NCBI RefSeq assembly: GCF_024662215.1
Contig: NZ_CP096115.1
Location: forward strand, 2,988,935 to 3,052,934
From: Methanoplanus endosymbiosus
GTDB lineage: Archaea; Halobacteriota; Methanomicrobia; Methanomicrobiales; Methanomicrobiaceae
Reading direction: 5' to 3'
Length of the DNA stretch: 64,000 nucleotides
The notes beneath the pieces were generated by a model. It worked only from the letters and a program-made list of their open reading frames with translations. It searched no databases and had not been told where the DNA came from. A program made the position numbers and the translations under genes. Shown here in pieces: positions 1 through 64,000 of the stretch (positions within the stretch are counted from its first letter, which is position 1; every line of letters starts with the position of its first letter).

Positions 1-29
1 TATATATCTGACTGACCTAAGATAGTGGG

Positions 30-473
30 ATGCCAGGGGCAGAGAAAGGAGACCTTTTACTTGTTCATTTTACGAGCAGGACATCGGAAGGCGAAATATT
101 TGAATCATCTCTTGAGGGCGATCCCCAGGAGGTGCGGCTTGGTGAGGGCAAAATAAATCCCGCATTTGAGGAGGCTCTTACAGGCATGAAACCCGGAGAT
201 AAGAAAACAGTTACTCTTCCGGCTGAGAAGGCATACGGGAATTACAAGAGCAGGCTCGTCTTCCGGATGAAAAAGAAGCATCTCAATCTTGTGGGAGATC
301 CTGAAAAGGGTGATATGGTAAACATCACACTTCCAAACGGCAAAAAGGCTTTTGTGGAAGTGGTTGAGTCGTCAGGTAAATACCTGAAGGTGGACGGCAA
401 TCATCCTATGGCGGGCGAGGATATGGAGTATGAAATTATGCTTGTGGATATACTTCCGGCTGAGAAGATCTGA
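30..473 (+). CDS. FKBP-type (SlyD-like) peptidyl-prolyl cis-trans isomerase
   Basis: This 147-residue protein is a cytoplasmic FKBP-type prolyl isomerase and folding helper. The N-terminal part has the FKBP pattern of an early GEIFESS segment, a central EEALTGMKPGDKKTV stretch and the closing DGNHPMAGEDMEYEIMLVDI motif near residues 120-140. DGNHPLAG is diagnostic of the SlyD/archaeal short FKBP family. Residues about 70-118 form the extra insert-in-flap chaperone domain. No metal-binding His/Cys-rich tail like that of bacterial SlyD is present. It stands alone, on the strand opposite the uvr genes. The ATG at 30 is near the window edge, so its promoter is only partly visible. Confidence 0.9.
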   Translation: MPGAEKGDLLLVHFTSRTSEGEIFESSLEGDPQEVRLGEGKINPAFEEALTGMKPGDKKTVTLPAEKAYGNYKSRLVFRMKKKHLNLVGDPEKGDMVNITLPNGKKAFVEVVESSGKYLKVDGNHPMAGEDMEYEIMLVDILPAEKI

Positions 474-631
474 GCTATGATCCATATGTCTAAGCTGATT
501 ATCTGAGTTTTGACCTGGATATATCTATAGGTTTTGCTGTAGGTTTATCCGGAATTTACTATTTTTTGTGGGTATTATTTCTCTATCTTTATCAGTTTTC
601 TCCTCAAATAATAATGAACTGACTGAGTACA

Positions 632-1276
632 ATGCCGGAAAAAAATTATGTCACAGACCGGAAGGGGAGGGAGTTTGAGATCTACGATCCTCCTTTTTAC
701 AGACCGGAATTCAATAGAGCACACAGGTATATTATTGACGAATATAGGGTGGAAGGGAAGGATATTGCAATATTTATCCCATGTGCGCTTAGAAAACCCT
801 ACAGTGAAAGTCCGAGCCACAGGCTTTTTCAGGGAATAATTGACGGTGTTTTAGAACCGGAACAGTATCATAAGGTCATCTTTGGTTCATGCGGGGTTGT
901 TCCGTCAGAGCTTGAACTGATGTATCCGTTTGCCAATTATCATTACATGCTTGGGAAGTGCACTGATGATAAGGTGAAGCAGGACTTTCATGAGATTGAA
1001 GTTGGAAAACTTCTGGAATATTTTGATAAGACAAAGGATACTTACCGGATAAGAATTGCCTACTGCATAGGTCCTTTCAGGAAGGCGATGGTTGAAGCCT
1101 GCCGGATCTCCGGGACGGAAATGCACCTTCTGCCGTCTGATCCGATGATTGATAAAATGTATGATATTGACTGCCCTTTTCCGGAAGGGAGTCTTTCAAT
1201 GCAGGAGTATATTGATGAGTTCAGATCCGGCCTGGAGATGGTGAGGGATGAGGTTTATTCCCTGAAATCTCACTGA
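632..1276 (+). CDS. Stand-alone archaeosine synthase-like (DUF5591) domain protein
   Basis: The protein has 214 residues. Positions 50-63 read PCALRKPYSESPSH, the PCxxxKPYxxSxSH signature of the ArcS catalytic core that converts preQ0-modified tRNA toward archaeosine at G15. A second conserved element, CGVVPSELE, begins at Cys87. Full-length ArcS proteins carry this core with TGT-like and PUA domains. Here it stands alone, without a tRNA-binding PUA region, so it could be a split archaeosine enzyme or a paralogue with another amidotransfer-type role. The 3' end overlaps the convergent uvrB 3' end by 7 bp. The family is clear from the motif; the exact substrate is inferred. Confidence 0.75.
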   Translation: MPEKNYVTDRKGREFEIYDPPFYRPEFNRAHRYIIDEYRVEGKDIAIFIPCALRKPYSESPSHRLFQGIIDGVLEPEQYHKVIFGSCGVVPSELELMYPFANYHYMLGKCTDDKVKQDFHEIEVGKLLEYFDKTKDTYRIRIAYCIGPFRKAMVEACRISGTEMHLLPSDPMIDKMYDIDCPFPEGSLSMQEYIDEFRSGLEMVRDEVYSLKSH

Positions 1277-3240
1277 TCTTCTTCAAGCTTTTTTCTTAGA
1301 GCAGTTATTTTATCCCTCAGCATTATCGCCCGTTCGAATTCAAGTGATTCTGCTGCGATATTCATGTCAGCTTCAAGTTCAATGATGACATTTGGTATCT
1401 CTGAGTTTGGTATATGTTTTATATCCGTAATTTCAGTCTCTTTCTCTTTTACAGGCTTAATGATGGTTTTAGGTGTGATACCATGCTTGTTATTGAATGC
1501 TATCTGCATTTCCCTTCTTCTCTTAGTCTCATTAAGTGCTTTCTTCATTGAGTCCGTTAATTTATCGGCGTACAGAACAACATGGGCATTGACATTTCTT
1601 GCTGCACGTCCTATTATCTGAATCAGGCTCCTTGCATCCCGTAAAAATCCTTCCTTGTCAGCGTCAAGTATCCCGATAAATCCGACTTCCGGAATGTCAA
1701 GACCTTCTCTGAGGAGGTTTATTCCGACAAGGACATCAAAACGTCCGAGGCGCAACTGCCTTATTATCTCGGTTCTCTCAATGGTTTTTATGTCTGAATG
1801 AAGGTATCTCGTCTTGATGCCCTTTGATGCCAGAAATTCGGAGAGTTCCTCAGCAAGCCTTTTGGTGAGGGTTGTGATGAGCACCCGGTCCCCTTCTTCA
1901 ATGGTCTTTTTAATCTCAGAGAGGAGATCATTCATCTGCCCTTCAATAGGCCTCACTTCAACTTCAGGATCAGTAAGACCTGTCGGCCTGATGATCTGTT
2001 CCACAACATCGGCAGAATGCTCCTTTTCATAATCTCCCGGAGTTGCGGATACAAAGATGATATTTCTCATATACTCCTCAAATTCACCGAATACGAGCGG
2101 CCGGTTGTCAAAAGCAGAAGGAAGCCTGAATCCGTAGTCCACAAGCGGCACTTTTCTTGACCGGTCGCCGTTGTACATGCCTCTCACCTGCGGGAGGGTC
2201 TGGTGGCTCTCGTCAATGACCATCAGGAAGTCATCCGGAAAATAGTCGAGGAGGCAGAATGGTTTCTCGCCGGGATTTCTCTTATCAAAAAACCGTGAAT
2301 AATTTTCAATGCCTTTGCATGACCCTGTCTCTTCGATCATCTCAATATCAAAGAGGGTTCTCTGCTTTAAGCGGTGTGCTTCAATTGCGCCGAGTTTGGG
2401 TAGCTGCTCTTCAAGTTCAGCCCTTATCTTTTTAATGGCATCTTCCTTCTCCTCTTCCGGAATTACGTAATGCCTTGCAGGATAGATGAAGAAATACTTC
2501 ATTGATTCTGTTCTTTCACCGGTGTTTCTGTCAATCTCAGATATTCTCTCAATTTCGTCCCCGAAAAATTCTATCCTGATTATATTGTTGAAATATCCGG
2601 GGATGAGATCTATGGTGTCTCCCCTGACCCTGAACCGTCCCGGAGCAGGTTCGGTGTCATTTCTCTCATAGAGAATGTCCACAAGTCTGCCGAGAAGTTC
2701 ATTTCTCCTGATACGGTCCCCGGTTTTGATCTCAAAACCGAGTTTCTGAAAATTCTCAGGATTGCCAAGACCATAGATGCATGAAACTGAGGCGACAACT
2801 ATGACATCATCCCTTGAGAGAAGTGATGCCGTTGTTGCAAGCCTCATCTGCTCAATTTTTGGATTTATCTGTGCATCCTTCTCGATATACTGGTCTTTCT
2901 TTGGTATGTATGATTCCGGCTGGTAATAATCATAATAAGACACGAAATATTCAACCCGGTTCTCCGGGAAAAATTCCTTAAATTCGTTATATAACTGTGC
3001 TGCGAGTGTCTTGTTGTGTGCAAATACAAGTGTCGGCTTCTGCACCTTCTCAATCACATTTGCGATGGTGAAGGTCTTTCCTGATCCGGTTACACCGAGA
3101 AGAGTCTGACATCTCTCTTTTTTGTCAATGCCTTCAGTTAATTTATTGATAGCTTCCGGCTGTGAACCGGCGGGTCTGTAATCCGAAACAAGCCTGAATT
3201 TATCTTTCTCTTTTTCTTTCTCTTTTGTCATATCCGGCAT
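1270..3240 (-). CDS. uvrB: UvrABC excision nuclease subunit B
   Basis: UvrB is the damage-verifying helicase of nucleotide excision repair, loaded on DNA by UvrA and cut-licensed with UvrC. The 656-residue product has Walker A GVTGSGKT near residue 49, the YYDYYQPE segment of the damage-probing beta-hairpin after residue 100, helicase motifs such as DESHQTLPQ and GINLLREGLD, and a C-terminal UVR coiled-coil (residues about 620-655) that binds UvrC. Length is normal. It is the last of three minus-strand uvr genes, separated from uvrC by a toxin-antitoxin pair. The initiating ATG is followed by a Lys/Glu-rich leader of about ten residues not seen in bacterial UvrB; a later ATG (residue 4) is possible. 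Confidence 0.97.
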   Translation of the reverse strand: MPDMTKEKEKEKDKFRLVSDYRPAGSQPEAINKLTEGIDKKERCQTLLGVTGSGKTFTIANVIEKVQKPTLVFAHNKTLAAQLYNEFKEFFPENRVEYFVSYYDYYQPESYIPKKDQYIEKDAQINPKIEQMRLATTASLLSRDDVIVVASVSCIYGLGNPENFQKLGFEIKTGDRIRRNELLGRLVDILYERNDTEPAPGRFRVRGDTIDLIPGYFNNIIRIEFFGDEIERISEIDRNTGERTESMKYFFIYPARHYVIPEEEKEDAIKKIRAELEEQLPKLGAIEAHRLKQRTLFDIEMIEETGSCKGIENYSRFFDKRNPGEKPFCLLDYFPDDFLMVIDESHQTLPQVRGMYNGDRSRKVPLVDYGFRLPSAFDNRPLVFGEFEEYMRNIIFVSATPGDYEKEHSADVVEQIIRPTGLTDPEVEVRPIEGQMNDLLSEIKKTIEEGDRVLITTLTKRLAEELSEFLASKGIKTRYLHSDIKTIERTEIIRQLRLGRFDVLVGINLLREGLDIPEVGFIGILDADKEGFLRDARSLIQIIGRAARNVNAHVVLYADKLTDSMKKALNETKRRREMQIAFNNKHGITPKTIIKPVKEKETEITDIKHIPNSEIPNVIIELEADMNIAAESLEFERAIMLRDKITALRKKLEEDQ

Positions 3241-3394
3241 ACCTGTGTATAATTATGTCATTTTATTGCACTGAGAAGACTGAGATCACGTTTAAAGGAA
3301 GGGTTGGGAGTCATACGAGGTTTTATTCCATTTGCTGGGCGCTGTTTTGCATTTTGTGCTAAATCCGGTATTGTGAGAGTTTTCCTGTTTTTGA

Positions 3395-3727
3395 TTATCT
3401 TTCAGATATTATTTTTTTTATTTCCGGGAGGTCTTCTTTGACTGTTAACCAGACAATTTCGATATTGACTCCAAAATAAGCATGAATGAGTTTATCACGC
3501 ATGCCTGCCAGTTCTTTCCAGGGGACTTTAGGGTATTTTTCCTTATTTTCCGGTGGTATTTTTTTAACAGCCTCACCGATAATTTCAAGTCCTCTTATTA
3601 CGGCAAACTGTGTTTTTTCGTCAAGGGCAAAGTCGTCCTCTGTTGTGTCCCCTACAAATGATTCGATCTTTTCAATTGCTGTGATGATATCGTTGAAATA
3701 GTCATCAGCAATTCTGTTTTTTCTCAT
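3395..3727 (-). CDS. hepT: HepT-family (DUF86) RNase toxin
   Basis: The 110-residue all-alpha protein belongs to the HEPN/DUF86 group. It shows the RX4HXY RNase motif as R77, H82 and Y84 (sequence RDKLIHAYF). HepT toxins cleave RNA and are silenced by MntA, which adds AMP units to the tyrosine of this motif. I placed the start at the internal ATG at 3727. It gives a 4-bp ATGA overlap with the upstream mntA, and the longer open frame would run through the MntA C-terminus. The gene is 154 bp from uvrB on the same strand. The motif is intact, so the toxin is probably functional. Confidence 0.9.
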   Translation of the reverse strand: MRKNRIADDYFNDIITAIEKIESFVGDTTEDDFALDEKTQFAVIRGLEIIGEAVKKIPPENKEKYPKVPWKELAGMRDKLIHAYFGVNIEIVWLTVKEDLPEIKKIISER

Positions 3728-4047
3728 GCAAAGATCGCCTCGCTTAGTACTTCTTTTCCGATATTTGTTTTTAGCGAGTTTTTTACGACCAGATCTACCT
3801 TTATCCCATGCAGGCAATGTGACAGGTAATCTTCAAGTCTCATGAATTTAATAAATCCGGGAATCTCTGAAAATGAGACCAGTATATCTATGTCACTTTC
3901 ATTGTCTTCTTCCCCGCGTACATATGATCCAAAGAGACCTATTTCAGATATTTTAAATTCCTCTTTAAGGTAAGTCATCTCTTTTTTTAATATTGAGATT
4001 ATTTCATCCCTGTCCGGCAGTGTGTGAGGTTCATCTGTTTTGGTCAT
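3724..4047 (-). CDS. mntA: MntA-family minimal nucleotidyltransferase antitoxin
   Basis: The 107-residue product has the minimal nucleotidyltransferase motif GS-x10-DxD, with G40, S41, D52 and D54 (FGSYVRGEEDNESDID). In type VII MntA/HepT systems this enzyme AMPylates and neutralises the HepT toxin. It is the first gene of the pair and overlaps hepT by 4 bp, so the two are translationally coupled. All catalytic acids visible in the family are kept. The third acid near residue 90 (KVDLVVKN) also fits. The pair lies between uvrC and uvrB, an unusual site for a toxin-antitoxin cassette. Confidence 0.9.
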   Translation of the reverse strand: MTKTDEPHTLPDRDEIISILKKEMTYLKEEFKISEIGLFGSYVRGEEDNESDIDILVSFSEIPGFIKFMRLEDYLSHCLHGIKVDLVVKNSLKTNIGKEVLSEAIFA

Positions 4048-4154
4048 AGTTGTTCTTATATGGGTTATTAACAGCTTTAATTATATAATTTCCTTCTTCC
4101 TGTTCTACTGGGGGGAATGAGTCTGTACGGGTGTATAGTTATGGGATTTTCAGT

Positions 4155-5744
4155 TTAATTCTCACCAAAAGCCTCTTTCTTCCTCAGGAGCCGGTTGTAT
4201 TCTATCGCAAACCTGTGTGCCTCGTCCCTGATCTCCTGAATGAGAAATGAAGCCGGATCATTCTTCTTAACCGGAAGCGGAGCTGATAGTCCGGGCACGA
4301 ATATCTCTTCTTCACGTTTAGCAACCGAAATTATGGGTATTTTCAGGTTAAGGTCTTTGAGAACCGCTGCTGCGGATGAGAGCTGGCCCTTACCGCCGTC
4401 AATGATTATAAGATCGGGCATCAGAGAGTTGTCTCCGTTCTCTTCACTCTTCCTGTTCTCACTGCTTTCCCTCTGCAACCTTGAATATCTTCTTCTGACA
4501 ACCTCGGCAATTGCTGCAAAATCGTCAATGCCTTCCACCGTCTTAATTTTAAACCGCCTGTAGTTTCTCTTGTCCGGTCTGCCGTACCTGAACTGCACCA
4601 TTGACCCCGTCATAGCAGTGCCGGAGAGGTGGGATATATCAAAGCACTCGATGACATCCGGATTTTCAGGCAGGTGAAGGCGTTTTTTCAGTGCCTCAAC
4701 ATTCTTCTCACCCCTGAAGAAGACTGACTCGATATTCTTTGCAACAAGGTCAAGGAGATTTTTCTTATCACCCTTCTGCGGGACTGTCAGTTTAACCTTT
4801 CTGCCCCGCATATCTGAGAGGAAGTCCTCAAGTGACGGGTCAGGAATTTCCGGAAGGATAATCTCGGACGGAATTTCATTCTCAGAATAATACTGCACAA
4901 TAAATTCTTCAAATGTCTCTTTATTCCCGTCAAAGACAAACTCCTGCTTGTCCCCAAGTGTGCCCTTGTAAACCGAAAAGAGCATGATATAAATGACACC
5001 TTCTCTTAGAGTGTAATTTATTACATCCTCATCTCTGTCCTTCTTCCGGTCAGCAAACTGCTTCTCAGAGAGATTTTTAATCGCCGATATGGTATCCCTC
5101 ATCTCAAGTGCCTCTTCAAATTCCTGCCTTTGAGAGTGTGATTTCATCTTTTCTTCAAGATTCAGGAGAACATCTTTTGTATGCCCTCTCAGGATTGATT
5201 CGGCATTTCTGATTCTTTCGTTGTAATTTTCTTCAGATATCGCACCTGTGCAGGGGGCACTGCATGATCCGATATGATATCTCAGGCATGCACGTTTCGG
5301 CATTCTCCTGCATGACCTGAGTCCGAAAATCTTTCTGAGGGCAGAGAGGATATAATCCCTCTCCCTGGCAGATACAAACGGGCCGAAAAATTCCCCTCTT
5401 CCGGTCTTCTTTCTTGCAATGCCTATTGCCGGGAATTTATCATCGCTGATACGGATATATGCGTAATTTTTGGAATCCCTAAGATCAATATTGTATTTTG
5501 GTTTATATCTCTTGATTAGGTTATTCTCAAGAATCAGCGCTTCAACCTCGGTTCCGGTGACGATATAGTCAAAGTCCTCGGCAACTTTCAGCATTGCCCC
5601 GGTCTTTGGGTCATGGTGGCTTTTGGAAAAATAAGATGATACCCTCTTCTTCAGGTTCTTTGCCTTGCCCACATATACGACATTTCCGTCTCTGTCTTTG
5701 TACATGTAGCATCCGGGATCTTCCGGAAGAGTCGCTGTATCCAT
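4155..5744 (-). CDS. uvrC: UvrABC excision nuclease subunit C (short, no helix-hairpin-helix tail)
   Basis: UvrC makes the incisions on both sides of the lesion. The 529-residue protein begins with a GIY-YIG endonuclease domain (GCYMYKD then VVYVGKAKNLKKRV, residues about 10-40). A Cys cluster follows near residues 140-165 (CRRMPKRACLRYHIGSC), then a UVR domain (about 195-230) and the RNase H-like second nuclease with catalytic Asp in CFDISH and IIDGGKGQL and His in DEAHRFAI. Bacterial UvrC is usually about 600 residues and ends in tandem helix-hairpin-helix motifs. Here the frame stops just after the RNase H-like domain, so that DNA-binding tail is absent. Confidence 0.96.
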   Translation of the reverse strand: MDTATLPEDPGCYMYKDRDGNVVYVGKAKNLKKRVSSYFSKSHHDPKTGAMLKVAEDFDYIVTGTEVEALILENNLIKRYKPKYNIDLRDSKNYAYIRISDDKFPAIGIARKKTGRGEFFGPFVSARERDYILSALRKIFGLRSCRRMPKRACLRYHIGSCSAPCTGAISEENYNERIRNAESILRGHTKDVLLNLEEKMKSHSQRQEFEEALEMRDTISAIKNLSEKQFADRKKDRDEDVINYTLREGVIYIMLFSVYKGTLGDKQEFVFDGNKETFEEFIVQYYSENEIPSEIILPEIPDPSLEDFLSDMRGRKVKLTVPQKGDKKNLLDLVAKNIESVFFRGEKNVEALKKRLHLPENPDVIECFDISHLSGTAMTGSMVQFRYGRPDKRNYRRFKIKTVEGIDDFAAIAEVVRRRYSRLQRESSENRKSEENGDNSLMPDLIIIDGGKGQLSSAAAVLKDLNLKIPIISVAKREEEIFVPGLSAPLPVKKNDPASFLIQEIRDEAHRFAIEYNRLLRKKEAFGEN

Positions 5745-5866
5745 AATATTCTCATTCCTGCTTATATGGCCCTGTAAACTGTACTGGTTATATGGCCGTA
5801 CTGATTGTATTGCTATGGTATTTTTGTGTCATCTGTATATTTGTCTGATCTTTTCAGTATCTGTTG

Positions 5867-8770
5867 TCAGTTGAGCATCTTTGCAAGAAACTGTCCGGTG
5901 TAGCTTGCCGGAGATGCAGCAACCTCTTCAGGAGTTCCGGAGGCTATGATCTCACCACCCTTCTCACCACCCTCAGGGCCGAGATCTATTATATGATCTG
6001 CTGATTTGATGACATCAAGATTGTGCTCAATTACCACAACTGTATTTCCCTTCTCAACAAGGCTGTCAAGAACGGATATCAGCTTTTTGACATCATGGAA
6101 GTGAAGCCCGGTTGTCGGTTCATCAAGAAGATAGACTGTATTTCCGGTGGCCTTCTTTGATAATTCCCTTGTGAGTTTAATCCTCTGTGCTTCGCCGCCG
6201 GAGAGTGTGGTTGAACTCTGGCCGAGTTTTATATATCCAAGGCCCACCCTGCATAATGTTTCAAGCTTTGACCTGACTGTGGGGACATTCTCAAAGATAT
6301 AGTATGCCTCCTCAACAGTCATATCAAGGACATCTGCAATTGATTTATCCTTGTATTTAACTTCAAGTGTCTCTGCATTGAATCTTCTGCCTTTGCACTC
6401 CTCACATTCGACATATACGTCCGGCAGGAAATTCATCTCAATTTTAATCAGGCCCTCACCGCCGCAGGCTTCACATCTCCCGCCTTTCACATTAAAGGAG
6501 AATCTTCCCGGTTTATAACCCCTGATCTTTGCCTCCTTTGTCTCTGCAAAGATCTTTCTGATCTCGTCAAAGACCTTGGTGTATGTCGCCGGATTTGACC
6601 GTGGTGTTCTTCCGATAGGACTCTGGTCGATGACTATGACTTTGTCCACCGGAATGTCAGATTCAAGGGTATCATAATCTCCCGGACTGGTCTTTGATTT
6701 ATATACCTCCTTCATCAGAGCCCTGTAAAGGGTGTCATATATCAGGGTTGATTTCCCTGAACCCGATACTCCGGTGACTACAGTCAGAAGTCCGGCAGGG
6801 ATGGCGGCACTGACATCTTTTAAATTGTTCTGCCTGCACCCGTTTATCCGGATGAAGGATTCTGCTTTTCTTCTTTTTGCAGGTGTATCTATCTTCTCCT
6901 TTCCGGAGAGGTACAGTCCGGTAAGGGACTCCGGATTATTTTCAATATCCATCGGAGTTCCTTTTGCTATTACATCTCCCCCGTGGACACCTGCACCCGG
7001 CCCCATGTCTATGACATAATCCGCATTTCTGATTGTATCCTCATCATGCTCCACGACAACAAGAGTGTTGCCGAGATCACGCAGGCGGTGCAGAGTTTCA
7101 ATCAGTTTATGGTTGTCCCTCTGGTGAAGGCCGATTGAAGGTTCATCAAGGACGTACAGAACTCCGGTAAGGTTTGATCCGATCTGGGTTGCAAGCCGGA
7201 TTCTCTGTGCCTCTCCGCCGGAGAGTGTGCCTGCATTTCTTGATAGAGTAAGATAGCCAAGGCCCACCTGTTCGAGGAAACGAAGTCTTGAATTGATCTC
7301 CTTTAGTACCTGTTTTGCGATCTCCTGCTCTTTATCAGTCAGTTCAAGGCCGCTGAAAAATTCAATGGCGCGGCTGATAGAAAGATCGGTTACATCCGCA
7401 ATTGTCCTTCCGCCTGTCCGGACAGCAAGAACTGAAGGCTTAAGCCTCTTTCCGTCACATTTCGGGCACTTTGAGATCTTCATGAATTTCTCAAGCTCTT
7501 TTCTCCGGTACTCCGACTTGGTCTGTGAGTACAGCCGTTCAGCCTGAGGCAGAAGACCCTCCCATGAACCGTTGTGTGACCAGTGCGCTTCTCCCCCTTT
7601 CATCTTCATATCAAACCGGATCTTCTCATTCGATCCATGCATGAGTGCTCCGTACTGTTTATCTGTCAGGTCTTTTATCGGCGTGAAGACATCAAAGCCG
7701 TAATGGGCTGCAACAGCAGCAAGATACTGACTTCTGTATCCGTCAAGGAAGTTTCTGTATGTCGCAACCGCACCATCGGCTATTGATCTGTTCTTATCCG
7801 GAATTATGAGGTCAGGGTCAAAGTCCATCTTTATGCCAAGTCCGTTGCATTCTCCGCAGGCGCCAAAGGGGCTGTTAAATGAGAACATTCTCGGCTGAAG
7901 CTCTTCAAATGAAAATCCGCATACAGGACATGCCATCTTTGAGGAGTAAATCTTTTCAGAGATCTCTTCTGAATTATCTCTGCCTGAACCACCGGCATCA
8001 TCCGGATTTTCATTTTTATGCCTCTCTTCAGCTTCTTCTTCCCCTGATAACTTATCTTCAGCCGAAATTCCGGTGACGAAAACAAGACCGTCAGATTTCT
8101 TTATTGCAGTCTCAACTGCCTCGACAAGCCTTGATCTCTCTTCTGAAGGGTCAAGCCTGTCAATGACAATCTCAATGTCATGCTTTACATATCGTTCGAG
8201 AGTGATCTCCTCATCAGTCCTGATGATCTCACCATCAACCCGGACTCTGGTGAAGCCTTCTGAGTCGAGATCCTTTAACAGCTGCTGGTATGTGCCTTTC
8301 TTCTGCCTCACAACCGGAGCAAGTACTGTTACCATCCCTTTAAAATCCTCAGATACTGCATCAGAGATCTTTTCAGGTGTCCTTGATTCTATTCTGATGT
8401 TATGCTCCGGGCAGTATGGTGTTCCGATTCTTGCGAAGAGAAGCCTGAGATAATCGTATATCTCCGTTACTGTTCCGACAGTACTTCTCGGGTTTTTTGA
8501 TGTTGTCTTCTGCTCTATTGATATTGCCGGGGAGAGGCCGTCTATTGAGTCAACATCCGGCTTGTTCATTAAGCCTAAGAACTGTCTCGCATAGGCTGAG
8601 AGCGATTCAACATATCTTCTCTGCCCTTCTGCATATATTGTATCGAAAGCAAGGGTGGATTTGCCTGAACCTGAAACTCCGGTTATGACGACAAATCTGT
8701 CACGCGGGATTTCAACACTGATATTTTTCAGGTTGTGCTCTCTTGCTCCCTTTATTGTAATATTTTTCAT
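5867..8770 (-). CDS. uvrA: UvrABC excision nuclease subunit A
   Basis: UvrA is the dimeric ABC-type ATPase that finds DNA damage and loads UvrB. The 967-residue protein has two ABC cassettes. The first has Walker [10 protein letters not shown] near residue 32 and signature [14 protein letters not shown]; the second has GVSGSGKST and [15 protein letters not shown]. It carries the paired zinc modules (CPVC..CGEC in the first half, CEAC..CEEC in the second). A roughly 30-residue acidic insert ([15 protein letters not shown] region, residues about 230-260) precedes the first zinc module and explains the slightly long size. It is the first of the three minus-strand uvr genes; about 120 bp separate it from uvrC. 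Confidence 0.97.
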
Positions 8771-9001
8771 TTCCCTGTATCAGAAGAGTTTTGGATCTTA
8801 TTATAAATGAGGATTCAGGCATGCGGGGTGAAAGTAAAAACTCTGTATTATTTCTTTAATATTGGTATTTGGGCAGGAATTGGGGTCTGAATTGTGTGGT
8901 CATTCATTTTGATGCGTTAATTCCGGCAATGTTACTGCATATGCCTGATCCGATAGTGAGATATTTTTCTGGATGATAAATAATCCGGGGTTTTTTATAT
9001 C

Positions 9002-9541
9002 ATGTCTTCTGAATCTTTTGCAACTGATAATACCATACATTCCGGCGGGCTTGCACCTGTATCCGGAAGAGATCTGCTTATCCTTATTCTTGGTAGTTAT
9101 CCGGGTGAGGTGTCTCTTAAGGTGTCAGAATATTATGGCAACCGGAGAAACCATTTCTGGAGATTAATGGAGGAGATTCTCGGCATTGATTCATCTCTGT
9201 CTTATGATGAGAGAATTGAGGCGATTAAATCAGAACGGATTGCATTATGGGATGTATTATATGGATGCAAAAGGGAGAAGAGCAGTGATCACAGCATATC
9301 ATCAGCTATGCCAAATGATATATCCGGATTTCTTGAAGAAAATCCTTCTGTGAAATATATTATTCTGAACGGAAAGACGGGTGCAGGAAAGTGGTTTTAC
9401 CGGACTCAGAAGGATATTCTGGTGTGTGATGATATTACTGTCAGGATTTTTCCCTCGACAAGTCCTGCAAATGCTGTGTTCTCATTTGAAGAGAAACTTA
9501 AGGAGTGGGGAATAATGCGAAAATGGCTTTTGAGGATATAA
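9002..9541 (+). CDS. Uracil-DNA glycosylase superfamily hypoxanthine (deoxyinosine) DNA glycosylase
   Basis: The 179-residue protein matches the family-6 hypoxanthine DNA glycosylases, which remove deamination products from DNA. Residues 29-36 read ILGSYPGE, the motif-1 loop, and YYGNRRNHFWRLMEEI follows at about 44-59, the family's distinctive nucleotide-pocket segment. The C-terminal motif-2 region reads FPSTSPANAVF, close to the LPSTSPANA pattern. It lacks the GE-PG motif of family-4 enzymes. The start ATG at 9002 lies within 40 nt of an A/T-rich stretch. Its position beside uvrA makes a DNA-repair neighbourhood, though it is on the other strand and separately transcribed. Confidence 0.85.
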   Translation: MSSESFATDNTIHSGGLAPVSGRDLLILILGSYPGEVSLKVSEYYGNRRNHFWRLMEEILGIDSSLSYDERIEAIKSERIALWDVLYGCKREKSSDHSISSAMPNDISGFLEENPSVKYIILNGKTGAGKWFYRTQKDILVCDDITVRIFPSTSPANAVFSFEEKLKEWGIMRKWLLRI

Positions 9542-9553
9542 TTATCCCCCATA

Positions 9554-9820
9554 TTATTTGACATTATAATGTTTTATCATAAAATCCCTGATTTTTCCAG
9601 ATTCAGGCCGGCCTTTGTCAGGGCGGTTAATCAGGTTGTCGATCACATTTATCTTTGATATTATTCTGTCAATGTATTCATTTTCTTCCGGAGTTACGCA
9701 GCCTGTTATTGCCTGAAGTGGGTTTTTGATCTCATCATTTAATACCGCAGGATCTTTAAGGTTTTTTTAATCTGCTCAGGACTTTCTTTTTTCTGTTTTT
9801 CCATTCGTGAAACAGCCTCT
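9554..9820 (-). pseudogene. Degraded duplicate of the 3' end of the adjacent PAS sensor gene
   Basis: Read on the minus strand, this stretch encodes a clear relative of the last 85 or so residues of the neighbouring PAS protein. Examples are NDEIKNPLQAITG against NDEIRNPLQAIIG, and PESGKIRDFMIKHYNVK against LESEKIRDFLRKHYSFN. The matching upstream part (MEKQKKESPEQIKK) is in a different frame, with the shift at an A-run near 9765-9772. No start codon or promoter precedes it. It is a remnant of an ancestral tandem copy and not a gene. It stops at a TAA at 9554-9556. Confidence 0.8.
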
Positions 9821-9892
9821 TCTGGTCAACCGTTTACATGCCACATCACAATCTGTGCATCACCTTCTGTGGCATAAATTAAAACTGTAAAA

Positions 9893-11311
9893 TTAATTAA
9901 AACTGTAATGCTTCCTTAAAAAGTCCCTGATCTTCTCAGATTCAAGCCACCCTTTGTCAAGCCGGTTTACAAGCCTGTCAATAACCTTTGCCTGTGAGAG
10001 AATTCTTTCTGTATATTCCCTCTCTTCAAGTGTGACGTAGCCTATAATTGCCTGGAGAGGATTTCTGATCTCATCATTCAGTATTGCAAGATCTTCAAGA
10101 TTTTTTTCAATCTGTTCGAGGCTCTTCCTCTGCTGCTTTTTAAGCTCCATCAGCTCGGTAATCTCAGTAAATATTGCAGCAAACTGGCCGATTTTCGGAC
10201 AGTATGAATAGACATGGTAATACCTGTTTAAATATGGATTATAATTGTCGAACTCATCCGGAATTCCGGTCATTGCCACCTGGCCATATCTTTCAATTAA
10301 GTATTTTCCGGAATCCGGGAATATTTCAAACATTGTTCTGCCTTTGATCTTATCAGCAGAAAGCCCCGTCATATTCTCAAAAGCCTGGTTTACTTTAAGA
10401 AATCTGTAGTCAGCAGGTTCACCGTTTTCATCGGTTATCAGCTCATGGAGTACAAATCCGTTTGTCATCGTTGAAAAGAGTTCTTTATACTCCATTTCAC
10501 TTATTTTAAGAGCTTTTTCAGCATTTTTTCTCTTTGTTATGTTTAGTGATGACTCAACAGCTCCTATAACTTCACCATTGTCATCAAACACAGGGTATGC
10601 GAGAACTTTTACATCTGTATTATTGTAATTAAGTTTCTCCTCAATGAACGGTTTTTTATTTTCTATTGCTTTTTTAACAGTACAGTTCTCACACGGGCTG
10701 TCCCTGTTGTACCACAGTTTGTAGCAGACTTTTCCTATGAGATCCTCAGGTTTCATCCCCAGGGAATCTGCCGGGTCCTGATTGGCCCAGATAATTTCAA
10801 AATCTGTATTGTAATATACAAGGTTCTCGTGTATGGCGTTTAATATTGTAACTTTATCCTTCTCGGATTTTATAAGAGCTTCTTCAGTTTCTTTTCCGGC
10901 AGAGATATCTTCTGCATAAAAACAGATACAGTCCTGATATTCAGGTGATCTTTTTTTATCCCTGAGCAGGTTTGCAGTTATTTTTACGGGGTAATATTCT
11001 TTATTTTTCTGCTTAAATCTGGATTCAAAGGTAAATGCGTTGGAATTACTGTCTCTGTCACCCGATTCTGAATCCCATATTGTAAGCATCTGGTAAATAT
11101 CTTCAAATCTGCTTATCTTTTTTCCGGATGAATCTATTACATATTGTGGCCTGAATAATTGATTAAGGGTTATTCCATAGATATTTTCTGCTTTATTATT
11201 GAGATAGATAACTTTTCCGGATTTATCTGTAAGTATCACTTTGTATGGTGATTTATCTATTATGTCCTTCATAAGACTGTTTTCCGGTGTGAAATAATCC
11301 TGTCTGTTCAT
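9893..11311 (-). CDS. Triple-PAS sensor protein ending in an H-box-like segment without kinase domain
   Basis: From the ATG at 11311 the product has 472 residues; an upstream in-frame TTG (11386) is less likely. It contains three PAS-type domains: about residues 15-135, with a PAS-associated segment, 140-260 with a Cys cluster CYKLWYNRDSPCENC, and 265-385. A short alpha-helical segment, NDEIRNPLQAIIGYVTLEE, resembles a histidine-kinase dimerisation box, but the phosphoacceptor histidine is replaced by Asn and no ATPase domain follows. It probably senses a cytoplasmic signal and passes it on by protein contact. No transmembrane helix is visible. The gene is single and is followed by a decayed copy of its own 3' end. 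Confidence 0.75.
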   Translation of the reverse strand: MNRQDYFTPENSLMKDIIDKSPYKVILTDKSGKVIYLNNKAENIYGITLNQLFRPQYVIDSSGKKISRFEDIYQMLTIWDSESGDRDSNSNAFTFESRFKQKNKEYYPVKITANLLRDKKRSPEYQDCICFYAEDISAGKETEEALIKSEKDKVTILNAIHENLVYYNTDFEIIWANQDPADSLGMKPEDLIGKVCYKLWYNRDSPCENCTVKKAIENKKPFIEEKLNYNNTDVKVLAYPVFDDNGEVIGAVESSLNITKRKNAEKALKISEMEYKELFSTMTNGFVLHELITDENGEPADYRFLKVNQAFENMTGLSADKIKGRTMFEIFPDSGKYLIERYGQVAMTGIPDEFDNYNPYLNRYYHVYSYCPKIGQFAAIFTEITELMELKKQQRKSLEQIEKNLEDLAILNDEIRNPLQAIIGYVTLEEREYTERILSQAKVIDRLVNRLDKGWLESEKIRDFLRKHYSFN

Positions 11312-11674
11312 GGCAGTTTCTCTTCGTTTATTCTGTGAATCATTGGATGTCTCTGTTGTATAATATTTTTTGTACTTACTGGTCAATCTCTGATTCTGAT
11401 TGCTCTTATTATCTGGATATATTCATTATTCTGATTGTTTCCGGGGTGACAAATGCTGTTTTGTAATTGATTTTATGTTTATTTGAGGTTTTCACAATAC
11501 AGATATATAGATTATCTTCGTGTATATCCAACTATTGTCATCTAATTTCTCCCTCTCCTTTTTATAATGCAGTAATCCATTACCTGAATTATTTTTTTTG
11601 GTATAGGTTATATTTAAATTTGGCTAAATATTATATCCTCTGACGACAATTCTGCTAAATAGGTGTTATAAATC
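11312..11674. other. Intergenic region between divergent PAS gene and peroxiredoxin gene
   Basis: No coding region is supported in this 363-bp A/T-rich stretch. It holds the divergent start regions of both neighbours. The best promoter candidate is the TATA-like element at 11608-11619 for the peroxiredoxin gene; its expected start site, about 25 nt downstream, leaves a leader of roughly 30-35 nt. Confidence 0.5.
11608..11619 (+). promoter_or_regulatory. Putative archaeal TATA box for the peroxiredoxin gene
   Basis: The sequence TTATATTTAAAT lies about 56-67 nt before the ATG and fits the archaeal box A consensus. It is preceded by a T-run with no clear BRE. Assignment is by pattern and position only. 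Confidence 0.4.
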
Positions 11675-12148
11675 ATGGCTGATTTGAAAAATGGTGATAC
11701 TGCTCCCGAATTTTGTTTAAAGGATATGAAGGAGATGGATGTCTGCCTCTCTGTATTGAAGGGAAAGTGGGTGGTCTTATATTTTTATCCAAAGGACAAC
11801 ACTCCCGGATGTTCGATGGAGGCAGAAACATTTACGGCTATGGAGGAGGAATTTAAATCCTTTAATGCCGTTATTGTTGGAATAAGCCCTGATTCCTGTG
11901 AGAGCCACAGAAAATTTTCTGAGAAGCATTCGCTTTCCATTCTGCTGCTTTCTGATCCTGGGCATGAGGTGCTTGAGAAATATGGTGTCTGGAAGCAGAA
12001 GAAGATGTTTGGCAATTCATTTCTGGGTGTTGAGAGGAGCACTTTCCTGATAGATCCGGAAGGGAATATCAGAAATGTCTGGCATAAGGTTAAAGTGAAA
12101 GGGCATGCTGAGGCTGTTCTTGATAAAATTAAATCACTTTCCGGTTAA
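11675..12148 (+). CDS. Peroxiredoxin, BCP/PrxQ type, single-cysteine variant
   Basis: This 157-residue thiol peroxidase reduces hydroperoxides in the cytoplasm. The active-site segment reads YPKDNTPGCSMEAETF with peroxidatic Cys46. Typical BCP/PrxQ proteins have a resolving Cys five residues later, but that position is Glu51 here, so the enzyme must be resolved by an external thiol. Cys14 and Cys24 lie upstream and do not match known resolving positions. The rest (GISPDSCESHRKFSEKHSL, ERSTFLIDPEGNIRNVWHKV) is standard, and the length is normal. The gene is monocistronic, convergent with the following lipoprotein gene. Confidence 0.93.
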   Translation: MADLKNGDTAPEFCLKDMKEMDVCLSVLKGKWVVLYFYPKDNTPGCSMEAETFTAMEEEFKSFNAVIVGISPDSCESHRKFSEKHSLSILLLSDPGHEVLEKYGVWKQKKMFGNSFLGVERSTFLIDPEGNIRNVWHKVKVKGHAEAVLDKIKSLSG

Positions 12149-12267
12149 TCTCGCTAACTGCCTGAAATGATCCGGATTTGGATTTTAGGGAGTTCTTAGG
12201 GGGATTTATCCTTTTAAATCCCATTTGACCTGTTATCTCTGCATTATTCTGGTCTCTTTTTTTAATG

Positions 12268-13767
12268 CTATACAGCCTCTGCAACTGCAAAGTGCCATCC
12301 TGTAAGTGGTGACTTCCTGAATGCGGCGGTCCACGTCTCTCCTTCTTTTTCATATTCCACAGTTCCACTCTCTTCTGAAAGCATTTTTTCAACTGCCTTT
12401 CCAAAGGAACTGTTTTCAGTCATAAGTGATATGTCCTGTGAGATCTCTCCTTTTTCCGAACTTAGTGCAAATTTGCCTTCATTGTCAATTGCATAATATA
12501 CGGTTGAAGCCGGAAGTTTTTCATTGAGTGTTTCAGTAACACTGTCAGCATATACTGAAGCGCCGAGTATACCGATCACCTCTTCATTCACAATTACAGG
12601 TACTGCTACAATCGCGGCATTTTTTCCGGTTGAGTGGCTTATCACAACTGTCCCTACCGACTCTTCTCCGGAGAGCACAACCGGGAAATATGATCTATCT
12701 TTGAGGTTTGAATCTGCAAGGTCATCCACAACAGTGTAGTATGAACCATCGGTATTGGCGTACCATAGTCTGGTATCAGGTTCTTTCTCTTCAAGAGTTC
12801 TTAATAGAGGTTTAATCTTCTGCCATTCTCCTGAACGGACTTCGTTTGTCATAGCAAGCACCTCAAAGGGGCGAAGAATGCTTTTTATCTGACCTTCTGT
12901 AACTGCAATCACGGCAGTCAGCGTTGGATCCGTCTTTGAATTGTCAAAATCCGGAGATATAACTGAATCTTCCCCGTCATTGCCGTATTTATTAATAATT
13001 GTTTCATATGTTCCGTCTGCTTTCATAGAATCAAGTGCATTCTGCCAATTTTCAATTGTTTCATCCGGAATTTTCTGGTTAAATGCGATATATACTTCAT
13101 TGCTCCTGACCGGGTACACAGATACGATGTCCCCGGCTGAATATCCTTCTTCTTCTGCGATATATGCGGCATTCAGACTGCTTCCAAACCAGAGATCAAT
13201 CTCTCCGTTCATCAGTTTATTGAGGCATGTTTTATCATCCTGAAGGGATATGGTATTCTGGAAATTACTGTCAGAAAGGAACTGCTGGCGGGTGTCATCC
13301 TTTACAACCCCGATTTTGCCTGTTTTCTTTGCGGCATCCAGACTGTTTATCGTAATTCCGGAGCCTGATTTTGCATACAGCACATAATCAAACGATCCAA
13401 TCGGCCCCACCCATCTGAAGAGCGGCTCTCTCTCTTCATTAATTCCTGCCGAGTATAATACTGCATTTGGTTCTTTCAGTGCTGCATCATAACTTTCTGA
13501 CCAGGGGAGGAGTTCTATTGTTGCTTTCTGGTTCAGCCTCGATAATATCTCTTTTACTATTTCTGTTGACTGGCCGGCGATCTCACCGTTTTTATCCCTA
13601 TAGTTGAAAGGCGGAAATTCTTCGGTCATTATATTCAGACCGGATTCGGAAACAGTTTCTTCCGTTGTTATGGCTGCCTGAGAAGAATCTCCCGCTGTGC
13701 ATCCGCATATAGCTGCTGATAAAGCTGTCATTATAATGATTAAAGCACATATTCCTGAATATCTCAT
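12268..13767 (-). CDS. Lipoprotein fusing a periplasmic solute-binding (PBP2, SBP_bac_3) domain to a Cache-like domain
   Basis: The 499-residue protein starts with a lipoprotein signal peptide: a hydrophobic stretch (ALIIIMTALSAAICGC) ends in a lipobox-like Cys at about residue 23. Residues about 40-260 form an extracellular amino-acid-type binding domain (ITTEETVSESGLNIMTEEFPPFNY onward; SIGVVKDDT-like lobe-crossing segment). Residues about 285-499 resemble a Cache sensor domain (RLWYANTDGSYYTVVDDLADSNLKDRSYF, then PVIVNEEVIGILGASVYADSV). There is no second membrane helix, HAMP or kinase after the Cache part, so the whole protein sits outside the membrane, tethered by lipid. No ABC permease or ATPase neighbours it. 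The ligand is unknown. Confidence 0.75.
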   Translation of the reverse strand: MRYSGICALIIIMTALSAAICGCTAGDSSQAAITTEETVSESGLNIMTEEFPPFNYRDKNGEIAGQSTEIVKEILSRLNQKATIELLPWSESYDAALKEPNAVLYSAGINEEREPLFRWVGPIGSFDYVLYAKSGSGITINSLDAAKKTGKIGVVKDDTRQQFLSDSNFQNTISLQDDKTCLNKLMNGEIDLWFGSSLNAAYIAEEEGYSAGDIVSVYPVRSNEVYIAFNQKIPDETIENWQNALDSMKADGTYETIINKYGNDGEDSVISPDFDNSKTDPTLTAVIAVTEGQIKSILRPFEVLAMTNEVRSGEWQKIKPLLRTLEEKEPDTRLWYANTDGSYYTVVDDLADSNLKDRSYFPVVLSGEESVGTVVISHSTGKNAAIVAVPVIVNEEVIGILGASVYADSVTETLNEKLPASTVYYAIDNEGKFALSSEKGEISQDISLMTENSSFGKAVEKMLSEESGTVEYEKEGETWTAAFRKSPLTGWHFAVAEAV

Positions 13768-14024
13768 AATTATGCCCCCCTGTGGTCAAATCAGATCTGT
13801 AATTACCGTATGAGGATAAATATTTTTGTGTGGCGCTTCATGAGTGATTTCTTTTACTGACTTTCAGGCCCTGCTGAGGTTCTTCTGGGAAACAGAGGCC
13901 TAAATGCCGGTAGTAGAGTAACTCAGGTTCATAATGCAACCCTCTGATAAAGTCAGGTTTTCTACAGAGCCAGAATTTTCGTAACTGTTATCATCAATGT
14001 TATGCTATCATTCCATGGTCAATT

Positions 14025-15389
14025 ATGAAACCCGGGATTACCTGTATATTCACGATCACCCTCCTGCTCATAATTATTTTGACAGTTTCAGCAGGCTATA
14101 TCTGCCCTGTTCAGCAATCTCCGGCTTCATCTGCCGTCAATGTGGTGGAATCTCCTCCGGCAGTATTTAAAGATCAGGAATTTTCTTTCCAGTTCCTGAG
14201 GACAGTTGGCGCCTCGTATTCGGGAGAGGCTGATATCGGTGAGTGCCTTGCCACTGCGTCCCGGATCAAAGAAGGAGACTTTGAGAGTTGGTACAGCGAA
14301 TGGAAAAATACCGCAGACACCTTCAGGACTGCGGGTGACAGGAGCCTCGCAGCCGGGCACAGGCGTACCGCAATGGAAGCATACTACCGGGCTGCAACGT
14401 ATTACCGCACAGCCGAGTTCTTCCTGCATGGTAATTCCACAGATCCCCGCATCGTTGAGACCTGGGGAAAGAGCCGGGAAACATTCTGCGATGCACTTGC
14501 ACTCGATGCTGTCCCGTACGAGATTGTCAGCATACCTTATGAGAATACAACGCTGCCGGGTTACTTCTATATGGTCGATAATTCCGGGACATCACGTCCG
14601 CTCCTCATCGTCCAGACTGGCTTTGACGGTTGCCAGGAAGAACTTCATCCATATGCAGTGGAAGGGGTAAAACGCGGATACAATGTCCTGACATTCGAAG
14701 GGCCGGGCCAGGGCGAAGTGATACGGGTTCAGAATATTCCATTCCGTTCCGACTGGGAGAATGTTATTAAACCTGTTGTGGACTATGCGGTGAGCCGGCC
14801 GGAAGTCGATGAAGAACGTATTGCGCTCTGGGGAATTTCCCTTGGGGGCTACCTCGCACCCCGCGGTGCTGCATATGAGCTGGGGATTGCAGCGCTGGTC
14901 ACGGATCCGGGCACCTACGACGTCGGAGAGAATCTCCTGCGGAACCTGCAGGAGGGCGGAGGAGCGGCCGCGAACATGACCAAAGAAGACCTGAGGGAAT
15001 GGCTGCGGACGGATCCTGCTGAGTTCAACGACGCTATCCGAAAAGCAATGGCAGACGATACCGGCACCCGCTGGCTGAACGAGAATGGTATGTTCGTCTT
15101 CAGTGCCGGCTCTCCGGCACAGTTCTGGGCGAAATGGATGGATTTTTCACTTGTAGGAACTGCCGGAAAGATACAGTGCCCAACGCTGGTCTGTGCCGGT
15201 GCGGCTGACCACTTCGATCCGGACGGGGTGCAGGCACAGGCGCTCTACGACAACCTCACCTGTGAACGTAAACTCATGGTCTTCTCCGACGAGTACGGTG
15301 CCGGGTCGCACTGCCAGCTCGGAGCATTTGCACAGTCTTTTGGCGCCAAGTTCGACTGGCTTGATGATACGATGGGAATGGACGGATAG
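14025..15389 (+). CDS. Exported or membrane-anchored alpha/beta hydrolase (esterase-like)
   Basis: The product has 454 residues with an N-terminal hydrophobic helix (residues 5-25) that serves as signal or anchor. A helical region (about 60-165, with repeated Trp/Ala/Tyr-rich helices) precedes the hydrolase fold. The nucleophile elbow is GISLGG with Ser272, an acid candidate lies in CAGAADHFDPDG and the His in GAGSHCQLG. The architecture resembles 2,6-dihydropseudooxynicotine hydrolase/FrsA-type enzymes. The substrate cannot be read from sequence. Codon use is strikingly GC-rich from about 14200 to 15390 (many CGC, CTC, GCC, GAC third-position C codons) compared with both flanks, a sign of recent acquisition. 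Confidence 0.8.
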   Translation: MKPGITCIFTITLLLIIILTVSAGYICPVQQSPASSAVNVVESPPAVFKDQEFSFQFLRTVGASYSGEADIGECLATASRIKEGDFESWYSEWKNTADTFRTAGDRSLAAGHRRTAMEAYYRAATYYRTAEFFLHGNSTDPRIVETWGKSRETFCDALALDAVPYEIVSIPYENTTLPGYFYMVDNSGTSRPLLIVQTGFDGCQEELHPYAVEGVKRGYNVLTFEGPGQGEVIRVQNIPFRSDWENVIKPVVDYAVSRPEVDEERIALWGISLGGYLAPRGAAYELGIAALVTDPGTYDVGENLLRNLQEGGGAAANMTKEDLREWLRTDPAEFNDAIRKAMADDTGTRWLNENGMFVFSAGSPAQFWAKWMDFSLVGTAGKIQCPTLVCAGAADHFDPDGVQAQALYDNLTCERKLMVFSDEYGAGSHCQLGAFAQSFGAKFDWLDDTMGMDG

Positions 15390-15625
15390 ACAGGCTGTTA
15401 CCGGACCGCCCGGCCCCACAAACGCCTGTGCTGATGTGGAGGAGTTGAGGGGTAGATATTTACCGTCCGTTTGCTATTTCTGTTCCGGACTAAAATATAA
15501 TCCTGAAAGAATCAGGATCTAAACTTATATCCTCTTTTCTCATCAATATGTAACGGCTTTAAGGATCTGATTATGACTAAATCTTCCGGCATGAGATATT
15601 TCTGGATAATAATGAAGTTTTTAAT

Positions 15626-16708
15626 ATGAAATCCGGACATCAGTTATCACTTTTTTATGCTTTTATGGCGGCCGTGCTCTTTGGCGGGTGTGCTCCTGTT
15701 GCGAAGGTTCTGCTTGAGAATATAAGCCCTGCAATTCTTGCCGCTTATCTTTACATGGGAAGTGGTATCGGTCTTTATCTGTATCTCCTGATTTGCCGCA
15801 TTTTCGGGAAGAAGAGGCATGTTAAGGAGGCCGAACTTAAACGTGAGGATTATCCGTGGGTAATTGCAGTTACAGTATTCGGCGGTGTCCTTGCACCTGT
15901 CACTCTTATGTTCAGCCTTGATGCCACACCTGCGGCAACGGCGGCCCTTCTTTTGAACTTTGAATCTGTTGCCACGACCCTGATAGCTGTATTTCTCTTC
16001 AGGGAAGCAGTAGGCAGAAGAATATGGGCAGCGCTTGGTCTGATTACATTCTCATGTATTCTTCTCTCATATGATCCGGACTCTGCCTTCGGTTTTTCTC
16101 TTGCAGCATTCGGCATACTCCTTGCCTGCACTTTCTGGGCCTGCGACAATAATTTTTCGAGGGTTATTTCTTCAAAAGATCCAATTCCTATTGTGGCTGC
16201 GAAGGGTGTTTTAGCCGGAATTATATCCTTTATGATTGCAATAGTTCTTGGTGAGTCCATGCCGGCAGCAAATGATGCCGGCGCTGCTCTCATCTTTGGT
16301 TTTCTCAGTTACGGTGGGCTTACAAGTGTGCTCTTCCTGCTTGCATTAAGGGGCATAGGTACTTCGAGAACAGGAGCACTTCTTGCTGTTTCTCCATTTT
16401 TTGGCGTTGCAGGTTCATTTATTCTCTTTGCTGAAATTCCGGGACAGATGTTTTACATCTCACTTCCGGTTATGGCTGCCGGGGCATATCTTCTTTTGAC
16501 AGAGAAGCATTCCCATCTCCACACCCATCGTGCAGAAATTCATGAACACAGGCACAGTCATGACGATCTGCATCACGGGCATGAGCATACTCCTGATGAT
16601 CCTCCTGTGTCATCTTCCGGAGAGCATTCACATTTCCATGAACATAAGGAATTATGCCATGAGCACAGCCATACTCCGGATATTCATCACCGCCATGAGC
16701 ATAAGTGA
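15626..16708 (+). CDS. DMT/EamA-family transporter with histidine-rich C-terminal tail
   Basis: The 360-residue membrane protein has about ten hydrophobic segments in two EamA repeats (AFMAAVLFGGCAPVAKVLL at the start; ATPAATAALLLNFESVATTLIAV at the end of repeat one). This is the drug/metabolite transporter layout. The last 65 or so residues are soluble and contain more than 20 histidines in HSH, HTH, HEH and HHGHEH clusters, which should bind Zn, Ni or Co. Such tails are typical of metal transporters (CDF, NikR-linked) but are not usual in EamA proteins. This suggests metal handling or metal-controlled activity. No partner gene is adjacent. Confidence 0.82.
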   Translation: MKSGHQLSLFYAFMAAVLFGGCAPVAKVLLENISPAILAAYLYMGSGIGLYLYLLICRIFGKKRHVKEAELKREDYPWVIAVTVFGGVLAPVTLMFSLDATPAATAALLLNFESVATTLIAVFLFREAVGRRIWAALGLITFSCILLSYDPDSAFGFSLAAFGILLACTFWACDNNFSRVISSKDPIPIVAAKGVLAGIISFMIAIVLGESMPAANDAGAALIFGFLSYGGLTSVLFLLALRGIGTSRTGALLAVSPFFGVAGSFILFAEIPGQMFYISLPVMAAGAYLLLTEKHSHLHTHRAEIHEHRHSHDDLHHGHEHTPDDPPVSSSGEHSHFHEHKELCHEHSHTPDIHHRHEHK

Positions 16709-17132
16709 TCTCCATTGTCTGATTTTGGCCCGGATTCACCGTTTTCCGAACCATCATATCTTCACACAGTGCCCCATTTAACATTGCTGTCAGTGTAAAG
16801 TACCTCTGAATTTAATGGCTTCTTGCGTGCCGCTATTTCGCTATAATTTCCCATTTTCAGACGGTTTTGTCCCCAATATGGGCGTAAATCCTCTTCATGA
16901 TCAGAGCGCCTGTTAATTTGCGGATCCAGGTTCATTCCGGCATTTTTTAACGTACTGTTCTCTCTCGTCTGAGCAATTAAATGTGGATTCTTTCATATTT
17001 GGTCGTTATATGTCTGATCTGGCATATGAGATTATATTATATTTCTCCTCGGTGCTGATGTGGGTGAATATGTCATCAGCTTTATATATCATGCAGTGTG
17101 ATTATCGATTAAGCCCTAAGGGGGTATTACTA
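16709..17132. other. 424-bp intergenic region with promoter for the small downstream gene
   Basis: I find no supported gene here. A longer open frame reaches upstream of 17133 in phase, but its first 50 residues have no family look. The TATA box at 17081-17089 lies inside that extension, so transcription should begin downstream of it. Confidence 0.5.
17081..17089 (+). promoter_or_regulatory. Putative TATA box for the 70-residue protein gene
   Basis: TTTATATAT lies about 44-52 nt before the ATG at 17133. A start about 25 nt downstream would leave a leader of roughly 20 nt containing the AAGGGGG ribosome-binding site at 17118-17124. Together they support the 17133 start over the longer frame. 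Confidence 0.5.
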
Positions 17133-17345
17133 ATGGGATATAGATGGAAGAACAAAATTGATGTTGATGAAGCGGTTGTGACAATTATGAACAATCTTGA
17201 TAGGGGCGAGAATATGTCAAACTGGTTGATAAAGACAATTAATCAGTCAATTAAGGACTCTGACCCGGATATGGGGACTTACTTTTTTGCAGAATTAAAA
17301 AAGCATGCCCCAAACGGTCTGAGATATTTTGAGGATGATTATTAA
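17133..17345 (+). CDS. Small hypothetical protein, 70 residues
   Basis: I do not recognise the family. The protein is acidic and apparently all-helical, beginning MGYRWKNKIDVDEAVVTIMNNLD and ending FEDDY, with no Cys or membrane segment. A good ribosome-binding site (AAGGGGG) and a TATA box place the start here and reject the 50-residue upstream extension. It is convergent with panE, 28 bp away. Confidence 0.55.
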   Translation: MGYRWKNKIDVDEAVVTIMNNLDRGENMSNWLIKTINQSIKDSDPDMGTYFFAELKKHAPNGLRYFEDDY

Positions 17346-17373
17346 TTCCTCATAAATTCAATTTATTCCTGGA

Positions 17374-18336
17374 TTAAAAAAGGATTCTCCTGCTTTTTTC
17401 AAAACAGTGCATCAGATTAGTTATGCAGGTATTGTATGGTGTATCTATACCATATTTATGTCCGGTTTTTGAAATATATCCGTTTAACAGATCAATCTCT
17501 GTCCTTTTCCCGCTTATGATGTCATAATACATTGACGGGTAAACATCTCCGAATGCATTTAACTGATAATTTTTAAGATAACTGATGTACGAATCAGGAT
17601 CTTCCCACGGCAGATCTATTCCTTCAGCCTCTGCAACAAGGAATGTTTCATTTATCAGTCCGGAAATTGTCTCTTTTAGGTCATCATCCCCAAGTTTTTT
17701 AATAGGTGCTTTTAATATGGCGGCCAGTGGATTTACTGCAATATTCAGCAGTGATTTTGACCAGATTTCTGCTCTTATGTCGTCCGATTCTCTGACCTCT
17801 ATGCCGCATTTTTTCAGCAGTGCAATAAAAGAGATGAATTTATCCGTTTCTTTGCTGCTGCCCTGAATGTCAGGATATATACCGGTTTTTACAGGATCGC
17901 TCTGGCTGTTGATAATTACATGCCCGTCAGATACAAAACCAAAATTTGTGCTTACAGTGCCACCTATAACAAGAGGGGAATATCTGCCGATTATATCTTC
18001 ATTGCCAATTCCGTTCTGAAAGCTCACTGCTGTGGTATCTCTGAGAACTTTGGAATATTCATTGCAGATATTCTCTGTATCTGTCCCTTTTGCGGTGATT
18101 ATAGTATAGTTATAATTTTTTTCTGGCAGCATATCAGGAGATGTATAACATATGATCTCTCTGATCAGATGTTCGCCCCATATGCCTGACAATTCAAGTC
18201 CTTTTTCATAAATGGCCTTTGCATGTTTTTCCCTGCATACGACAGATACTTCTGAATGCCCGGATAATACGGCTGCAAAGGATAAACCAACTGCCCCGGC
18301 ACCAAGTATTAGTACAGATGGGCTTTTTTCTGGCAT
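17374..18336 (-). CDS. panE: Ketopantoate reductase (2-dehydropantoate 2-reductase)
   Basis: This 320-residue enzyme uses NADPH to reduce 2-dehydropantoate to pantoate in coenzyme A biosynthesis. The N-terminal Rossmann motif ILGAGAVGLSFAAVLSG (residues about 10-26) is followed by the family's SFQNGIGNEDII segment. The C-terminal helical domain contains SKSLLNIAVNPLAAILKAP with the substrate-binding Asn and Lys positions. The length is normal, and the family also includes relatives acting on other alpha-ketoacids. It is monocistronic and divergent from the stress-protein gene; no other pan gene lies nearby. Confidence 0.88.
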   Translation of the reverse strand: MPEKSPSVLILGAGAVGLSFAAVLSGHSEVSVVCREKHAKAIYEKGLELSGIWGEHLIREIICYTSPDMLPEKNYNYTIITAKGTDTENICNEYSKVLRDTTAVSFQNGIGNEDIIGRYSPLVIGGTVSTNFGFVSDGHVIINSQSDPVKTGIYPDIQGSSKETDKFISFIALLKKCGIEVRESDDIRAEIWSKSLLNIAVNPLAAILKAPIKKLGDDDLKETISGLINETFLVAEAEGIDLPWEDPDSYISYLKNYQLNAFGDVYPSMYYDIISGKRTEIDLLNGYISKTGHKYGIDTPYNTCITNLMHCFEKSRRILF

Positions 18337-18516
18337 TTCAGTTACAGTTATTGTTAATCCTGCTTAAACATTTGCTGTATATCCTCTCTGTTTCGGTCTG
18401 ATTATTTACCATTTTAATATTTCATCCATTGTTTCGTTCCGGAAGAAAAGGACAAATAAATGGTTATTTATCCGATAAAAACAACCTCATCTTATTATTC
18501 TTATTTGGTGTCTGTT

Positions 18517-19002
18517 ATGTTCAGGAGAATTTTATTCCCTACCGATTTTTCGGAGAGTTCATTCCGGGCCTTTGACTGCGTAAAAAGTTTCAGAAAGGCC
18601 GGAACAGAAGAGGTCATTATACTTCATGTTCTTGATGAGCATGAGGTTGATCTTGTCAAGACCGGAATCGGGTGGTTAAACTCGGAAAAGATGACGGAGT
18701 ATGACTCTGCGATTGAATCCAAGATGAAGGAGAATGCCCGGCAGAAGGCTGAGAATATGAAAAATGCCCTTGCTGAAACCGGAATTAATGCCCGGATTGT
18801 TATTGTAAAGGGCGTTGTTGATAAGGAGATACTGTCATGTGCACAGAGGGAGAGGGCATCAGTCATTGTCATGGGAAGGCACAGCAGTGACAATCTAAAA
18901 GAGATAATTCTTGGTACAACATCAGAGAGAGTGCTTAAGCAGGCAAAGATGCCTGTACTGATGATAAATGAGGGTCTGACTTCCGGATGCGACCTTGAGT
19001 AG
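18517..19002 (+). CDS. Universal stress protein (UspA family)
   Basis: The 161-residue cytoplasmic protein starts MFRRILFPTDFSESSFRAF, the usual USP beta-1 and Asp pattern, and ends VLKQAKMPVLMINEG. The nucleotide-binding loop reads MGRHSSDNLKEIILGTTSE. The second Gly of the G-2x-G-9x-G(S/T) motif is Ser, so ATP binding may be weakened. I chose the internal ATG at 18517 over an upstream frame start at 18460, because the family begins at this MxxxILxPTD motif. It stands alone between panE and a small membrane protein. Confidence 0.9.
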   Translation: MFRRILFPTDFSESSFRAFDCVKSFRKAGTEEVIILHVLDEHEVDLVKTGIGWLNSEKMTEYDSAIESKMKENARQKAENMKNALAETGINARIVIVKGVVDKEILSCAQRERASVIVMGRHSSDNLKEIILGTTSERVLKQAKMPVLMINEGLTSGCDLE

Positions 19003-19235
19003 GGGGAGGGCAGATTTCCGGACAGGAAATATATCGTCCTTTGGATATGCTGCCGGAGTTGCAGTTGATATCTGATAATATTTAAGCAGTTTCAGTTACT
19101 GTAAGTGTTACCTGGAATGGGTCAGTCTTCGTGACCATCTTCACTGACACCTGATTAGTTTTTCTTGTTTATCAACAGATATGGTTGTTACGAATCGGAA
19201 AAAATATATGTGATATTGTTGTGATAACTATCTGT

Positions 19236-19442
19236 ATGGCATCACCAATACTGGCATTAATAATGTCATTTTTTATTCCTGGCCTCGGACAGTTGTACAC
19301 CGGGCAGTTTTTGAAAGCTGTTGCACTGTTTATTCTTGCAATTTTATTTGGTGCACTCTCGACTATGATTATCGGAATTCCATTTTATATCATTGTGTGG
19401 ATATACAGCATGTACGATGCGTATGAATCTGCTTCTGATTGA
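19236..19442 (+). CDS. Small TM2-like membrane protein
   Basis: The 68-residue protein has two transmembrane helices. It shows the SFFIPGLGQLYTGQFLKA motif of TM2/DUF5683-like proteins at its first helix, followed by a Gly-rich turn and a second helix ending in WIYSMYDAYESAS. This small family is common in archaea and bacteria and has no assigned function. The ATG at 19236 is preferred to an in-frame TTG at 19185 because homologous proteins begin close to the first helix. Confidence 0.7.
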   Translation: MASPILALIMSFFIPGLGQLYTGQFLKAVALFILAILFGALSTMIIGIPFYIIVWIYSMYDAYESASD

Positions 19443-19444
19443 TG

Positions 19445-19470
19445 TCCGGATTTTTACTCCGGATTTTTTT
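19445..19470 (+). terminator. Hairpin plus T-tract terminator
   Basis: Two copies of the palindrome TCCGGA, separated by 7 nt, can pair and are followed by seven T residues (19464-19470). The site begins directly after the TM2-like gene stop codon. A T-tract is the main archaeal termination signal. Confidence 0.55.
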
Positions 19471-19668
19471 CTGATTTGGGATATTTCTGAACCTTAATAT
19501 TTTTGCCGGAATTTTATCCTGTAATGACCTGCCGGCACAACCTTTTACCCGGACGTTCTCTTTGGTAAATTGATTTATGGCTCTGTGCATTTCTTCCGTC
19601 TGACGGTTGTGGGCAAATTATAACTGCTCTGAGGGTTGAATACTGAATTATCAGAAGGAGATTTCAAA

Positions 19669-20520
19669 ATGAATACATCACCAACCGGCAATACTTTTAT
19701 GGACGAATCTGAGCTTAAGAAGATCAATGCAAACGGAATTGATATTGCTTATCGTGAATTCGGGTCAGGAGAGCCTCTGCTGATGATAACCGGATATTCG
19801 GCTACAATGGATATGTGGTCCACCGCTTTTTTATCAGAACTTTCCAGGAATTATCGTGTAATCGTTTTTGATAACAGGGGCACAGGTTACTCGTCATATG
19901 ATGACCGGTATTTTACAATTCCACTCTTTGCAGATGATTCTAAAGCACTTCTTGAGGCGCTTGGTGTGAGTGAGGCACACATACTCGGATGGTCAATGGG
20001 AACAAATATTGCGCTTGAAATGGCGATAAAATATCCTGAAATCCTGAAATCTTTGATCCTGTATGCTGCTGACTGCGGTGGAAAAGAAGCCTTAATGGCT
20101 GGCCCTGACATTTATGAGATGCTCGCAGACACTTCCGGCACAGATCAGGAGCGTGGCATGAGGCTTTTAGGATTACTCTTCCCGGAGAGGTGGTTTGAGG
20201 AACATCCGGATATAATGTCATATTTTCCTGTTGTAACAGAAACCATATCGCCTGAAGTTGTGGCAATGCAGTATAAAGCAATGGAAATCTGGAATGGTGC
20301 AGATTCTAAACTCCATGAAATAGACAATCCTGTTCTTATCATAACCGGCACTGAGGATATTTTAACTCCTCCGGAAAATTCAGTGATGATTGCAGAAAAG
20401 ATATCTGGTTCATGGCTTATCCGGTTAAAAGATTCAGGTCACGGAGCAATGTATCAGTATCCTGAAAATATGGCATCAGCAGTTAAATTATTCACCGATT
20501 CTGAGGTATCTCATCCTTAG
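19669..20520 (+). CDS. Alpha/beta hydrolase
   Basis: The 283-residue soluble hydrolase has the oxyanion/HGxG-like region GSGEPLLMITGYSATMDMW near the N-terminus and the nucleophile elbow GWSMG. The catalytic acid is in ITGTEDILTPPE and the His in DSGHGAMYQYPE near the C-terminus. It belongs to the broad esterase/lactonase/haloperoxidase-like group, and the substrate is not evident. The start at 19669 follows a clear ribosome-binding site (AAGGAGA about 10 nt upstream); the longer TTG frame from 19636 would include it. Base composition matches the host, unlike the other hydrolase in this window. Confidence 0.87.
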   Translation: MNTSPTGNTFMDESELKKINANGIDIAYREFGSGEPLLMITGYSATMDMWSTAFLSELSRNYRVIVFDNRGTGYSSYDDRYFTIPLFADDSKALLEALGVSEAHILGWSMGTNIALEMAIKYPEILKSLILYAADCGGKEALMAGPDIYEMLADTSGTDQERGMRLLGLLFPERWFEEHPDIMSYFPVVTETISPEVVAMQYKAMEIWNGADSKLHEIDNPVLIITGTEDILTPPENSVMIAEKISGSWLIRLKDSGHGAMYQYPENMASAVKLFTDSEVSHP

Positions 20521-20708
20521 TATGTGAGATTCTGACGAGTCATCTCAGGACATCCGAATAATATCACGGTCCGGAATTGATTTATTCCTGACCAGGAAGC
20601 AGTTTTTTTTACATGAGGGATATATTATGCCTGTCAGGTTTTCCTGAATGGATTCTTTTATTGATTTGTAGGTTATAATTACTTCACAAGTTTTACCCGG
20701 ACATAAAC

Positions 20709-23048
20709 ATGGCAGACAATAAAAAATCAGGGTTAATGGATACAAATGCAGGTCTATCGTCAGATTTACTTGATCTTATTATGTCTTACCCCTGTGCTGA
20801 GGATACTGATAATGACAGGAATTTTCTGAATCTTCTCTTAAATTCAATTCCTGATCCTCTTTTTATCAAAGACATTCATGGTGTTTATACCGGAGGAAAC
20901 AGTCATTTCTTCAGATTTCTTGGAAAATCACGTGATGATGTGATAGGGCATCTGGTCTATGATTTCTTTGAGGAGGATTTTGCATCTTCCTGCAATGCGG
21001 TTGATAAATGTCTTATTAACAGCCCCGGTACACGGGAATATGAGACCAGACTCAGATTTCCGGATGGAAAAGATCACAATGTGGTCATCTTAAGATCTGC
21101 TTTCACTGATAATGACGGAAATCCTGCGGGTATTATCGGGATACTGAAGGATGTCACTGAATTAAGGGATAAAGAAGCTCTCATAAAGACAAGTGAGGAG
21201 AAATTTGAGAAGGTATTCAGAATAATACCTGATCCGGTTGTGATTTCACGTCTTGAAGACGGGAAAATAATTGATTTTAATAACTCATTTGAGAATTTAT
21301 TTAAATATAAGCTTAAGGGGGAGATCCGCCCTCTTACGGAACAGGATAAATTATGGGAAGACTCCGGGAAGAGGCTGGAATTTATAAATCTTATTCTTAA
21401 AGATGGTTTTGTTGAAAATTATTATGCCGATTTTCTGACCCGCGACGGAAGAACCTTAAAAATTCTGATCTCAGGTTCTTTATACTATATACATAAAAAA
21501 CCGCATGTACTTGCAGTTTTAAGGGACATAAGTGAATTATATGAGATTCGTGATGATCTTGAAATTGCCAGGAAAAAATATCAGGCAATATTTGAGAATG
21601 CAGGGACCGGTCTTATAGTTGCAGATGCAGATCTGAAGATAAAACTGTCAAATACTCATCTCCGTAAGATGCTTGGTTATCTCCCTGAAGAGATTGACGG
21701 TAAACTATTCCTGTCCGATATTGTTGATGATACTGAGAAGGAGAGGATTGAGGAATTCCGGCGGAAAAGAATGAAAGATATGTCTGTTTTGCCACTGAGC
21801 CATGATCTGATACTTAAATCTGCCAAAGGTGAGAGAATATACACACATATCGGCGTATCCCATATGCCCGGTTTGGACAGAATATTAATGTCAATGGCTG
21901 ATATCAGTGAGCGTATCTCTGCTGAAAGGGCACTTGCTGAGAGTGAGAAATTTAATAAAGATCTCATTAATAATCTTCCGGATTACATCGTCATCTATGA
22001 TATTAACGGAAAGGTGATCTATATAAATCCTTCCGGATCAAAAGCAATCGGATATTTCAGGAAGGATCTTGTCGGCAGAAGTCTGACGGATTATATACAT
22101 CCGGATGATCGCGGCCTTGCAAAAAAGATGTTAAATCTCAGGCTTTCAGATTCACTTAAGGGTGAATATGAGATCAGACTGATCTCAGGTTCCGGCGATG
22201 TAATTATAGTTAATATAAGAGGACGGCTCATTGAGTTTGATAAAAAACCGGCAGTGATGCTTGTCTTAAATGACATCACAAAAAGAAAGGAACTTGAGAG
22301 AAACCTTGAGATGAAGGCCGAAGAATTCAGGCTTTTATCCGAATCAAAAGCACTTGCAAATAAAAAACTCAATCTCTTAAGCAATATTACCAGGCATGAC
22401 ATACTCAATCAGATTACAGTTTTATCTGCCTATGAAGAACTTGTACAGGAATCAGTTGAAATGAATGATCCTGACACTGCCCTGAAATATCTGAATAAGG
22501 CCAGTGTCGCAACCGAAAAGATCTCCGGACAGATTCAGTTTACCAAATATTACCAGGATATTGGGATAGATGCACCTGAATGGCAGAATGTCTCCGGGGT
22601 TATATCTGAGGTTAATGAGAAGGAATTTTTCCCGCCCGGACTTGTGGGTATTCCGGACGGCAGCATTGAGATTTTTGCTGACCGGATGCTTGAGAGAGTA
22701 TTTTATACGCTTTTTGATAATTCCATGAGGCATGGTTTAAATTTAACTGCAATTAATGTCAGGTATGAATTTTTTGAGAAGGAATTACTGATATTTATTG
22801 AGGATGACGGCGGAGGTATTCCTCCGGAGAAGAAGATAAAGATCTTTGATGTTGGATATGGCTCAAATACCGGTTTTGGCCTCTTTCTGGCACGTGAGAT
22901 TCTGGAACTATCGGGAATTTCAATACATGAAAACGGTGTCTATGGTGAGGGTGCACGCTTTGAGATACTTGTGCCTTCAGGAAACTGGCGTTTTTGCAGA
23001 GATGAAGTTCCGTCTGAAAAATCCGGAAAATATGAAGTAGATCTATAA
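20709..23048 (+). CDS. Multi-PAS sensor histidine kinase
   Basis: The 779-residue cytoplasmic kinase carries four PAS domains (about residues 40-160, 165-285, 290-405 and 410-530). They are followed by a dimerisation helix with phosphoacceptor His563 in NITRHDILNQITVLSAY and an HATPase domain (DNSMRHG N-box, DDGGGIPPEKKIKIFD G1 box, GFGLFLAREI G2 box). There is no membrane segment, so the signal is internal. RHDILNQ is the H-box type common in methanogens. No response regulator gene follows; the next gene is 31 bp away and is a Cys-rich DUF3795 protein. Partners must be encoded elsewhere. Confidence 0.9.
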   Translation: MADNKKSGLMDTNAGLSSDLLDLIMSYPCAEDTDNDRNFLNLLLNSIPDPLFIKDIHGVYTGGNSHFFRFLGKSRDDVIGHLVYDFFEEDFASSCNAVDKCLINSPGTREYETRLRFPDGKDHNVVILRSAFTDNDGNPAGIIGILKDVTELRDKEALIKTSEEKFEKVFRIIPDPVVISRLEDGKIIDFNNSFENLFKYKLKGEIRPLTEQDKLWEDSGKRLEFINLILKDGFVENYYADFLTRDGRTLKILISGSLYYIHKKPHVLAVLRDISELYEIRDDLEIARKKYQAIFENAGTGLIVADADLKIKLSNTHLRKMLGYLPEEIDGKLFLSDIVDDTEKERIEEFRRKRMKDMSVLPLSHDLILKSAKGERIYTHIGVSHMPGLDRILMSMADISERISAERALAESEKFNKDLINNLPDYIVIYDINGKVIYINPSGSKAIGYFRKDLVGRSLTDYIHPDDRGLAKKMLNLRLSDSLKGEYEIRLISGSGDVIIVNIRGRLIEFDKKPAVMLVLNDITKRKELERNLEMKAEEFRLLSESKALANKKLNLLSNITRHDILNQITVLSAYEELVQESVEMNDPDTALKYLNKASVATEKISGQIQFTKYYQDIGIDAPEWQNVSGVISEVNEKEFFPPGLVGIPDGSIEIFADRMLERVFYTLFDNSMRHGLNLTAINVRYEFFEKELLIFIEDDGGGIPPEKKIKIFDVGYGSNTGFGLFLAREILELSGISIHENGVYGEGARFEILVPSGNWRFCRDEVPSEKSGKYEVDL

Positions 23049-23079
23049 CAGGGACATAATGGGATTTTTAGTGATCTGA

Positions 23080-23541
23080 GTGAAAGACAGTGAATTTACA
23101 GCATACTGCGGACTGTACTGTCCGGACTGCATACATTTCAGGAATAATCACAGTCCTGTTGCCTATCAGCTTAAAAAAGAGCTTGGGCGTGCTGATTTTT
23201 TTAATTATTCAAAGGTTAAATCGCCGCTTGTACCTGAATATGAGGATTTTGATACGTTTATCTCTCTGCTTGACCGTCTTATTGCCCATCAGTGCCGTTA
23301 TGGCTGCCGGAAAGTCGGTAGCTGCATTTATTCCGGCGGTGAACCCTGCCCTATAGTTCTCTGCTGTAAGGAGAAGGGGTATTCCGGCTGCTGGGAGTGT
23401 GACAGTTTCAGGGACTGTGATAAATTTGATATTATCAGGAAATTCTGCGGTGACTGCAATGTTAAAAATCTTGAACTGATTAAGATTTACGGGCCGGAAA
23501 AATGGGTTGAGAAGAGGCATCCGTTTTACCGTTGGGACTGA
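23080..23541 (+). CDS. Cysteine-rich DUF3795 protein
   Basis: The 153-residue protein holds about 13 cysteines in the DUF3795 arrangement: AYCGLYCPDCIHF at the N-terminus, CRYGCRK and CPIVLCC in the middle, GCWECDSFRDCDKF, then FCGDCNVKN. It ends in the typical IKIYGPEKWVEKRHPFYRWD tail. The cysteines suggest a metal or Fe-S site, but the function of the family is not known. The start is GTG. The short spacing from the sensor kinase suggests cotranscription. Confidence 0.8.
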   Translation: MKDSEFTAYCGLYCPDCIHFRNNHSPVAYQLKKELGRADFFNYSKVKSPLVPEYEDFDTFISLLDRLIAHQCRYGCRKVGSCIYSGGEPCPIVLCCKEKGYSGCWECDSFRDCDKFDIIRKFCGDCNVKNLELIKIYGPEKWVEKRHPFYRWD

Positions 23542-23573
23542 TTTCCGGTTCTTTCATATTAATCCATTATTTG

Positions 23574-23912
23574 TCAGAGAAGTTTTGTCTGGGTTGTTGG
23601 TTTAGGCACTTTAACGACAAGAACCCTGAAGATCTCACTGTCACTGTTTATCAGGCGGTGTGGAATATCCTTTGGACTGTTGATGATCATATCCTCCGAT
23701 ACCTCTTCCTCTTCTTCACCTATCTCAACTATTCCTTCACCTTTAAGGACATAGAAAAATACATCCACCGGTGTTTTATGCCTCTTTAATGATTCTCCCT
23801 TTTTCAGGGTAATCACAACAGCAGTTGCATTTTCTGTGTCATATACCTGTTTTGCATCTACTTTGTGAGGATTTGGGCTTACCGGAAGTTCCGCTAGTTT
23901 TTTAATTTCCAT
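23574..23912 (-). CDS. Single-domain cupin protein
   Basis: This small beta-barrel protein has 112 residues. The first cupin motif reads LKRHKTPVDVFFYVLKGEGIVEIG. The second is INSPKDIPHRLINSDSE, with one His in each motif. A Glu-rich strand turn (GEEEEEVSE) lies between them. Such proteins bind a metal or a small molecule and their roles cannot be read from sequence. I chose the ATG at 23912, preceded by GGTGAT at a suitable distance, over the upstream GTG at 23921. Confidence 0.8.
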   Translation of the reverse strand: MEIKKLAELPVSPNPHKVDAKQVYDTENATAVVITLKKGESLKRHKTPVDVFFYVLKGEGIVEIGEEEEEVSEDMIINSPKDIPHRLINSDSEIFRVLVVKVPKPTTQTKLL

Positions 23913-24098
23913 AAATATCACCAGTAATTGATATAATACCCGGATATGGGATAATAGTATCCATGATTTTTACGTTGGAAAAGAAGATATGAGTCTTCAC
24001 CTTTAGCCTGTAAAAAGTGTGATGATTTTAACTTCAGATATTTTCGAAGCCATGCATATTGGTATATGTATAAATCCCTTATTTTATTCTGACAAATC

Positions 24099-25163
24099 AT
24101 GAGCAAAAAAAACCGAAATAAAAATCCGGATTCATATGTCCGTAATAATTATGATCATTCTGAGGACTATTCCGGGAGAACGGGATTCAATAAAGGCAGA
24201 TTATCCTTTATACTTTTTTCATCTGTGATGGTTCTGGCAGTTCTTATGACTGCCGGATGCACGGGCAACAGTGCAGGTGGTGCTTCAGACATTACCGTTA
24301 CAGGCGGAGGAAACGGTACGGCTGACAATTCCGGTGGTACTACAGATAATTCTGAAGATTCGGCTGATTCAGGCATTAACTCTGAAATCACAGATGGTTC
24401 AGATGGTTCCGGAAAAATCACAGAATCTGAATATGTAACTGAAAATGTTACAGCAGTATCGGGAGATGAACTCTCCGGCACAGACTGGCTCCTTACTTCA
24501 TATATGGGAGTTAACGGAGGAATGAATGAAGTTCCGGAAGGGATTGATGCAACGCTTACGTTTGTAAATGAGAGTATCCTTGGCGGAAATTCCGGGTGCA
24601 ACAGTTATTCAGCAGACTACAAAGCAAAAGACGGAGTGTTTAAAACCGGAATCATAGTTTTTACAGCTATGTACTGCACAGATGCGACAATGGAATTTGA
24701 GAATGATTATCTCGAACTTCTTCAGAAAGGCAGTTCTGCTGTTATGTCAGATGGAAAACTTGTAATTTCAGATGAAGAAGGTGGTGTTCTTCTTAACTTC
24801 CTGCCATTTAAAATCTCAGGGAGTTCGTGGGAACTGATTTCAATGAATGATGGTAAAGAAGCAGTTCTCTCTCTTCCTGAGAATATCGGAATAACACTTG
24901 AATTTTCGGATGACAAAGCTTCCGGAAATGCGGGCTGCAACAATTATTTCTCTTCTTACTCAACAGATGAATATTTCGGGATCGAATTCAGTGCCATAGG
25001 TTCAACAAGGATGTACTGTGAAGAGGCTGTTATGGTATATGAGTCAGCATATCTTAAAAATCTTGAATCGGTCAGCAGATATTATTTTAACGGTAAATCC
25101 CTGATTTTCAGGGATGATGACGGAAAAACACTGATGACATTTGTGAAATCAGGTAAATCCTGA
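24099..25163 (+). CDS. Lipoprotein with two META (HslJ-like) domains
   Basis: The 354-residue protein has an unusual 30-residue basic, Asn-rich N-terminal extension before the signal helix (FILFSSVMVLAVLMTAGC). A lipobox Cys is near residue 54, followed by a Gly/Asp/Ser-rich linker of about 60 residues. Two tandem META domains follow (about residues 125-235 and 238-350). Each has the SxWxL, GxxGCNxY and paired Cys pattern, for example GGNSGCNSYSADYK and SGNAGCNNYFSSY. META proteins are cell-surface and linked to stress or drug resistance in bacteria; the role here is unknown. A TATA-like element at about 24062-24074 makes a leaderless or near-leaderless transcript likely. Confidence 0.85.
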   Translation: MSKKNRNKNPDSYVRNNYDHSEDYSGRTGFNKGRLSFILFSSVMVLAVLMTAGCTGNSAGGASDITVTGGGNGTADNSGGTTDNSEDSADSGINSEITDGSDGSGKITESEYVTENVTAVSGDELSGTDWLLTSYMGVNGGMNEVPEGIDATLTFVNESILGGNSGCNSYSADYKAKDGVFKTGIIVFTAMYCTDATMEFENDYLELLQKGSSAVMSDGKLVISDEEGGVLLNFLPFKISGSSWELISMNDGKEAVLSLPENIGITLEFSDDKASGNAGCNNYFSSYSTDEYFGIEFSAIGSTRMYCEEAVMVYESAYLKNLESVSRYYFNGKSLIFRDDDGKTLMTFVKSGKS

Positions 25164-25187
25164 ATATTTCCGGAATATTTCCGGCAC

Positions 25188-25760
25188 TTAATCAATTATA
25201 ATCTCATATTTTTCCAGCAGGCCCAAAATTCCCGGGTATGAAAATTTTGCGCCCTTAAGCTGGTTTATCTCAGGATCAAATGAGTAATTCACTGCTGTTC
25301 TGAAGTCTGCCTTTTTTAAGTCACACCGGCTGAAAAGAGTACCTGAAAGCTCACAGTTGTGGAATTGTGCACCTTTAAGCTTACACTCTGTGAATTCGGC
25401 TTCTTTTACACTGCACTCTTTAAAATTTGTATTCATCAGATTGTTTCTTAAAAATATGGAATAATCGAGTATGCAGTCTTTAAATTTCACCTCAAAGAGA
25501 AATTCTTTGCAGTAGCTGAAATCCACACCCATTATTTTGCAGTTTATAAAATTAACTGATTTCAGCCCGGAATTTTTGAACAGTGCCGCACTCAGGTTAC
25601 AGCCTTCAAAGAGGCAGTCCCTGAATTCATTGTCAGATAAATCGGAGTTTTCATAATTACAGTCTCTGAAGGTGCATGAATCAAATTCACCCCCGCAGAA
25701 AGATTTATCTGAGTAATCCAGCTTTTTTGAGAGTTCACCGCAATGAAAATATTCTGTCAT
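25188..25760 (-). CDS. Pentapeptide-repeat protein
   Basis: The 190-residue protein is almost entirely pentapeptide repeats of the A(D/N)LxX type. They include CTFRDCNYENSDLSDNEFRDCLFEGCNLSAALFKNSG and later GAQFHNCELSGTLFSRCDLKKADF, which should form a right-handed beta-helix. Many repeats carry Cys at the same turn position. There is no signal peptide. Some family members mimic DNA and inhibit gyrase, but most have no known role. It is convergent with the META lipoprotein, 24 bp away. Confidence 0.9.
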   Translation of the reverse strand: MTEYFHCGELSKKLDYSDKSFCGGEFDSCTFRDCNYENSDLSDNEFRDCLFEGCNLSAALFKNSGLKSVNFINCKIMGVDFSYCKEFLFEVKFKDCILDYSIFLRNNLMNTNFKECSVKEAEFTECKLKGAQFHNCELSGTLFSRCDLKKADFRTAVNYSFDPEINQLKGAKFSYPGILGLLEKYEIIID

Positions 25761-26575
25761 AATCCCGTTATCTTCTGGTTATCTTCCGGATCTTTTCCTG
25801 ATTATTATGTCAGTCCGGCAAAATAATATATTACCGGAAAATTCTCATCCGGATTTTTACTGCCGGACATCTCCCAAACATATCTCTGAATGTCCTGTTC
25901 TCCGGAATACCGGTCAGCCAGAATGTTCAGTTAAAACATTATCTGCACCTATGTGTGGTTTTTATATGTCTTCAGCAATTCTTTTTATGACCAACGCCCG
26001 CAGCGCTGAAATTTTCCGGCTCTGAAATTATATGTCTGTATGAGATTTTGCCCGACTTTTATGCTGTCTCTGGATTTTAAGTTTAAAATAGCTTTTTTGT
26101 CGGATGTGGATGAATATTCACTGAGTTTTTACTTTCGCCCCACGCGGCGTGAATTTATATCTGAGTTAGTATTATTATATTATTGTCGTGAGTGAGCAGA
26201 ACATTACATGATGGTCCTTATCTGACATCTAAGGATTGCCTGCCTGCCCTGCTGTGATCTCCGGCAAAGAAGAATAAGAAGAAGTATGCCTTATTGCGCT
26301 CCTAACATCTAATATAGGCATCTTCTTTCTGCATAAATTGTGTTCTACACAAAGAGATGTCAGATACCTCAAAACTCTTTAATAAACCTCCTGTTCTTCC
26401 TGTCTGAAGACAGAATTTACAGGAAACCTCTCTTTTTATCTGTTTTGGCCTGATTTATGGTCATTTTTGTTCTGATTTCTTCTCACATTTATTTCATCTC
26501 TGATACAGTTTTGGTCCGCATAATGTCATGTAGCATTATGTAACATTTATCCGTGATGGTTATACAATATTGATC
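25761..26575. other. 815-bp intergenic region without a supported gene
   Basis: One 72-codon open frame (25807-26025) lacks a family resemblance or ribosome-binding site, and I reject it. The region contains the nested inverted-repeat structure at 26219-26366. The last 60 nt hold the start region of the small 26576 gene. The A/T content and stop density otherwise look like plain non-coding DNA. Confidence 0.5.
26219..26366. ncRNA. Candidate structured RNA: hairpin nested inside a 12-bp outer stem
   Basis: The arms at 26219-26230 (TATCTGACATCT) and 26355-26366 are perfect 12-bp inverted repeats. Nested inside, 26277-26295 and 26311-26330 form a second stem of about 15 pairs with one bulge on each arm (AGAAG-TATGCCT-TATT against its complement) and a 15-nt loop. 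Two independent stems, properly nested in a gene-free region, suggest a folded transcript. The strand and expression are unknown. Confidence 0.4.
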
Positions 26576-26767
26576 ATGGCCGACTCAAAGGTTGTAAGGG
26601 TGCAGCTGGATGCACTTGAAACCGCGCTTAAATATGGTAACAGCATCAGCGAAGGCATCAGGACCATGGAAAAACTCTTAAAAGAGAAGGATAAAAAAGG
26701 TGGCTTTGATATTGAAGCTGTCCGGATTGTTGTACGGGAAGAACTTGACAGCATCGGACGCTACTGA
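26576..26767 (+). CDS. Small ribbon-helix-helix-like or coiled protein, 63 residues
   Basis: The protein starts MADSKVVRVQLDALETALKYGNSISEGIRTMEKLLKE. The short beta-strand followed by two predicted helices is like a ribbon-helix-helix DNA-binding fold, but the match is only by pattern. The C-terminal half (FDIEAVRIVVREELDSIGRY) is a helix. It ends 5 bp before the GTG start of the metallophosphoesterase gene, so the two are almost surely cotranscribed and coupled. It may regulate or partner that protein. The track-independent choice of ATG at 26576 gives a start next to an A/T-rich promoter-like region. Confidence 0.6.
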   Translation: MADSKVVRVQLDALETALKYGNSISEGIRTMEKLLKEKDKKGGFDIEAVRIVVREELDSIGRY

Positions 26768-26772
26768 CTGCG

Positions 26773-28149
26773 GTGTACAGGTTGCCTGACAGTTACAGAA
26801 TACTGCTTCATCCGTCTGCGGCAGAAGATAAATTAAAAGACCGGATTCTTGAAATTCAGAATGCACTTCCTGATTTTACGGTGCAGAAATCCCCGACAAT
26901 CTGCATCGCAGAGTTTAAAGCCGGAGAAAGTGCCGGTAAAAAAGAGATAAAGCTGGCTGTCGAATCATCTTTCTCTGATTATAATCTGATTGGATGTTAT
27001 ATCTCAGGCTTTGGATATTCGCGGAAAAATAAGTCATACTCAGTTGATTTCCCTGTGATATTCAGTCGTGGAATGGTAAGTGAGGTGACAGCCATTGGAA
27101 GTGTGAATAACGAGACAGCCATCAGAGGATATAATAACGAGACACTCAGCAAAAACCCCACCTGTCTGACTTTGTTTCCGGAAAAATTAAGGAAATGCCT
27201 TTTATCTGAGATCTCCGGCATAACAGATCTGAATGTCACACAGTCTCCCTGTATTCCTCTGGCAGAAGGTCTCAAAAGGAAAGAATTACTAAAGATTAGG
27301 AAGCATAACGGAGATAAAATCAGTATCATAGATGAAATTCTTCTGAGAACTGTCTGGAAGAGTGGCAGATCTCCGAAGTACAGGATCAGGAATTTCTGTT
27401 TTGAATTTGATGTGGTCAGAATTGTTCTGGAGAAGAACGGTAAAAAGTACCTTGAATATGATCTCATATCAAAGGGCTGGATAAAATATCCGGGACCGTC
27501 CGGCTGGGCAGGTACCTTTAACAATTACCGCCGGATTAAAGGCTATGAGATTAAAGGTTATGAATCTTTATCCGTTAATTCATCTAACAGCCCTTCAAAA
27601 TGGCTTATCGGAGATCTGCATCTTGGCCATTATGATATGATCCGGAAAACAGCAAGGCCGTTTGATACCAAAAATCCTTCTGAGATGGATAAAATACTGA
27701 CTGAAAACTGGAATCTTGCTGTAAAACCGGATGATGAGATATTCTTCCTTGGTGATCTGACATATAATAAAAATCCGGAATCTGTACAGGACCTGCTCAC
27801 AAAACTCAACGGAAAAATTGTTTTTATCAGGGGCAATCATGATAGATCTGTCAAAAATGCAGAGGAATCTGTTGAATATTCATATAATGGCTACAATTTC
27901 TTTATGATACATAACCCCGGACATGCACCAGAAGATTATGACGGATGGATCATCCACGGGCACACTCATAACAGCCGGATGTGTGAGTATCCTTTTATTA
28001 ATTTTAAGTCCCGGACTATTAATGTCAGTTGTGAAGTTATATCGTACCGGCCCGTATTATTTGATAATATTATCAGCATAATCAGCCATCCGGAAAAATA
28101 CCCTGCAAAGATTATGGCATTAGAAGATGTTTTTGAAAAGAGGAATTAA
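26773..28149 (+). CDS. Two-part protein: unassigned N-terminal domain plus calcineurin-like metallophosphoesterase
   Basis: The 458-residue protein ends in an intact metallophosphoesterase domain (about residues 272-440): GDLHLGH, FFLGDLTYN, IRGNHDRS, MIHNPGH and IIHGHTHNSR supply all metal ligands. This sub-type (GDLHLGHxxMI) is often found in phage and mobile contexts. Residues 1-170 begin YRILLHPSAAEDKLKDRILEIQNALPDF and may form a 2H-phosphoesterase (RNA ligase/cyclic phosphodiesterase-like) fold, but the two HxT motifs are not intact. Residues 170-265 are of unknown fold, with DEILLRTVWKSGRSPKYRIRNF. The substrate could be a nucleic acid end or nucleotide. It starts with GTG, 5 bp after the small upstream gene. 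Confidence 0.7.
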   Translation: MYRLPDSYRILLHPSAAEDKLKDRILEIQNALPDFTVQKSPTICIAEFKAGESAGKKEIKLAVESSFSDYNLIGCYISGFGYSRKNKSYSVDFPVIFSRGMVSEVTAIGSVNNETAIRGYNNETLSKNPTCLTLFPEKLRKCLLSEISGITDLNVTQSPCIPLAEGLKRKELLKIRKHNGDKISIIDEILLRTVWKSGRSPKYRIRNFCFEFDVVRIVLEKNGKKYLEYDLISKGWIKYPGPSGWAGTFNNYRRIKGYEIKGYESLSVNSSNSPSKWLIGDLHLGHYDMIRKTARPFDTKNPSEMDKILTENWNLAVKPDDEIFFLGDLTYNKNPESVQDLLTKLNGKIVFIRGNHDRSVKNAEESVEYSYNGYNFFMIHNPGHAPEDYDGWIIHGHTHNSRMCEYPFINFKSRTINVSCEVISYRPVLFDNIISIISHPEKYPAKIMALEDVFEKRN

Positions 28150-28222
28150 TATGGGGGCCGGCAACAGATTTGTGCCATAGTGCTCCCTCCCCGGATTTAA
28201 TCCTGAATAAGATTTTTAGAAT

Positions 28223-29218
28223 TCAGATGAAGTGGTTGATCACATTCTCACATATGTCAGCCGAATAATCAGCAACTCTTCTCATACTGTCTGATATGCC
28301 CACCAGGTGTGTCGCTACAGAGGCATCATAGGTCAGTGCAATATCGTTTATCTCCCGGCATACCCCGACATTTTTTCCTGCCATATCAATAAGCTTATTT
28401 GCTGTTTTAATATCTCCGTTAAAGAATGAACTGATGCTGTTTCTGAAAATGTCAACTGCCTCGGTACTTGTCTTTGATATCTGTTCTGTCAGTTCAGGTG
28501 ATATGTCGCCTGAATTAATATATTTTGAATTTTTTGCAATCCTGCCTGCATGGTCCCCCACCCTCTCAATAATTCTGCTTGTAAGGAAGTAGCTTACAGC
28601 CATATCATTTGGGATCTCCATTTTTCTTCCGAGATTTAGATCATTTAACAGGAGATTGGACTGTCTTGCAATCAGCCAGTGAAGTCTGTCCACATCATTG
28701 TCTCTCAGTATTACATTGTCTGCAAGGTTATGATCATTCTCCTTCAGTGCATTCATAGCATCCTGATGCATCTTTATGACAATGACTGACATTCTGGAGA
28801 GTGTACTGTTAAGCGGCATCTCGGAAGGATTCAGGAGGTCTTTTATCTCTATTGTACTGTCTGTCTCATCAACAACCTCCTGCCCTATAGCCATTGATGT
28901 GAATTCACGCACTTTTACGGTTGCAAAAGCCGGAAGTCTTCCATGTGCCCATATTCTCATAACCGTATATCCGGAGATGTAGGCTCCGATCATGCACCTT
29001 AAAAAATAGGTTTCATCAGTTGATGCGCTGACCTCAAACTTCCAGATTTTCCGGATCTGCTCTCCGCTTGTATTAGGGGTTATAAGTATTGTTCCGTCAT
29101 CCTGTTCAATCAGACCAACAGGATCGTTCTTCTTAATCCGGCTCTTTATAACCCAGTTCTTTGGGAGGGATACAATGTAGGAAGATCCTCCGCTCATCTG
29201 AACCTTTCTGATGTCCAT
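28223..29218 (-). CDS. AbrB-PhoU fusion phosphate uptake regulator
   Basis: The 331-residue protein starts with a SpoVT/AbrB DNA-binding fold (MDIRKVQMSGGSSYIVSLPKNWV, residues 1-50) and continues into two PhoU helical repeats (about 115-215 and 225-330). Their metal-binding-type acidic helices include ADNVILRDNDVDRLHWLIARQ and ERVGDHAGRIAKNSKYI. This layout is typical of archaeal phosphate regulators and allows direct repression of the pst genes. It is transcribed divergently from pstCA with 286 bp between. A TATA box 22-32 nt before its ATG implies a leaderless transcript. Confidence 0.9.
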   Translation of the reverse strand: MDIRKVQMSGGSSYIVSLPKNWVIKSRIKKNDPVGLIEQDDGTILITPNTSGEQIRKIWKFEVSASTDETYFLRCMIGAYISGYTVMRIWAHGRLPAFATVKVREFTSMAIGQEVVDETDSTIEIKDLLNPSEMPLNSTLSRMSVIVIKMHQDAMNALKENDHNLADNVILRDNDVDRLHWLIARQSNLLLNDLNLGRKMEIPNDMAVSYFLTSRIIERVGDHAGRIAKNSKYINSGDISPELTEQISKTSTEAVDIFRNSISSFFNGDIKTANKLIDMAGKNVGVCREINDIALTYDASVATHLVGISDSMRRVADYSADICENVINHFI

Positions 29219-29239
29219 ATATATATTTCTCTATTTCAG

Positions 29240-29250
29240 AATATATAATC
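29240..29250 (-). promoter_or_regulatory. TATA box of the AbrB-PhoU gene (leaderless)
   Basis: On the minus strand GATTATATATT lies 22-32 nt upstream of the ATG at 29218. The expected start is therefore at or within a few nt of the start codon. It fits the leaderless archaeal pattern. Confidence 0.5.
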
Positions 29251-29504
29251 TGCCCAGACAATATTTGTATATGTGTGGGTTTAGCCAATATATTTTATTT
29301 CGATCATCCCTTTATAATCCGTCTGATGTATTTATAGTGCTGATATGAAAATTATGGATAAATATTATAATTGCGGAAAATTCAGGCAAAATATATTCGC
29401 AATCATAACTGTCAACAGATCTTTTTCTGTTCGGATAATTCTGTGTGATATCTCAGGAAAAATAAGCGGCGGTGTTCTCCGTCCGGATTTAAAGGGTTTG
29501 TCCA

Positions 29505-31490
29505 GTGTCTCTCTCTTCCGGTCTTAACGGTTCGCCCGGAGAGGGAATATTTCCCTCCGGAAACAGCATGAGAAAATTCTGGGACAGATCTGTTAAAGGT
29601 GTTCTCTTTGTTGCAGCGATCTTTGGAGTGCTGACAGTATTCTTCATACTGTTATTTCTATTAAAAGACGGAATTGCGGCATTTTACAAATTCGGACTTA
29701 TTGACTTCCTCTTTGGCCCTGTCTGGAATCCTGCCGGGGCCGTCCCTGCATATGGTACACTGCCGCTCTGGGTGGATACAATTCTTGTCACCATTGGTGC
29801 AATAGTAATTGCTGCACCTCTTGGTGTTGCAGGCGCAATTTATATCTCGGAGATTGCGCACCGGAGAGTTAAAAATGTTGTAAAACCGGCTATAGAACTT
29901 CTTGCAGGCATACCATCTGTCGTATTCGGTTTTTTTGGGCTTATTGTTCTTACAGACTGGCTAAGGGTTACATTTGATGTCCCTTCCGGTGAGTCCTGGC
30001 TTGCAGGTTCAGTTCTTCTTGGCATAATGGCACTTCCGACAATCATCAGTGTGTCTGAGGATGCAATAAGTGCTGTTCCGAAGAGCTTTAAGCACGGATC
30101 TCTGGGGCTTGGTGCGACAAACTGGCAGACCATAAGCCGGGTACTCGTCCCTTCAGCCCTCTCAGGTATTACAGCGGCAGTAATTCTTGGTATGGGTCGT
30201 GCAATCGGCGAGACAATGGCAGTGATGATGGTAACCGGAAATGCGGCAATAATTCCCTCACCTATAACTGATGTACTTTCACCCGTAAGGACACTTACAG
30301 GCACAATTGGTATTGAGATGGGCGAAGTTGCGGTTGGAAGTGATCACTATCATGCTCTCTTTGGTGTAGCTGTGATTCTGCTGGTAATTACTCTTGCAGT
30401 AAACCTCTCTGCCCGGAAGATACTGAAGAAGATAAATGAGAAGCAGGCAGGCACAGGCGTGAGGAAAGAGAAGAAGACCGGTTTCATCTCTCTACCGAAT
30501 GATCATCACCTCACAAAGAAGTTCCGTAGCAATAAAAACCTGATAATTGCAGGATTGCCGGTACTTTTGACCCTGATAGTTGCAGGCATAATTCCGGCGG
30601 TGATACTTGCAGTTCTTGCTGCCTGCGCTAATTTCCTCTCTGGCAGATTATCCCCCAGACAGACTCAGGCGATTGCCTACAGCCTTCTGTATGCCGCAAT
30701 CGGCATTGTTCTGCTGGCCCTTGCAGTCATTCTCTTTGACATCTTCTCTAAAGGTCTTCCTGCCATATCATGGGAGTTCCTCACTGAATCTCCAAGAAAT
30801 CTCGGACGTGAGGGAGGCATATTCCCTGCAATAGTGGGTACACTATACCTTGTTGCCGGAGCAATAGCGATGGCCCTTCCCATAGGCATTGGTGCTGCGG
30901 TTTATATGACCGAATATACAAAAGAGGGGCGTTTTTCCGGGATCATAAGATCAGGCATTGATCTTTTAAACGGAACACCGTCCATCGTATTCGGTCTCTT
31001 TGGCTTCTCATTCCTTGTTCTCTTCCTGAACTTCGGCGTGAGCCTCATAGCCGGACAGATAACCCTTGCGCTGATGGTGCTTCCTACTATTATCCGGACA
31101 ACTGAAGAGGCACTGAAGAGTGTCCCGCAGTCTGTCCGTCATGGCAGTCTCGCGCTTGGTTCAACAAAATGGCAGACAATATACAGGGTGGTAATCCCGC
31201 CGGCAATACCGGGAATAATTACGGGGACAATACTTTCCATTGGCAGGGCCGCCGGAGAGACTGCTCCTATTCTGTTTACGGCAGTAGTCTTCTCGTCAAG
31301 ATTCCTCCCTTCATCTGAGTTTGACCCGGTGATGGCACTGCCATATCACCTCTATATTCTCTCAACAAATGTCCCCGGTGCGACAGAAAACCAGTACGGA
31401 ACGGCAGTTGTACTTGTCACGATTGTGGCAGTTATCTACCTCTTTGCAGTATTAATCAGAAATCATTACCAGAAATCAGTCAGGTGGTAA
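29505..31490 (+). CDS. pstCA: Fused phosphate ABC transporter permease PstC-PstA
   Basis: The 661-residue protein joins both permease subunits of the high-affinity phosphate transporter in one chain. Residues about 30-310 are PstC (EAA motif in SEDAISAVPKSFKHGSLGLGATNWQTI) and residues about 360-655 are PstA (TTEEALKSVPQSVRHGSLALGSTKWQTI). A basic linker (KKINEKQAGTGVRKEKK) joins them. About twelve membrane helices are visible. In most genomes pstC and pstA are separate. The start is uncertain: GTG at 29505 or ATG at 29571, which removes 22 residues. pstB begins 3 bp after the stop. No phosphate-binding PstS gene is in the window. Confidence 0.92.
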   Translation: MSLSSGLNGSPGEGIFPSGNSMRKFWDRSVKGVLFVAAIFGVLTVFFILLFLLKDGIAAFYKFGLIDFLFGPVWNPAGAVPAYGTLPLWVDTILVTIGAIVIAAPLGVAGAIYISEIAHRRVKNVVKPAIELLAGIPSVVFGFFGLIVLTDWLRVTFDVPSGESWLAGSVLLGIMALPTIISVSEDAISAVPKSFKHGSLGLGATNWQTISRVLVPSALSGITAAVILGMGRAIGETMAVMMVTGNAAIIPSPITDVLSPVRTLTGTIGIEMGEVAVGSDHYHALFGVAVILLVITLAVNLSARKILKKINEKQAGTGVRKEKKTGFISLPNDHHLTKKFRSNKNLIIAGLPVLLTLIVAGIIPAVILAVLAACANFLSGRLSPRQTQAIAYSLLYAAIGIVLLALAVILFDIFSKGLPAISWEFLTESPRNLGREGGIFPAIVGTLYLVAGAIAMALPIGIGAAVYMTEYTKEGRFSGIIRSGIDLLNGTPSIVFGLFGFSFLVLFLNFGVSLIAGQITLALMVLPTIIRTTEEALKSVPQSVRHGSLALGSTKWQTIYRVVIPPAIPGIITGTILSIGRAAGETAPILFTAVVFSSRFLPSSEFDPVMALPYHLYILSTNVPGATENQYGTAVVLVTIVAVIYLFAVLIRNHYQKSVRW

Positions 31491-31493
31491 AAT

Positions 31494-32258
31494 ATGGACA
31501 ATAACGATAAAATTCTTGAAACAAAGAACCTTGATCTCTATTACGGGGAAAAGCAGGCACTAACGGATGTAAACCTCCCCATAGCAAAAAATAAAGTGAC
31601 GGCACTGATCGGCCCTTCCGGATGCGGCAAATCAACCCTGCTCCGCTGCTTCAACAGAATGAACGACCTTGTGGACAACTGCCGGATTACCGGAAAGATA
31701 CTTTATCATGATGAGGACATCTTCCGGCCGGGAAATGATGTGGTTGCTATGAGAAAGAAGATTGGCATGGTCTTTCAGCAGCCAAATCCTTTCCCCAAGT
31801 CAATTTATGACAATGTCGCATACGGGCCGACAGTTCACGGGCTTAAGGACAGGAAAAATCTGGATGCAATCGTGGAACGGAGTCTGAAAAATGCCGCACT
31901 ATGGGAAGAAGTTCATGACCGGCTTGATGACCCTGCAATGGGACTTTCCGGAGGGCAGCAGCAGAGACTCTGTATTGCAAGAACACTTGCCGTAGAACCG
32001 GAGGTAATTCTTATGGATGAACCCTGTTCTGCACTTGATCCAATTGCTACATCTAAAATTGAGTCACTGATTGATGACCTCAAAAAGAATTACACTGTAA
32101 TAATTGTCACGCACAGCATGTCGCAGGCATCAAGGGTGAGTGATTTTACCGGATTCATGTATCTTGGAAAGCTCATAGAATACGGCGGTACCGAGAAGAT
32201 CTTCACAAGCCCGGATGAAGAACTGACTAACAACTATATTACCGGAAGATTCGGATAG
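31494..32258 (+). CDS. pstB: Phosphate ABC transporter ATP-binding protein
   Basis: The 254-residue ATPase powers phosphate import with the PstCA permease. Walker A is GPSGCGKST (residues about 38-46) and is followed by the PstB-specific [14 protein letters not shown]-loop [19 protein letters not shown], signature [13 protein letters not shown], Walker [14 protein letters not shown] and H-loop VTHSM are all present. Length is typical. Its ATG is 3 bp after pstCA, and phoU starts 11 bp downstream, forming one operon. Confidence 0.97.
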
Positions 32259-32269
32259 AAGGGATTAAA

Positions 32270-32920
32270 ATGTCTGATAAACTGCACTCTGAGCTTGAAA
32301 TACTCAGAAAAGATATTGTTGAAATGGGTGAATTTTCTATAGGGATGTTCTCTGAGTCCCTGACTGCACTGAAGAAACTTGACAGGGATCTCGCAGAAAA
32401 GGTCGATGCAAAGAAGATAAGGCTCTCAGAATTCAATGAAAATATAGAGGAGAGGACTATGAGAATTCTGACTCTTTATCAGCCGGTTGCTGATGATATA
32501 AGGGCAATATTCTGCATTATACAAATGAATACCACATTTTACCGTCTGGGCAGAAACGGGCGTGAAATTGCCCGTCTTGTTATGATCCTGCCGGATTCCC
32601 CGCATCTTGGCATAATTAACAGTCTCTGCCATATGGCTGAATGTGTAATTTTAATGCAGAAGGATGTCCTTGATGCGTATAAGTCCGGAAATACCGAAAA
32701 GCTCCTGAACCTTGAGCATCGGGATGATGATATTGATAATATGCAGGGTTCAGTCTTCAGGGAGAGCCTCACCTACATGATGGAGGATAACCGGAATATC
32801 TCACGCTGTGTTGAATATGTAATGGTCTCACGATATCTTGAAAGGATGGGGGATCATGCATGCCTGGTGGGTGAGAAGGTTTATTATATGATTGAAGGCG
32901 AAAAACTTGAAACAAATTAA
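32270..32920 (+). CDS. phoU: Phosphate transport system regulator PhoU
   Basis: The 216-residue all-helical protein has two PhoU repeats with the conserved acidic/His metal ligands (ERMGDHACLVGEKVYYM at the end; NSLCHMAECVILMQKDVLDAY at the repeat joint). PhoU moderates the Pst transporter and phosphate signalling. It is the last gene of the pst operon, directly downstream of pstB. A second PhoU-like regulator with a DNA-binding domain lies upstream, so the locus has two layers of control. Polyphosphate kinase follows after 82 bp. Confidence 0.95.
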   Translation: MSDKLHSELEILRKDIVEMGEFSIGMFSESLTALKKLDRDLAEKVDAKKIRLSEFNENIEERTMRILTLYQPVADDIRAIFCIIQMNTTFYRLGRNGREIARLVMILPDSPHLGIINSLCHMAECVILMQKDVLDAYKSGNTEKLLNLEHRDDDIDNMQGSVFRESLTYMMEDNRNISRCVEYVMVSRYLERMGDHACLVGEKVYYMIEGEKLETN

Positions 32921-33002
32921 TTTACTGTGACAGCAATAGTAAACAAATTAATTTGTAGTAAGGATAACCGAATAAATATAATTTGCAGTCAGGTGTTTTT
33001 TT

Positions 33003-35117
33003 ATGAAGGTGGCAAATCCCGAAAATCCGGAATATTTTACCAACAGGGAAGTTTCATGGGTCGAATTTAACAGAAAGGTCCTTGAGGAAGCCTTTGATAA
33101 GAGACATCCTCTTCTTGAAAGGGTAAAATTCCTCTCCATTTTTTCAAGCAATCTCGATGAGTTTATGATGATCAGAGTCTCCGGACTGAGAAGGCAGATT
33201 AAGTGCGGCGTTCTTGAAATCCCTCCCGACGGCATGACTCCGACAGAACAGATGATTGCCATACGAAAGGAGTTAAAAGAGCAGATCCACATGGCTGACA
33301 GCTGTTTCAGGGATGATCTCCTCCCTGCACTTAACAAAGAGGGTATTCACATCCACAGGTGCAGGGATTTAAACAAAAAGCAGAAGAAATATCTGAGAGA
33401 TTATTTTGAGAGAGAGATCTTTCCGGCACTGACTCCCATGTCCTTTGATGTCGGCAGGCCTTTTCCGTTTATATCAAATCTGAGCCTTAACCTTGCTGTA
33501 ATTATTGATGATCCGCAGAGGGGTATGGCCTTCTCCCGGCTTAAGATCCCAAGAGACATCTTCCCGAGGTTTATTGAACTTCCAAGGGATGAGAAACCCC
33601 TTACTTCTGAAAAAAAGTCAGGAAAAGAATTTCATTTTGTATTTATTGAGGACCTCATCTCGTCTAATATTGACCTTTTATTTCCGGAGATGAACGTGGT
33701 CAACAGTTATCCCTTTGTTGTCACCAGGGATGCTGATATTGAAATAGAAGAGGATGAAGCTTCTGATCTTTTAACTGCCATAGAGGAGAGTGTTGAACAG
33801 AGAAGGGTCGGCCATCCCATACGCCTTGACGTAAACCGGTCAATGCCTAAGTGGGTGCGGGCAATTCTTGCCAAAAAGCTTGATCTCTCTTCAGGCGGAG
33901 TTTATACGATAGATGACCCACTCAGAAAATCCGATCTGATGGAGCTTTTAAGCATTGACAGGCCTGATTTAAAGGATAAACCTTTCATTCCTGCATATCC
34001 GTGCGGGCTTGAAGACGAAAGTGTGGATATATTCTCTAAAGTCCGTGAGGGTGATATTCTCTTTTATCATCCTTATGACAGTTTTACGCCGGTTGTGAAC
34101 TTCATCAAGCAGGCAGCAGCAGATCCGGGTGTAATTGCAATAAAACAGACATTATACCGTGTAGGTTCAAAATCTCCGGTTGTTGAGGCGCTTAAAAAAG
34201 CACGGGAGAACGGAAAACAGGTATCTGTCATTGTTGAGTTAAAGGCACGCTTTGATGAGGAAAATAATATTGTCTGGGCAAGGCAGCTTGAGGAGGTCGG
34301 GGTGCATGTCGTCTATGGCATAGTCGGGACCAAGGTGCATGCAAAGCTCTGCATGGTTGTCAGAAGGGAGAAGGAAGGCATCAGGACATATGTCCATTTC
34401 GGAACAGGCAATTACAATCCGGGCACTGCACGGTTATATACTGATATCGGAATCCTGACCTGTGATCATGAGGTTGCCTCAAGTGTAACTGATCTCTTCA
34501 ATGCCCTTACGGGCCATTCCAATAAAAGAGAGTATGATTCACTGCTGGTTTCATATGGTAAATACGGGCATATGCGTCAGAATGTTATTGATCTGATCAA
34601 TAGTGAAGCAGAATTGCATAAAAAAACAGGTGACGGCTATATTGCCTTTAAGCTCAATCAGCTTACAGAACCTGGTGTGATTACTGCTCTTTACCGCGCA
34701 TCAGCTGCCGGGGTAAAAATTGACCTCAATGTAAGGGGCATATGTGCACTCAGGCCCGGAATAAAAGGTGTCAGTGAAAATATCACCTGCACGTCAATTG
34801 TCGGCAGATTTCTGGAGCATTCAAGGATATTGTACTTCAGAAACGGCGGTGATGAGATTGTCCTTACCGGAAGTGCAGATATGATGCCGAGAAATCTTAT
34901 CAGGCGTGTTGAGGTGTTGGGAATTGTAAAGAACCCTTATATCAGAGAGGCCCTTAAAAAAATCCTCAGGGTTCATCTGGCAGACAATGTCAACGCAAGA
35001 AGGCTTCTTTCGGATGGCAAATATGAACGTATTGTGCCCGGAAAAGATGATGGCTCATGCAATGCTCAGATCTGGATGACAGAGCACAGGGGTGAATGGA
35101 ATGACGGTCATCCATGA
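33003..35117 (+). CDS. ppk1: Polyphosphate kinase 1
   Basis: PPK1 reversibly transfers the gamma phosphate of ATP to polyphosphate through a phospho-His. The 704-residue protein has the N-terminal domain (NREVSWVEFNRKVLEEA, FLSIFSSNLDEFMMIRVSGL), the head domain and the two C-terminal HKD-like halves. The conserved catalytic region reads VHFGTGNYNPGTARLYTDIGILTCD, with FLEHSRILYF in the second half. The size matches bacterial PPK1. The ATG at 33003 directly follows a purine run, and a short A/T-rich gap separates the gene from phoU. Its place between the phosphate importer and polymer-using enzymes supports polymer storage of imported phosphate. Confidence 0.97.
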   Translation: MKVANPENPEYFTNREVSWVEFNRKVLEEAFDKRHPLLERVKFLSIFSSNLDEFMMIRVSGLRRQIKCGVLEIPPDGMTPTEQMIAIRKELKEQIHMADSCFRDDLLPALNKEGIHIHRCRDLNKKQKKYLRDYFEREIFPALTPMSFDVGRPFPFISNLSLNLAVIIDDPQRGMAFSRLKIPRDIFPRFIELPRDEKPLTSEKKSGKEFHFVFIEDLISSNIDLLFPEMNVVNSYPFVVTRDADIEIEEDEASDLLTAIEESVEQRRVGHPIRLDVNRSMPKWVRAILAKKLDLSSGGVYTIDDPLRKSDLMELLSIDRPDLKDKPFIPAYPCGLEDESVDIFSKVREGDILFYHPYDSFTPVVNFIKQAAADPGVIAIKQTLYRVGSKSPVVEALKKARENGKQVSVIVELKARFDEENNIVWARQLEEVGVHVVYGIVGTKVHAKLCMVVRREKEGIRTYVHFGTGNYNPGTARLYTDIGILTCDHEVASSVTDLFNALTGHSNKREYDSLLVSYGKYGHMRQNVIDLINSEAELHKKTGDGYIAFKLNQLTEPGVITALYRASAAGVKIDLNVRGICALRPGIKGVSENITCTSIVGRFLEHSRILYFRNGGDEIVLTGSADMMPRNLIRRVEVLGIVKNPYIREALKKILRVHLADNVNARRLLSDGKYERIVPGKDDGSCNAQIWMTEHRGEWNDGHP

Positions 35118-35436
35118 CGGTCATTCCTGATATTTATTCATGAGATTTATTTTGACTGCCGGAAGAAGAGAGATATTTATGCAGGGTTATGATAAGGTCT
35201 GCAATTGGTAACTCAGTGACTCTCAACTATAATTATTGGCATATTTTTTTGATTCAGCATGAAAATCTTATATATTTCAAAACGAATTGTTAAAATGAGT
35301 TATTCAATAACAGATCAGATAATTCTGAGTAATGTCTAAACTATGCCGGCTGATGTATCAATGAAATATTCTGAGTGGATGTCTGAACTATGCCGGCTGA
35401 TATGTCAATAAAATATTCTGAAAATCCGGAGGAATC
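35118..35436. other. 319-bp gap between ppk1 and the PPK2-type gene
   Basis: There is no supported gene. It contains two tandem 47-bp repeats at 35332-35425, directly before the ribosome-binding site of the next gene. The region before them is A/T-rich (35250-35310) and may carry the promoter. Confidence 0.5.
35332..35425 (+). repeat. Two tandem 47-bp repeats in the 5' leader of the PPK2-type gene
   Basis: The units are 35332-35378 and 35379-35425. Of the first 43 positions, 39 are identical, including the core ACTATGCCGGCTGAT. A short partial third copy (AATTCTGAGTA) precedes them. They lie just before the GGAGGA site (35428-35433) of the gene at 35437, so they should be in its leader or promoter. 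Confidence 0.8.
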
Positions 35437-36912
35437 ATGCTTGATGATGTATTAATGAAATATCCTGATCCGGATGTGGATTATGGAGAGTTAATCAGTC
35501 CTTTTCAGGCTGAAATAGGTCATCTCCAGAGGGAAATCCTGGACCTTAAAATTCCGGTTATGATTATCATTGAAGGCTGGGATGCTTCGGGTATATCTGA
35601 TATATGCAATAAACTTATCAGATATCTTGATCCCAGGAGTTACCGGCTCTATCCTGTGGGCCGTCCGAAGGAAGTTGAGGCTGAGATGCCTTTTCTCTGG
35701 CGTTTTGCTCTTGTCGCTCCGGAGGAAGGAAAGCTCTCTGTCTTTGATCGTGCGTGGTACAGCCGCATGATTATTGAGAACAAAGAAAATCTCAAAGATG
35801 TTTTTAGAATTAAGGTTGAAGACATAAAAGCATTTGAGAGGCATTTCTGTAATGACGGCGGGGTTTTGATAAAAATATTTCTCCATATCTCACATAAAGA
35901 GCAGAAAAAACGGTTTAAAGAGGCCGATTCTGATCCATGCCGGTCTTTTTATCTTAAAAATATTGACTGGAATCCGAAGAAGGAATATCCGGAATATTTC
36001 AGTGTTATTGATGAGATCCTGTTCCGGACAAATACGCCAAATGCTCCATGGGAAGTAATACCGGCTGAGAATCTTGATTATGCTGTTTACCGGGTTTATA
36101 ATACAGTAATTGACCGTCTGAAGAGTTCTATTTCAGATAAGAAGGAGGGTGCAGAGGGCATATGTTATGAATGCCCGCTCCTCTCCTCCGGCTACTGTCT
36201 TCCTGAGCCCCATCCTCCAAGAGTTCTTGACAGAAAGGAGTATAAATCAAAGAAGAAGGAGCTTGGAAAGAGACTTTCGGAACTTCAGGTTGAGCTTTAT
36301 AAGCATAAAATTCCCCTTGTTGTTTTATATGAGGGCTGGGATGCTTCCGGGAAGGGCGGCGCTATTACCAGATTTACAAGATATATCAATCCGAGGGGTT
36401 ACAGAATTGAGCCGATAGGCCCTCCGGATGTGAAAGAAAAAACGAGAGGTTATCTCTGGAGATTCTATAATCGGTTGCCACGTCCGGGAAGAATCGTTAT
36501 CTTTGACCGGACATGGTACGGCAGGGTGCTTGTTGAGAGAGTTGAGGGGTTATGCTCTGAATATGACTGGAAGAGGGCATATGGTGAGATCACCGAATTT
36601 GAGCATTTTATTGATGAATGGGGTGGTGTTATCGTAAAGTTCTGGATACATATCAGTAAAGAGGAACAGCTTGAACGTTTCAGTGCCAGGGAAACTGATC
36701 CTGACAAAATGTGGAAGATCACTCCTGAGGACTGGCGAAACCGTGAGAAGTGGGATCAGTATGAAGAAGCTGTATGTGATATGATCTCACTTACACATAC
36801 TCCCTGCTGTCCATGGACCATTGTCAGTGGTAATGACAAATACAGTGCAAGAATTCAGACATTTGAAGCTGTCATTGCTGCTGTAGAAAAAAAGCTAAGT
36901 TCATTGAAGTGA
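35437..36912 (+). CDS. Two-domain PPK2-family polyphosphate:AMP/ADP phosphotransferase
   Basis: PPK2-type enzymes move phosphate from polyphosphate to nucleotides. The 491-residue protein has two PPK2 domains, as in class II polyphosphate:AMP phosphotransferases. The C-terminal domain (about 255-490) has the active Walker A (YEGWDASGKGGA) and DRTWYGRVLVERVEG. The N-terminal domain (about 20-235) has a degenerate P-loop (EGWDASGISDI, the Lys and Gly lost) and DRAWYSRMI and is probably structural. This asymmetry is known for the class. The gene begins after a strong GGAGGA ribosome-binding site and ends 4 bp before the CHAD fusion gene. Confidence 0.92.
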   Translation: MLDDVLMKYPDPDVDYGELISPFQAEIGHLQREILDLKIPVMIIIEGWDASGISDICNKLIRYLDPRSYRLYPVGRPKEVEAEMPFLWRFALVAPEEGKLSVFDRAWYSRMIIENKENLKDVFRIKVEDIKAFERHFCNDGGVLIKIFLHISHKEQKKRFKEADSDPCRSFYLKNIDWNPKKEYPEYFSVIDEILFRTNTPNAPWEVIPAENLDYAVYRVYNTVIDRLKSSISDKKEGAEGICYECPLLSSGYCLPEPHPPRVLDRKEYKSKKKELGKRLSELQVELYKHKIPLVVLYEGWDASGKGGAITRFTRYINPRGYRIEPIGPPDVKEKTRGYLWRFYNRLPRPGRIVIFDRTWYGRVLVERVEGLCSEYDWKRAYGEITEFEHFIDEWGGVIVKFWIHISKEEQLERFSARETDPDKMWKITPEDWRNREKWDQYEEAVCDMISLTHTPCCPWTIVSGNDKYSARIQTFEAVIAAVEKKLSSLK

Positions 36913-36916
36913 TAAT

Positions 36917-38971
36917 ATGGCAAATAAGAGATATTCCGGCAGAGATCAGATTGATGCAGGCTACTGTCTTTATGGTGCACAGTCTATTCTGCCATTAATC
37001 TCACAGCTTGAATCAGAAGTCGACGGTGTCAAAATTGCGGATGACATCGAATATGTCCACAGATGCAGGGTTGCATCAAGGCGTATCCGTGCCGCTCTTC
37101 CTATATACCGGGACTGCATCCCGCAAAAAGAGTTCAGAAAATGGAAAGTGGAGATAAGGGATGTGACCAAATCCCTTGGCGAGGCGAGGGATGCAGATGT
37201 CCAGGCTGATTTTCTGGAAGGGTTTATTGGGGAGCATAATTTCAGAGGCAGTGATTACCGGACGCTTTTCACACCGGAAATTAAGCCTGTGGAGGATTAT
37301 AGTTCAGTCTCCGTCAGCAGTCCGGTAAGTAATGAGATTTCCGGTGTTCCGGATAATTCCGGATTAAATAAAGGCCCTTCTGAAATTCAGGGTATGACTT
37401 TTGGCGGGAAAATAAAGAGATTATTCAGGAAAATTTCGCCTGCAAAGGAGAAACTGCCATCTGTGGAGGAGGATACTGAACCGGAGAGGAATTTTTCCGG
37501 GAGAGATCCTGTTAACTTTAATTTTGAGAGCGCCGGTTATTCTTATCTTCCGGGACTTGAATGCCTTAAGACGAGAATCTGCCAGAAGAGAGAGGCGATT
37601 CAGCCCCACGTTATTGAATCAATGGAGAAGTTTGAAGAGTCCGGTGTTCTTGATGAGATGAAGGACTATTTCCATGAAATTACAGTGCAGGGGAAGATGT
37701 ATGGTCATGATGTTCACTCGCCTTACTCTTATGAACAGGCATTCCTCAATATTTCACTGAGACTTGAGGATCTCTTCTGGCATGAGAAGTATCTCTTTGA
37801 TCCTGACAGGACTGAAGAGCACCATATGATGAGAATTTATGCTAAAAAACTCCGCTATACCATGGAGGCATATGGTGATCTCTATCCGGACGGGTTAAAG
37901 CCACAGATTAAAGCTATAAAGAAACTTCAGGATTTCCTGGGTGATATTCATGACTGTGATGTCTGGTCTGATTTCCTGCCGGAATTTAAGGCGGAAGAGA
38001 AGAAGAGGTCTGTTGAATATTTTGGAAATGACAGTTTTTTTAAGGTTCTCATTCCCGGAATTGATTATCTCTGTGATGACAGAATCGGGAGGAGAAAAGA
38101 GCTGCACTCCGGACTTGTGGAGTACTGGACTGAGCTTGAAGGGGCAAAATTCTGGGATGAGATAAGGTCTGAAATATCCATGCCGCTTCAGAATGTCTTC
38201 TCCAATGTGGCTGCATCAGGTGATGCGAAGGAGTTAAAGATTGCACTGATTGGGGACATCCATGCAAATCTTCCGGCACTCGAAGCGGCACTTGCCGACA
38301 TTAAGGAGAGGGGTGCGAATATTGTTATCAATGCCGGTGATATTGTGGGCTATGGTGCATTTCCGGATGAGGTGATCACACTTCTGAGGGATAATTATGT
38401 TATAAATATCTCCGGTAATTATGATCTCTCGGTTCTGAAAGCCGGAAGTACCAGTGGTGTGGGAAAGAGAAAGAGGAATGAGCTGAAGAAACACAATAAG
38501 ATTTACAACACCATCTCTCCGTCCAACAGGAAGTTTCTCCGGACACTTCCAAAGACACTTGATCTGGTATTCGGAGGGAAGAGGATATATATCTCGCATG
38601 GCGATAAAAAATCTCCTGTTAAGGCTTTTACTGAAAATTCCACAAAGGCTGAGCTTCTTGATGCATATAAATTTACAAAGGCCGATATTATCGTGACCGG
38701 ACATTCACATAAGCCCTTTGCCGTGGAGACTGACGGCAGATGGTTTATCAATACCGGAAGCGTGGGTATGCCAAAGGACGGCGATCCAAGGGCTTCATAT
38801 GCCCTTCTGACACTGAATCCTTTTTCATTATATCATATCCGTGTTCCCTATGATTACAGGAGATCAGTTGATGCCATCTATGAGGACCGGCTTTCAGAGT
38901 CCTATGCACGGATATACAGGGAAGGAAAACCGGTTGATATTATCCGGCATTCCGGTGGCGATGAAAGTTGA
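36917..38971 (+). CDS. CHAD domain fused to calcineurin-like metallophosphoesterase
   Basis: The 684-residue protein joins two modules. Residues about 5-425 form a CHAD domain, a basic helical fold that binds polyphosphate: YVHRCRVASRRIRAALPIYRD and HHMMRIYAKKLRYTMEAYGDLY carry the conserved His/Arg/Lys helices. A roughly 110-residue disordered, Ser/Pro-rich insert (about 125-215) interrupts it. Residues about 435-650 form a metallophosphoesterase with GDIHANLPALEAAL, NAGDIVGYG, GNYD (Tyr for His), ISHGDK and TGHSHKP. The fusion implies a phosphodiesterase or phosphatase held on polyphosphate. It overlaps the following HD gene by 4 bp and is 4 bp after the PPK2-type gene. Confidence 0.88.
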   Translation: MANKRYSGRDQIDAGYCLYGAQSILPLISQLESEVDGVKIADDIEYVHRCRVASRRIRAALPIYRDCIPQKEFRKWKVEIRDVTKSLGEARDADVQADFLEGFIGEHNFRGSDYRTLFTPEIKPVEDYSSVSVSSPVSNEISGVPDNSGLNKGPSEIQGMTFGGKIKRLFRKISPAKEKLPSVEEDTEPERNFSGRDPVNFNFESAGYSYLPGLECLKTRICQKREAIQPHVIESMEKFEESGVLDEMKDYFHEITVQGKMYGHDVHSPYSYEQAFLNISLRLEDLFWHEKYLFDPDRTEEHHMMRIYAKKLRYTMEAYGDLYPDGLKPQIKAIKKLQDFLGDIHDCDVWSDFLPEFKAEEKKRSVEYFGNDSFFKVLIPGIDYLCDDRIGRRKELHSGLVEYWTELEGAKFWDEIRSEISMPLQNVFSNVAASGDAKELKIALIGDIHANLPALEAALADIKERGANIVINAGDIVGYGAFPDEVITLLRDNYVINISGNYDLSVLKAGSTSGVGKRKRNELKKHNKIYNTISPSNRKFLRTLPKTLDLVFGGKRIYISHGDKKSPVKAFTENSTKAELLDAYKFTKADIIVTGHSHKPFAVETDGRWFINTGSVGMPKDGDPRASYALLTLNPFSLYHIRVPYDYRRSVDAIYEDRLSESYARIYREGKPVDIIRHSGGDES

Positions 38972-39558
38972 TAACTGAATCTGAAGTGAAGGGAATTTTT
39001 GCTCTGCTGGAATCTGTCAGTGCCGATATAGATCACGCCTGTCAGGTTGCGAAACTGAGCAATTCTTTATTCAGTGAACTATCAGTGCTCCATAAACTTG
39101 GAGAGGATGAATTACGTCTGCTTTATTATAGCGCAATGCTTCATGATATTGGGATTTCAGTCTCTGAAAAGGGCCATCATAAAAATTCCTATGGACTTAT
39201 TATCTCGGATCAAACCCTTAATCTGACGGATGTTGAGAGGGCTGTAATTGCCAATACTGCAAGGTATCACAGAAAAGCAGGGCCAAAGGTTTCCCACAAT
39301 GAATTTATGGATTTGTCCGGTGAGGACAGGCGTGTTGTGGAGGTTCTCTCTGCTATTCTGCGTATTGCTGACGGTCTTGACAGGACGCATATGTCACTGA
39401 TATACCGGCTGTCATGCAGAATTTCTGATAAGTATGTCTGGATCAGGTGTTATTCAGATTACCATTCCCGTTTTGATGAAGAGGCAGCGCTTAAGAAGAG
39501 TGATCTGTTTGAAAATATTTTTGGTCATAAGGTGGTTATTGAGTGGGAGACAGGTTAG
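38968..39558 (+). CDS. HD-domain protein resembling the C-terminal domain of Ppx/GppA
   Basis: The 196-residue protein has an HD phosphohydrolase pattern: DHACQVAKLSNSLF, the HD pair in LHDIGISV, HHKNSYGLI and a downstream ADGLDRTH. The same set appears in the C-terminal half of the exopolyphosphatase encoded next, so this is likely a duplicated, detached HD module. It uses a TTG start whose codon overlaps the TGA of the upstream gene (TTGA), and its end overlaps ppx by 16 bp. This is tight translational coupling. Its own substrate is unknown; nucleotide or polyphosphate is plausible. Confidence 0.82.
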   Translation: MITESEVKGIFALLESVSADIDHACQVAKLSNSLFSELSVLHKLGEDELRLLYYSAMLHDIGISVSEKGHHKNSYGLIISDQTLNLTDVERAVIANTARYHRKAGPKVSHNEFMDLSGEDRRVVEVLSAILRIADGLDRTHMSLIYRLSCRISDKYVWIRCYSDYHSRFDEEAALKKSDLFENIFGHKVVIEWETG

Positions 39559-41156
39559 AGGAGAAGGTTGTTTCATTTATTGATCTCGGAACAAATTCGG
39601 TCAGGCTTTTGGTTGTGAGGATTAACAGGAATTATTCCTATAAAATTCTTCGCAGGCAGAAAGATACTATTCGCCTGGGAGATGGTGAATTTGATAAGAA
39701 GATCCTCTCTGAAGCAGCTATGGAAAGAGCAGTTTCTGCATGCCGGCAATATGTAGATATATCACGCAATTTCGGTGCTGAAGAGGTGATCGCCGTTGCA
39801 ACCTCAGCTACAAGGGAGGCTAAAAACCGTGATGAGCTTATCCGGTGTATGTCAGAGTGTGCCGGAGCTGATCTTAATGTGATTTCCGGAGAGGAAGAGG
39901 CCCGCCTCATCTATCTTGGTATCTCAAGCGGAATTGAGATTGGAAAAGAGAAGTATTTTTTCTTTGATATCGGCGGAGGAAGCACAGAAGTTATTGTCGG
40001 CGATCAGTCCGGGCATAACTATCTCAGAAGCCTTAAGCTTGGAGCAATAAGGACGACAGGCAGGTTTTCTCTTGATGCAGATGACGGTATTCTCTCTGAT
40101 AAGGATTTTAAGTATTTATGTGGCAGCCTCAGAGACAAGGTGCACCATGTTGTAAGGGAGACACGGAAATATAATATTTCTGAAGCTTACGGCAGTTCAG
40201 GCACTATTATTTCAGTAATTACTGCTGCAAAGAAGATTTCAGATGCCTGCATCAGTGAGAGTGACGATGGAGTTTATAGTGGGGATTATGAGGGCTGTCA
40301 GTATTTCGCCAATATTGAGGATATTCAGGCTCTGCTGGAGCATTTAAGAACAATACCAAATGATGATAAGAAGAAGATCCCCGGAATAAGTCCTGAGAGG
40401 GCAGATATAATCCTTGCCGGCACTGCAATACTGTACACCGTAATGAAAGAATGCGGAATAAAAAAAATTACTGCATCAGATAGAAGCCTCAGGGACGGAA
40501 TGCTTGTGGATTATCTCTCAAAGATACCGGGTTTTCCTCATGCGGAGAATATGCCCGTCCGGAAGAGAAGTGTAAGGCAGCTTGGACGTTCATGCAGAAT
40601 TGATGAAAAGCATGCAATGAAAGTCTCCGGTCATGCCCTCTCTCTCTTCGATTCCGGAATTGTAGCCGGTGTCCATAATTATGGCCCTAAAGAGAGGGAG
40701 TATCTTGAATATGCTTCATATCTCCATGACATCGGGCAGTTTTTATCCTTTTCCGGGCATCAGAACCATTCATATTATGTGATTACCAGGTCACAGCTTC
40801 TTGGATTTGACCAGAAAGAGATAATTATTATCGGCCTTATTGCCGGATATCACAGGAAAAAAATGCCTAAGAGGTCTGATGAAGGTTTTTCTTCTCTGAA
40901 TCCCGAAGATCAGAAGAGGGTGACCTTTCTCTCTGCTCTGCTCAGAATTGCAGAATATCTTGAACGAAGTCATGATGAGAGAGACCGGATCTGTGAATTT
41001 GTAATTCCGGATGATAACTGTCCAAAAATCCGGATAAGCTCTGAAGAGGACTGTAGTTCTGAAATTCAGCTGATTGAAAATGATATGAAAAACCTGAAAA
41101 AGGCATTTGGGCAGGAGATCTTTGTTTCTGCTGAGAATCTGTCTCAATATCAATGA
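39543..41156 (+). CDS. ppx: Exopolyphosphatase (Ppx/GppA family)
   Basis: The 537-residue enzyme removes terminal phosphates from polyphosphate or hydrolyses pppGpp. The ASKHA N-terminal half has VSFIDLGTNSVRLLVV, ATSATREAKN, SGEEEARLIYLGI, FFDIGGGSTEVIVG and AYGSSGT. The C-terminal half is an HD module (YASYLHDIGQFLSFSGHQNHSYYVI and RIAEYLERSHDERDR). Length fits bacterial Ppx. The start is GTG, overlapping the HD gene by 16 bp. It closes the polyphosphate run; a group II intron lies 52 bp after its stop. Confidence 0.95.
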   Translation: MGDRLEEKVVSFIDLGTNSVRLLVVRINRNYSYKILRRQKDTIRLGDGEFDKKILSEAAMERAVSACRQYVDISRNFGAEEVIAVATSATREAKNRDELIRCMSECAGADLNVISGEEEARLIYLGISSGIEIGKEKYFFFDIGGGSTEVIVGDQSGHNYLRSLKLGAIRTTGRFSLDADDGILSDKDFKYLCGSLRDKVHHVVRETRKYNISEAYGSSGTIISVITAAKKISDACISESDDGVYSGDYEGCQYFANIEDIQALLEHLRTIPNDDKKKIPGISPERADIILAGTAILYTVMKECGIKKITASDRSLRDGMLVDYLSKIPGFPHAENMPVRKRSVRQLGRSCRIDEKHAMKVSGHALSLFDSGIVAGVHNYGPKEREYLEYASYLHDIGQFLSFSGHQNHSYYVITRSQLLGFDQKEIIIIGLIAGYHRKKMPKRSDEGFSSLNPEDQKRVTFLSALLRIAEYLERSHDERDRICEFVIPDDNCPKIRISSEEDCSSEIQLIENDMKNLKKAFGQEIFVSAENLSQYQ

Positions 41157-41746
41157 ATGAACTGCTGCCTGTTCATGGTCGGGCGGAGTCACTGTTCAGT
41201 TGAAGTGGGTGCGACAAGAAAAGCTGTAACATAGATTGCGTAAAGCTATCCATTTCGTTTGGGATATCTCTACCGCAGCATGCATTTCTGGTAACGGAAT
41301 TGTGTGAAGCCTGTGGGACAACGTGGAGAAAATCAGGAGTCTAACCTGATCAATCTGCCAGAGAAAGGATGCCATGGAGAAGCAAACGCTGAATCATCGT
41401 ATGGGTCGTAAACTGAGACAGGCGTATTTAGACTGACACGCCCGAACCAAAATGGTATGGAATCAGGTTATGTTGGAAACGCTGACAATATAACAAACGA
41501 ACAGATGGTTCCCGGCCTAAAGATGGCTCCTAAAGCATCTATATTATCTATGTTATGGAACTTGGTAATCCGTATATACTCCCAATTTGGGTATGGAAGT
41601 CGTGAGACCGACAAATGGTATAGACGGAACAGGATGTCCTAAAAAGCTAAGGCCTGCCGTAACGGGCAGGATAGGGGTTGTTGCCTCGACCTGAAAGGGT
41701 GCTGACGTGGGACAGGTATTCCTAAGCAATGAAGGAAGGTAAACTT

Positions 41747-41984
41747 ATGAAAGTATGTCATTCAACGACGCATAATTGCGAGAAACATACTGACAGGGAT
41801 CTTGCCCGGCAATGGAACTCCATTGACTGGGACAAAACAAGAGACACTGTTAACCGGCTACAGATCCGGATTGCAAAGGCAACAAAAGAAGAAAATTGGA
41901 ATTTGGTGAAACGTCTTTCTTACCTGTTAACTCATTCAAGATCAGCAAAATTGCTGGCTGTACGAATTGTTACACAGAACAAAG
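41747..41984 (+). pseudogene. Group II intron reverse transcriptase, 5' fragment
   Basis: This part encodes the RT N-terminal (RVT_N) domain: WNSIDWDKTRDTVNRLQIRIAKA and SRSAKLLAVRIVTQNK. The insertion sequence cuts it after the second base of the TSD-spanning codons. Beyond 41984 the frame reads into the IS and stops at 41999-42001. A ribosome-binding site (GAAGGT) precedes the ATG at 41747; an upstream ATG at 41729 is possible. The joined product (with 44177-45420) would be 493 residues. Confidence 0.85.
41977..41984 (+). repeat. Target-site duplication, left copy
   Basis: GAACAAAG directly flanks the left IS end. The identical right copy is at 44169-44176. An 8-bp direct duplication is the expected footprint of transposition. 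Confidence 0.9.
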
Positions 41985-42101
41985 CTATGGCGTCAAAATA
42001 GAGTTGGATTTATAACTCCCTAAATCCCTCTCAAAACAGCCTACATTCCTTTTAAATTTTGATCTGACTTTCAATTCTAAATCAATGGTTTCATATATGT
42101 G

Positions 42102-42115
42102 GTGATATATATCAC
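42102..42115. promoter_or_regulatory. 14-bp perfect palindrome with TATA core before the transposase gene
   Basis: GTGATATATATCAC ends 5 nt before the GTG start of the transposase. It contains TATATATA and could be a promoter element or a binding site for the transposase or a repressor. The very short distance to the start suggests an operator-like site or a downstream start. Confidence 0.35.
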
Positions 42116-42120
42116 TATGG

Positions 42121-42531
42121 GTGTCATACATACGGAAATACACTCGTCACAACAAAAATGGAGATGTTAAGACCTACTTTGCTGAAGTTGAATCTGTTCG
42201 AATTGATGGAAAAGTTGTCCAGCGATACATCCGACCTTTAGGGACTGATCCATCTTTTCCAAATAATTTTACTATAGATAAAGACCATTTTTCTTTTTTA
42301 GCCAATCAACTAACTGAAAGAGAATTAACTCCAAATGAGGTATTAGATATGTTGGAAAATATGGGACACCCTGTCTCGCGTGAATCCCTTAAGAGTGTAG
42401 GTATTACCTACGACTTTGGAAAAAAAACGTACTCTATTTCCCTTTCCCACCCAAAGAACTCAAAAAAATCCATAACAGATGCCCAGTCTGTAAAAAAAGA
42501 CTCTACGTCCAAAAAGCAGCTAAAAGAATAG
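42121..42531 (+). CDS. Transposase frame A (N-terminal domain)
   Basis: The 136-residue frame begins MSYIRKYTRHNKNGDVKTYFAEVESVRIDGKVVQRYI, like the N-terminus of several archaeal and bacterial transposases. In frame A the protein ends shortly after SKKSITDAQSVKK. An A7 run at 42462-42468 places the heptamer A AAA AAA in frame, and slippage by -1 there enters frame B. The start is GTG. The unshifted product may be a short regulatory form. Confidence 0.75.
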   Translation: MSYIRKYTRHNKNGDVKTYFAEVESVRIDGKVVQRYIRPLGTDPSFPNNFTIDKDHFSFLANQLTERELTPNEVLDMLENMGHPVSRESLKSVGITYDFGKKTYSISLSHPKNSKKSITDAQSVKKDSTSKKQLKE

Positions 42532-44168
42532 TTAAAACATTATCGGGAGAGATCAGGTTTAATATAGTTTATAAATACTGTAAAGAACATGGTGCGTGTA
42601 ATGAACCATTAATCTCAATTTTCAATCAAATATGCCCTGCCGGACGCAACTTTGATACTAAAATAATGGTTGCTGTTGGTTTATTGCGATTTCTTTTTGA
42701 TTTCCAAAGAGATGAAATAAGAACCATTCTTTTATCTCGAGGAATTAGTATTTCAACTGGTGAAATATCTAATCTGTCTAAAGAGCTTTTGTTAAGGTTC
42801 TATGCTCTGCACAAAAGACATATGCCTCAAATGAAGTCCTTTTTTGAGAGAGAAGGTGGCGCAAAGCTTCACCTGGATGGGACCGGAGAAGCAGGAAATG
42901 AAATTGTTTTTATGGCAAAGGACGGGGATACAGGAATTACAATGGATGCCCAAATTATACCAACAGAGAGCAAAAAATATGTTAAAATCTTCCTGAATAA
43001 CTTAAAATCACTATTGGGGGACCCAATAGTCATTGTTAGAGATATGAGCAAGCAGATTCGAGATGCAGCATTTGAGATTTTTCCTGACGTAAAGCACCAA
43101 ATTTGTCAGTATCACTTCGTTAAAAATCTTGGTAAAACCATTTTTAAAACCAGATACTCTACTTTTCGCAAAGATATTGTGAAAATGAGGATCCTAAGTC
43201 AAATCAAGAAAATGAAAGGGGACCTCAGTGCAATAAAACATCATGGTTCTGAAAAAGATATATTCTTCGCAGAGCAAAAATGGATTATTCTTGCTATAGA
43301 GCATCTTCTTATCTGCCGTGAAAGGAGTTCAAATTACCCATTTGGTTTACCCTACTTTGAAATAATGAATAGAATTTTAGATGTCCAAATAATGGCCCAC
43401 AAAATATTAGAATGGAATATGGCCCATAAAGTTAACGTATGTGAAATTAAGGAGTTTTCTGAAAAATTAGATGATATCACAAACAATGCAGGCATAAACT
43501 CCCAATATTCTAAAATTCAAAAGATATGGGAATGGTTTGAGAAAGTGAGGATTACTTTAAGGGTTGGCAGGCACTTAAGTCAAAATGGAAGTGATATGAT
43601 AACCACAAATGCTCAAAATATGAGAGACGATTTTGAGATCATTCTGAATGCCATTGACATAGATGGAGTAACCAAAGGGGGCGAATTACTCCGCGGAGCA
43701 AGGCAAATAACAAACAACTGCAGAAAACACATGGATGAACTTTTTGTGGAAGTAAAAGACACATTTGGTAATGTAGTTGACATTATGAGAGATAATAATA
43801 TTGAAGAACGCGGCCATAGGTGGAGTAGAATGCACATACGAAGACGAACCGGAAGAAATAGAACTACAAACGAAATGGCACAATATGGTGCACTAATGGC
43901 CATTTTCTCAAACCTTGAGAATGAAACTTATGTGAGAGAAATTCTCTATGACATAAAAGATTTTATTCGAGAGATACAGGATATTACAGCTGAAGAGATC
44001 AGCAGTGCAAGTGAACTGGTGAGGCCATATGCACATAAAGAAATTGTACATTCTGACAGTAAGAGATTGGAGTATTTGGAAGAATTCATAAACTTGCTTG
44101 AAGGTGGACGTTCAGCTGAAAAATGGCTATCAAAATTCAATATTTCCAACCGAATAATGACGCCATAG
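42468..44168 (+). CDS. Transposase frame B (zinc-ribbon and DDE catalytic domain)
   Basis: Frame B lacks an ATG until 42666, but it is open from the A7 run and its extra N-terminal codons are clearly coding: RCPVCKKRLYVQKAAKRIVK, then YCKEHGACNEPLISIFNQICP, a Cys/His zinc-binding-like region. The catalytic part has LHLDGTGE, IVIVRDMSKQIRDAA, IFPDVKHQICQYHFVKNLGK (a MULE/ISL3-like arrangement) and a late Glu (EERGHRWSR or NRTTNE). With frame A through the -1 shift the product would be 682 residues. The stop codon lies in the right inverted repeat. Confidence 0.82.
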   Translation: MHNRCPVCKKRLYVQKAAKRIVKTLSGEIRFNIVYKYCKEHGACNEPLISIFNQICPAGRNFDTKIMVAVGLLRFLFDFQRDEIRTILLSRGISISTGEISNLSKELLLRFYALHKRHMPQMKSFFEREGGAKLHLDGTGEAGNEIVFMAKDGDTGITMDAQIIPTESKKYVKIFLNNLKSLLGDPIVIVRDMSKQIRDAAFEIFPDVKHQICQYHFVKNLGKTIFKTRYSTFRKDIVKMRILSQIKKMKGDLSAIKHHGSEKDIFFAEQKWIILAIEHLLICRERSSNYPFGLPYFEIMNRILDVQIMAHKILEWNMAHKVNVCEIKEFSEKLDDITNNAGINSQYSKIQKIWEWFEKVRITLRVGRHLSQNGSDMITTNAQNMRDDFEIILNAIDIDGVTKGGELLRGARQITNNCRKHMDELFVEVKDTFGNVVDIMRDNNIEERGHRWSRMHIRRRTGRNRTTNEMAQYGALMAIFSNLENETYVREILYDIKDFIREIQDITAEEISSASELVRPYAHKEIVHSDSKRLEYLEEFINLLEGGRSAEKWLSKFNISNRIMTP

Positions 44169-44176
44169 GAACAAAG
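44169..44176 (+). repeat. Target-site duplication, right copy
   Basis: GAACAAAG immediately follows the right IS end and is identical to 41977-41984. Reading across with one copy removed gives the codons AAC AAA GGT, continuing the reverse transcriptase in phase. Confidence 0.9.
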
Positions 44177-45420
44177 GTAAGCGTACACCCGGCATAGACG
44201 GAGAAATCTGGAACTCAGCATCTGCAAAGATGCAGGCAGTTCTGAGCCTCACAGACAAAAATTACTGTGCAAAACCATTACGACGTATTTATATCCCTAA
44301 ACCTGGTAAGAAAACAAAGCGACCAATCTCAATTCCATCCATGTATGATCGGGCAATGCAGGCTCTCTATGGATTGGCCCTACAACCAATCGCAGAAACA
44401 ACAGCAGACCCACGTTCATTTGGATTTAGACTTTTCAGATCAGCACAGGATGCATCAGAATATGCATTTACGTGCTTAGGAAGAAAGACATCATCCATAT
44501 GGATTCTGGAAGGAGACATCCGGGGATGCTTTGATAATATTAACCATGTGTGGCTTAAGGAACACATACCTATGGATCAATCAATCCTTACACAGTTCCT
44601 AAAATCGGGATTTGTCTTTGATAATGTTCTCTTTCCGACAGATAAAGGTACTCCACAAGGAGGCCTTGTGTCTCCAATTCTTGCGAATATGACACTCGAT
44701 GGAATTGAACATATTCTTGATGAACAATTCCAAAATATGAAAGTTCACTTTATTCGCTATGCAGATGACTTTCTGGTCACTGCACCTACAGAGGAAATCG
44801 CAAAAGAAGCAAAGGAGATAATAAAAGAATTCCTCGCAATAAGAGGCCTGGAATTATCGGAAGAGAAAACGTTGATTACTCATATCAACAATGGCTTTGA
44901 CTTTTTGGGGTACAATTTCCGGAAATATAAAGGAAAACTCCTCATTAAACCATCGGAGAAATCAATCAAGTCAATTACTGATAAAATTAGGACTAAAGTT
45001 AAAAAAGCCCGAGCATGGTCTCAGGAGGAATTGATAAAGGTATTAAATCCAACCATACGAGGTTGGGTAAATTATCATCGTCATAATGCAGCCAAGGAAA
45101 CTTTCCAGAAATTAGATCACTATCTCTGGACAGTAACCTGGAAATGGGGTAAACGTCGACACACTAACAAAGGTCGCAAATGGGTAGCAAGTAAATATTG
45201 GCATGTGGAAGGCAAAAGAAAATGGGTTTTCAAAACAGAAGAGAATACGTTAATACAATTCTCGGAAGCTCCCATCCGTAGACATTCTTGCCCAAAGCTT
45301 AATGCTAATCCCTATCTTGACAGGAAATATTTCCTCGAAAGAAAGGAGAGAATGAGAAGACAAACGCCATGGATCCAAACTAAATTATCTTATTTTGCAC
45401 TGCCGCCCGCTAACGGGTAG
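44177..45420 (+). pseudogene. Group II intron reverse transcriptase/maturase, 3' fragment without endonuclease domain
   Basis: It continues the RT with KRTPGIDGEIWN, the fingers-palm blocks (LEGDIRGCFDNINH, GTPQGGLVSPILANMTLD, the FIRYADDFLV catalytic YADD box) and the maturase X/thumb segment (NPTIRGWVNYHRHN). The typical C-terminal HNH endonuclease (paired Cys pairs and His pair) is absent: the protein ends about 25 residues after ANPYLDRKYFLERK. An internal ATG at 44230 gives an isolated open frame, but the fragment lacks RT block 0 and part of block 1 and is unlikely to work alone. Confidence 0.87.
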
Positions 45421-45430
45421 TGGAATGCGT

Positions 45431-45465
45431 GAGCCGTATGCGGTGAAAGCTGCAAGTACTGGTTC
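45431..45465 (+). ncRNA. Group II intron domain V catalytic hairpin
   Basis: The 35-nt segment starts GAGCCGTATG and ends TACTGGTTC. GAGCC pairs with GGTTC, an AGC triad is at 45432-45434 and a GAAA tetraloop caps the hairpin. It is one nt longer than the common 34-nt form, with an extra T in the 3' strand. Domain VI (45468-45500) follows. Confidence 0.85.
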
Positions 45466-45545
45466 TTGGAAGGGGGGGAGGTGGTAACACTTCCTCCCTA
45501 TTCGACAATATGCAGTTTAATCAGGTGGACTTTTTGTCTGGAAAG

Positions 45546-46016
45546 TCAGACAGGACTGTACATCTCGTATAGTCCGGAATTTTTCAGGAATTCTTTTAAA
45601 TTTTCAATCCCGCCGTCAATATAGACTGCGCCTGCAAATGCTTCCATACATTCCGCAAGTACTCTTCCTGAGGTCCATACATGCTGTATCTCCTCTCCCT
45701 TTCCCCAGAATACAAAGTCTTTCAGTTCAAGTTCTTCGGCAAGTTTTCTCAGAATACTCATATTGACAATATTGGTCTTTGTAACTGATATCTTTCCTTT
45801 TTCACTTATCCCTGAGTTTATAAGATGCTCTATTACCACCAGATCGATTGCCGCATCACCAAGCGTTGCCAGGTGATCCATATTCCACCCGTCCGGAAGA
45901 TTGTTCTCCTTTCCGAATGCAAGCCTCGTGAGTGCCTTTTCCAGTAAATTCCGGCTGACAAATCTGTATCCTGTCTTCTCTTCGAGAATATCCAGTCTCT
46001 TCTCTGAATATATCAT
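45546..46016 (-). CDS. RNase III-like domain protein without dsRNA-binding domain
   Basis: The 156-residue protein is a single RNase III fold. The signature helix reads WNMDHLATLGDAAIDLVVIEHLI, where canonical enzymes have NERLEFLGDAVL, and the late motif is LAECMEAFAGAVYIDGG, canonically ADxxEAxxGAxYLD. Relative to E. coli positions, D45 is D54 and E117 is E125, E38 is D47, D114 is E122, and E41 is Ala50. Thus the key acids are kept or conservatively changed. No dsRNA-binding domain follows. RNase III is uncommon in archaea. It is the first plus-side neighbour of the group II intron and is 24 bp from the thioredoxin gene. Confidence 0.78.
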   Translation of the reverse strand: MIYSEKRLDILEEKTGYRFVSRNLLEKALTRLAFGKENNLPDGWNMDHLATLGDAAIDLVVIEHLINSGISEKGKISVTKTNIVNMSILRKLAEELELKDFVFWGKGEEIQHVWTSGRVLAECMEAFAGAVYIDGGIENLKEFLKNSGLYEMYSPV

Positions 46017-46040
46017 AAAAATCAGAATAGTATTTGTTCT

Positions 46041-46433
46041 TCAGGCATATCCGGTTATCTCATAATCTATCTCTGAAGATCTGTCTGCACATTCTTTACC
46101 GTGTTTTATCATATCCCTGATCATGTTTTCAAGGACTTTTGGATATACAGCTCCTATGAGATCTGATACTGGTTTTCCCCCGCAGAAATACTTGAATGTT
46201 GGTGTTGACATGACCCCGTATCTCTCCCTTATCCATGACGATCTGCCAACGTCAATCCTTCCAAAGATTATTTTGTCGCCGTATTCTCCGGCAAATTTTT
46301 CAAAATATGGTTTCATTGTCCGGCAGTGTGAGCATGATTCACTGTAATACATTACAATGGCAGGTTTTTTGCTGTTCTCAATCTTTTTTTCCCAGTTTTT
46401 TTCATCCAGTTCCAGTATTATATCTTCTGACAT
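46041..46433 (-). CDS. Thioredoxin-family protein with CSHC active site
   Basis: The 130-residue protein has the thioredoxin fold. The redox motif is YYSESCSHCRTMKPYFEKFA with Cys34 and Cys37, and the cis-Pro loop is GVMSTPTFKYFCGGKPV. The dipeptide between the cysteines (SH) differs from the usual GP, which should raise the redox potential. I chose the ATG at 46433 because a perfect GGAGG (46441-46445) lies 7 nt upstream; a TTG 6 nt earlier is less likely. It is likely cotranscribed with the downstream RNase III-like gene. A third Cys (FKYFCGG) is in the cis-Pro strand region. Confidence 0.9.
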   Translation of the reverse strand: MSEDIILELDEKNWEKKIENSKKPAIVMYYSESCSHCRTMKPYFEKFAGEYGDKIIFGRIDVGRSSWIRERYGVMSTPTFKYFCGGKPVSDLIGAVYPKVLENMIRDMIKHGKECADRSSEIDYEITGYA

Positions 46434-46788
46434 TTCCAAACCTCCTGATTTGTGGGTTATTTCTACTATGTATCTGCATTTGCTGGCAGTTTACTTTTAA
46501 ATAATTCCTGTCTGCTTCAGTCTGTGTAATCAGTATAATCTGTGATATTGGCATCAGCAATAATAAAGGTCTCCCCACTCTTTGAATTATACCCGGCAGT
46601 GCCGGAAGCTGGTTGTAATATCTTTTATTTAGTGGAATTATCCCAATTGAGCCTATATATAATCCTGGAAACTCTTATTCTGATGAACTCCGGAAGTCTG
46701 GTTATTCTGAAAAAAAGTAAATGTTGGTATGATTCTGAACAATTCAGAATAATTATTGGTTATTCCGGGCAGTTCTGATATTACATTC
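46434..46788. other. 355-bp intergenic region
   Basis: No gene is supported. The 78-codon plus-strand open frame at 46542-46778 is low-complexity and unlike any known family. A strong short hairpin lies at 46732-46750. Confidence 0.45.
46732..46750 (-). terminator. Hairpin, possible terminator of the flavin-binding protein gene
   Basis: ATTCTGAA (46732-46739) and TTCAGAAT (46743-46750) are perfect 8-bp arms with a 3-nt loop. On the minus strand it lies 40-57 nt after the stop codon of the 46789-47274 gene, and a run of seven T follows after about 15 nt. It could equally be an operator. Confidence 0.4.
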
Positions 46789-47274
46789 TCAGATGTTCTT
46801 TAGTGCGACAATATCTGTTACGCCGGTAAGTTTCCAGATGTTTGATCTCTCTTCTGCTGCAATGGATTCAATTTCGTCAGATGGGTCATGCCCAAGGGCT
46901 GCAAGAATATTCTGTGACAGACTGTTCTTTCTGATCATATCGACAAACATATTCCTGACCTCTTTTTTTGTGATTGAGTCCTCCTCCTGGATGATATAAC
47001 CCTGCATTGTCATGAAGGTATAGCATGAGAGATCTTTTGTATATCTCTCAACTTCGACTGAGACATGCGGATTTTGTTTATACAGATCATTCTTGCGCCC
47101 GTATTTGGTTGACAGGAAATACAGGAATTTTCCGTCAAATACATATAGAAATGGTGCCAGATACGGGTATTTTTCCCCCTGAAATGCAATGCGGCAGATA
47201 TATCCGTCTGAGATCAACCTGTCATATTCTTCTTTTTCCATTTTTGGAATTTTAACTATATCCAAAATTATCAC
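46789..47274 (-). CDS. Pyridoxamine 5'-phosphate oxidase-related flavin-nucleotide-binding protein
   Basis: The 161-residue protein has the split-barrel fold: MEKEEYDRLISDGYICRIAFQGEKYPYLAPFLYVFDGKFLYFLSTKYGRKNDLYKQNPHVSVEVE is characteristic of the Nim-like/PPOx-related family that binds FMN or F420-like cofactors. Several members reduce nitro compounds or act as electron carriers. The length is typical. The start is GTG at 47274 or TTG at 47265, with a GGAG 8 nt before the latter. Two A/T-rich short repeats lie upstream. Confidence 0.83.
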   Translation of the reverse strand: MIILDIVKIPKMEKEEYDRLISDGYICRIAFQGEKYPYLAPFLYVFDGKFLYFLSTKYGRKNDLYKQNPHVSVEVERYTKDLSCYTFMTMQGYIIQEEDSITKKEVRNMFVDMIRKNSLSQNILAALGHDPSDEIESIAAEERSNIWKLTGVTDIVALKNI

Positions 47275-47310
47275 TCCGTTAATCAGTCTTTATTGTTTTC
47301 CCATATATAT

Positions 47311-47343
47311 TTTTCCAATTGATTTTTCCAATTGATTTTTCAG
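47311..47343. repeat. 13-bp tandem repeat, about 2.5 copies
   Basis: Two exact units TTTTCCAATTGAT are followed by a partial TTTTCAG. They lie about 40-70 nt upstream of the flavin-binding protein start on the minus strand. There they contribute an A/T-rich promoter-like stretch. Confidence 0.6.
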
Positions 47344-47476
47344 TTTTTTTATTCCGGAATTTCTGTATTATGGATGTCAGGGTTGATCTGTTTATTATAT
47401 TATCCTATGCAGATTGAGCTAAACAGGTATTCGGGTTAAAATCAGGAGGTGTCTTCCATATCATTACTGTAATTGC

Positions 47477-47580
47477 CATAATTGTTTATATTGTGTGTTT
47501 GTCATAATCATTTATGTTGTGTGTTTGCTATAATTGTTTATATTGTTTTCCCTCCCATAATTGCATATATTATTTGATGT
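47477..47580. repeat. Degenerate 26-bp tandem repeat, about four copies
   Basis: Units start at 47477, 47503, 47529 and 47556 and share CATAATTGTTTATATTGT. The copies diverge progressively toward the right. Spacing is 26, 26 and 27 bp. They lie 120-220 bp before the pyrophosphatase start. Confidence 0.6.
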
Positions 47581-47698
47581 ATTATTGCCGGATATTATGG
47601 TGGTGCATTTATATGTGCTATTTTGATCCGGCAAAATACCCAAATTATCTTATTGATATAAATCAATTTATCTGCATCAGAAACTGCCGGAGATTTTT

Positions 47699-49321
47699 AT
47701 GAATCATGTTTATGTAATCGGGCACAAAAATCCCGATACCGACTCAATTTCGAGTGTAATAGGGTATTCCAGTTTTTTAAATCAGAAATCGCCGGGGAAG
47801 TATCTGCCGGTCAGATGCGGGGAAATCAGTAATGAGACTGAATTTGCGCTTGACAAATTCGGTCTTTCTGCTCCTGAATTAATCGACAGTGTTGAGCCTA
47901 ATATCTCAGATCTTCCTTTTATTTATTCAATAAGCGCACGTGAGGATGTTCCCACAATTGATATAATTGAGATGATGGATGAGAATAATGTGCGAAATCT
48001 TCCGGTTACCGATTCAGAGGGGCGGCTTAAAGGGCTTATGAGTGAGCATGGTCTTGCCCAGGCATATATCGGGAGGCAGAAGATTGAGCAGCTCTCAATA
48101 ACACCGATAAAGCCTGAGACACTGGGAAGAATCCTTCAGGCTGATCTCATTGTTCCTACAAGGGATCTCTTTGAGGGCAAGGTTTACATTGCCATTGATG
48201 CGCTCCATGTAACTCTTTCCCGGCTTACTGAAAATGATGTGGCAATTGTCGGAGATAATGAACCTGCACAGCTTGCGCTGATCTCTGCAGGGATTGCTGC
48301 ACTGATAATTGCTGACGGAGCACCTGTAGGTGAGAGAGTTATCAATGCAGCAAAAAAGAAGGAAGTTGCACTTCTTGCAACAAAGCTTGATGCCTTTGGT
48401 GTGGGAAAGATGATCAACCTCTCACTGCCTGCCGGAGAGATTATGGCAACCGATGTTGAAATTCTCAGGAAGGACGACTCAGTTGAATATGCGAAGCAGA
48501 TTGTTTCAAGTTCAAGGTACAGAACCGCCTGTGTTGTTGATGAGGATAAAAAGCTGCTGGGTATGATCTCAAGGAATACATTTCTTGATGAGGTGCAGAA
48601 GCAGGTCATTCTTCTGGATCATAATGAATTTACACAGGCAGTTGACGGCATTGAATCCGCAGAAATCCTTGAGATAATTGATCACCACCGAATCGGGGCT
48701 GTTACCACATTAAAGCCTATAAGCTTCTTAAATGAGCCTGTCGGATCTACAGCCACAATAATTGCCGGAAAGTTTTATGAGTCCGGCATTACTCCTGAGA
48801 AAAATATTGCCGGAATTCTCCTCTCCGGAATTTTGTCAGATACCATGGTTCTGCGCCTTTCGACAACTTCTGATAAGGATCGGGCAATGGTGGACTATCT
48901 TGCAGGAATTGCAGAGGTTGACCCTGTTGAATTCGGTACTGAACTGATTAAGAGAAGCATGCAGGTGGAAGGCGATTCAATGAATGAACTTCTTATGAGG
49001 GATGTAAAGAAGTATGAACTGTTTGGCCGTGATGTTGTCATCTCACAGGTGATGATTCCGACATTTGAGTTTGCGGAAGAGAATAAAGATGAGATCTCAA
49101 CAGAGATAAATAACCTCAGAGCTGTCCGGAATGCGGATGTTTACGGTGCAATGTTTACATCAGTATTTGATGACGGCAGCCTGCTCTTTTTATCAGCAGA
49201 TGAACATATTGTCTCAGCATCCGGTGCAAAGGATCAGCCATTAATGCTTAAAGGTGTGATGTCAAGGAAGAACGACTTTATCCCGTGGTTTGGAAAGATC
49301 TTAAAAGAGTTCTGGGTCTAA
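47699..49321 (+). CDS. ppaC: CBS-domain manganese-dependent inorganic pyrophosphatase (family II)
   Basis: The 540-residue enzyme hydrolyses pyrophosphate to phosphate. The DHH domain starts HKNPDTDSISSVIGYSSFLN and later DHHRIGAVTTL; a regulatory insert has two CBS halves (about residues 70-135 and 245-305) around a DRTGG-type domain. The DHHA2 C-terminal domain has SRKNDFIP and SLLFLS near its end. CBS-PPases are controlled by adenine nucleotides. It stands alone on the plus strand and is not directly joined to the polyphosphate locus, though it serves the same phosphate economy. Confidence 0.95.
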   Translation: MNHVYVIGHKNPDTDSISSVIGYSSFLNQKSPGKYLPVRCGEISNETEFALDKFGLSAPELIDSVEPNISDLPFIYSISAREDVPTIDIIEMMDENNVRNLPVTDSEGRLKGLMSEHGLAQAYIGRQKIEQLSITPIKPETLGRILQADLIVPTRDLFEGKVYIAIDALHVTLSRLTENDVAIVGDNEPAQLALISAGIAALIIADGAPVGERVINAAKKKEVALLATKLDAFGVGKMINLSLPAGEIMATDVEILRKDDSVEYAKQIVSSSRYRTACVVDEDKKLLGMISRNTFLDEVQKQVILLDHNEFTQAVDGIESAEILEIIDHHRIGAVTTLKPISFLNEPVGSTATIIAGKFYESGITPEKNIAGILLSGILSDTMVLRLSTTSDKDRAMVDYLAGIAEVDPVEFGTELIKRSMQVEGDSMNELLMRDVKKYELFGRDVVISQVMIPTFEFAEENKDEISTEINNLRAVRNADVYGAMFTSVFDDGSLLFLSADEHIVSASGAKDQPLMLKGVMSRKNDFIPWFGKILKEFWV

Positions 49322-49453
49322 GATATGTTGCCGGAAAAAAAGATTTTTGAGTATGAAATTTCCGGAAAATACAGAACCTGTATCTATAATGTCTGATATG
49401 AGGGGGAATGGATAAAAAATTCCTCAATAATTTCCTCTCAGCCGGATGTTTTA

Positions 49454-50791
49454 TCACATCCAGAATTTCTTCTTCTCTCTTCTACCAAGAATGTACCCGA
49501 TAAATCCTGCCAGCAGTGCAGTAATTATCAGTATTGCAGCAGAGAGGAGATCTACGGAGGGTATTTCGTTTTTGGTCAGTTCTGCATTTAATTTCAGTTT
49601 TCCTCCGTCTCCGACCGAGACCTCAGAACAGAATTCTGTATAGCCGTCCATAATGAGGGTTATGTTGTGAGATCCGGTTTTAACTTTGATCCCGTCTGCC
49701 GGTGTAGTGCCTGAGAATGTACTGTCAATAATAATCCCTGCACCGGAAGGGCTGGAATATATACTGAGGGTGGCAGCAGGTTCTTCAGCCGGCACACATG
49801 GCTGGGGCGGTTCGGGCATGGCAGGATCGGTTATCGGCAGTGCCAGAAAATATATTCTGCCATCATTTGAGGCGACTGCCATTCTCGTCCCTTCAGGTGA
49901 GAGTGAGACAGCCCTGACATTGCCTGATGCCCTGTAACTCAGGATTTCACCATCATCTCTCCTGAAAAGCCTTGCATAATAGTCCTCTCCTCCGGTAGCG
50001 AAGAATCTGCCTTCACGTGATATTGAGAGGCTGTTTACCGGCTGAATGTTTCTTTTTCGCTCTGCTTCGTCTCCGGAGATCTGGTAGATGATGGTTGTTC
50101 CGCCTGATCCGCAGACCCCGGTATATTTTCCGTCAGGGGATATGGCAACATCATTCACCTGTTCTGAGATCTGCTGATACCATACCATATCTCCGGAGAG
50201 ACTGTACAGGTACAGTCCGAAGAGTCTTTTTCCGGCTGTGATATATTCTCCGTTTTCTGATATTGAAACTGAGCATATGTCACCACCGTAGGTATTTCCT
50301 CCCGGCTGCTTTGACCAGACGGGATCGCCTGTTCCGGTGAAGAGGTACAGGTATCCGTCATCTGATCCGGCAGTTATATATTCACCCGTTTTTGAGACTG
50401 ATACATCGTACATCTCCCCCCCGGCCTGTTTGCTCCAGAGATATTTCCCTTCTCTGTTATAGACATACAATTCCCCGCCCCTTGCTGCTGCTGCACATAT
50501 CTCTGCATTTTCAGCAATACCAACTCCGTTTACAGCTGAGGGCAGCTTCTTCTCCCAGATAATCCTGCCATTGCTGTTTAAGAGGTATAATCCGGAATTT
50601 ACACCTCCTGCAATGATGTAATTTCCATCGGGAGATATCTCCGTGTCAGGAAAATTTGTCTGCTCTTCAAATGTCCACAGAAGGGTTGTAGTTTCTCCGG
50701 CAGAAACAGGCATTATAATGAGAAAAATGAGAATTGTCAGTGTGAGGGCCGGTTTGGATATGTACCGGACAATCTGTTCTTCTGTGGTCAT
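49454..50791 (-). CDS. Exported beta-propeller protein with PEGA domain and C-terminal membrane anchor
   Basis: The 445-residue protein has an N-terminal signal helix (ALTLTILIFLIIMPVSAGE). A seven-fold WD40/PQQ-like propeller follows (about residues 25-310) with repeated ISPDGNYIIAGG, SVSKTGEYITAGS and ISPDGKYTGVCG motifs. A PEGA domain comes next (TLSIYSSPSGAGIIIDSTFSG, about 330-405), then a single C-terminal helix and a Lys/Arg tail (GRREKKKFWM). It should be outside, anchored at both ends or after signal cleavage at the C-terminus. ATG at 50791 was chosen over a longer start, since the longer frame overlaps the upstream gene. It is the last gene in a three-gene minus-strand run. Confidence 0.8.
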   Translation of the reverse strand: MTTEEQIVRYISKPALTLTILIFLIIMPVSAGETTTLLWTFEEQTNFPDTEISPDGNYIIAGGVNSGLYLLNSNGRIIWEKKLPSAVNGVGIAENAEICAAAARGGELYVYNREGKYLWSKQAGGEMYDVSVSKTGEYITAGSDDGYLYLFTGTGDPVWSKQPGGNTYGGDICSVSISENGEYITAGKRLFGLYLYSLSGDMVWYQQISEQVNDVAISPDGKYTGVCGSGGTTIIYQISGDEAERKRNIQPVNSLSISREGRFFATGGEDYYARLFRRDDGEILSYRASGNVRAVSLSPEGTRMAVASNDGRIYFLALPITDPAMPEPPQPCVPAEEPAATLSIYSSPSGAGIIIDSTFSGTTPADGIKVKTGSHNITLIMDGYTEFCSEVSVGDGGKLKLNAELTKNEIPSVDLLSAAILIITALLAGFIGYILGRREKKKFWM

Positions 50792-50795
50792 TTCA

Positions 50796-51350
50796 TCATT
50801 CCCCGTCGTCCAGATTAATGACATCATCTGAAAAGCTTGTAAGCTGGGATATTATTATCGGGTCAAGCCCCCGCTCAATGGCGAGGAATATCCCTGATAT
50901 ATTCAGTATTTTAAGTTTGCTTGATACAAAATGCATAAACTTTGCAAGATTTTCAGATGAGAGGTATATCAGCATGGCATTAACTGAATCTATAAGCACA
51001 TATGTTTTGTCCTCGGTTACATTTGCAAGTTCATTTGAGACAGCAATCGAAAGTCCGGTAAGGTCAGACGGATTATTGACAAAAACTGCGTTTGGTATCC
51101 CCTCCGGTTTTTTTCCCATTGCAAATTTTGAAATGGCATCTATAAATGATACTTTGTCGAGGCTGACCCCTCCTTTTTTGTATAATTCGTTGAGATAACT
51201 TGCCGGTTCATTTATTGTTATGATTATAACTCTGTGATTATTGTCTGTCAGCTCTTTAATCAGGGCTACATTGTTCTTTTTTATATGTGATGCCTCAGAG
51301 AGGACGAGATATATCCGGCCGTCATCAGGATCTGTTTCAAAAATATCCAT
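50796..51350 (-). CDS. RecA/KaiC-superfamily-like protein without a P-loop (DUF7504-like)
   Basis: The 184-residue protein has the strand order of a RecA-like ATPase (YVLIDSVNAMLIYL resembles Walker B; MRVIIITINEPASYL-like strand HRVIIITINEPASYLN near residue 40), but no GxxxxGK(S/T) is present. The Walker A position reads LVLSEASHIKKNN. It is probably a degenerate partner or scaffold for signalling, a type common in archaeal sensor clusters. It lies 6 bp after the PAS-GAF sensor gene and overlaps no other, so the two form one unit with the propeller gene. Confidence 0.65.
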   Translation of the reverse strand: MDIFETDPDDGRIYLVLSEASHIKKNNVALIKELTDNNHRVIIITINEPASYLNELYKKGGVSLDKVSFIDAISKFAMGKKPEGIPNAVFVNNPSDLTGLSIAVSNELANVTEDKTYVLIDSVNAMLIYLSSENLAKFMHFVSSKLKILNISGIFLAIERGLDPIIISQLTSFSDDVINLDDGE

Positions 51351-51356
51351 TGTTAT

Positions 51357-52517
51357 CTATCCTGTTATAAATCGTCTGAAATAATCCGGAATTTCTTTTC
51401 TCCTCTCAATTATTGATTTATTGAGTTCATTCAGGTTATTATTTATCTGCTCAATATTTTTCATCTGGATTATGAGTTTGGATATTATTATCTCTTTTCC
51501 AATATCTCCTGACTGAAGATCTGTTATAATCTCTTCAAGGTTGTCGGTTACTATGGAAGTTGGGTTTTTCAGCCTGAGCGCTGATTCATTCATGTATGAG
51601 AGCATCTCTTCATAACTCTCCTGGCGGTAAATTGAAGAGCCGATTATTCCCGCAGCAGCTCCAAGTGTGTCTATTTCGGATTTTGTCCATTTTCTTTCTT
51701 CTTTTGATTCATCAAACCCTATAAATCCCCACCATCTGTCAAGTATGAATACCGGAGCAATGACCATTGATTTCACGCCGAGTTTTTCCATATTGTTTCT
51801 CTCTGGTTCATCAACATCGCTGATGTCAGCATATATGGTCTCTTTTTTACTCAGCACCCTCTCCCATCTTGGCACACCTGCTCTCTCATATGTCAATTTC
51901 TGCATGTCGGGATTTTTAATCTGACCTGTAAAACCATCTGCTGTCCATTCCGATATCCCGTTCATCATTATTTCTCCGGAAAGAGAGTCGGCAGTATTCT
52001 CAAAGAGATATATTCTGGCAACACCTGTTGCCTCTCCGAGATCTGAGAGAAATGCTCCAATATTCTCCTTCCATGAGACTGATTCAAGGAAGAGGCGGGA
52101 ATGTCTGCCAATTACCTCAAGTATTTTATCACGTCTTCTGAGGCTCTGAGTCATCTCCTTTTTTTCAGTAATGTCGAGAAATGTTGCAACAAATGTGTTA
52201 TCCTTTATTATGTGATTGACTGTAGCGGCTACATATCTCTCTGAACCGTCTTTTTTTTTCAGTCTGAATTCAAATATCCGTGAGAATCCTGCCTTATCGT
52301 CTGAAAAGCGCTTGTATTTTTTATAAATGTATTTTAGATCATCAGGATTGATGAAATCAGGCCATTTCATATTATTCTCTATCTCATCCCTGCTGTAGCC
52401 GGATATCTCCGAAAAAGCCCTGTTTGAGAGAAGAACATCTTCATTACTGCTACATAAGATAAGTCCTGCACCGGCATATTCGAAAATATTTTCGTAATAA
52501 CCGCTGTTATTTTCCAT
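51357..52517 (-). CDS. PAS-GAF sensor protein without output kinase domain
   Basis: The 386-residue protein has a PAS domain (about residues 5-125: YENIFEYAGAGLILCSSNEDVLLSNRAFSEISGYSRDEI) followed by a GAF domain (about 150-300, with VSWKENIGAFLSDLGEATGVARIYLFEN and IDTLGAAAGIIGSSIYRQE). A helical C-terminal segment (about 310-380) resembles a dimerisation helix with no phosphoacceptor His or ATPase domain. It is therefore likely a sensory subunit that works through the RecA-like protein encoded 6 bp downstream. Cytoplasmic, no membrane helix. Confidence 0.8.
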   Translation of the reverse strand: MENNSGYYENIFEYAGAGLILCSSNEDVLLSNRAFSEISGYSRDEIENNMKWPDFINPDDLKYIYKKYKRFSDDKAGFSRIFEFRLKKKDGSERYVAATVNHIIKDNTFVATFLDITEKKEMTQSLRRRDKILEVIGRHSRLFLESVSWKENIGAFLSDLGEATGVARIYLFENTADSLSGEIMMNGISEWTADGFTGQIKNPDMQKLTYERAGVPRWERVLSKKETIYADISDVDEPERNNMEKLGVKSMVIAPVFILDRWWGFIGFDESKEERKWTKSEIDTLGAAAGIIGSSIYRQESYEEMLSYMNESALRLKNPTSIVTDNLEEIITDLQSGDIGKEIIISKLIIQMKNIEQINNNLNELNKSIIERRKEIPDYFRRFITG

Positions 52518-52775
52518 ATCCGTTTATTGTGCCTTTTGAATTATATAAGTATGGAATTGGTGTATCTGCCGGTTATGGTGATCCCTTTTGTGGTGCATAT
52601 CATGGATATATGCTACGGGCATATCATGATTTTTCAGACTGTGCCGGTTTATTGGATCTGCTGAAGAATAATATCTGTATTGTTGTATATCTTTCTCCCT
52701 GACATCCCGGATGATCGTAAAATTCCGGGGCAAAAGCGAAGATGTATTTATTTCTTTATTCCAATTCTGTTGGTA

Positions 52776-53606
52776 ATGAGTCTGTCGTCAGTAAAAAAAC
52801 GGGTATTTGAGATACTCAATGTAGCAGAGGATGGTGATAATGTCAGCCTTGCATTTGATATCTTTATATTTGCAATAATTGTTTTGAATGTGGCTGTGCT
52901 GATACTGGGTAGTATCAGATCGGTTCTTGAAAAATACTGGCTTCTTTTTATTATCATTTCTGTCATTACAATGATTATATTTGTCATTGAATACGGCCTG
53001 AGAATCTGGTCCTGCACATCTGATCCCAGATATTCCGGACCTGTTAAGGGCAGAATCCGCTGGGCAATGACCCCTTTTGCACTCATTGATCTGCTTGTAA
53101 TACTGCCTTACTTTGCATTCCTTTTATTTGGGATAGATCTGACAGCCCTTGTTATTCTGAGAATTTTCAGGCTGCTTAAGGTTGTTAAATATTCAGATTC
53201 TCTTTCTTTAGTTGTGGGAGTTATTAATAATGAGAGAAAAACCCTTTTTACAACATATGCTGCCCTGATGATAGTTCTTCTTGTTGCCGGAACACTGATG
53301 TACCAGGTTGAAGGTTCGGTACAGCCTGAGAAATTTGCCAGCATTCCGGATGGCATGTGGTGGGGTGTAATCACCCTTGCAACAATCGGATACGGTGATG
53401 TTGTGCCCATAACAGCAGCCGGAAAACTTCTTGGGAGTATTATTGCACTCATCGGAATCGGACTGTTTGCTTTGCCTGCCGGTATTTTAGCATCCGGATT
53501 TTCAAGGGAGATTGAAAGAATACATCGCGCTGAAAATGATGAGGAGATATATCTCTGCCCTCACTGTAAACAGGAAGTGACAAAGAAGGATTTATGGAAG
53601 AAATAA
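52776..53606 (+). CDS. Voltage-gated-type potassium channel with C-terminal zinc ribbon
   Basis: The 276-residue membrane protein has six helices. S4 reads LVILRIFRLLKVVKYSD with four basic residues at three-residue spacing, and the pore loop has the K+ selectivity filter TIGYGD. The cytoplasmic tail ends in YLCPHCKQEVTKKDLWKK, a two-Cys half zinc ribbon that is not a usual part of such channels. The start at ATG 52776 is chosen because 32 upstream codons of a longer frame have a non-channel composition. It stands alone, divergent from the sensor cluster. Confidence 0.88.
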   Translation: MSLSSVKKRVFEILNVAEDGDNVSLAFDIFIFAIIVLNVAVLILGSIRSVLEKYWLLFIIISVITMIIFVIEYGLRIWSCTSDPRYSGPVKGRIRWAMTPFALIDLLVILPYFAFLLFGIDLTALVILRIFRLLKVVKYSDSLSLVVGVINNERKTLFTTYAALMIVLLVAGTLMYQVEGSVQPEKFASIPDGMWWGVITLATIGYGDVVPITAAGKLLGSIIALIGIGLFALPAGILASGFSREIERIHRAENDEEIYLCPHCKQEVTKKDLWKK

Positions 53607-53749
53607 CTGATGATAGATATTTGCTTAAATACCGGAGAATTTCTGGAAAAATGTTTTCTCAGGGCAATAATATAAAAAAAGTAAAAAAGTAATAAAATTA
53701 AAAAGAATTAAAAATTTAATATATATTTTTGCTGGTCATCTCATATTGT

Positions 53750-56700
53750 TTATATCATATCGTGATAATGGCTCAGCGGCTCAATTGTGACCTCTTCCTT
53801 CTTAATGACCTCAATTGCAAGTGCCGCTGCTTTGGCTGCCTGTACGGTTGTGATATACGGGATGCCATAATCAAGGGCAGCTCTCATTATCTGCATATGG
53901 TCCTGCCTTGAATATTTGTCAGACGGGGTATTTATTATCAGTTTGGCATCTCCTTTTCTCATCATATCAATGATGTTTGGTGAGCCTTCCTGAACCTTTC
54001 TGACAAGATTTGCCTCCAGTCCGTTCTTTGAGAAGAATTCCACCGTTCCTTTGGTTGCAAGGATATTCAGGCCGAGTTCATTCAGTTTTAAGGCGACCTC
54101 AAGAAGTTCGTTCTTATGCTCGTCCCCTCCTGAGATGAATACCGTTCCTTCGAGCGGAAGCTCATTGTCGGCTGCAATACATGCCTTATAATAGGCACGT
54201 CCAAAGTCATAGTCAATACCCATAACTTCGCCTGTGCTCTTCATCTCCGGACCAAGAACTGCATCAACTCCGGGCAGTTTGTTAAACGGAAGAAGAACTT
54301 CCTTTACTGCAACGTGGTTGATCTTCCTCTCCTTAAATCCTGTTTCTGATATTTTTATGCCTGCCATTGCCTTTGCAGCAATTTTCGCCAGCGGAATTCC
54401 GGTTGCCTTCGATACAAAAGGCACAGTTCTGCTTGCCCTGGGGTTTGCTTCAAGGACATATACAACATCGTCTTTTACAGCATACTGTATATTGATAAGC
54501 CCGCAGACACCTATGCCAAGAGCAAGCTTTCTGGTGTAATCCCTAACCGTCTCAATTACGTCATCACTGAGGGACTGGGGGGGTATAACACAGGCCGAAT
54601 CTCCGCTGTGCACACCGGCTTCCTCAATGTGCTCCATAATTCCGCCTATGAGGACATCTTCTCCGTCACAGACTGCATCGACATCAATCTCAATTGCATT
54701 CTGAAGGAATGAGTCAAGGAGTACAGGGTGCTTCTTTGATACCCTGACAGCTTCTTTTATGTAATTCTGAAGCTCAATGTCATCGTGGACAAGCTCCATC
54801 GCCCTTCCGCCGAGGACATATGAGGGCCTTACCAGAAGCGGGTAGCCGATTCTCTTTGCTATCTCAAACGCTTCCTCTTCAGAGTATGCAGAATCATTTG
54901 CCGGTGAGGGGATTTTAAGATCATCGAGCAGCTGACTGAATCTGTCCCTGTCCTCTGCCATGTCCATCGCTGCCGGAGATGTGCCGAGAATCTTTGTACT
55001 GAGTCCTTCTTCCTGAATAGCCTTCTCAATCGGCATTGCAAGGTTGACTGAATTCTGTCCGCCGAACTGAACCATGACCCCGGAATAGTCATCCTTCCTG
55101 AGAATGTTCATAATATCCCCAAGCTTCATAGGTTCAAAGAAGAGACGGTCTGAGGTGTCAAAATCGGTTGAGACAGTTTCAGGGTTGTTGTTTACTATGT
55201 GAACTTCAGTCCCTTCTTCCCTCAGAGCCATTACGGCATGAACAGTGCAGTAATCAAATTCGATTCCCTGCCCGATTCTGATAGGGCCTGATCCGAGAAT
55301 GAGCACCTTATCCTTTCCGTTCTTCTCAATCTCGCATTCAAGTCCGCGGGTTGAGTAGTAGTATGGTGTCTTAGCCGGAAATTCAGCGGCACAGGTGTCA
55401 ACCATTTTGTACACCGGATCTCCGGCTATCTTTATAATGGCTGCTTTATCAAGGCCGGTTATCTCTGAGATTTCTTCCGGTGTAAAACCATAGTCAACTG
55501 CCTTTATGATCTCTGCATCTGATGGACTGCCTGATTTGAGCCTGTTTTCAGTTTCAATGATATTTGCAATCTTCTGGAGGAAGAAAGCGTCAATCATTGT
55601 AAGTTCTGAGACTTCCTCAACTGAAAATCCCTGCCTGAAGGCATCAAAGAGGCATCCGAAACGCTCGTCTGTCGGATGTTTGAGCAGCATCCTTATTTCG
55701 GAGTGGTCGGTGTGCACATTGATGTCAGTATCCAGTGACCTGAGGGATTTCATGAAGGCCTCTTCAAGAGTCCGGCCTATTGCCATGACCTCTCCGGTGC
55801 TCTTCATTGCTGTTGTGAGGGTTCTGTCTGCACCCTTGAATTTGTCAAACGGCCATCTGGGGACCTTGACAACTACATAGTCAATTGCAGGCTCAAACGA
55901 TGCGGCAGTGCATCCGGTCACAGTGTTTGTGATCTCGTCCAGGCGAAGCCCTATAGCAATCTTGGATGCAACACGGGCAATAGGATATCCGGTTGCCTTG
56001 GATGCAAGTGCGGATGATCGTGATACACGCGGGTTTACTTCAATTACCCTGTAATCGCCGTCTTTGTATGCAAGCTGTACATTGCATCCGCCCTGAACGT
56101 CAAGTGCCCGGATAATCTTTATTGAGGCTGTCCTTAACTTCTGGAATTCATCGTCCCTGAGTGTAAGGATGGGCGCAACAACGACACTTTCTCCGGTGTG
56201 CACACCCATTGCATCGACATTCTCCATGCCGCAGATGATTATGCATGTGTCAGCTGCATCACGCATGACCTCAAATTCTATCTCTTTCCATCCGATGACA
56301 CTCTCTTCAATCAGTACCTGATGAATTCTTGATTTCTGAAGACCAAGCTCGACAATTCTCTTAAGTTCCTCAGGACTGTTGGCGATTCCGCCACCTGCGC
56401 CTCCAAGGGTGTATGCCGGTCTTATTATCGCCGGAAGGCCGACTGTTTCAAGGGCTTCGTCAAGCTGGCTCATCGATTCAAGGATGATGCTCTTTGGTAC
56501 AGGTTCGCCTATCTCATTCATCAGGTCCCTGAACTGTTCACGATCCTCACCGCGGTAGATTGCCTCAAGCGGAGTGCCGAGAATTTCGACACCTTCAAGT
56601 GCACCCATCTCGGCTAATTCGGCGGTCATGTTGAGGGCTGTCTGACCCCCCATTCCGCTCAGAATTCCGTCCGGCTTCTCCTTCTCTATTATTTTTGCAA

Positions 56701-56920
56701 TAACGTCAGCCCTTAGCGGCTCGACATATATTACATCTGCCATGTCAGGGTCGGTCTGGATGGTTGCAGGGTTTGAGTTTACAAGGACTACTTCAATTCC
56801 CTCTTCCCTCAGTGCACGGCAGGCCTGTGACCCTGAAAAATCAAATTCCGCTGCCTGTCCGATCTGAATCGGACCTGATCCAATGAGGATTACTTTTTTA
56901 ATATCATCTCTTAGCGGCAT
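53750..56920 (-). CDS. carB: Carbamoyl phosphate synthase large subunit
   Basis: The 1,056-residue protein makes carbamoyl phosphate from bicarbonate, ammonia and two ATP for arginine and pyrimidine synthesis. It shows two homologous ATP-grasp halves: KVILIGSGPIQIGQAAEFDFSG and KVLILGSGPIRIGQGIEFDYC at the start of each, with EVNPRVSRSSALASKATGYPIA and EANPRASRTVPFVSKATGIPLA. A C-terminal MGS allosteric domain (ILATKGTVEFF) follows. Length is full. It starts 2 bp after carA stops, so the two are one operon. It ends near an A/T-rich stretch at 53690-53750. Confidence 0.97.
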   Translation of the reverse strand: MPLRDDIKKVILIGSGPIQIGQAAEFDFSGSQACRALREEGIEVVLVNSNPATIQTDPDMADVIYVEPLRADVIAKIIEKEKPDGILSGMGGQTALNMTAELAEMGALEGVEILGTPLEAIYRGEDREQFRDLMNEIGEPVPKSIILESMSQLDEALETVGLPAIIRPAYTLGGAGGGIANSPEELKRIVELGLQKSRIHQVLIEESVIGWKEIEFEVMRDAADTCIIICGMENVDAMGVHTGESVVVAPILTLRDDEFQKLRTASIKIIRALDVQGGCNVQLAYKDGDYRVIEVNPRVSRSSALASKATGYPIARVASKIAIGLRLDEITNTVTGCTAASFEPAIDYVVVKVPRWPFDKFKGADRTLTTAMKSTGEVMAIGRTLEEAFMKSLRSLDTDINVHTDHSEIRMLLKHPTDERFGCLFDAFRQGFSVEEVSELTMIDAFFLQKIANIIETENRLKSGSPSDAEIIKAVDYGFTPEEISEITGLDKAAIIKIAGDPVYKMVDTCAAEFPAKTPYYYSTRGLECEIEKNGKDKVLILGSGPIRIGQGIEFDYCTVHAVMALREEGTEVHIVNNNPETVSTDFDTSDRLFFEPMKLGDIMNILRKDDYSGVMVQFGGQNSVNLAMPIEKAIQEEGLSTKILGTSPAAMDMAEDRDRFSQLLDDLKIPSPANDSAYSEEEAFEIAKRIGYPLLVRPSYVLGGRAMELVHDDIELQNYIKEAVRVSKKHPVLLDSFLQNAIEIDVDAVCDGEDVLIGGIMEHIEEAGVHSGDSACVIPPQSLSDDVIETVRDYTRKLALGIGVCGLINIQYAVKDDVVYVLEANPRASRTVPFVSKATGIPLAKIAAKAMAGIKISETGFKERKINHVAVKEVLLPFNKLPGVDAVLGPEMKSTGEVMGIDYDFGRAYYKACIAADNELPLEGTVFISGGDEHKNELLEVALKLNELGLNILATKGTVEFFSKNGLEANLVRKVQEGSPNIIDMMRKGDAKLIINTPSDKYSRQDHMQIMRAALDYGIPYITTVQAAKAAALAIEVIKKEEVTIEPLSHYHDMI

Positions 56921-56922
56921 AT

Positions 56923-57978
56923 TCAGGGAATCCTCCTGTACATCATATCAAATACCGGACTTTCAGTGTCACGCGGACCTCCGAAAGCCTCCGGGTGGAA
57001 CTGGACAGCATAGACATCAAGATCATCTGAGTAGATGCCCTCTACTGAGTTGTCATTGACATTTTCAAATAATACTCCGCAGTCACCGGGCAGTGTGTCC
57101 CTGTCAACGGCGAAGCCGTGGTTCTGGGTTGTGATATAAATCGATCCGTCTTTATGCCTTACAGGCTGGTTTGAACCCCTGTGGCCAAATTTCATCTTGT
57201 ATGTCTCAGCACCAAAAGCGCGGGCGAGGATCTGGTTGCCCATACAGATGCCAAATACCGGGATCTCTCCCATGAAGTGCTTTGCACATTCAACTGCATC
57301 GGTTGCGAAGGCAGGATCGCCCGGCCCGTTTGTGAAAAATATAGCTTCAGGTTTGCAGGCCTCAACTTCTGAGGCTTTTGCATTGTACGGGAACATATGG
57401 AGATCAGCCCCGCGTTTCCTGAATGACACCGCGATATTTTTCTTAATTCCAAGATCAATTACGGCAATTCTTTTGCCCTTACCTTTAATGCGGCATGGCT
57501 CTTTTATTGACACCTGCGGCAGGAGATTAATATCAGATATTGGCTTTGCAGCTCTTGCAAGTTCAACTGCATATTCCGGACTGTTATCTCCTGTTACAAG
57601 TGCGGCTCTCAGTGAACCTTCAATTCTTGTTTTTATTGTGAGTTTTCTGGTATCAACACCTGAGATTCCCAAAAGGCTGTTCTCTTCAAAAAAAGTTTTT
57701 AGAGGTTTATTCGCTGCCGGTCTTTTACATACCTCATGGACGACGCACCCATGGGCATTGACCTTTGGACTCTGAAAGTTCTGCTCGTCCACTCCGTAAT
57801 TACCGATGAGCGGATATGTGAACATGAGAATCTGACCAGCATAGCTGGGATCAGTAAGAGACTCCATGTAACCGCTCATCTGGGTCGTAAATACGAGTTC
57901 ACCGGTGCAGGAACCTTCAGCACCAAAACCGTTCCCGACAATATATTCGCCGTTTTCCAGACCCAAAACTGCTTTCAT
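56923..57978 (-). CDS. carA: Carbamoyl phosphate synthase small subunit (glutamine amidotransferase)
   Basis: The 351-residue subunit supplies ammonia from glutamine. The N-terminal CPSase-specific domain (GEYIVGNGFGAEGSCTGELVFTTQMSGYMESLTDPSYAGQIL) is followed by a class I GATase with nucleophile Cys in FGICMGNQILARAFG and catalytic His/Glu in QFHPEAFGGP. Length is normal. It precedes carB in an operon with 2 bp between. The divergent upstream gene begins 131 bp away. Confidence 0.97.
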   Translation of the reverse strand: MKAVLGLENGEYIVGNGFGAEGSCTGELVFTTQMSGYMESLTDPSYAGQILMFTYPLIGNYGVDEQNFQSPKVNAHGCVVHEVCKRPAANKPLKTFFEENSLLGISGVDTRKLTIKTRIEGSLRAALVTGDNSPEYAVELARAAKPISDINLLPQVSIKEPCRIKGKGKRIAVIDLGIKKNIAVSFRKRGADLHMFPYNAKASEVEACKPEAIFFTNGPGDPAFATDAVECAKHFMGEIPVFGICMGNQILARAFGAETYKMKFGHRGSNQPVRHKDGSIYITTQNHGFAVDRDTLPGDCGVLFENVNDNSVEGIYSDDLDVYAVQFHPEAFGGPRDTESPVFDMMYRRIP

Positions 57979-58108
57979 CTGTTAATCATTATACCTTGGT
58001 GGTGGAAGGTATTAATAACTGGGGATAGCAGCTTTCCATCCGGAAAAATACTTTATAATGGATCATCAAAACAAATTTCTATTTATATTGCAGTTCAAAC
58101 CATAATTT

Positions 58109-58447
58109 ATGACTGAAGCAGTTAAGATTGAGATTATAGGTTTTTCAGATTCTTCATGCGGGCCTTTTCCGTGTGACGGGGACCGGACATGTGAACTTGA
58201 GAAGTGCGCACCGTCTGAGAACCTTGTGAAGGCATATGAAGCTCTTAAAGAGAGGCTTGAGCATATTTACGGTGGAAATATCACAATGAAACTGACACTT
58301 CTCGATGACGGAGTGCCTGAAGATATTATTATGCTGATTGAAGAGCACCATCCGCCTATCCCCATTGTGATGGTTAACGGAAATCTGACACCACTTGGGA
58401 GGATATCACTTCCGCTGATTAGAGAAGAGATAACAAAATATCTCTGA
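58109..58447 (+). CDS. Small thioredoxin-like hypothetical protein with clustered cysteines
   Basis: The 112-residue protein starts VKIEIIGFSDSSCGPFPCDGDRTCELEKCAPSENLVKAYEALKERL. Four Cys cluster in residues 17-33, at spacings of 4, 6 and 5. A strand-helix-strand layout and a cis-Pro-like PPIPIVMVNGNLTPLGRI give a thioredoxin-like impression. Such proteins often bind a metal or a cluster; no function is assigned. It is divergent from carA and next to a gene-free 310-bp gap. Confidence 0.6.
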   Translation: MTEAVKIEIIGFSDSSCGPFPCDGDRTCELEKCAPSENLVKAYEALKERLEHIYGGNITMKLTLLDDGVPEDIIMLIEEHHPPIPIVMVNGNLTPLGRISLPLIREEITKYL

Positions 58448-58757
58448 TAAGACTGATAATAAGAGATTGTTGTATAATTATCCGGAATTAATCAGATTAT
58501 TTCTGTTACTCCGTTTTTTTCTTTTTCCGGCATTTTTGTTATGTGAGCGCATGCAGATGTCAGCTAATCCTATCTGAAATTATCTGTCATTCACTTTATT
58601 ATCTTATTTATTCCGGCATTTGGGCTTATTTTTTGCTGATGGCTATACTGCTGCGTATGTTTTAAATGAAAATTTATTAATGTTATTACAAAATATTCTG
58701 TAACACCGGCAGTCTGTTACGGCGTGACTGCTATCAGATAAAAATGGAAGAAATAAC
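58448..58757. other. 310-bp upstream region of the carbonic anhydrase gene
   Basis: It contains no supported gene. A/T-rich boxes (AAAATTTATTAAT near 58668-58681) and an inverted repeat at 58700-58720 sit before the carbonic anhydrase start. Confidence 0.5.
58700..58720. promoter_or_regulatory. Inverted repeat upstream of carbonic anhydrase gene
   Basis: GTAACA and TGTTAC are perfect 6-bp arms separated by 9 nt. They lie 38-58 nt before the ATG and just downstream of a TATA-like box. That position would suit a repressor site. Confidence 0.35.
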
Positions 58758-59333
58758 ATGATAGACAAATTCATTGAAGGCAACAAACGGTTTATTGAAG
58801 AGGATTTTAAGCAGGACAAAGAGCATTATGAACAGCTTTCCCAGAGTCAGAGCCCGACTGTGCTCTGGATTGGATGTTCTGATTCCCGTGTAGCTCCTGA
58901 GAGGGTTGCGGGTGCAAAATCAGGCGAGATATTTGTTCACCGGAATATTGGCAATATTGTACCTGTGAGTGACTGGAACTTTGCAACAGTTCTTGAGTAT
59001 GCTATCCGTCATCTTAAGGTGGATGATATTGTGATCTGTGGTCATTCAGACTGCGGAGCAATTAAGGCACTCTGCGGTAAAGCCGGTGATGACGCATATA
59101 TTCCATTATGGCTTGATAATGCAAATCCGGCGATGGAAAGGGCGGGGGAGAGACCCGATACTCCGGAGGGTGAGAAGGAATGGAGACGAAAGGTTGAATA
59201 TGAGAATGTTAAACTTCAGCTGGAGCACCTGAGGGTATATCCGATTGTAAAATGGGCTGAAAAGATGGGTAAAGTTGAACTTCACGGTTTATACTTTGAT
59301 CTGGATACAGGAGATCTCTCAAAGATCTATTAA
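58758..59333 (+). CDS. Beta-class carbonic anhydrase
   Basis: The 191-residue zinc enzyme interconverts CO2 and bicarbonate. The zinc and catalytic residues are visible: C40, D42, R44 in WIGCSDSRVAPERV and H96, C99 in ICGHSDCGAIKAL. The C-terminal YENVKLQLEHLRVYPIV also matches the plant-type beta family. In a methanogen it may supply bicarbonate for the carbamoyl phosphate synthase encoded close by or support CO2 uptake. The gene is monocistronic with an A/T-rich promoter. Confidence 0.95.
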   Translation: MIDKFIEGNKRFIEEDFKQDKEHYEQLSQSQSPTVLWIGCSDSRVAPERVAGAKSGEIFVHRNIGNIVPVSDWNFATVLEYAIRHLKVDDIVICGHSDCGAIKALCGKAGDDAYIPLWLDNANPAMERAGERPDTPEGEKEWRRKVEYENVKLQLEHLRVYPIVKWAEKMGKVELHGLYFDLDTGDLSKIY

Positions 59334-59540
59334 TTCTGATTTTTTTATCATCTCATATTCTGGTTGGCATAATTATTTAAGTAAGGTTTATCTTCGTTTT
59401 GATATTGTGGTTATTACTCCGGATTTGATGAAGATCCGACTGCGTTAATTAACAGCATTTCCGGATTGTTTTAATAAAATTGATGTGAATATAAAATAAT
59501 TGCTTTTTGATATAGATTGTTGGCCGGAGGGTTGCTGTAA

Positions 59541-59936
59541 ATGGCGGTAATAAAGGAAGTTGAACTGCTTGGTTTTGATGTATGGCAGTTGTCAAAGATA
59601 TGCCTGCTGGTTTTATTAGTCATGGGTTTTGTTATAAGCCTTATAATTGGAATATTTGCTGCCTTTGGGCTGATTCTGCCACCTTCATTTTTTATTGCCT
59701 TCTCCGGCGGAGAATGGACGGTTCTGGATGCAATTGTTAATTCACTTTTCTGCTCTCTCTTTTCCGGAATGGCGGGTCTTGGAATCGGGGTTTTGTTTGT
59801 GATAGTTTACAATATGCTCTCAGGATACTTTGGTGGAGTTATGCTATATACATATGAGGAAGAACTGCCCGATGACATCCTTAATGAAGGTGATTCCGGT
59901 AAAGAATCTCACAATGAAATGATTGGCTATGAATGA
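59541..59936 (+). CDS. Small membrane protein with acidic tail
   Basis: The 131-residue protein has two long hydrophobic spans (about residues 17-45 and 60-98). The second could be two helices separated by a Gly-rich turn (LFSGMAGLGIGVLF). The C-terminal tail is acidic (EEELPDDILNEGD). The start VIKEVELLGFDVWQLSKI resembles DUF3566-like proteins, but I do not assign a family with confidence. It stands alone. Confidence 0.6.
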   Translation: MAVIKEVELLGFDVWQLSKICLLVLLVMGFVISLIIGIFAAFGLILPPSFFIAFSGGEWTVLDAIVNSLFCSLFSGMAGLGIGVLFVIVYNMLSGYFGGVMLYTYEEELPDDILNEGDSGKESHNEMIGYE

Positions 59937-60042
59937 GGGCGGCATTATGCTGCTTTCTCTTCTTCGTTTTTGCCGGGGGTTTAAACTCTGAATGTCCCCG
60001 GAAAATAACGCAATAATTCTGAAAATAATGTATTAAAAAAGG

Positions 60043-60768
60043 TTATTCCCTGTAGAGGGATACCACTTCACCTATAACGATTATTGCCGGAGGTCTGACT
60101 CCTCTCTCTTTTGCAATATCTGCAATATCGGATAATTTTCCGGTTGTAACCCTCTGATCGGCCCTAAATCCCCTCTCAATTATCGCTACCGGTTTGTCGC
60201 TGTCCATGCCGTTTTCAATGAGCGATTTGGTTATATTGGGCAGGTTTTTGACACCCATAAGAATTACTATTGTTCCCGGAGATTCGGCAAGCCATCTCCA
60301 GTTTATTGCTGATTCGGGTTTTGTCGGATCTTCATGCCCTGTCAGAAAGGTCACCTGAGACGCAAATGTCCGGTGAGTAACAGGAATGCCGACATTTTCA
60401 GGCACTGCAATTCCGCTTGTGATACCCGGCACTGTCTCGACTTCTATGCCCTTTGCCCGGAGATATTCCATCTCCTCTCCGCCACGCCCGAAGAGGAATG
60501 GATCTCCGCCTTTAAGCCGGACCACGTTTTTGCCTTTCAGAGCATACTCTGCCATCAGGTTCTCTATCTCGTCCTGCTCTCTGGTGTGTTTTCCGCCGTA
60601 TTTTCCGACATCAACCTTCTCGACATCGGGAAGGCTGTTTATGACCTCTTCTCCGGGCAGCTGATCATAAAGTATTACATCGGCACTGTCGATTACCTCG
60701 CGTGCCTTAAATGTCATAAGGTCAAGACCGCCGGGGCCTGATCCTACAAGATACACTTTTCCGGTCAT
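60043..60768 (-). CDS. cobA: Uroporphyrinogen-III C-methyltransferase
   Basis: The 241-residue SAM-dependent enzyme adds two methyl groups to uroporphyrinogen III to make precorrin-2, the branch point for cobamide, F430 and sirohaem. The family motifs VGSGPGGLDLMTFKAREVIDSADVILYDQL and RLKGGDPFLFGRGGEEMEYL are present, with ERGFRADQRVTTG near the C-terminus. Length is that of the stand-alone CobA form, without the CysG dehydrogenase part. It is the last gene of the hem cluster, 60 bp after hemC. Confidence 0.95.
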   Translation of the reverse strand: MTGKVYLVGSGPGGLDLMTFKAREVIDSADVILYDQLPGEEVINSLPDVEKVDVGKYGGKHTREQDEIENLMAEYALKGKNVVRLKGGDPFLFGRGGEEMEYLRAKGIEVETVPGITSGIAVPENVGIPVTHRTFASQVTFLTGHEDPTKPESAINWRWLAESPGTIVILMGVKNLPNITKSLIENGMDSDKPVAIIERGFRADQRVTTGKLSDIADIAKERGVRPPAIIVIGEVVSLYRE

Positions 60769-60828
60769 TTTATTTTAATCCTTGATAATTCTGTTATTTC
60801 TGTGATTATTCTGAATCTATGGGAGTAT

Positions 60829-61713
60829 TTAATATTCCAGACCAAGGCTTACCCGTGCCTCTTCTATAAGGTCAAAGGCAAGACTTTTCAGTTTCTGTCC
60901 GATAAACCGTGCTTCCTGCGGAGATCCTCCGCCATCCTCTATTCTCTCATAGCGGCTGCCGTCAAGGGAGAGCACTTCGGCTATTAAAAATCCGCTCTCG
61001 CAATAGACTCCCTGCGGAGTATAGCAGCCTCCGCCAATCTCTTCCATCACTACCCTTTCGATTGCAGTATCCTTCTCTGTCGGAATGTGGTTTATTGTTT
61101 CAAACTGTGCGGCAAGGTCATCGTCATTCCGGCAGACAACCGCTATTGTGCCCTGGTTTGGGGAGGGAACGTACCACTGCGGAAGAAGCCTTGTGCCCGG
61201 AAGATTAAGTCCAAGCCTCTGCATACCGGCTTCGGCAAGGACTATTGCATCGTATTCTCCTTCCTTTAGCTTTCTAAGCCTTGTATCTACATTCCCACGC
61301 AGTTCCTTAATCTCTGCATTGAGATTGCCACGCATCAGCTGGGCACGCCTTCTTGTGCTTGAGGTGCCAACAACCTTAATCTCCTCAAGCGGGCATTCGT
61401 GAACGAGGAAGTCTGCCGGAGAATCGCGTTTGAGTATTGCACATGTCCTGACACCTTCCGGCCTTGCGGCGGGGATGTCTTTCATGCTGTGGACTGCAAA
61501 ATCAACCTCACCTCTGGTGATGGCATCATCGAGTGCCCGGACAAATATTCCCTGACCCCCTACCTTGTGAAGGGGGACTTTTGTATTTGCGTCACCCTCG
61601 GTTTTTATTATCTTTATCTCCGTTTCTATGCCCAGATCTGAGAGCATTGCACAGACCTTTTCGGTCTGTACAAGAGCAAGTTCTGATCCTCTTGTGCCTG
61701 CGATCAGAGGCAT
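60829..61713 (-). CDS. hemC: Porphobilinogen deaminase (hydroxymethylbilane synthase)
   Basis: The 294-residue enzyme joins four porphobilinogens. It starts [18 protein letters not shown] and has [17 protein letters not shown] and [32 protein letters not shown]. The dipyrromethane-cofactor Cys is in [12 protein letters not shown]. All expected positions are kept. It overlaps hemL by 10 bp, showing tight coupling in the tetrapyrrole operon. Confidence 0.96.
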
Positions 61714-62945
61714 TCTGAATATGCTCCGGCAATTTTTTCAATGTCTGCATCTGAATGTGCGGTTGAGATGAAGTTTGTCTCAAACTGTGCAGGAGGCAGG
61801 AAAATTCCGGCTTTGAGCATCTTCTTCCAGAATAATGAGAATGCCTCTGTGTCGCTCTCCTTTGCCTCTATGTAGTTCTGAGGCGGTGTGTCCCTGAAGA
61901 AGAGTTTGAACATTGAGCCTTCATTTACAAATCTGGACTGGTATTTTTCCGGAAGGGACTCTTTTATTACCCTGATATTCTCTTCGAGTTTTACGTATAT
62001 CTCAGGATTTTCACGCAGGTAGCCGACTGCGGCCTTTCCTGCGGCAAGTGTGAGCGGGTTTCCGCTGAATGTGCCTGCCTGATAGACAGGGCCGGACGGT
62101 GCGACCATCTCCATTATCTCTCTTCTTCCGCCGAATATCCCAACCGGAAGTCCGCCTCCGGCTACTTTCCCAAGAGTCGTAATGTCAGGTTTGATGCCGA
62201 ATTTTACCTGTGCACCACCGATTCCAAGGCGGTATCCGCAGATAACCTCGTCACAGATGAGAAGTACGCCGTTCTCCTCCGTAATTTTCCTGACTTCCTG
62301 CAGATAACCTTTTTTTGGCAGAATCGGCCCTACATTGCCCATTACAGGTTCAAGTATGAAGGCGGCGATGTCGTTATTCTTTTCTATAAGTTCTGTTAAG
62401 GATTCGGTGTCATTGTAGGGCACCTGTGCGGTGTGCTTTACTATATCTGCTATTACACCGGCAGAGTCAGGAACGCCCATCGTTGTTGCGCCTGATCCGG
62501 CTTTTATCAGCACTCCGTCATGAGCTCCGTGAAATCCGCCTTCAATCTTGATTATGTCTTTTTTGCCGGAAAAACCCCTGGCAAGGCGGATTGCTGCCAT
62601 AGTTGCCTCAGAACCGCTTGAGACAAAGCGGCACATATCAATGGACGGATGATCCGCTATAATCATCCGGGAGAGGTCCAGCTCAGATGGAGTTGGTGTG
62701 CCATACAGCCACCCTTTTTCAATCTGCTCTGCAATTGCTGATTTTACAACCGGATTTACATGGCCGAGGATTAACGGGCCGTAGCCGAGGCAGCAGTCAA
62801 TCAGTTCTTCGCCGTCTGCTGTCTTTAATTTTGATCCTTCTGCACTCTCCACATAGAATGGATATGGTTTTATTGCCCTTACCGGACTGCTGACTCCACC
62901 GGGAATCAGCTTTTTTGCTTCTTCAAATAGTTCACTGCTTTTCAT
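61704..62945 (-). CDS. hemL: Glutamate-1-semialdehyde 2,1-aminomutase
   Basis: The 413-residue PLP enzyme makes 5-aminolevulinate in the C5 pathway. The PLP lysine is in [12 protein letters not shown], the pocket has [21 protein letters not shown], and the cofactor Asp is in [12 protein letters not shown]. It overlaps hemB by 14 bp and hemC by 10 bp. The length and motifs are standard. Confidence 0.96.
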
Positions 62946-63915
62946 TTAGCCACCTCGCTGTATCTTCTGCAAAATATGTTATTATCAGGTCTGCCCCTGC
63001 CCTCTTGATTGCTATGAGACTTTCAAGAGCGACCTTTTTTTCATCAAGCCATCCGTTTGCCGCTGCGGCTTTGATCATTGAATATTCCCCGCTCACCTGA
63101 TAAGCGGCAAGGGGAAGTCCAAGCGTCTTTACTGACGATATTATGTCAAGGTAAAATCCAGCCGGTTTTACCATCAGTATGTCAGCACCTTCGTATAGGT
63201 CAGTTTCTGACTCAAAAAATGCCTCGCCTGGATTTTCGGGTGCCATCTGGTATGTCGATCTGTCTCCGAATGACATGCCGGAGTCTGCTGCATCCCTGAA
63301 CGGGCCGTAAAGTGCACTTGAGAATTTCGTTGAGTATGACATTATTGGTGTCTCAGTGAATCCTTCCAGGTCAAGTGCTTCTCTTATAGTTGCCACCATT
63401 CCGTCAAGCATGCAGGACGGGGCAATGATGTCTGCACCGGCCTTTGCCTGCGATACTGCAATCTTTGCCATCACTTCAAGTGATTCATCATTTAACAGGT
63501 CAGTTCCGCAGGGTGTATCTCCGATTATCCCGCAGTGCCCGTGGTCTGTATATTCGCAGGCGCAGGTGTCGGCTATTACAACCATCTCCGGGACTTCCTT
63601 TTTGATCTCCCTGACTGCCCTCTGGATAACTCCGTTCTCTGTCCAGCCGGAAGTTCCCTCTGAATCCTTATCTTTTGGGATTCCAAAGAGAATTATTGAT
63701 CTTATTCCGGCTGACTGAACTCTCTGTGCCACAATTCCTGCTGATGAGAGCGGGTATCTGTACTGTCCCGGCATTGATTCAATTGCTCTTTTTTCTTCGA
63801 TTGTCTCATCGAAGAAGAGCGGCATTACAAGGTCGTCCTTTGTAAGGACTGTCTCCTTAAACAAAGGCTGGATATGTCTCTTTCTCAGTCTTCTCAGTCT
63901 TCTTTGCGGGTACAT
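62932..63915 (-). CDS. hemB: Delta-aminolevulinic acid dehydratase (porphobilinogen synthase)
   Basis: The 327-residue enzyme condenses two aminolevulinates into porphobilinogen. The Cys-rich zinc-binding loop [14 protein letters not shown] marks it as the zinc-dependent type. The Schiff-base lysines are in [14 protein letters not shown] and [16 protein letters not shown]. It overlaps the end of the upstream gene by 22 bp and hemL by 14 bp. The ATG at 63915 has no separate leader. Confidence 0.96.
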
Positions 63916-64000
63916 GTTCTTCCTCTTGTTATTGCCAGAACCAGATTTTCAGCTGATCTGATGTCACCCGATTCTGCACATCCTCTTACTGCTACCGTTG
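63894..64000 (-). CDS. hemA: Probable glutamyl-tRNA reductase, C-terminal end only (5' part beyond the window)
   Basis: An open minus-strand frame enters from the right edge and stops with TGA at 63894, overlapping the hemB start by 22 bp. The visible 34 or so residues read AVRGCAESGDIRSAENLV then [14 protein letters not shown]. The position directly upstream of hemB-hemL-hemC-cobA is where archaea usually carry hemA. The family assignment rests on position and a general C-terminal resemblance, not on catalytic motifs. Confidence 0.5.
   Translation of the reverse strand, partial: TVAVRGCAESGDIRSAENLVLAITRGRTCTRKED

What the first reader, a model, noticed from the sequence alone, without database searches (positions are those of the whole stretch)
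41977..44176. An insertion sequence inside a group II intron reverse transcriptase, with exact target duplication
Seen: terminal inverted repeats CTATGGCGTCA, identical 8-bp GAACAAAG on both sides, and codon phase preserved (AAC AAA G / GT). Deleting 41985-44168 and one GAACAAAG copy restores a continuous 493-residue RT. This nested mobile element has trapped the intron in a disabled state. The RT could regain function only by precise excision or by supply in trans from another copy. It is also a useful test of whether the intron can be mobilised in trans.
Basis: seen in the sequence. Interest (0 to 1): 0.75.

Follow-up and report, generated by a model that had tools for sequence, protein, structure and literature searches.

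The report
Recoded archaeal IS inside retro-intron
In a methane-producing archaeon, a recently active jumping gene has landed inside a second kind of mobile element (a group II intron), which is ordinary and has precedents, but the jumping gene itself appears to make its enzyme only when the cell slips on a run of 8-9 A's, a conserved recoding site of a type rarely documented in archaea.

Summary
A 2,184-bp IS (41985-44168) with 11-bp terminal repeats and an 8-bp duplication sits in the RT gene of a group II intron (41209-45506). The genome holds four more copies of the IS, all 100% identical, each with its own perfect 8-bp duplication. It also holds two intact introns whose RT protein is identical to the window RT read across the junction.

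The claim that the intron is trapped is therefore too strong. Only this copy's RT gene is broken: its ribozyme domains are present, the insert lies in the RT-coding region of domain IV, and an identical RT is encoded elsewhere. Nesting of this kind is known (T. elongatus TeI4g::ISEL2f; M. mazei S-6).

The same split, at an in-phase A_AAA_AAA, nearly always within an A8-A9 run, occurs in about 20 relatives from methanogens and ANME archaea. Two clades need -1 and one needs +1. Since all five identical copies carry the split and none is fused, the element almost certainly transposes by recoding, by transcriptional slippage or ribosomal frameshifting. The transposase is a divergent Mutator/IS256-like DDE enzyme outside every NCBIfam cutoff.

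The parts
41209..45506 (+). whole group II intron (GTGCGAC...TATTCGAC) including the IS; 2,106 bp without IS and one target repeat
   Evidence: boundaries shared by five uninterrupted copies with different flanks; sister genome G120 has the intergenic site without the intron, although short exon stretches at the junction align only loosely
41247..41379 (+). 5' ribozyme region, match to group-II-D1D4-7
   Evidence: Rfam RF02012, 53.7 bits, full model 1-151
45429..45506 (+). intron domains V-VI
   Evidence: Rfam RF00029, 53.2 bits, full model 1-77
41747..41984 (+). 5' part of the RT/maturase gene (RVT_N); frame runs on into the IS to a stop at 41999-42001
   Evidence: Pfam RVT_N 7.9e-22; ORF list
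44177..45420 (+). 3' part of the RT/maturase gene (RVT_1, GIIM)
   Evidence: Pfam RVT_1 1.7e-40, GIIM 3.1e-23; TIGR04416 320.5 bits over cutoff 300
41977..41984 (.). left target duplication GAACAAAG
44169..44176 (.). right target duplication GAACAAAG
41985..44168 (+). insertion sequence, 2,184 bp
   Evidence: five 100% identical copies each with its own 8-bp duplication
41985..41995 (+). left terminal inverted repeat CTATGGCGTCA
   Evidence: also present in the 63%-identical relative L030
44158..44168 (-). right terminal inverted repeat
42121..42531 (+). transposase orfA (zero frame), 136 aa if read without recoding
   Evidence: homologues at 25-63% identity in 11 further loci
42420..42427 (+). 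recoding site: A8 run holding the in-phase heptamer A_AAA_AAA (42420-42426)
42393..44168 (+). transposase orfB (-1 frame), no start codon before 42666; DDE residues D148 (42876), D203 (43041), E458 (43806), C224/H227, numbered from 42435
   Evidence: Transposase_mut 31.8 bits > 21; conserved columns; positions; model pLDDT 81, best PDB match ISCth4 E 1.7e-6

Best explanation
A recently active Mutator-like IS transposed by DDE-catalysed insertion with an 8-bp staggered cut into the RT gene (domain IV) of one of several near-identical group II introns in a Methanomicrobiales genome. Shown from sequence: exact duplication, identical sister IS copies, intact sister introns encoding an identical RT, and ribozyme domains present on both sides. 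Inferred: the interrupted intron has lost only its own RT and can still be spliced, and perhaps moved, by RT made from a sister copy. The transposase is not encoded in one frame. OrfA and orfB are joined by recoding at an A8-A9 run to give a roughly 680-residue OrfAB, which is taken to be the transposase; OrfA alone may be a regulator (inferred). The change of direction between clades (-1 or +1) at the same A run, the run length of 8-9 and the lack of a consistent downstream stem favour transcriptional slippage over ribosomal frameshifting (about 60:40).
For: Nesting; five identical IS copies, five different perfect duplications. Trans supply: L023 and L024 RT identical to the joined window RT; intron DNA 99.8% and 98.8% identical. 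Ribozyme regions: full-length Rfam matches on both sides. Recoding: an in-phase A_AAA_AAA in the orfA-orfB overlap at all 33 loci where both ORFs were found (about 22 non-redundant). In nearly all, the A8-A9 junction run itself is the site; for truncated or atypical L044/L062 and L087 the script printed a neighbouring run, and in L044/L062 the junction itself reads GGG AAA AAA ACG, an A7 run. The codon before the two Lys codons varies (GGA, GAA, GTA, ACA, CAA) but ends in A in 15 of 15, and Lys is AAA in 15 of 15 against 10/15, 7/11 and 13/16 at other conserved Lys columns. -1 and +1 each form one group in the tree. No single-frame copy exists in the genome, so the copies that moved carried the split. 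Mixed direction at poly-A in one transposase family was taken to indicate transcriptional realignment in PMC3711429. Fold: ISCth4 best PDB match.
Against: No expression, splicing or transposition data. Splicing of an intron carrying a 2.2-kb insert in domain IV is inferred from other systems. Most relatives are draft MAGs, where homopolymer errors occur (L048 differs by one A). The +1 clade rests on three non-redundant loci and long branches. A hairpin lies about 48 nt downstream of the site in the window clade, too far for the usual stimulator but not excluded.
Confidence: 0.85

Rival explanations
1. The joining of orfA and orfB is classical -1 programmed ribosomal frameshifting at A_AAA_AAA, as in IS1/IS3 and as proposed for the ISMich2 group, not transcriptional slippage.
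For: Canonical in-phase X_XXY_YYZ heptamer in all loci; -1 direction in two of three clades; -1 frameshift proposed as translational for ISMich2 elements (PMC3942029).
Against: +1 direction in the Methanophagales/Methanolliviera clade at the same run; the run is nearly always at least A8; no conserved stem 5-9 nt downstream.
Confidence: 0.4
2. The frame break is decay: the IS copies are pseudogenes moved in trans by an intact relative now lost.
For: Many IS copies in genomes are broken; the G128 copy has an in-frame TGA.
Against: The same split at the same nucleotides in relatives down to about 25% identity, with orfB open and conserved; five identical copies, no intact single-frame copy.
Confidence: 0.04
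3. The intron copy is dead: the IS insert blocks folding or the intron RNA is never spliced, so trans-supply is irrelevant.
For: A 2.2-kb insert with its own ORFs can lower splicing and mobility; PMC2882425 argues that smaller introns move better.
Against: Both ribozyme halves match Rfam at full length; domain IV/ORF insertions are outside the catalytic core (established knowledge of group II introns); identical RT is encoded elsewhere.
Confidence: 0.35
4. Assembly artefact: a repeat collapsed or joined wrongly inside the intron.
For: Both IS and intron are multi-copy repeats.
Against: Single-contig genome; exact TIR ends and duplication; each of five copies has its own duplication and distinct flanks.
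Confidence: 0.02

Closest known systems
TeI4g::ISEL2f in Thermosynechococcus elongatus (PMC2882425)
   Same: IS inserted in the RT/IEP gene of one of many related group II introns; sister introns encode active RTs, several of which act in trans
   Different: bacterium; different IS; there the IS-deleted protein had low activity, here intact sister genes encode an identical protein
Methanosarcina mazei S-6 group II intron divided by a transposase (PMC8919778, legend of Figure 4)
   Same: archaeal group II intron interrupted by a transposase gene
   Different: other genus; IS type not described there; CL1A-type intron, while the class of the present intron was not assigned here
ISMich2 group (p-MULT 4, ISKra4-related) (PMC3942029)
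   Same: Mutator-like IS with transposase in two ORFs joined by a predicted -1 shift
   Different: p-MULT 4 elements were reported only from bacterial phyla there; the ISKra4 NCBIfam model gives 14 bits against a cutoff of 205 here; position of their shift not compared
IS256 family (ISCth4)
   Same: Mutator-like DDE core, C-x2-H motif, 8-bp duplication; best structural match
   Different: 35 bits against cutoff 150; extra OrfA N-terminal part and recoding
Archaeal recoding: fucA1 of Saccharolobus solfataricus (PMC8211752); Mg-chelatase of methanogens (PMC3711429)
   Same: A-rich shift site, -1 frame
   Different: cellular genes, not a transposase; the abstract of PMC8211752 calls fucA1 the only reported archaeal case of programmed -1 frameshifting (its text adds some archaeal viruses)

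Membership tests
Group II intron retroelement | domain V and 5' ribozyme domains | tested here: met
   RF00029 53.2 bits, RF02012 53.7 bits, both over gathering
Group II intron retroelement | RT/maturase (RVT_1 + GIIM) in domain IV | tested here: met
   interrupted here, intact in L023-L026 and L020
Group II intron retroelement | insertion without target duplication, shown by an empty site | tested here: met
   alignment to G120 spans the junction without duplicated sequence, though the immediate exon bases are diverged
Group II intron retroelement | EBS/IBS pairing at the insertion site | tested here: inconclusive
   no single EBS1 candidate fits all four sites well
Mutator-like DDE transposase superfamily | sequence profile over curated cutoff | tested here: met
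   Transposase_mut 31.8 > 21; MULE 27.7 > 27.6
Mutator-like DDE transposase superfamily | RNase H-like fold with DDE | tested here: met
   model pLDDT 81; ISCth4 E 1.7e-6, but TM-scores only 0.2-0.35 over the whole length; conserved D148, D203, E458
IS256 family | NCBIfam IS256 model over cutoff | tested here: not met
   35.1 bits against 150
ISKra4 family / ISMich2 group | NCBIfam ISKra4 model over cutoff | tested here: not met
   14.2 bits against 205
ISKra4 family / ISMich2 group | two transposase ORFs joined by -1 shift | tested here: met
   +1 in one clade
ISKra4 family / ISMich2 group | phylogenetic placement with ISMich2 reference elements | not testable with these tools
   no ISfinder reference sequences at hand
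Programmed recoding | conserved slippery site with downstream frame under selection | tested here: met
Programmed recoding | stimulatory element at 5-9 nt (typical of ribosomal frameshifting) | tested here: not met
   no consistent structure in seven folded stretches from six elements
Programmed recoding | measured fusion product | not testable with these tools
   needs experiment

The most novel reading that the evidence does not exclude
A previously undescribed family of archaeal Mutator-like IS elements in methanogens and ANME archaea makes its transposase only by RNA-polymerase slippage on a conserved A8-A9 run, with the direction of slippage changed between clades. This would be programmed transcriptional realignment in archaea.
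Probability: 0.45. Interest if true: 0.65.

Novelty: new variant of a known kind. Interest (0 to 1): 0.45.

Why it matters
The nesting is a clean natural example of an intron whose own RT is disabled while identical RT genes remain, so cis- versus trans-action of an archaeal intron RT could be tested. The IS adds a clear candidate for conserved recoding in archaea, where little beyond one cellular gene has been demonstrated (PMC8211752); five identical, recently moved copies in one complete genome make it directly testable by RNA-seq, proteomics or a reporter.

Tried and rejected
Single-protein scans of genome contigs and viral contigs gave nothing; an alignment query then gave 28 loci. Tested whether the bacterial plasmid relatives (Microvirga, Nostoc, Deinococcus, Rhodovastum; 23-25% identity) share the recoding site: they break frame at a different place, so they are not the same group, and they too miss all NCBIfam cutoffs. 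EBS/IBS assignment was inconclusive. A flank motif CGGANNNACTGTTCAG near several introns is only weakly enriched (27 against 10 in the reversed-pattern control; 3 against about 1 expected in the window), so no claim is made. A search for 5S rRNA added nothing. Filee 2007 and Dai & Zimmerly 2003 were not held. The organism was not identified by a tool; a 63%-identical relative in the same order is titled 'uncultured Methanomicrobiales archaeon', so the order is Methanomicrobiales by inference.

Full report
Observation. The IS is 41985-44168 with 11 exact terminal base pairs and GAACAAAG on both sides. Read across the junction, the RT is open for 499 codons from 41729 and 493 from 41747. The genome (one contig of 3.16 Mb) has five copies of the 2,184-bp IS, identical at every base, each flanked by a different perfect 8-bp repeat. 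That excludes chance and makes recent transposition the only sensible reading. A degenerate 91-bp left end also exists.

The intron. It runs 41209-45506, starting GTGCGAC and ending TATTCGAC, between a Ppx/GppA-like gene and, on the opposite strand, an RNase III-like gene (gene names are my reading of the ORFs, not tested). Without the IS and one repeat it is 2,106 bp, the length of four uninterrupted copies, while a more distant fifth is 2,112 bp. Ribozyme models match at both ends, and the RT has RVT_N, RVT_1 and GIIM. The sister genome G120 of the same genus has the two neighbouring genes without the intron and no copy of this intron or this IS at the thresholds used. The genome has eight good domain V sequences and one degenerate, against a mean of 3.0 introns per intron-bearing archaeal genome in PMC8919778.

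Trans supply. Introns at G000:C1 2391194 and 2810297 (domain V ends) are 99.8% and 98.8% identical to the window intron and encode the same RT protein without change; three further full-length introns have open RTs at 94%, 88% and 68% DNA identity. The interrupted intron is thus not cut off from RT. Sister IEPs can mobilise ORF-less introns in T. elongatus, where one intron, TeI4g, also carries an IS in its ORF (PMC2882425). ORF-less introns usually sit beside related RT genes (PMC4424553). Whether the archaeal RT acts in trans is inferred, not shown.

Other nested introns here. Two more of the eight introns carry an IS: an IS1634-family element (314.8 bits) inside the RT gene of the intron near 206857-210744, with duplication GTTGCACC, and an IS701-family element (221 bits) upstream of a still open RT in the intron ending at 2814343. 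IS landing in intron domain IV is thus recurrent in this genome. With intron ORFs being dispensable, long targets, this needs no special targeting, and I did not test enrichment. A transposase dividing an archaeal intron was already noted for M. mazei S-6 (PMC8919778).

The IS. No reading frame encodes a whole transposase. OrfA (42121-42531) overlaps orfB, which lies in the -1 frame, opens after the stop at 42390-42392 and has no start codon before 42666. In the overlap, GGA AAA AAA ACG holds an in-phase A_AAA_AAA in an A8 run (42420-42427). Relatives found in whole-genome and contig searches come from Methanomicrobiales, Methanosarcinales, ANME-1/Methanophagales, ANME-2, Methanoperedens, Argoarchaeum and Methanolliviera. 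Wherever orfA and orfB could both be read up to the junction (33 loci, about 22 non-redundant), an in-phase heptamer is present in the overlap. Exceptions in detail: L063/L097 carry a deletion that fuses the frames; L048 has one A fewer and reads +1; L044/L062 have GGG AAA AAA ACG, a run of seven at the junction; for L087 the script printed an upstream run, while the junction GTA AAA AAA ACG is seen.

Selection on the site. The amino acid before the two lysines is G, E, V, T or Q, but its codon ends in A in all 15 sequences examined, and the lysine is AAA in 15 of 15 while other conserved lysines use AAA in 7/11, 10/15 and 13/16. Sequences are related, so this is not a formal probability, but three deep clades agree. 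In the tree, -1 elements form one side (16 rows) and +1 elements another (3 rows), each with full support; the +1 clade sits on long branches. By the argument in PMC3711429, mixed directions at a poly-A run in one transposase family point to transcriptional realignment; PMC1088944 reports that IS genes use such A9 runs. No stem at the usual distance is conserved. I put transcriptional slippage at about 60% and ribosomal frameshifting at 40%.

Enzyme. OrfB matches Transposase_mut and MULE above Pfam cutoffs, MULE only just, and no NCBIfam transposase model above cutoff. Conserved D148, D203, C224, H227 and E458 fit a Mutator-like DDE enzyme. The AlphaFold model (pLDDT 81) finds ISCth4 of the IS256 family first and the hAT transposase Hermes next; TM-scores are low (0.2-0.35), as expected for a shared core with different additions. 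The ISMich2 group of p-MULT 4 is the nearest described parallel with two ORFs and a -1 shift (PMC3942029), but membership could not be tested directly.

Judgement. The nesting itself is a new instance of a known arrangement. The IS is the more interesting part: a divergent archaeal Mutator-like lineage with a conserved recoding site, present as five identical copies in a complete genome.

Noticed in passing
L027 7871-9711 (G000:C1 ~207870-209710), inside the intron at ~206857-210744: A second group II intron RT gene in the same genome is interrupted by an IS1634-family element (transposase L027:8069-9679) with an 8-bp duplication GTTGCACC.
   Followed up: partly
L024 ~7480-11344 (G000:C1 ~2810480-2814343): An intron directly behind the intact intron L024 carries an IS701-family element upstream of an open 483-aa RT; two introns lie in tandem here.
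   Followed up: partly
L112-L115 (plasmids of Microvirga, Nostoc, Deinococcus, Rhodovastum): Distant bacterial relatives also break frame, but farther along the transposase, and are mostly left unannotated; one is called ISNCY with a length not divisible by three.
   Followed up: partly
L063 / L097 (G416:C122, ANME-1 GoMg1): A copy with an internal deletion that puts orfA and orfB in one frame, removing the recoding site and the N-terminal zinc-finger-like part of orfB.
   Followed up: no
L006 (G000:C1:2788048-2788138): A 91-bp degenerate left end (84% identity) of the IS: an older relic of the same family.
   Followed up: no
window 41184-41199 and flanks of L023, L024, L025, L028: Several introns sit next to short CGGANNNACTGTTCAG-like motifs, some in clusters; only weakly enriched genome-wide (27 against 10 control matches).
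   Followed up: partly
L020 and L027 intron 5' flanks: Two introns share almost the same 5' exon (AAAACAGCGAGGAGCCA), as expected for homing to related sites.
   Followed up: no
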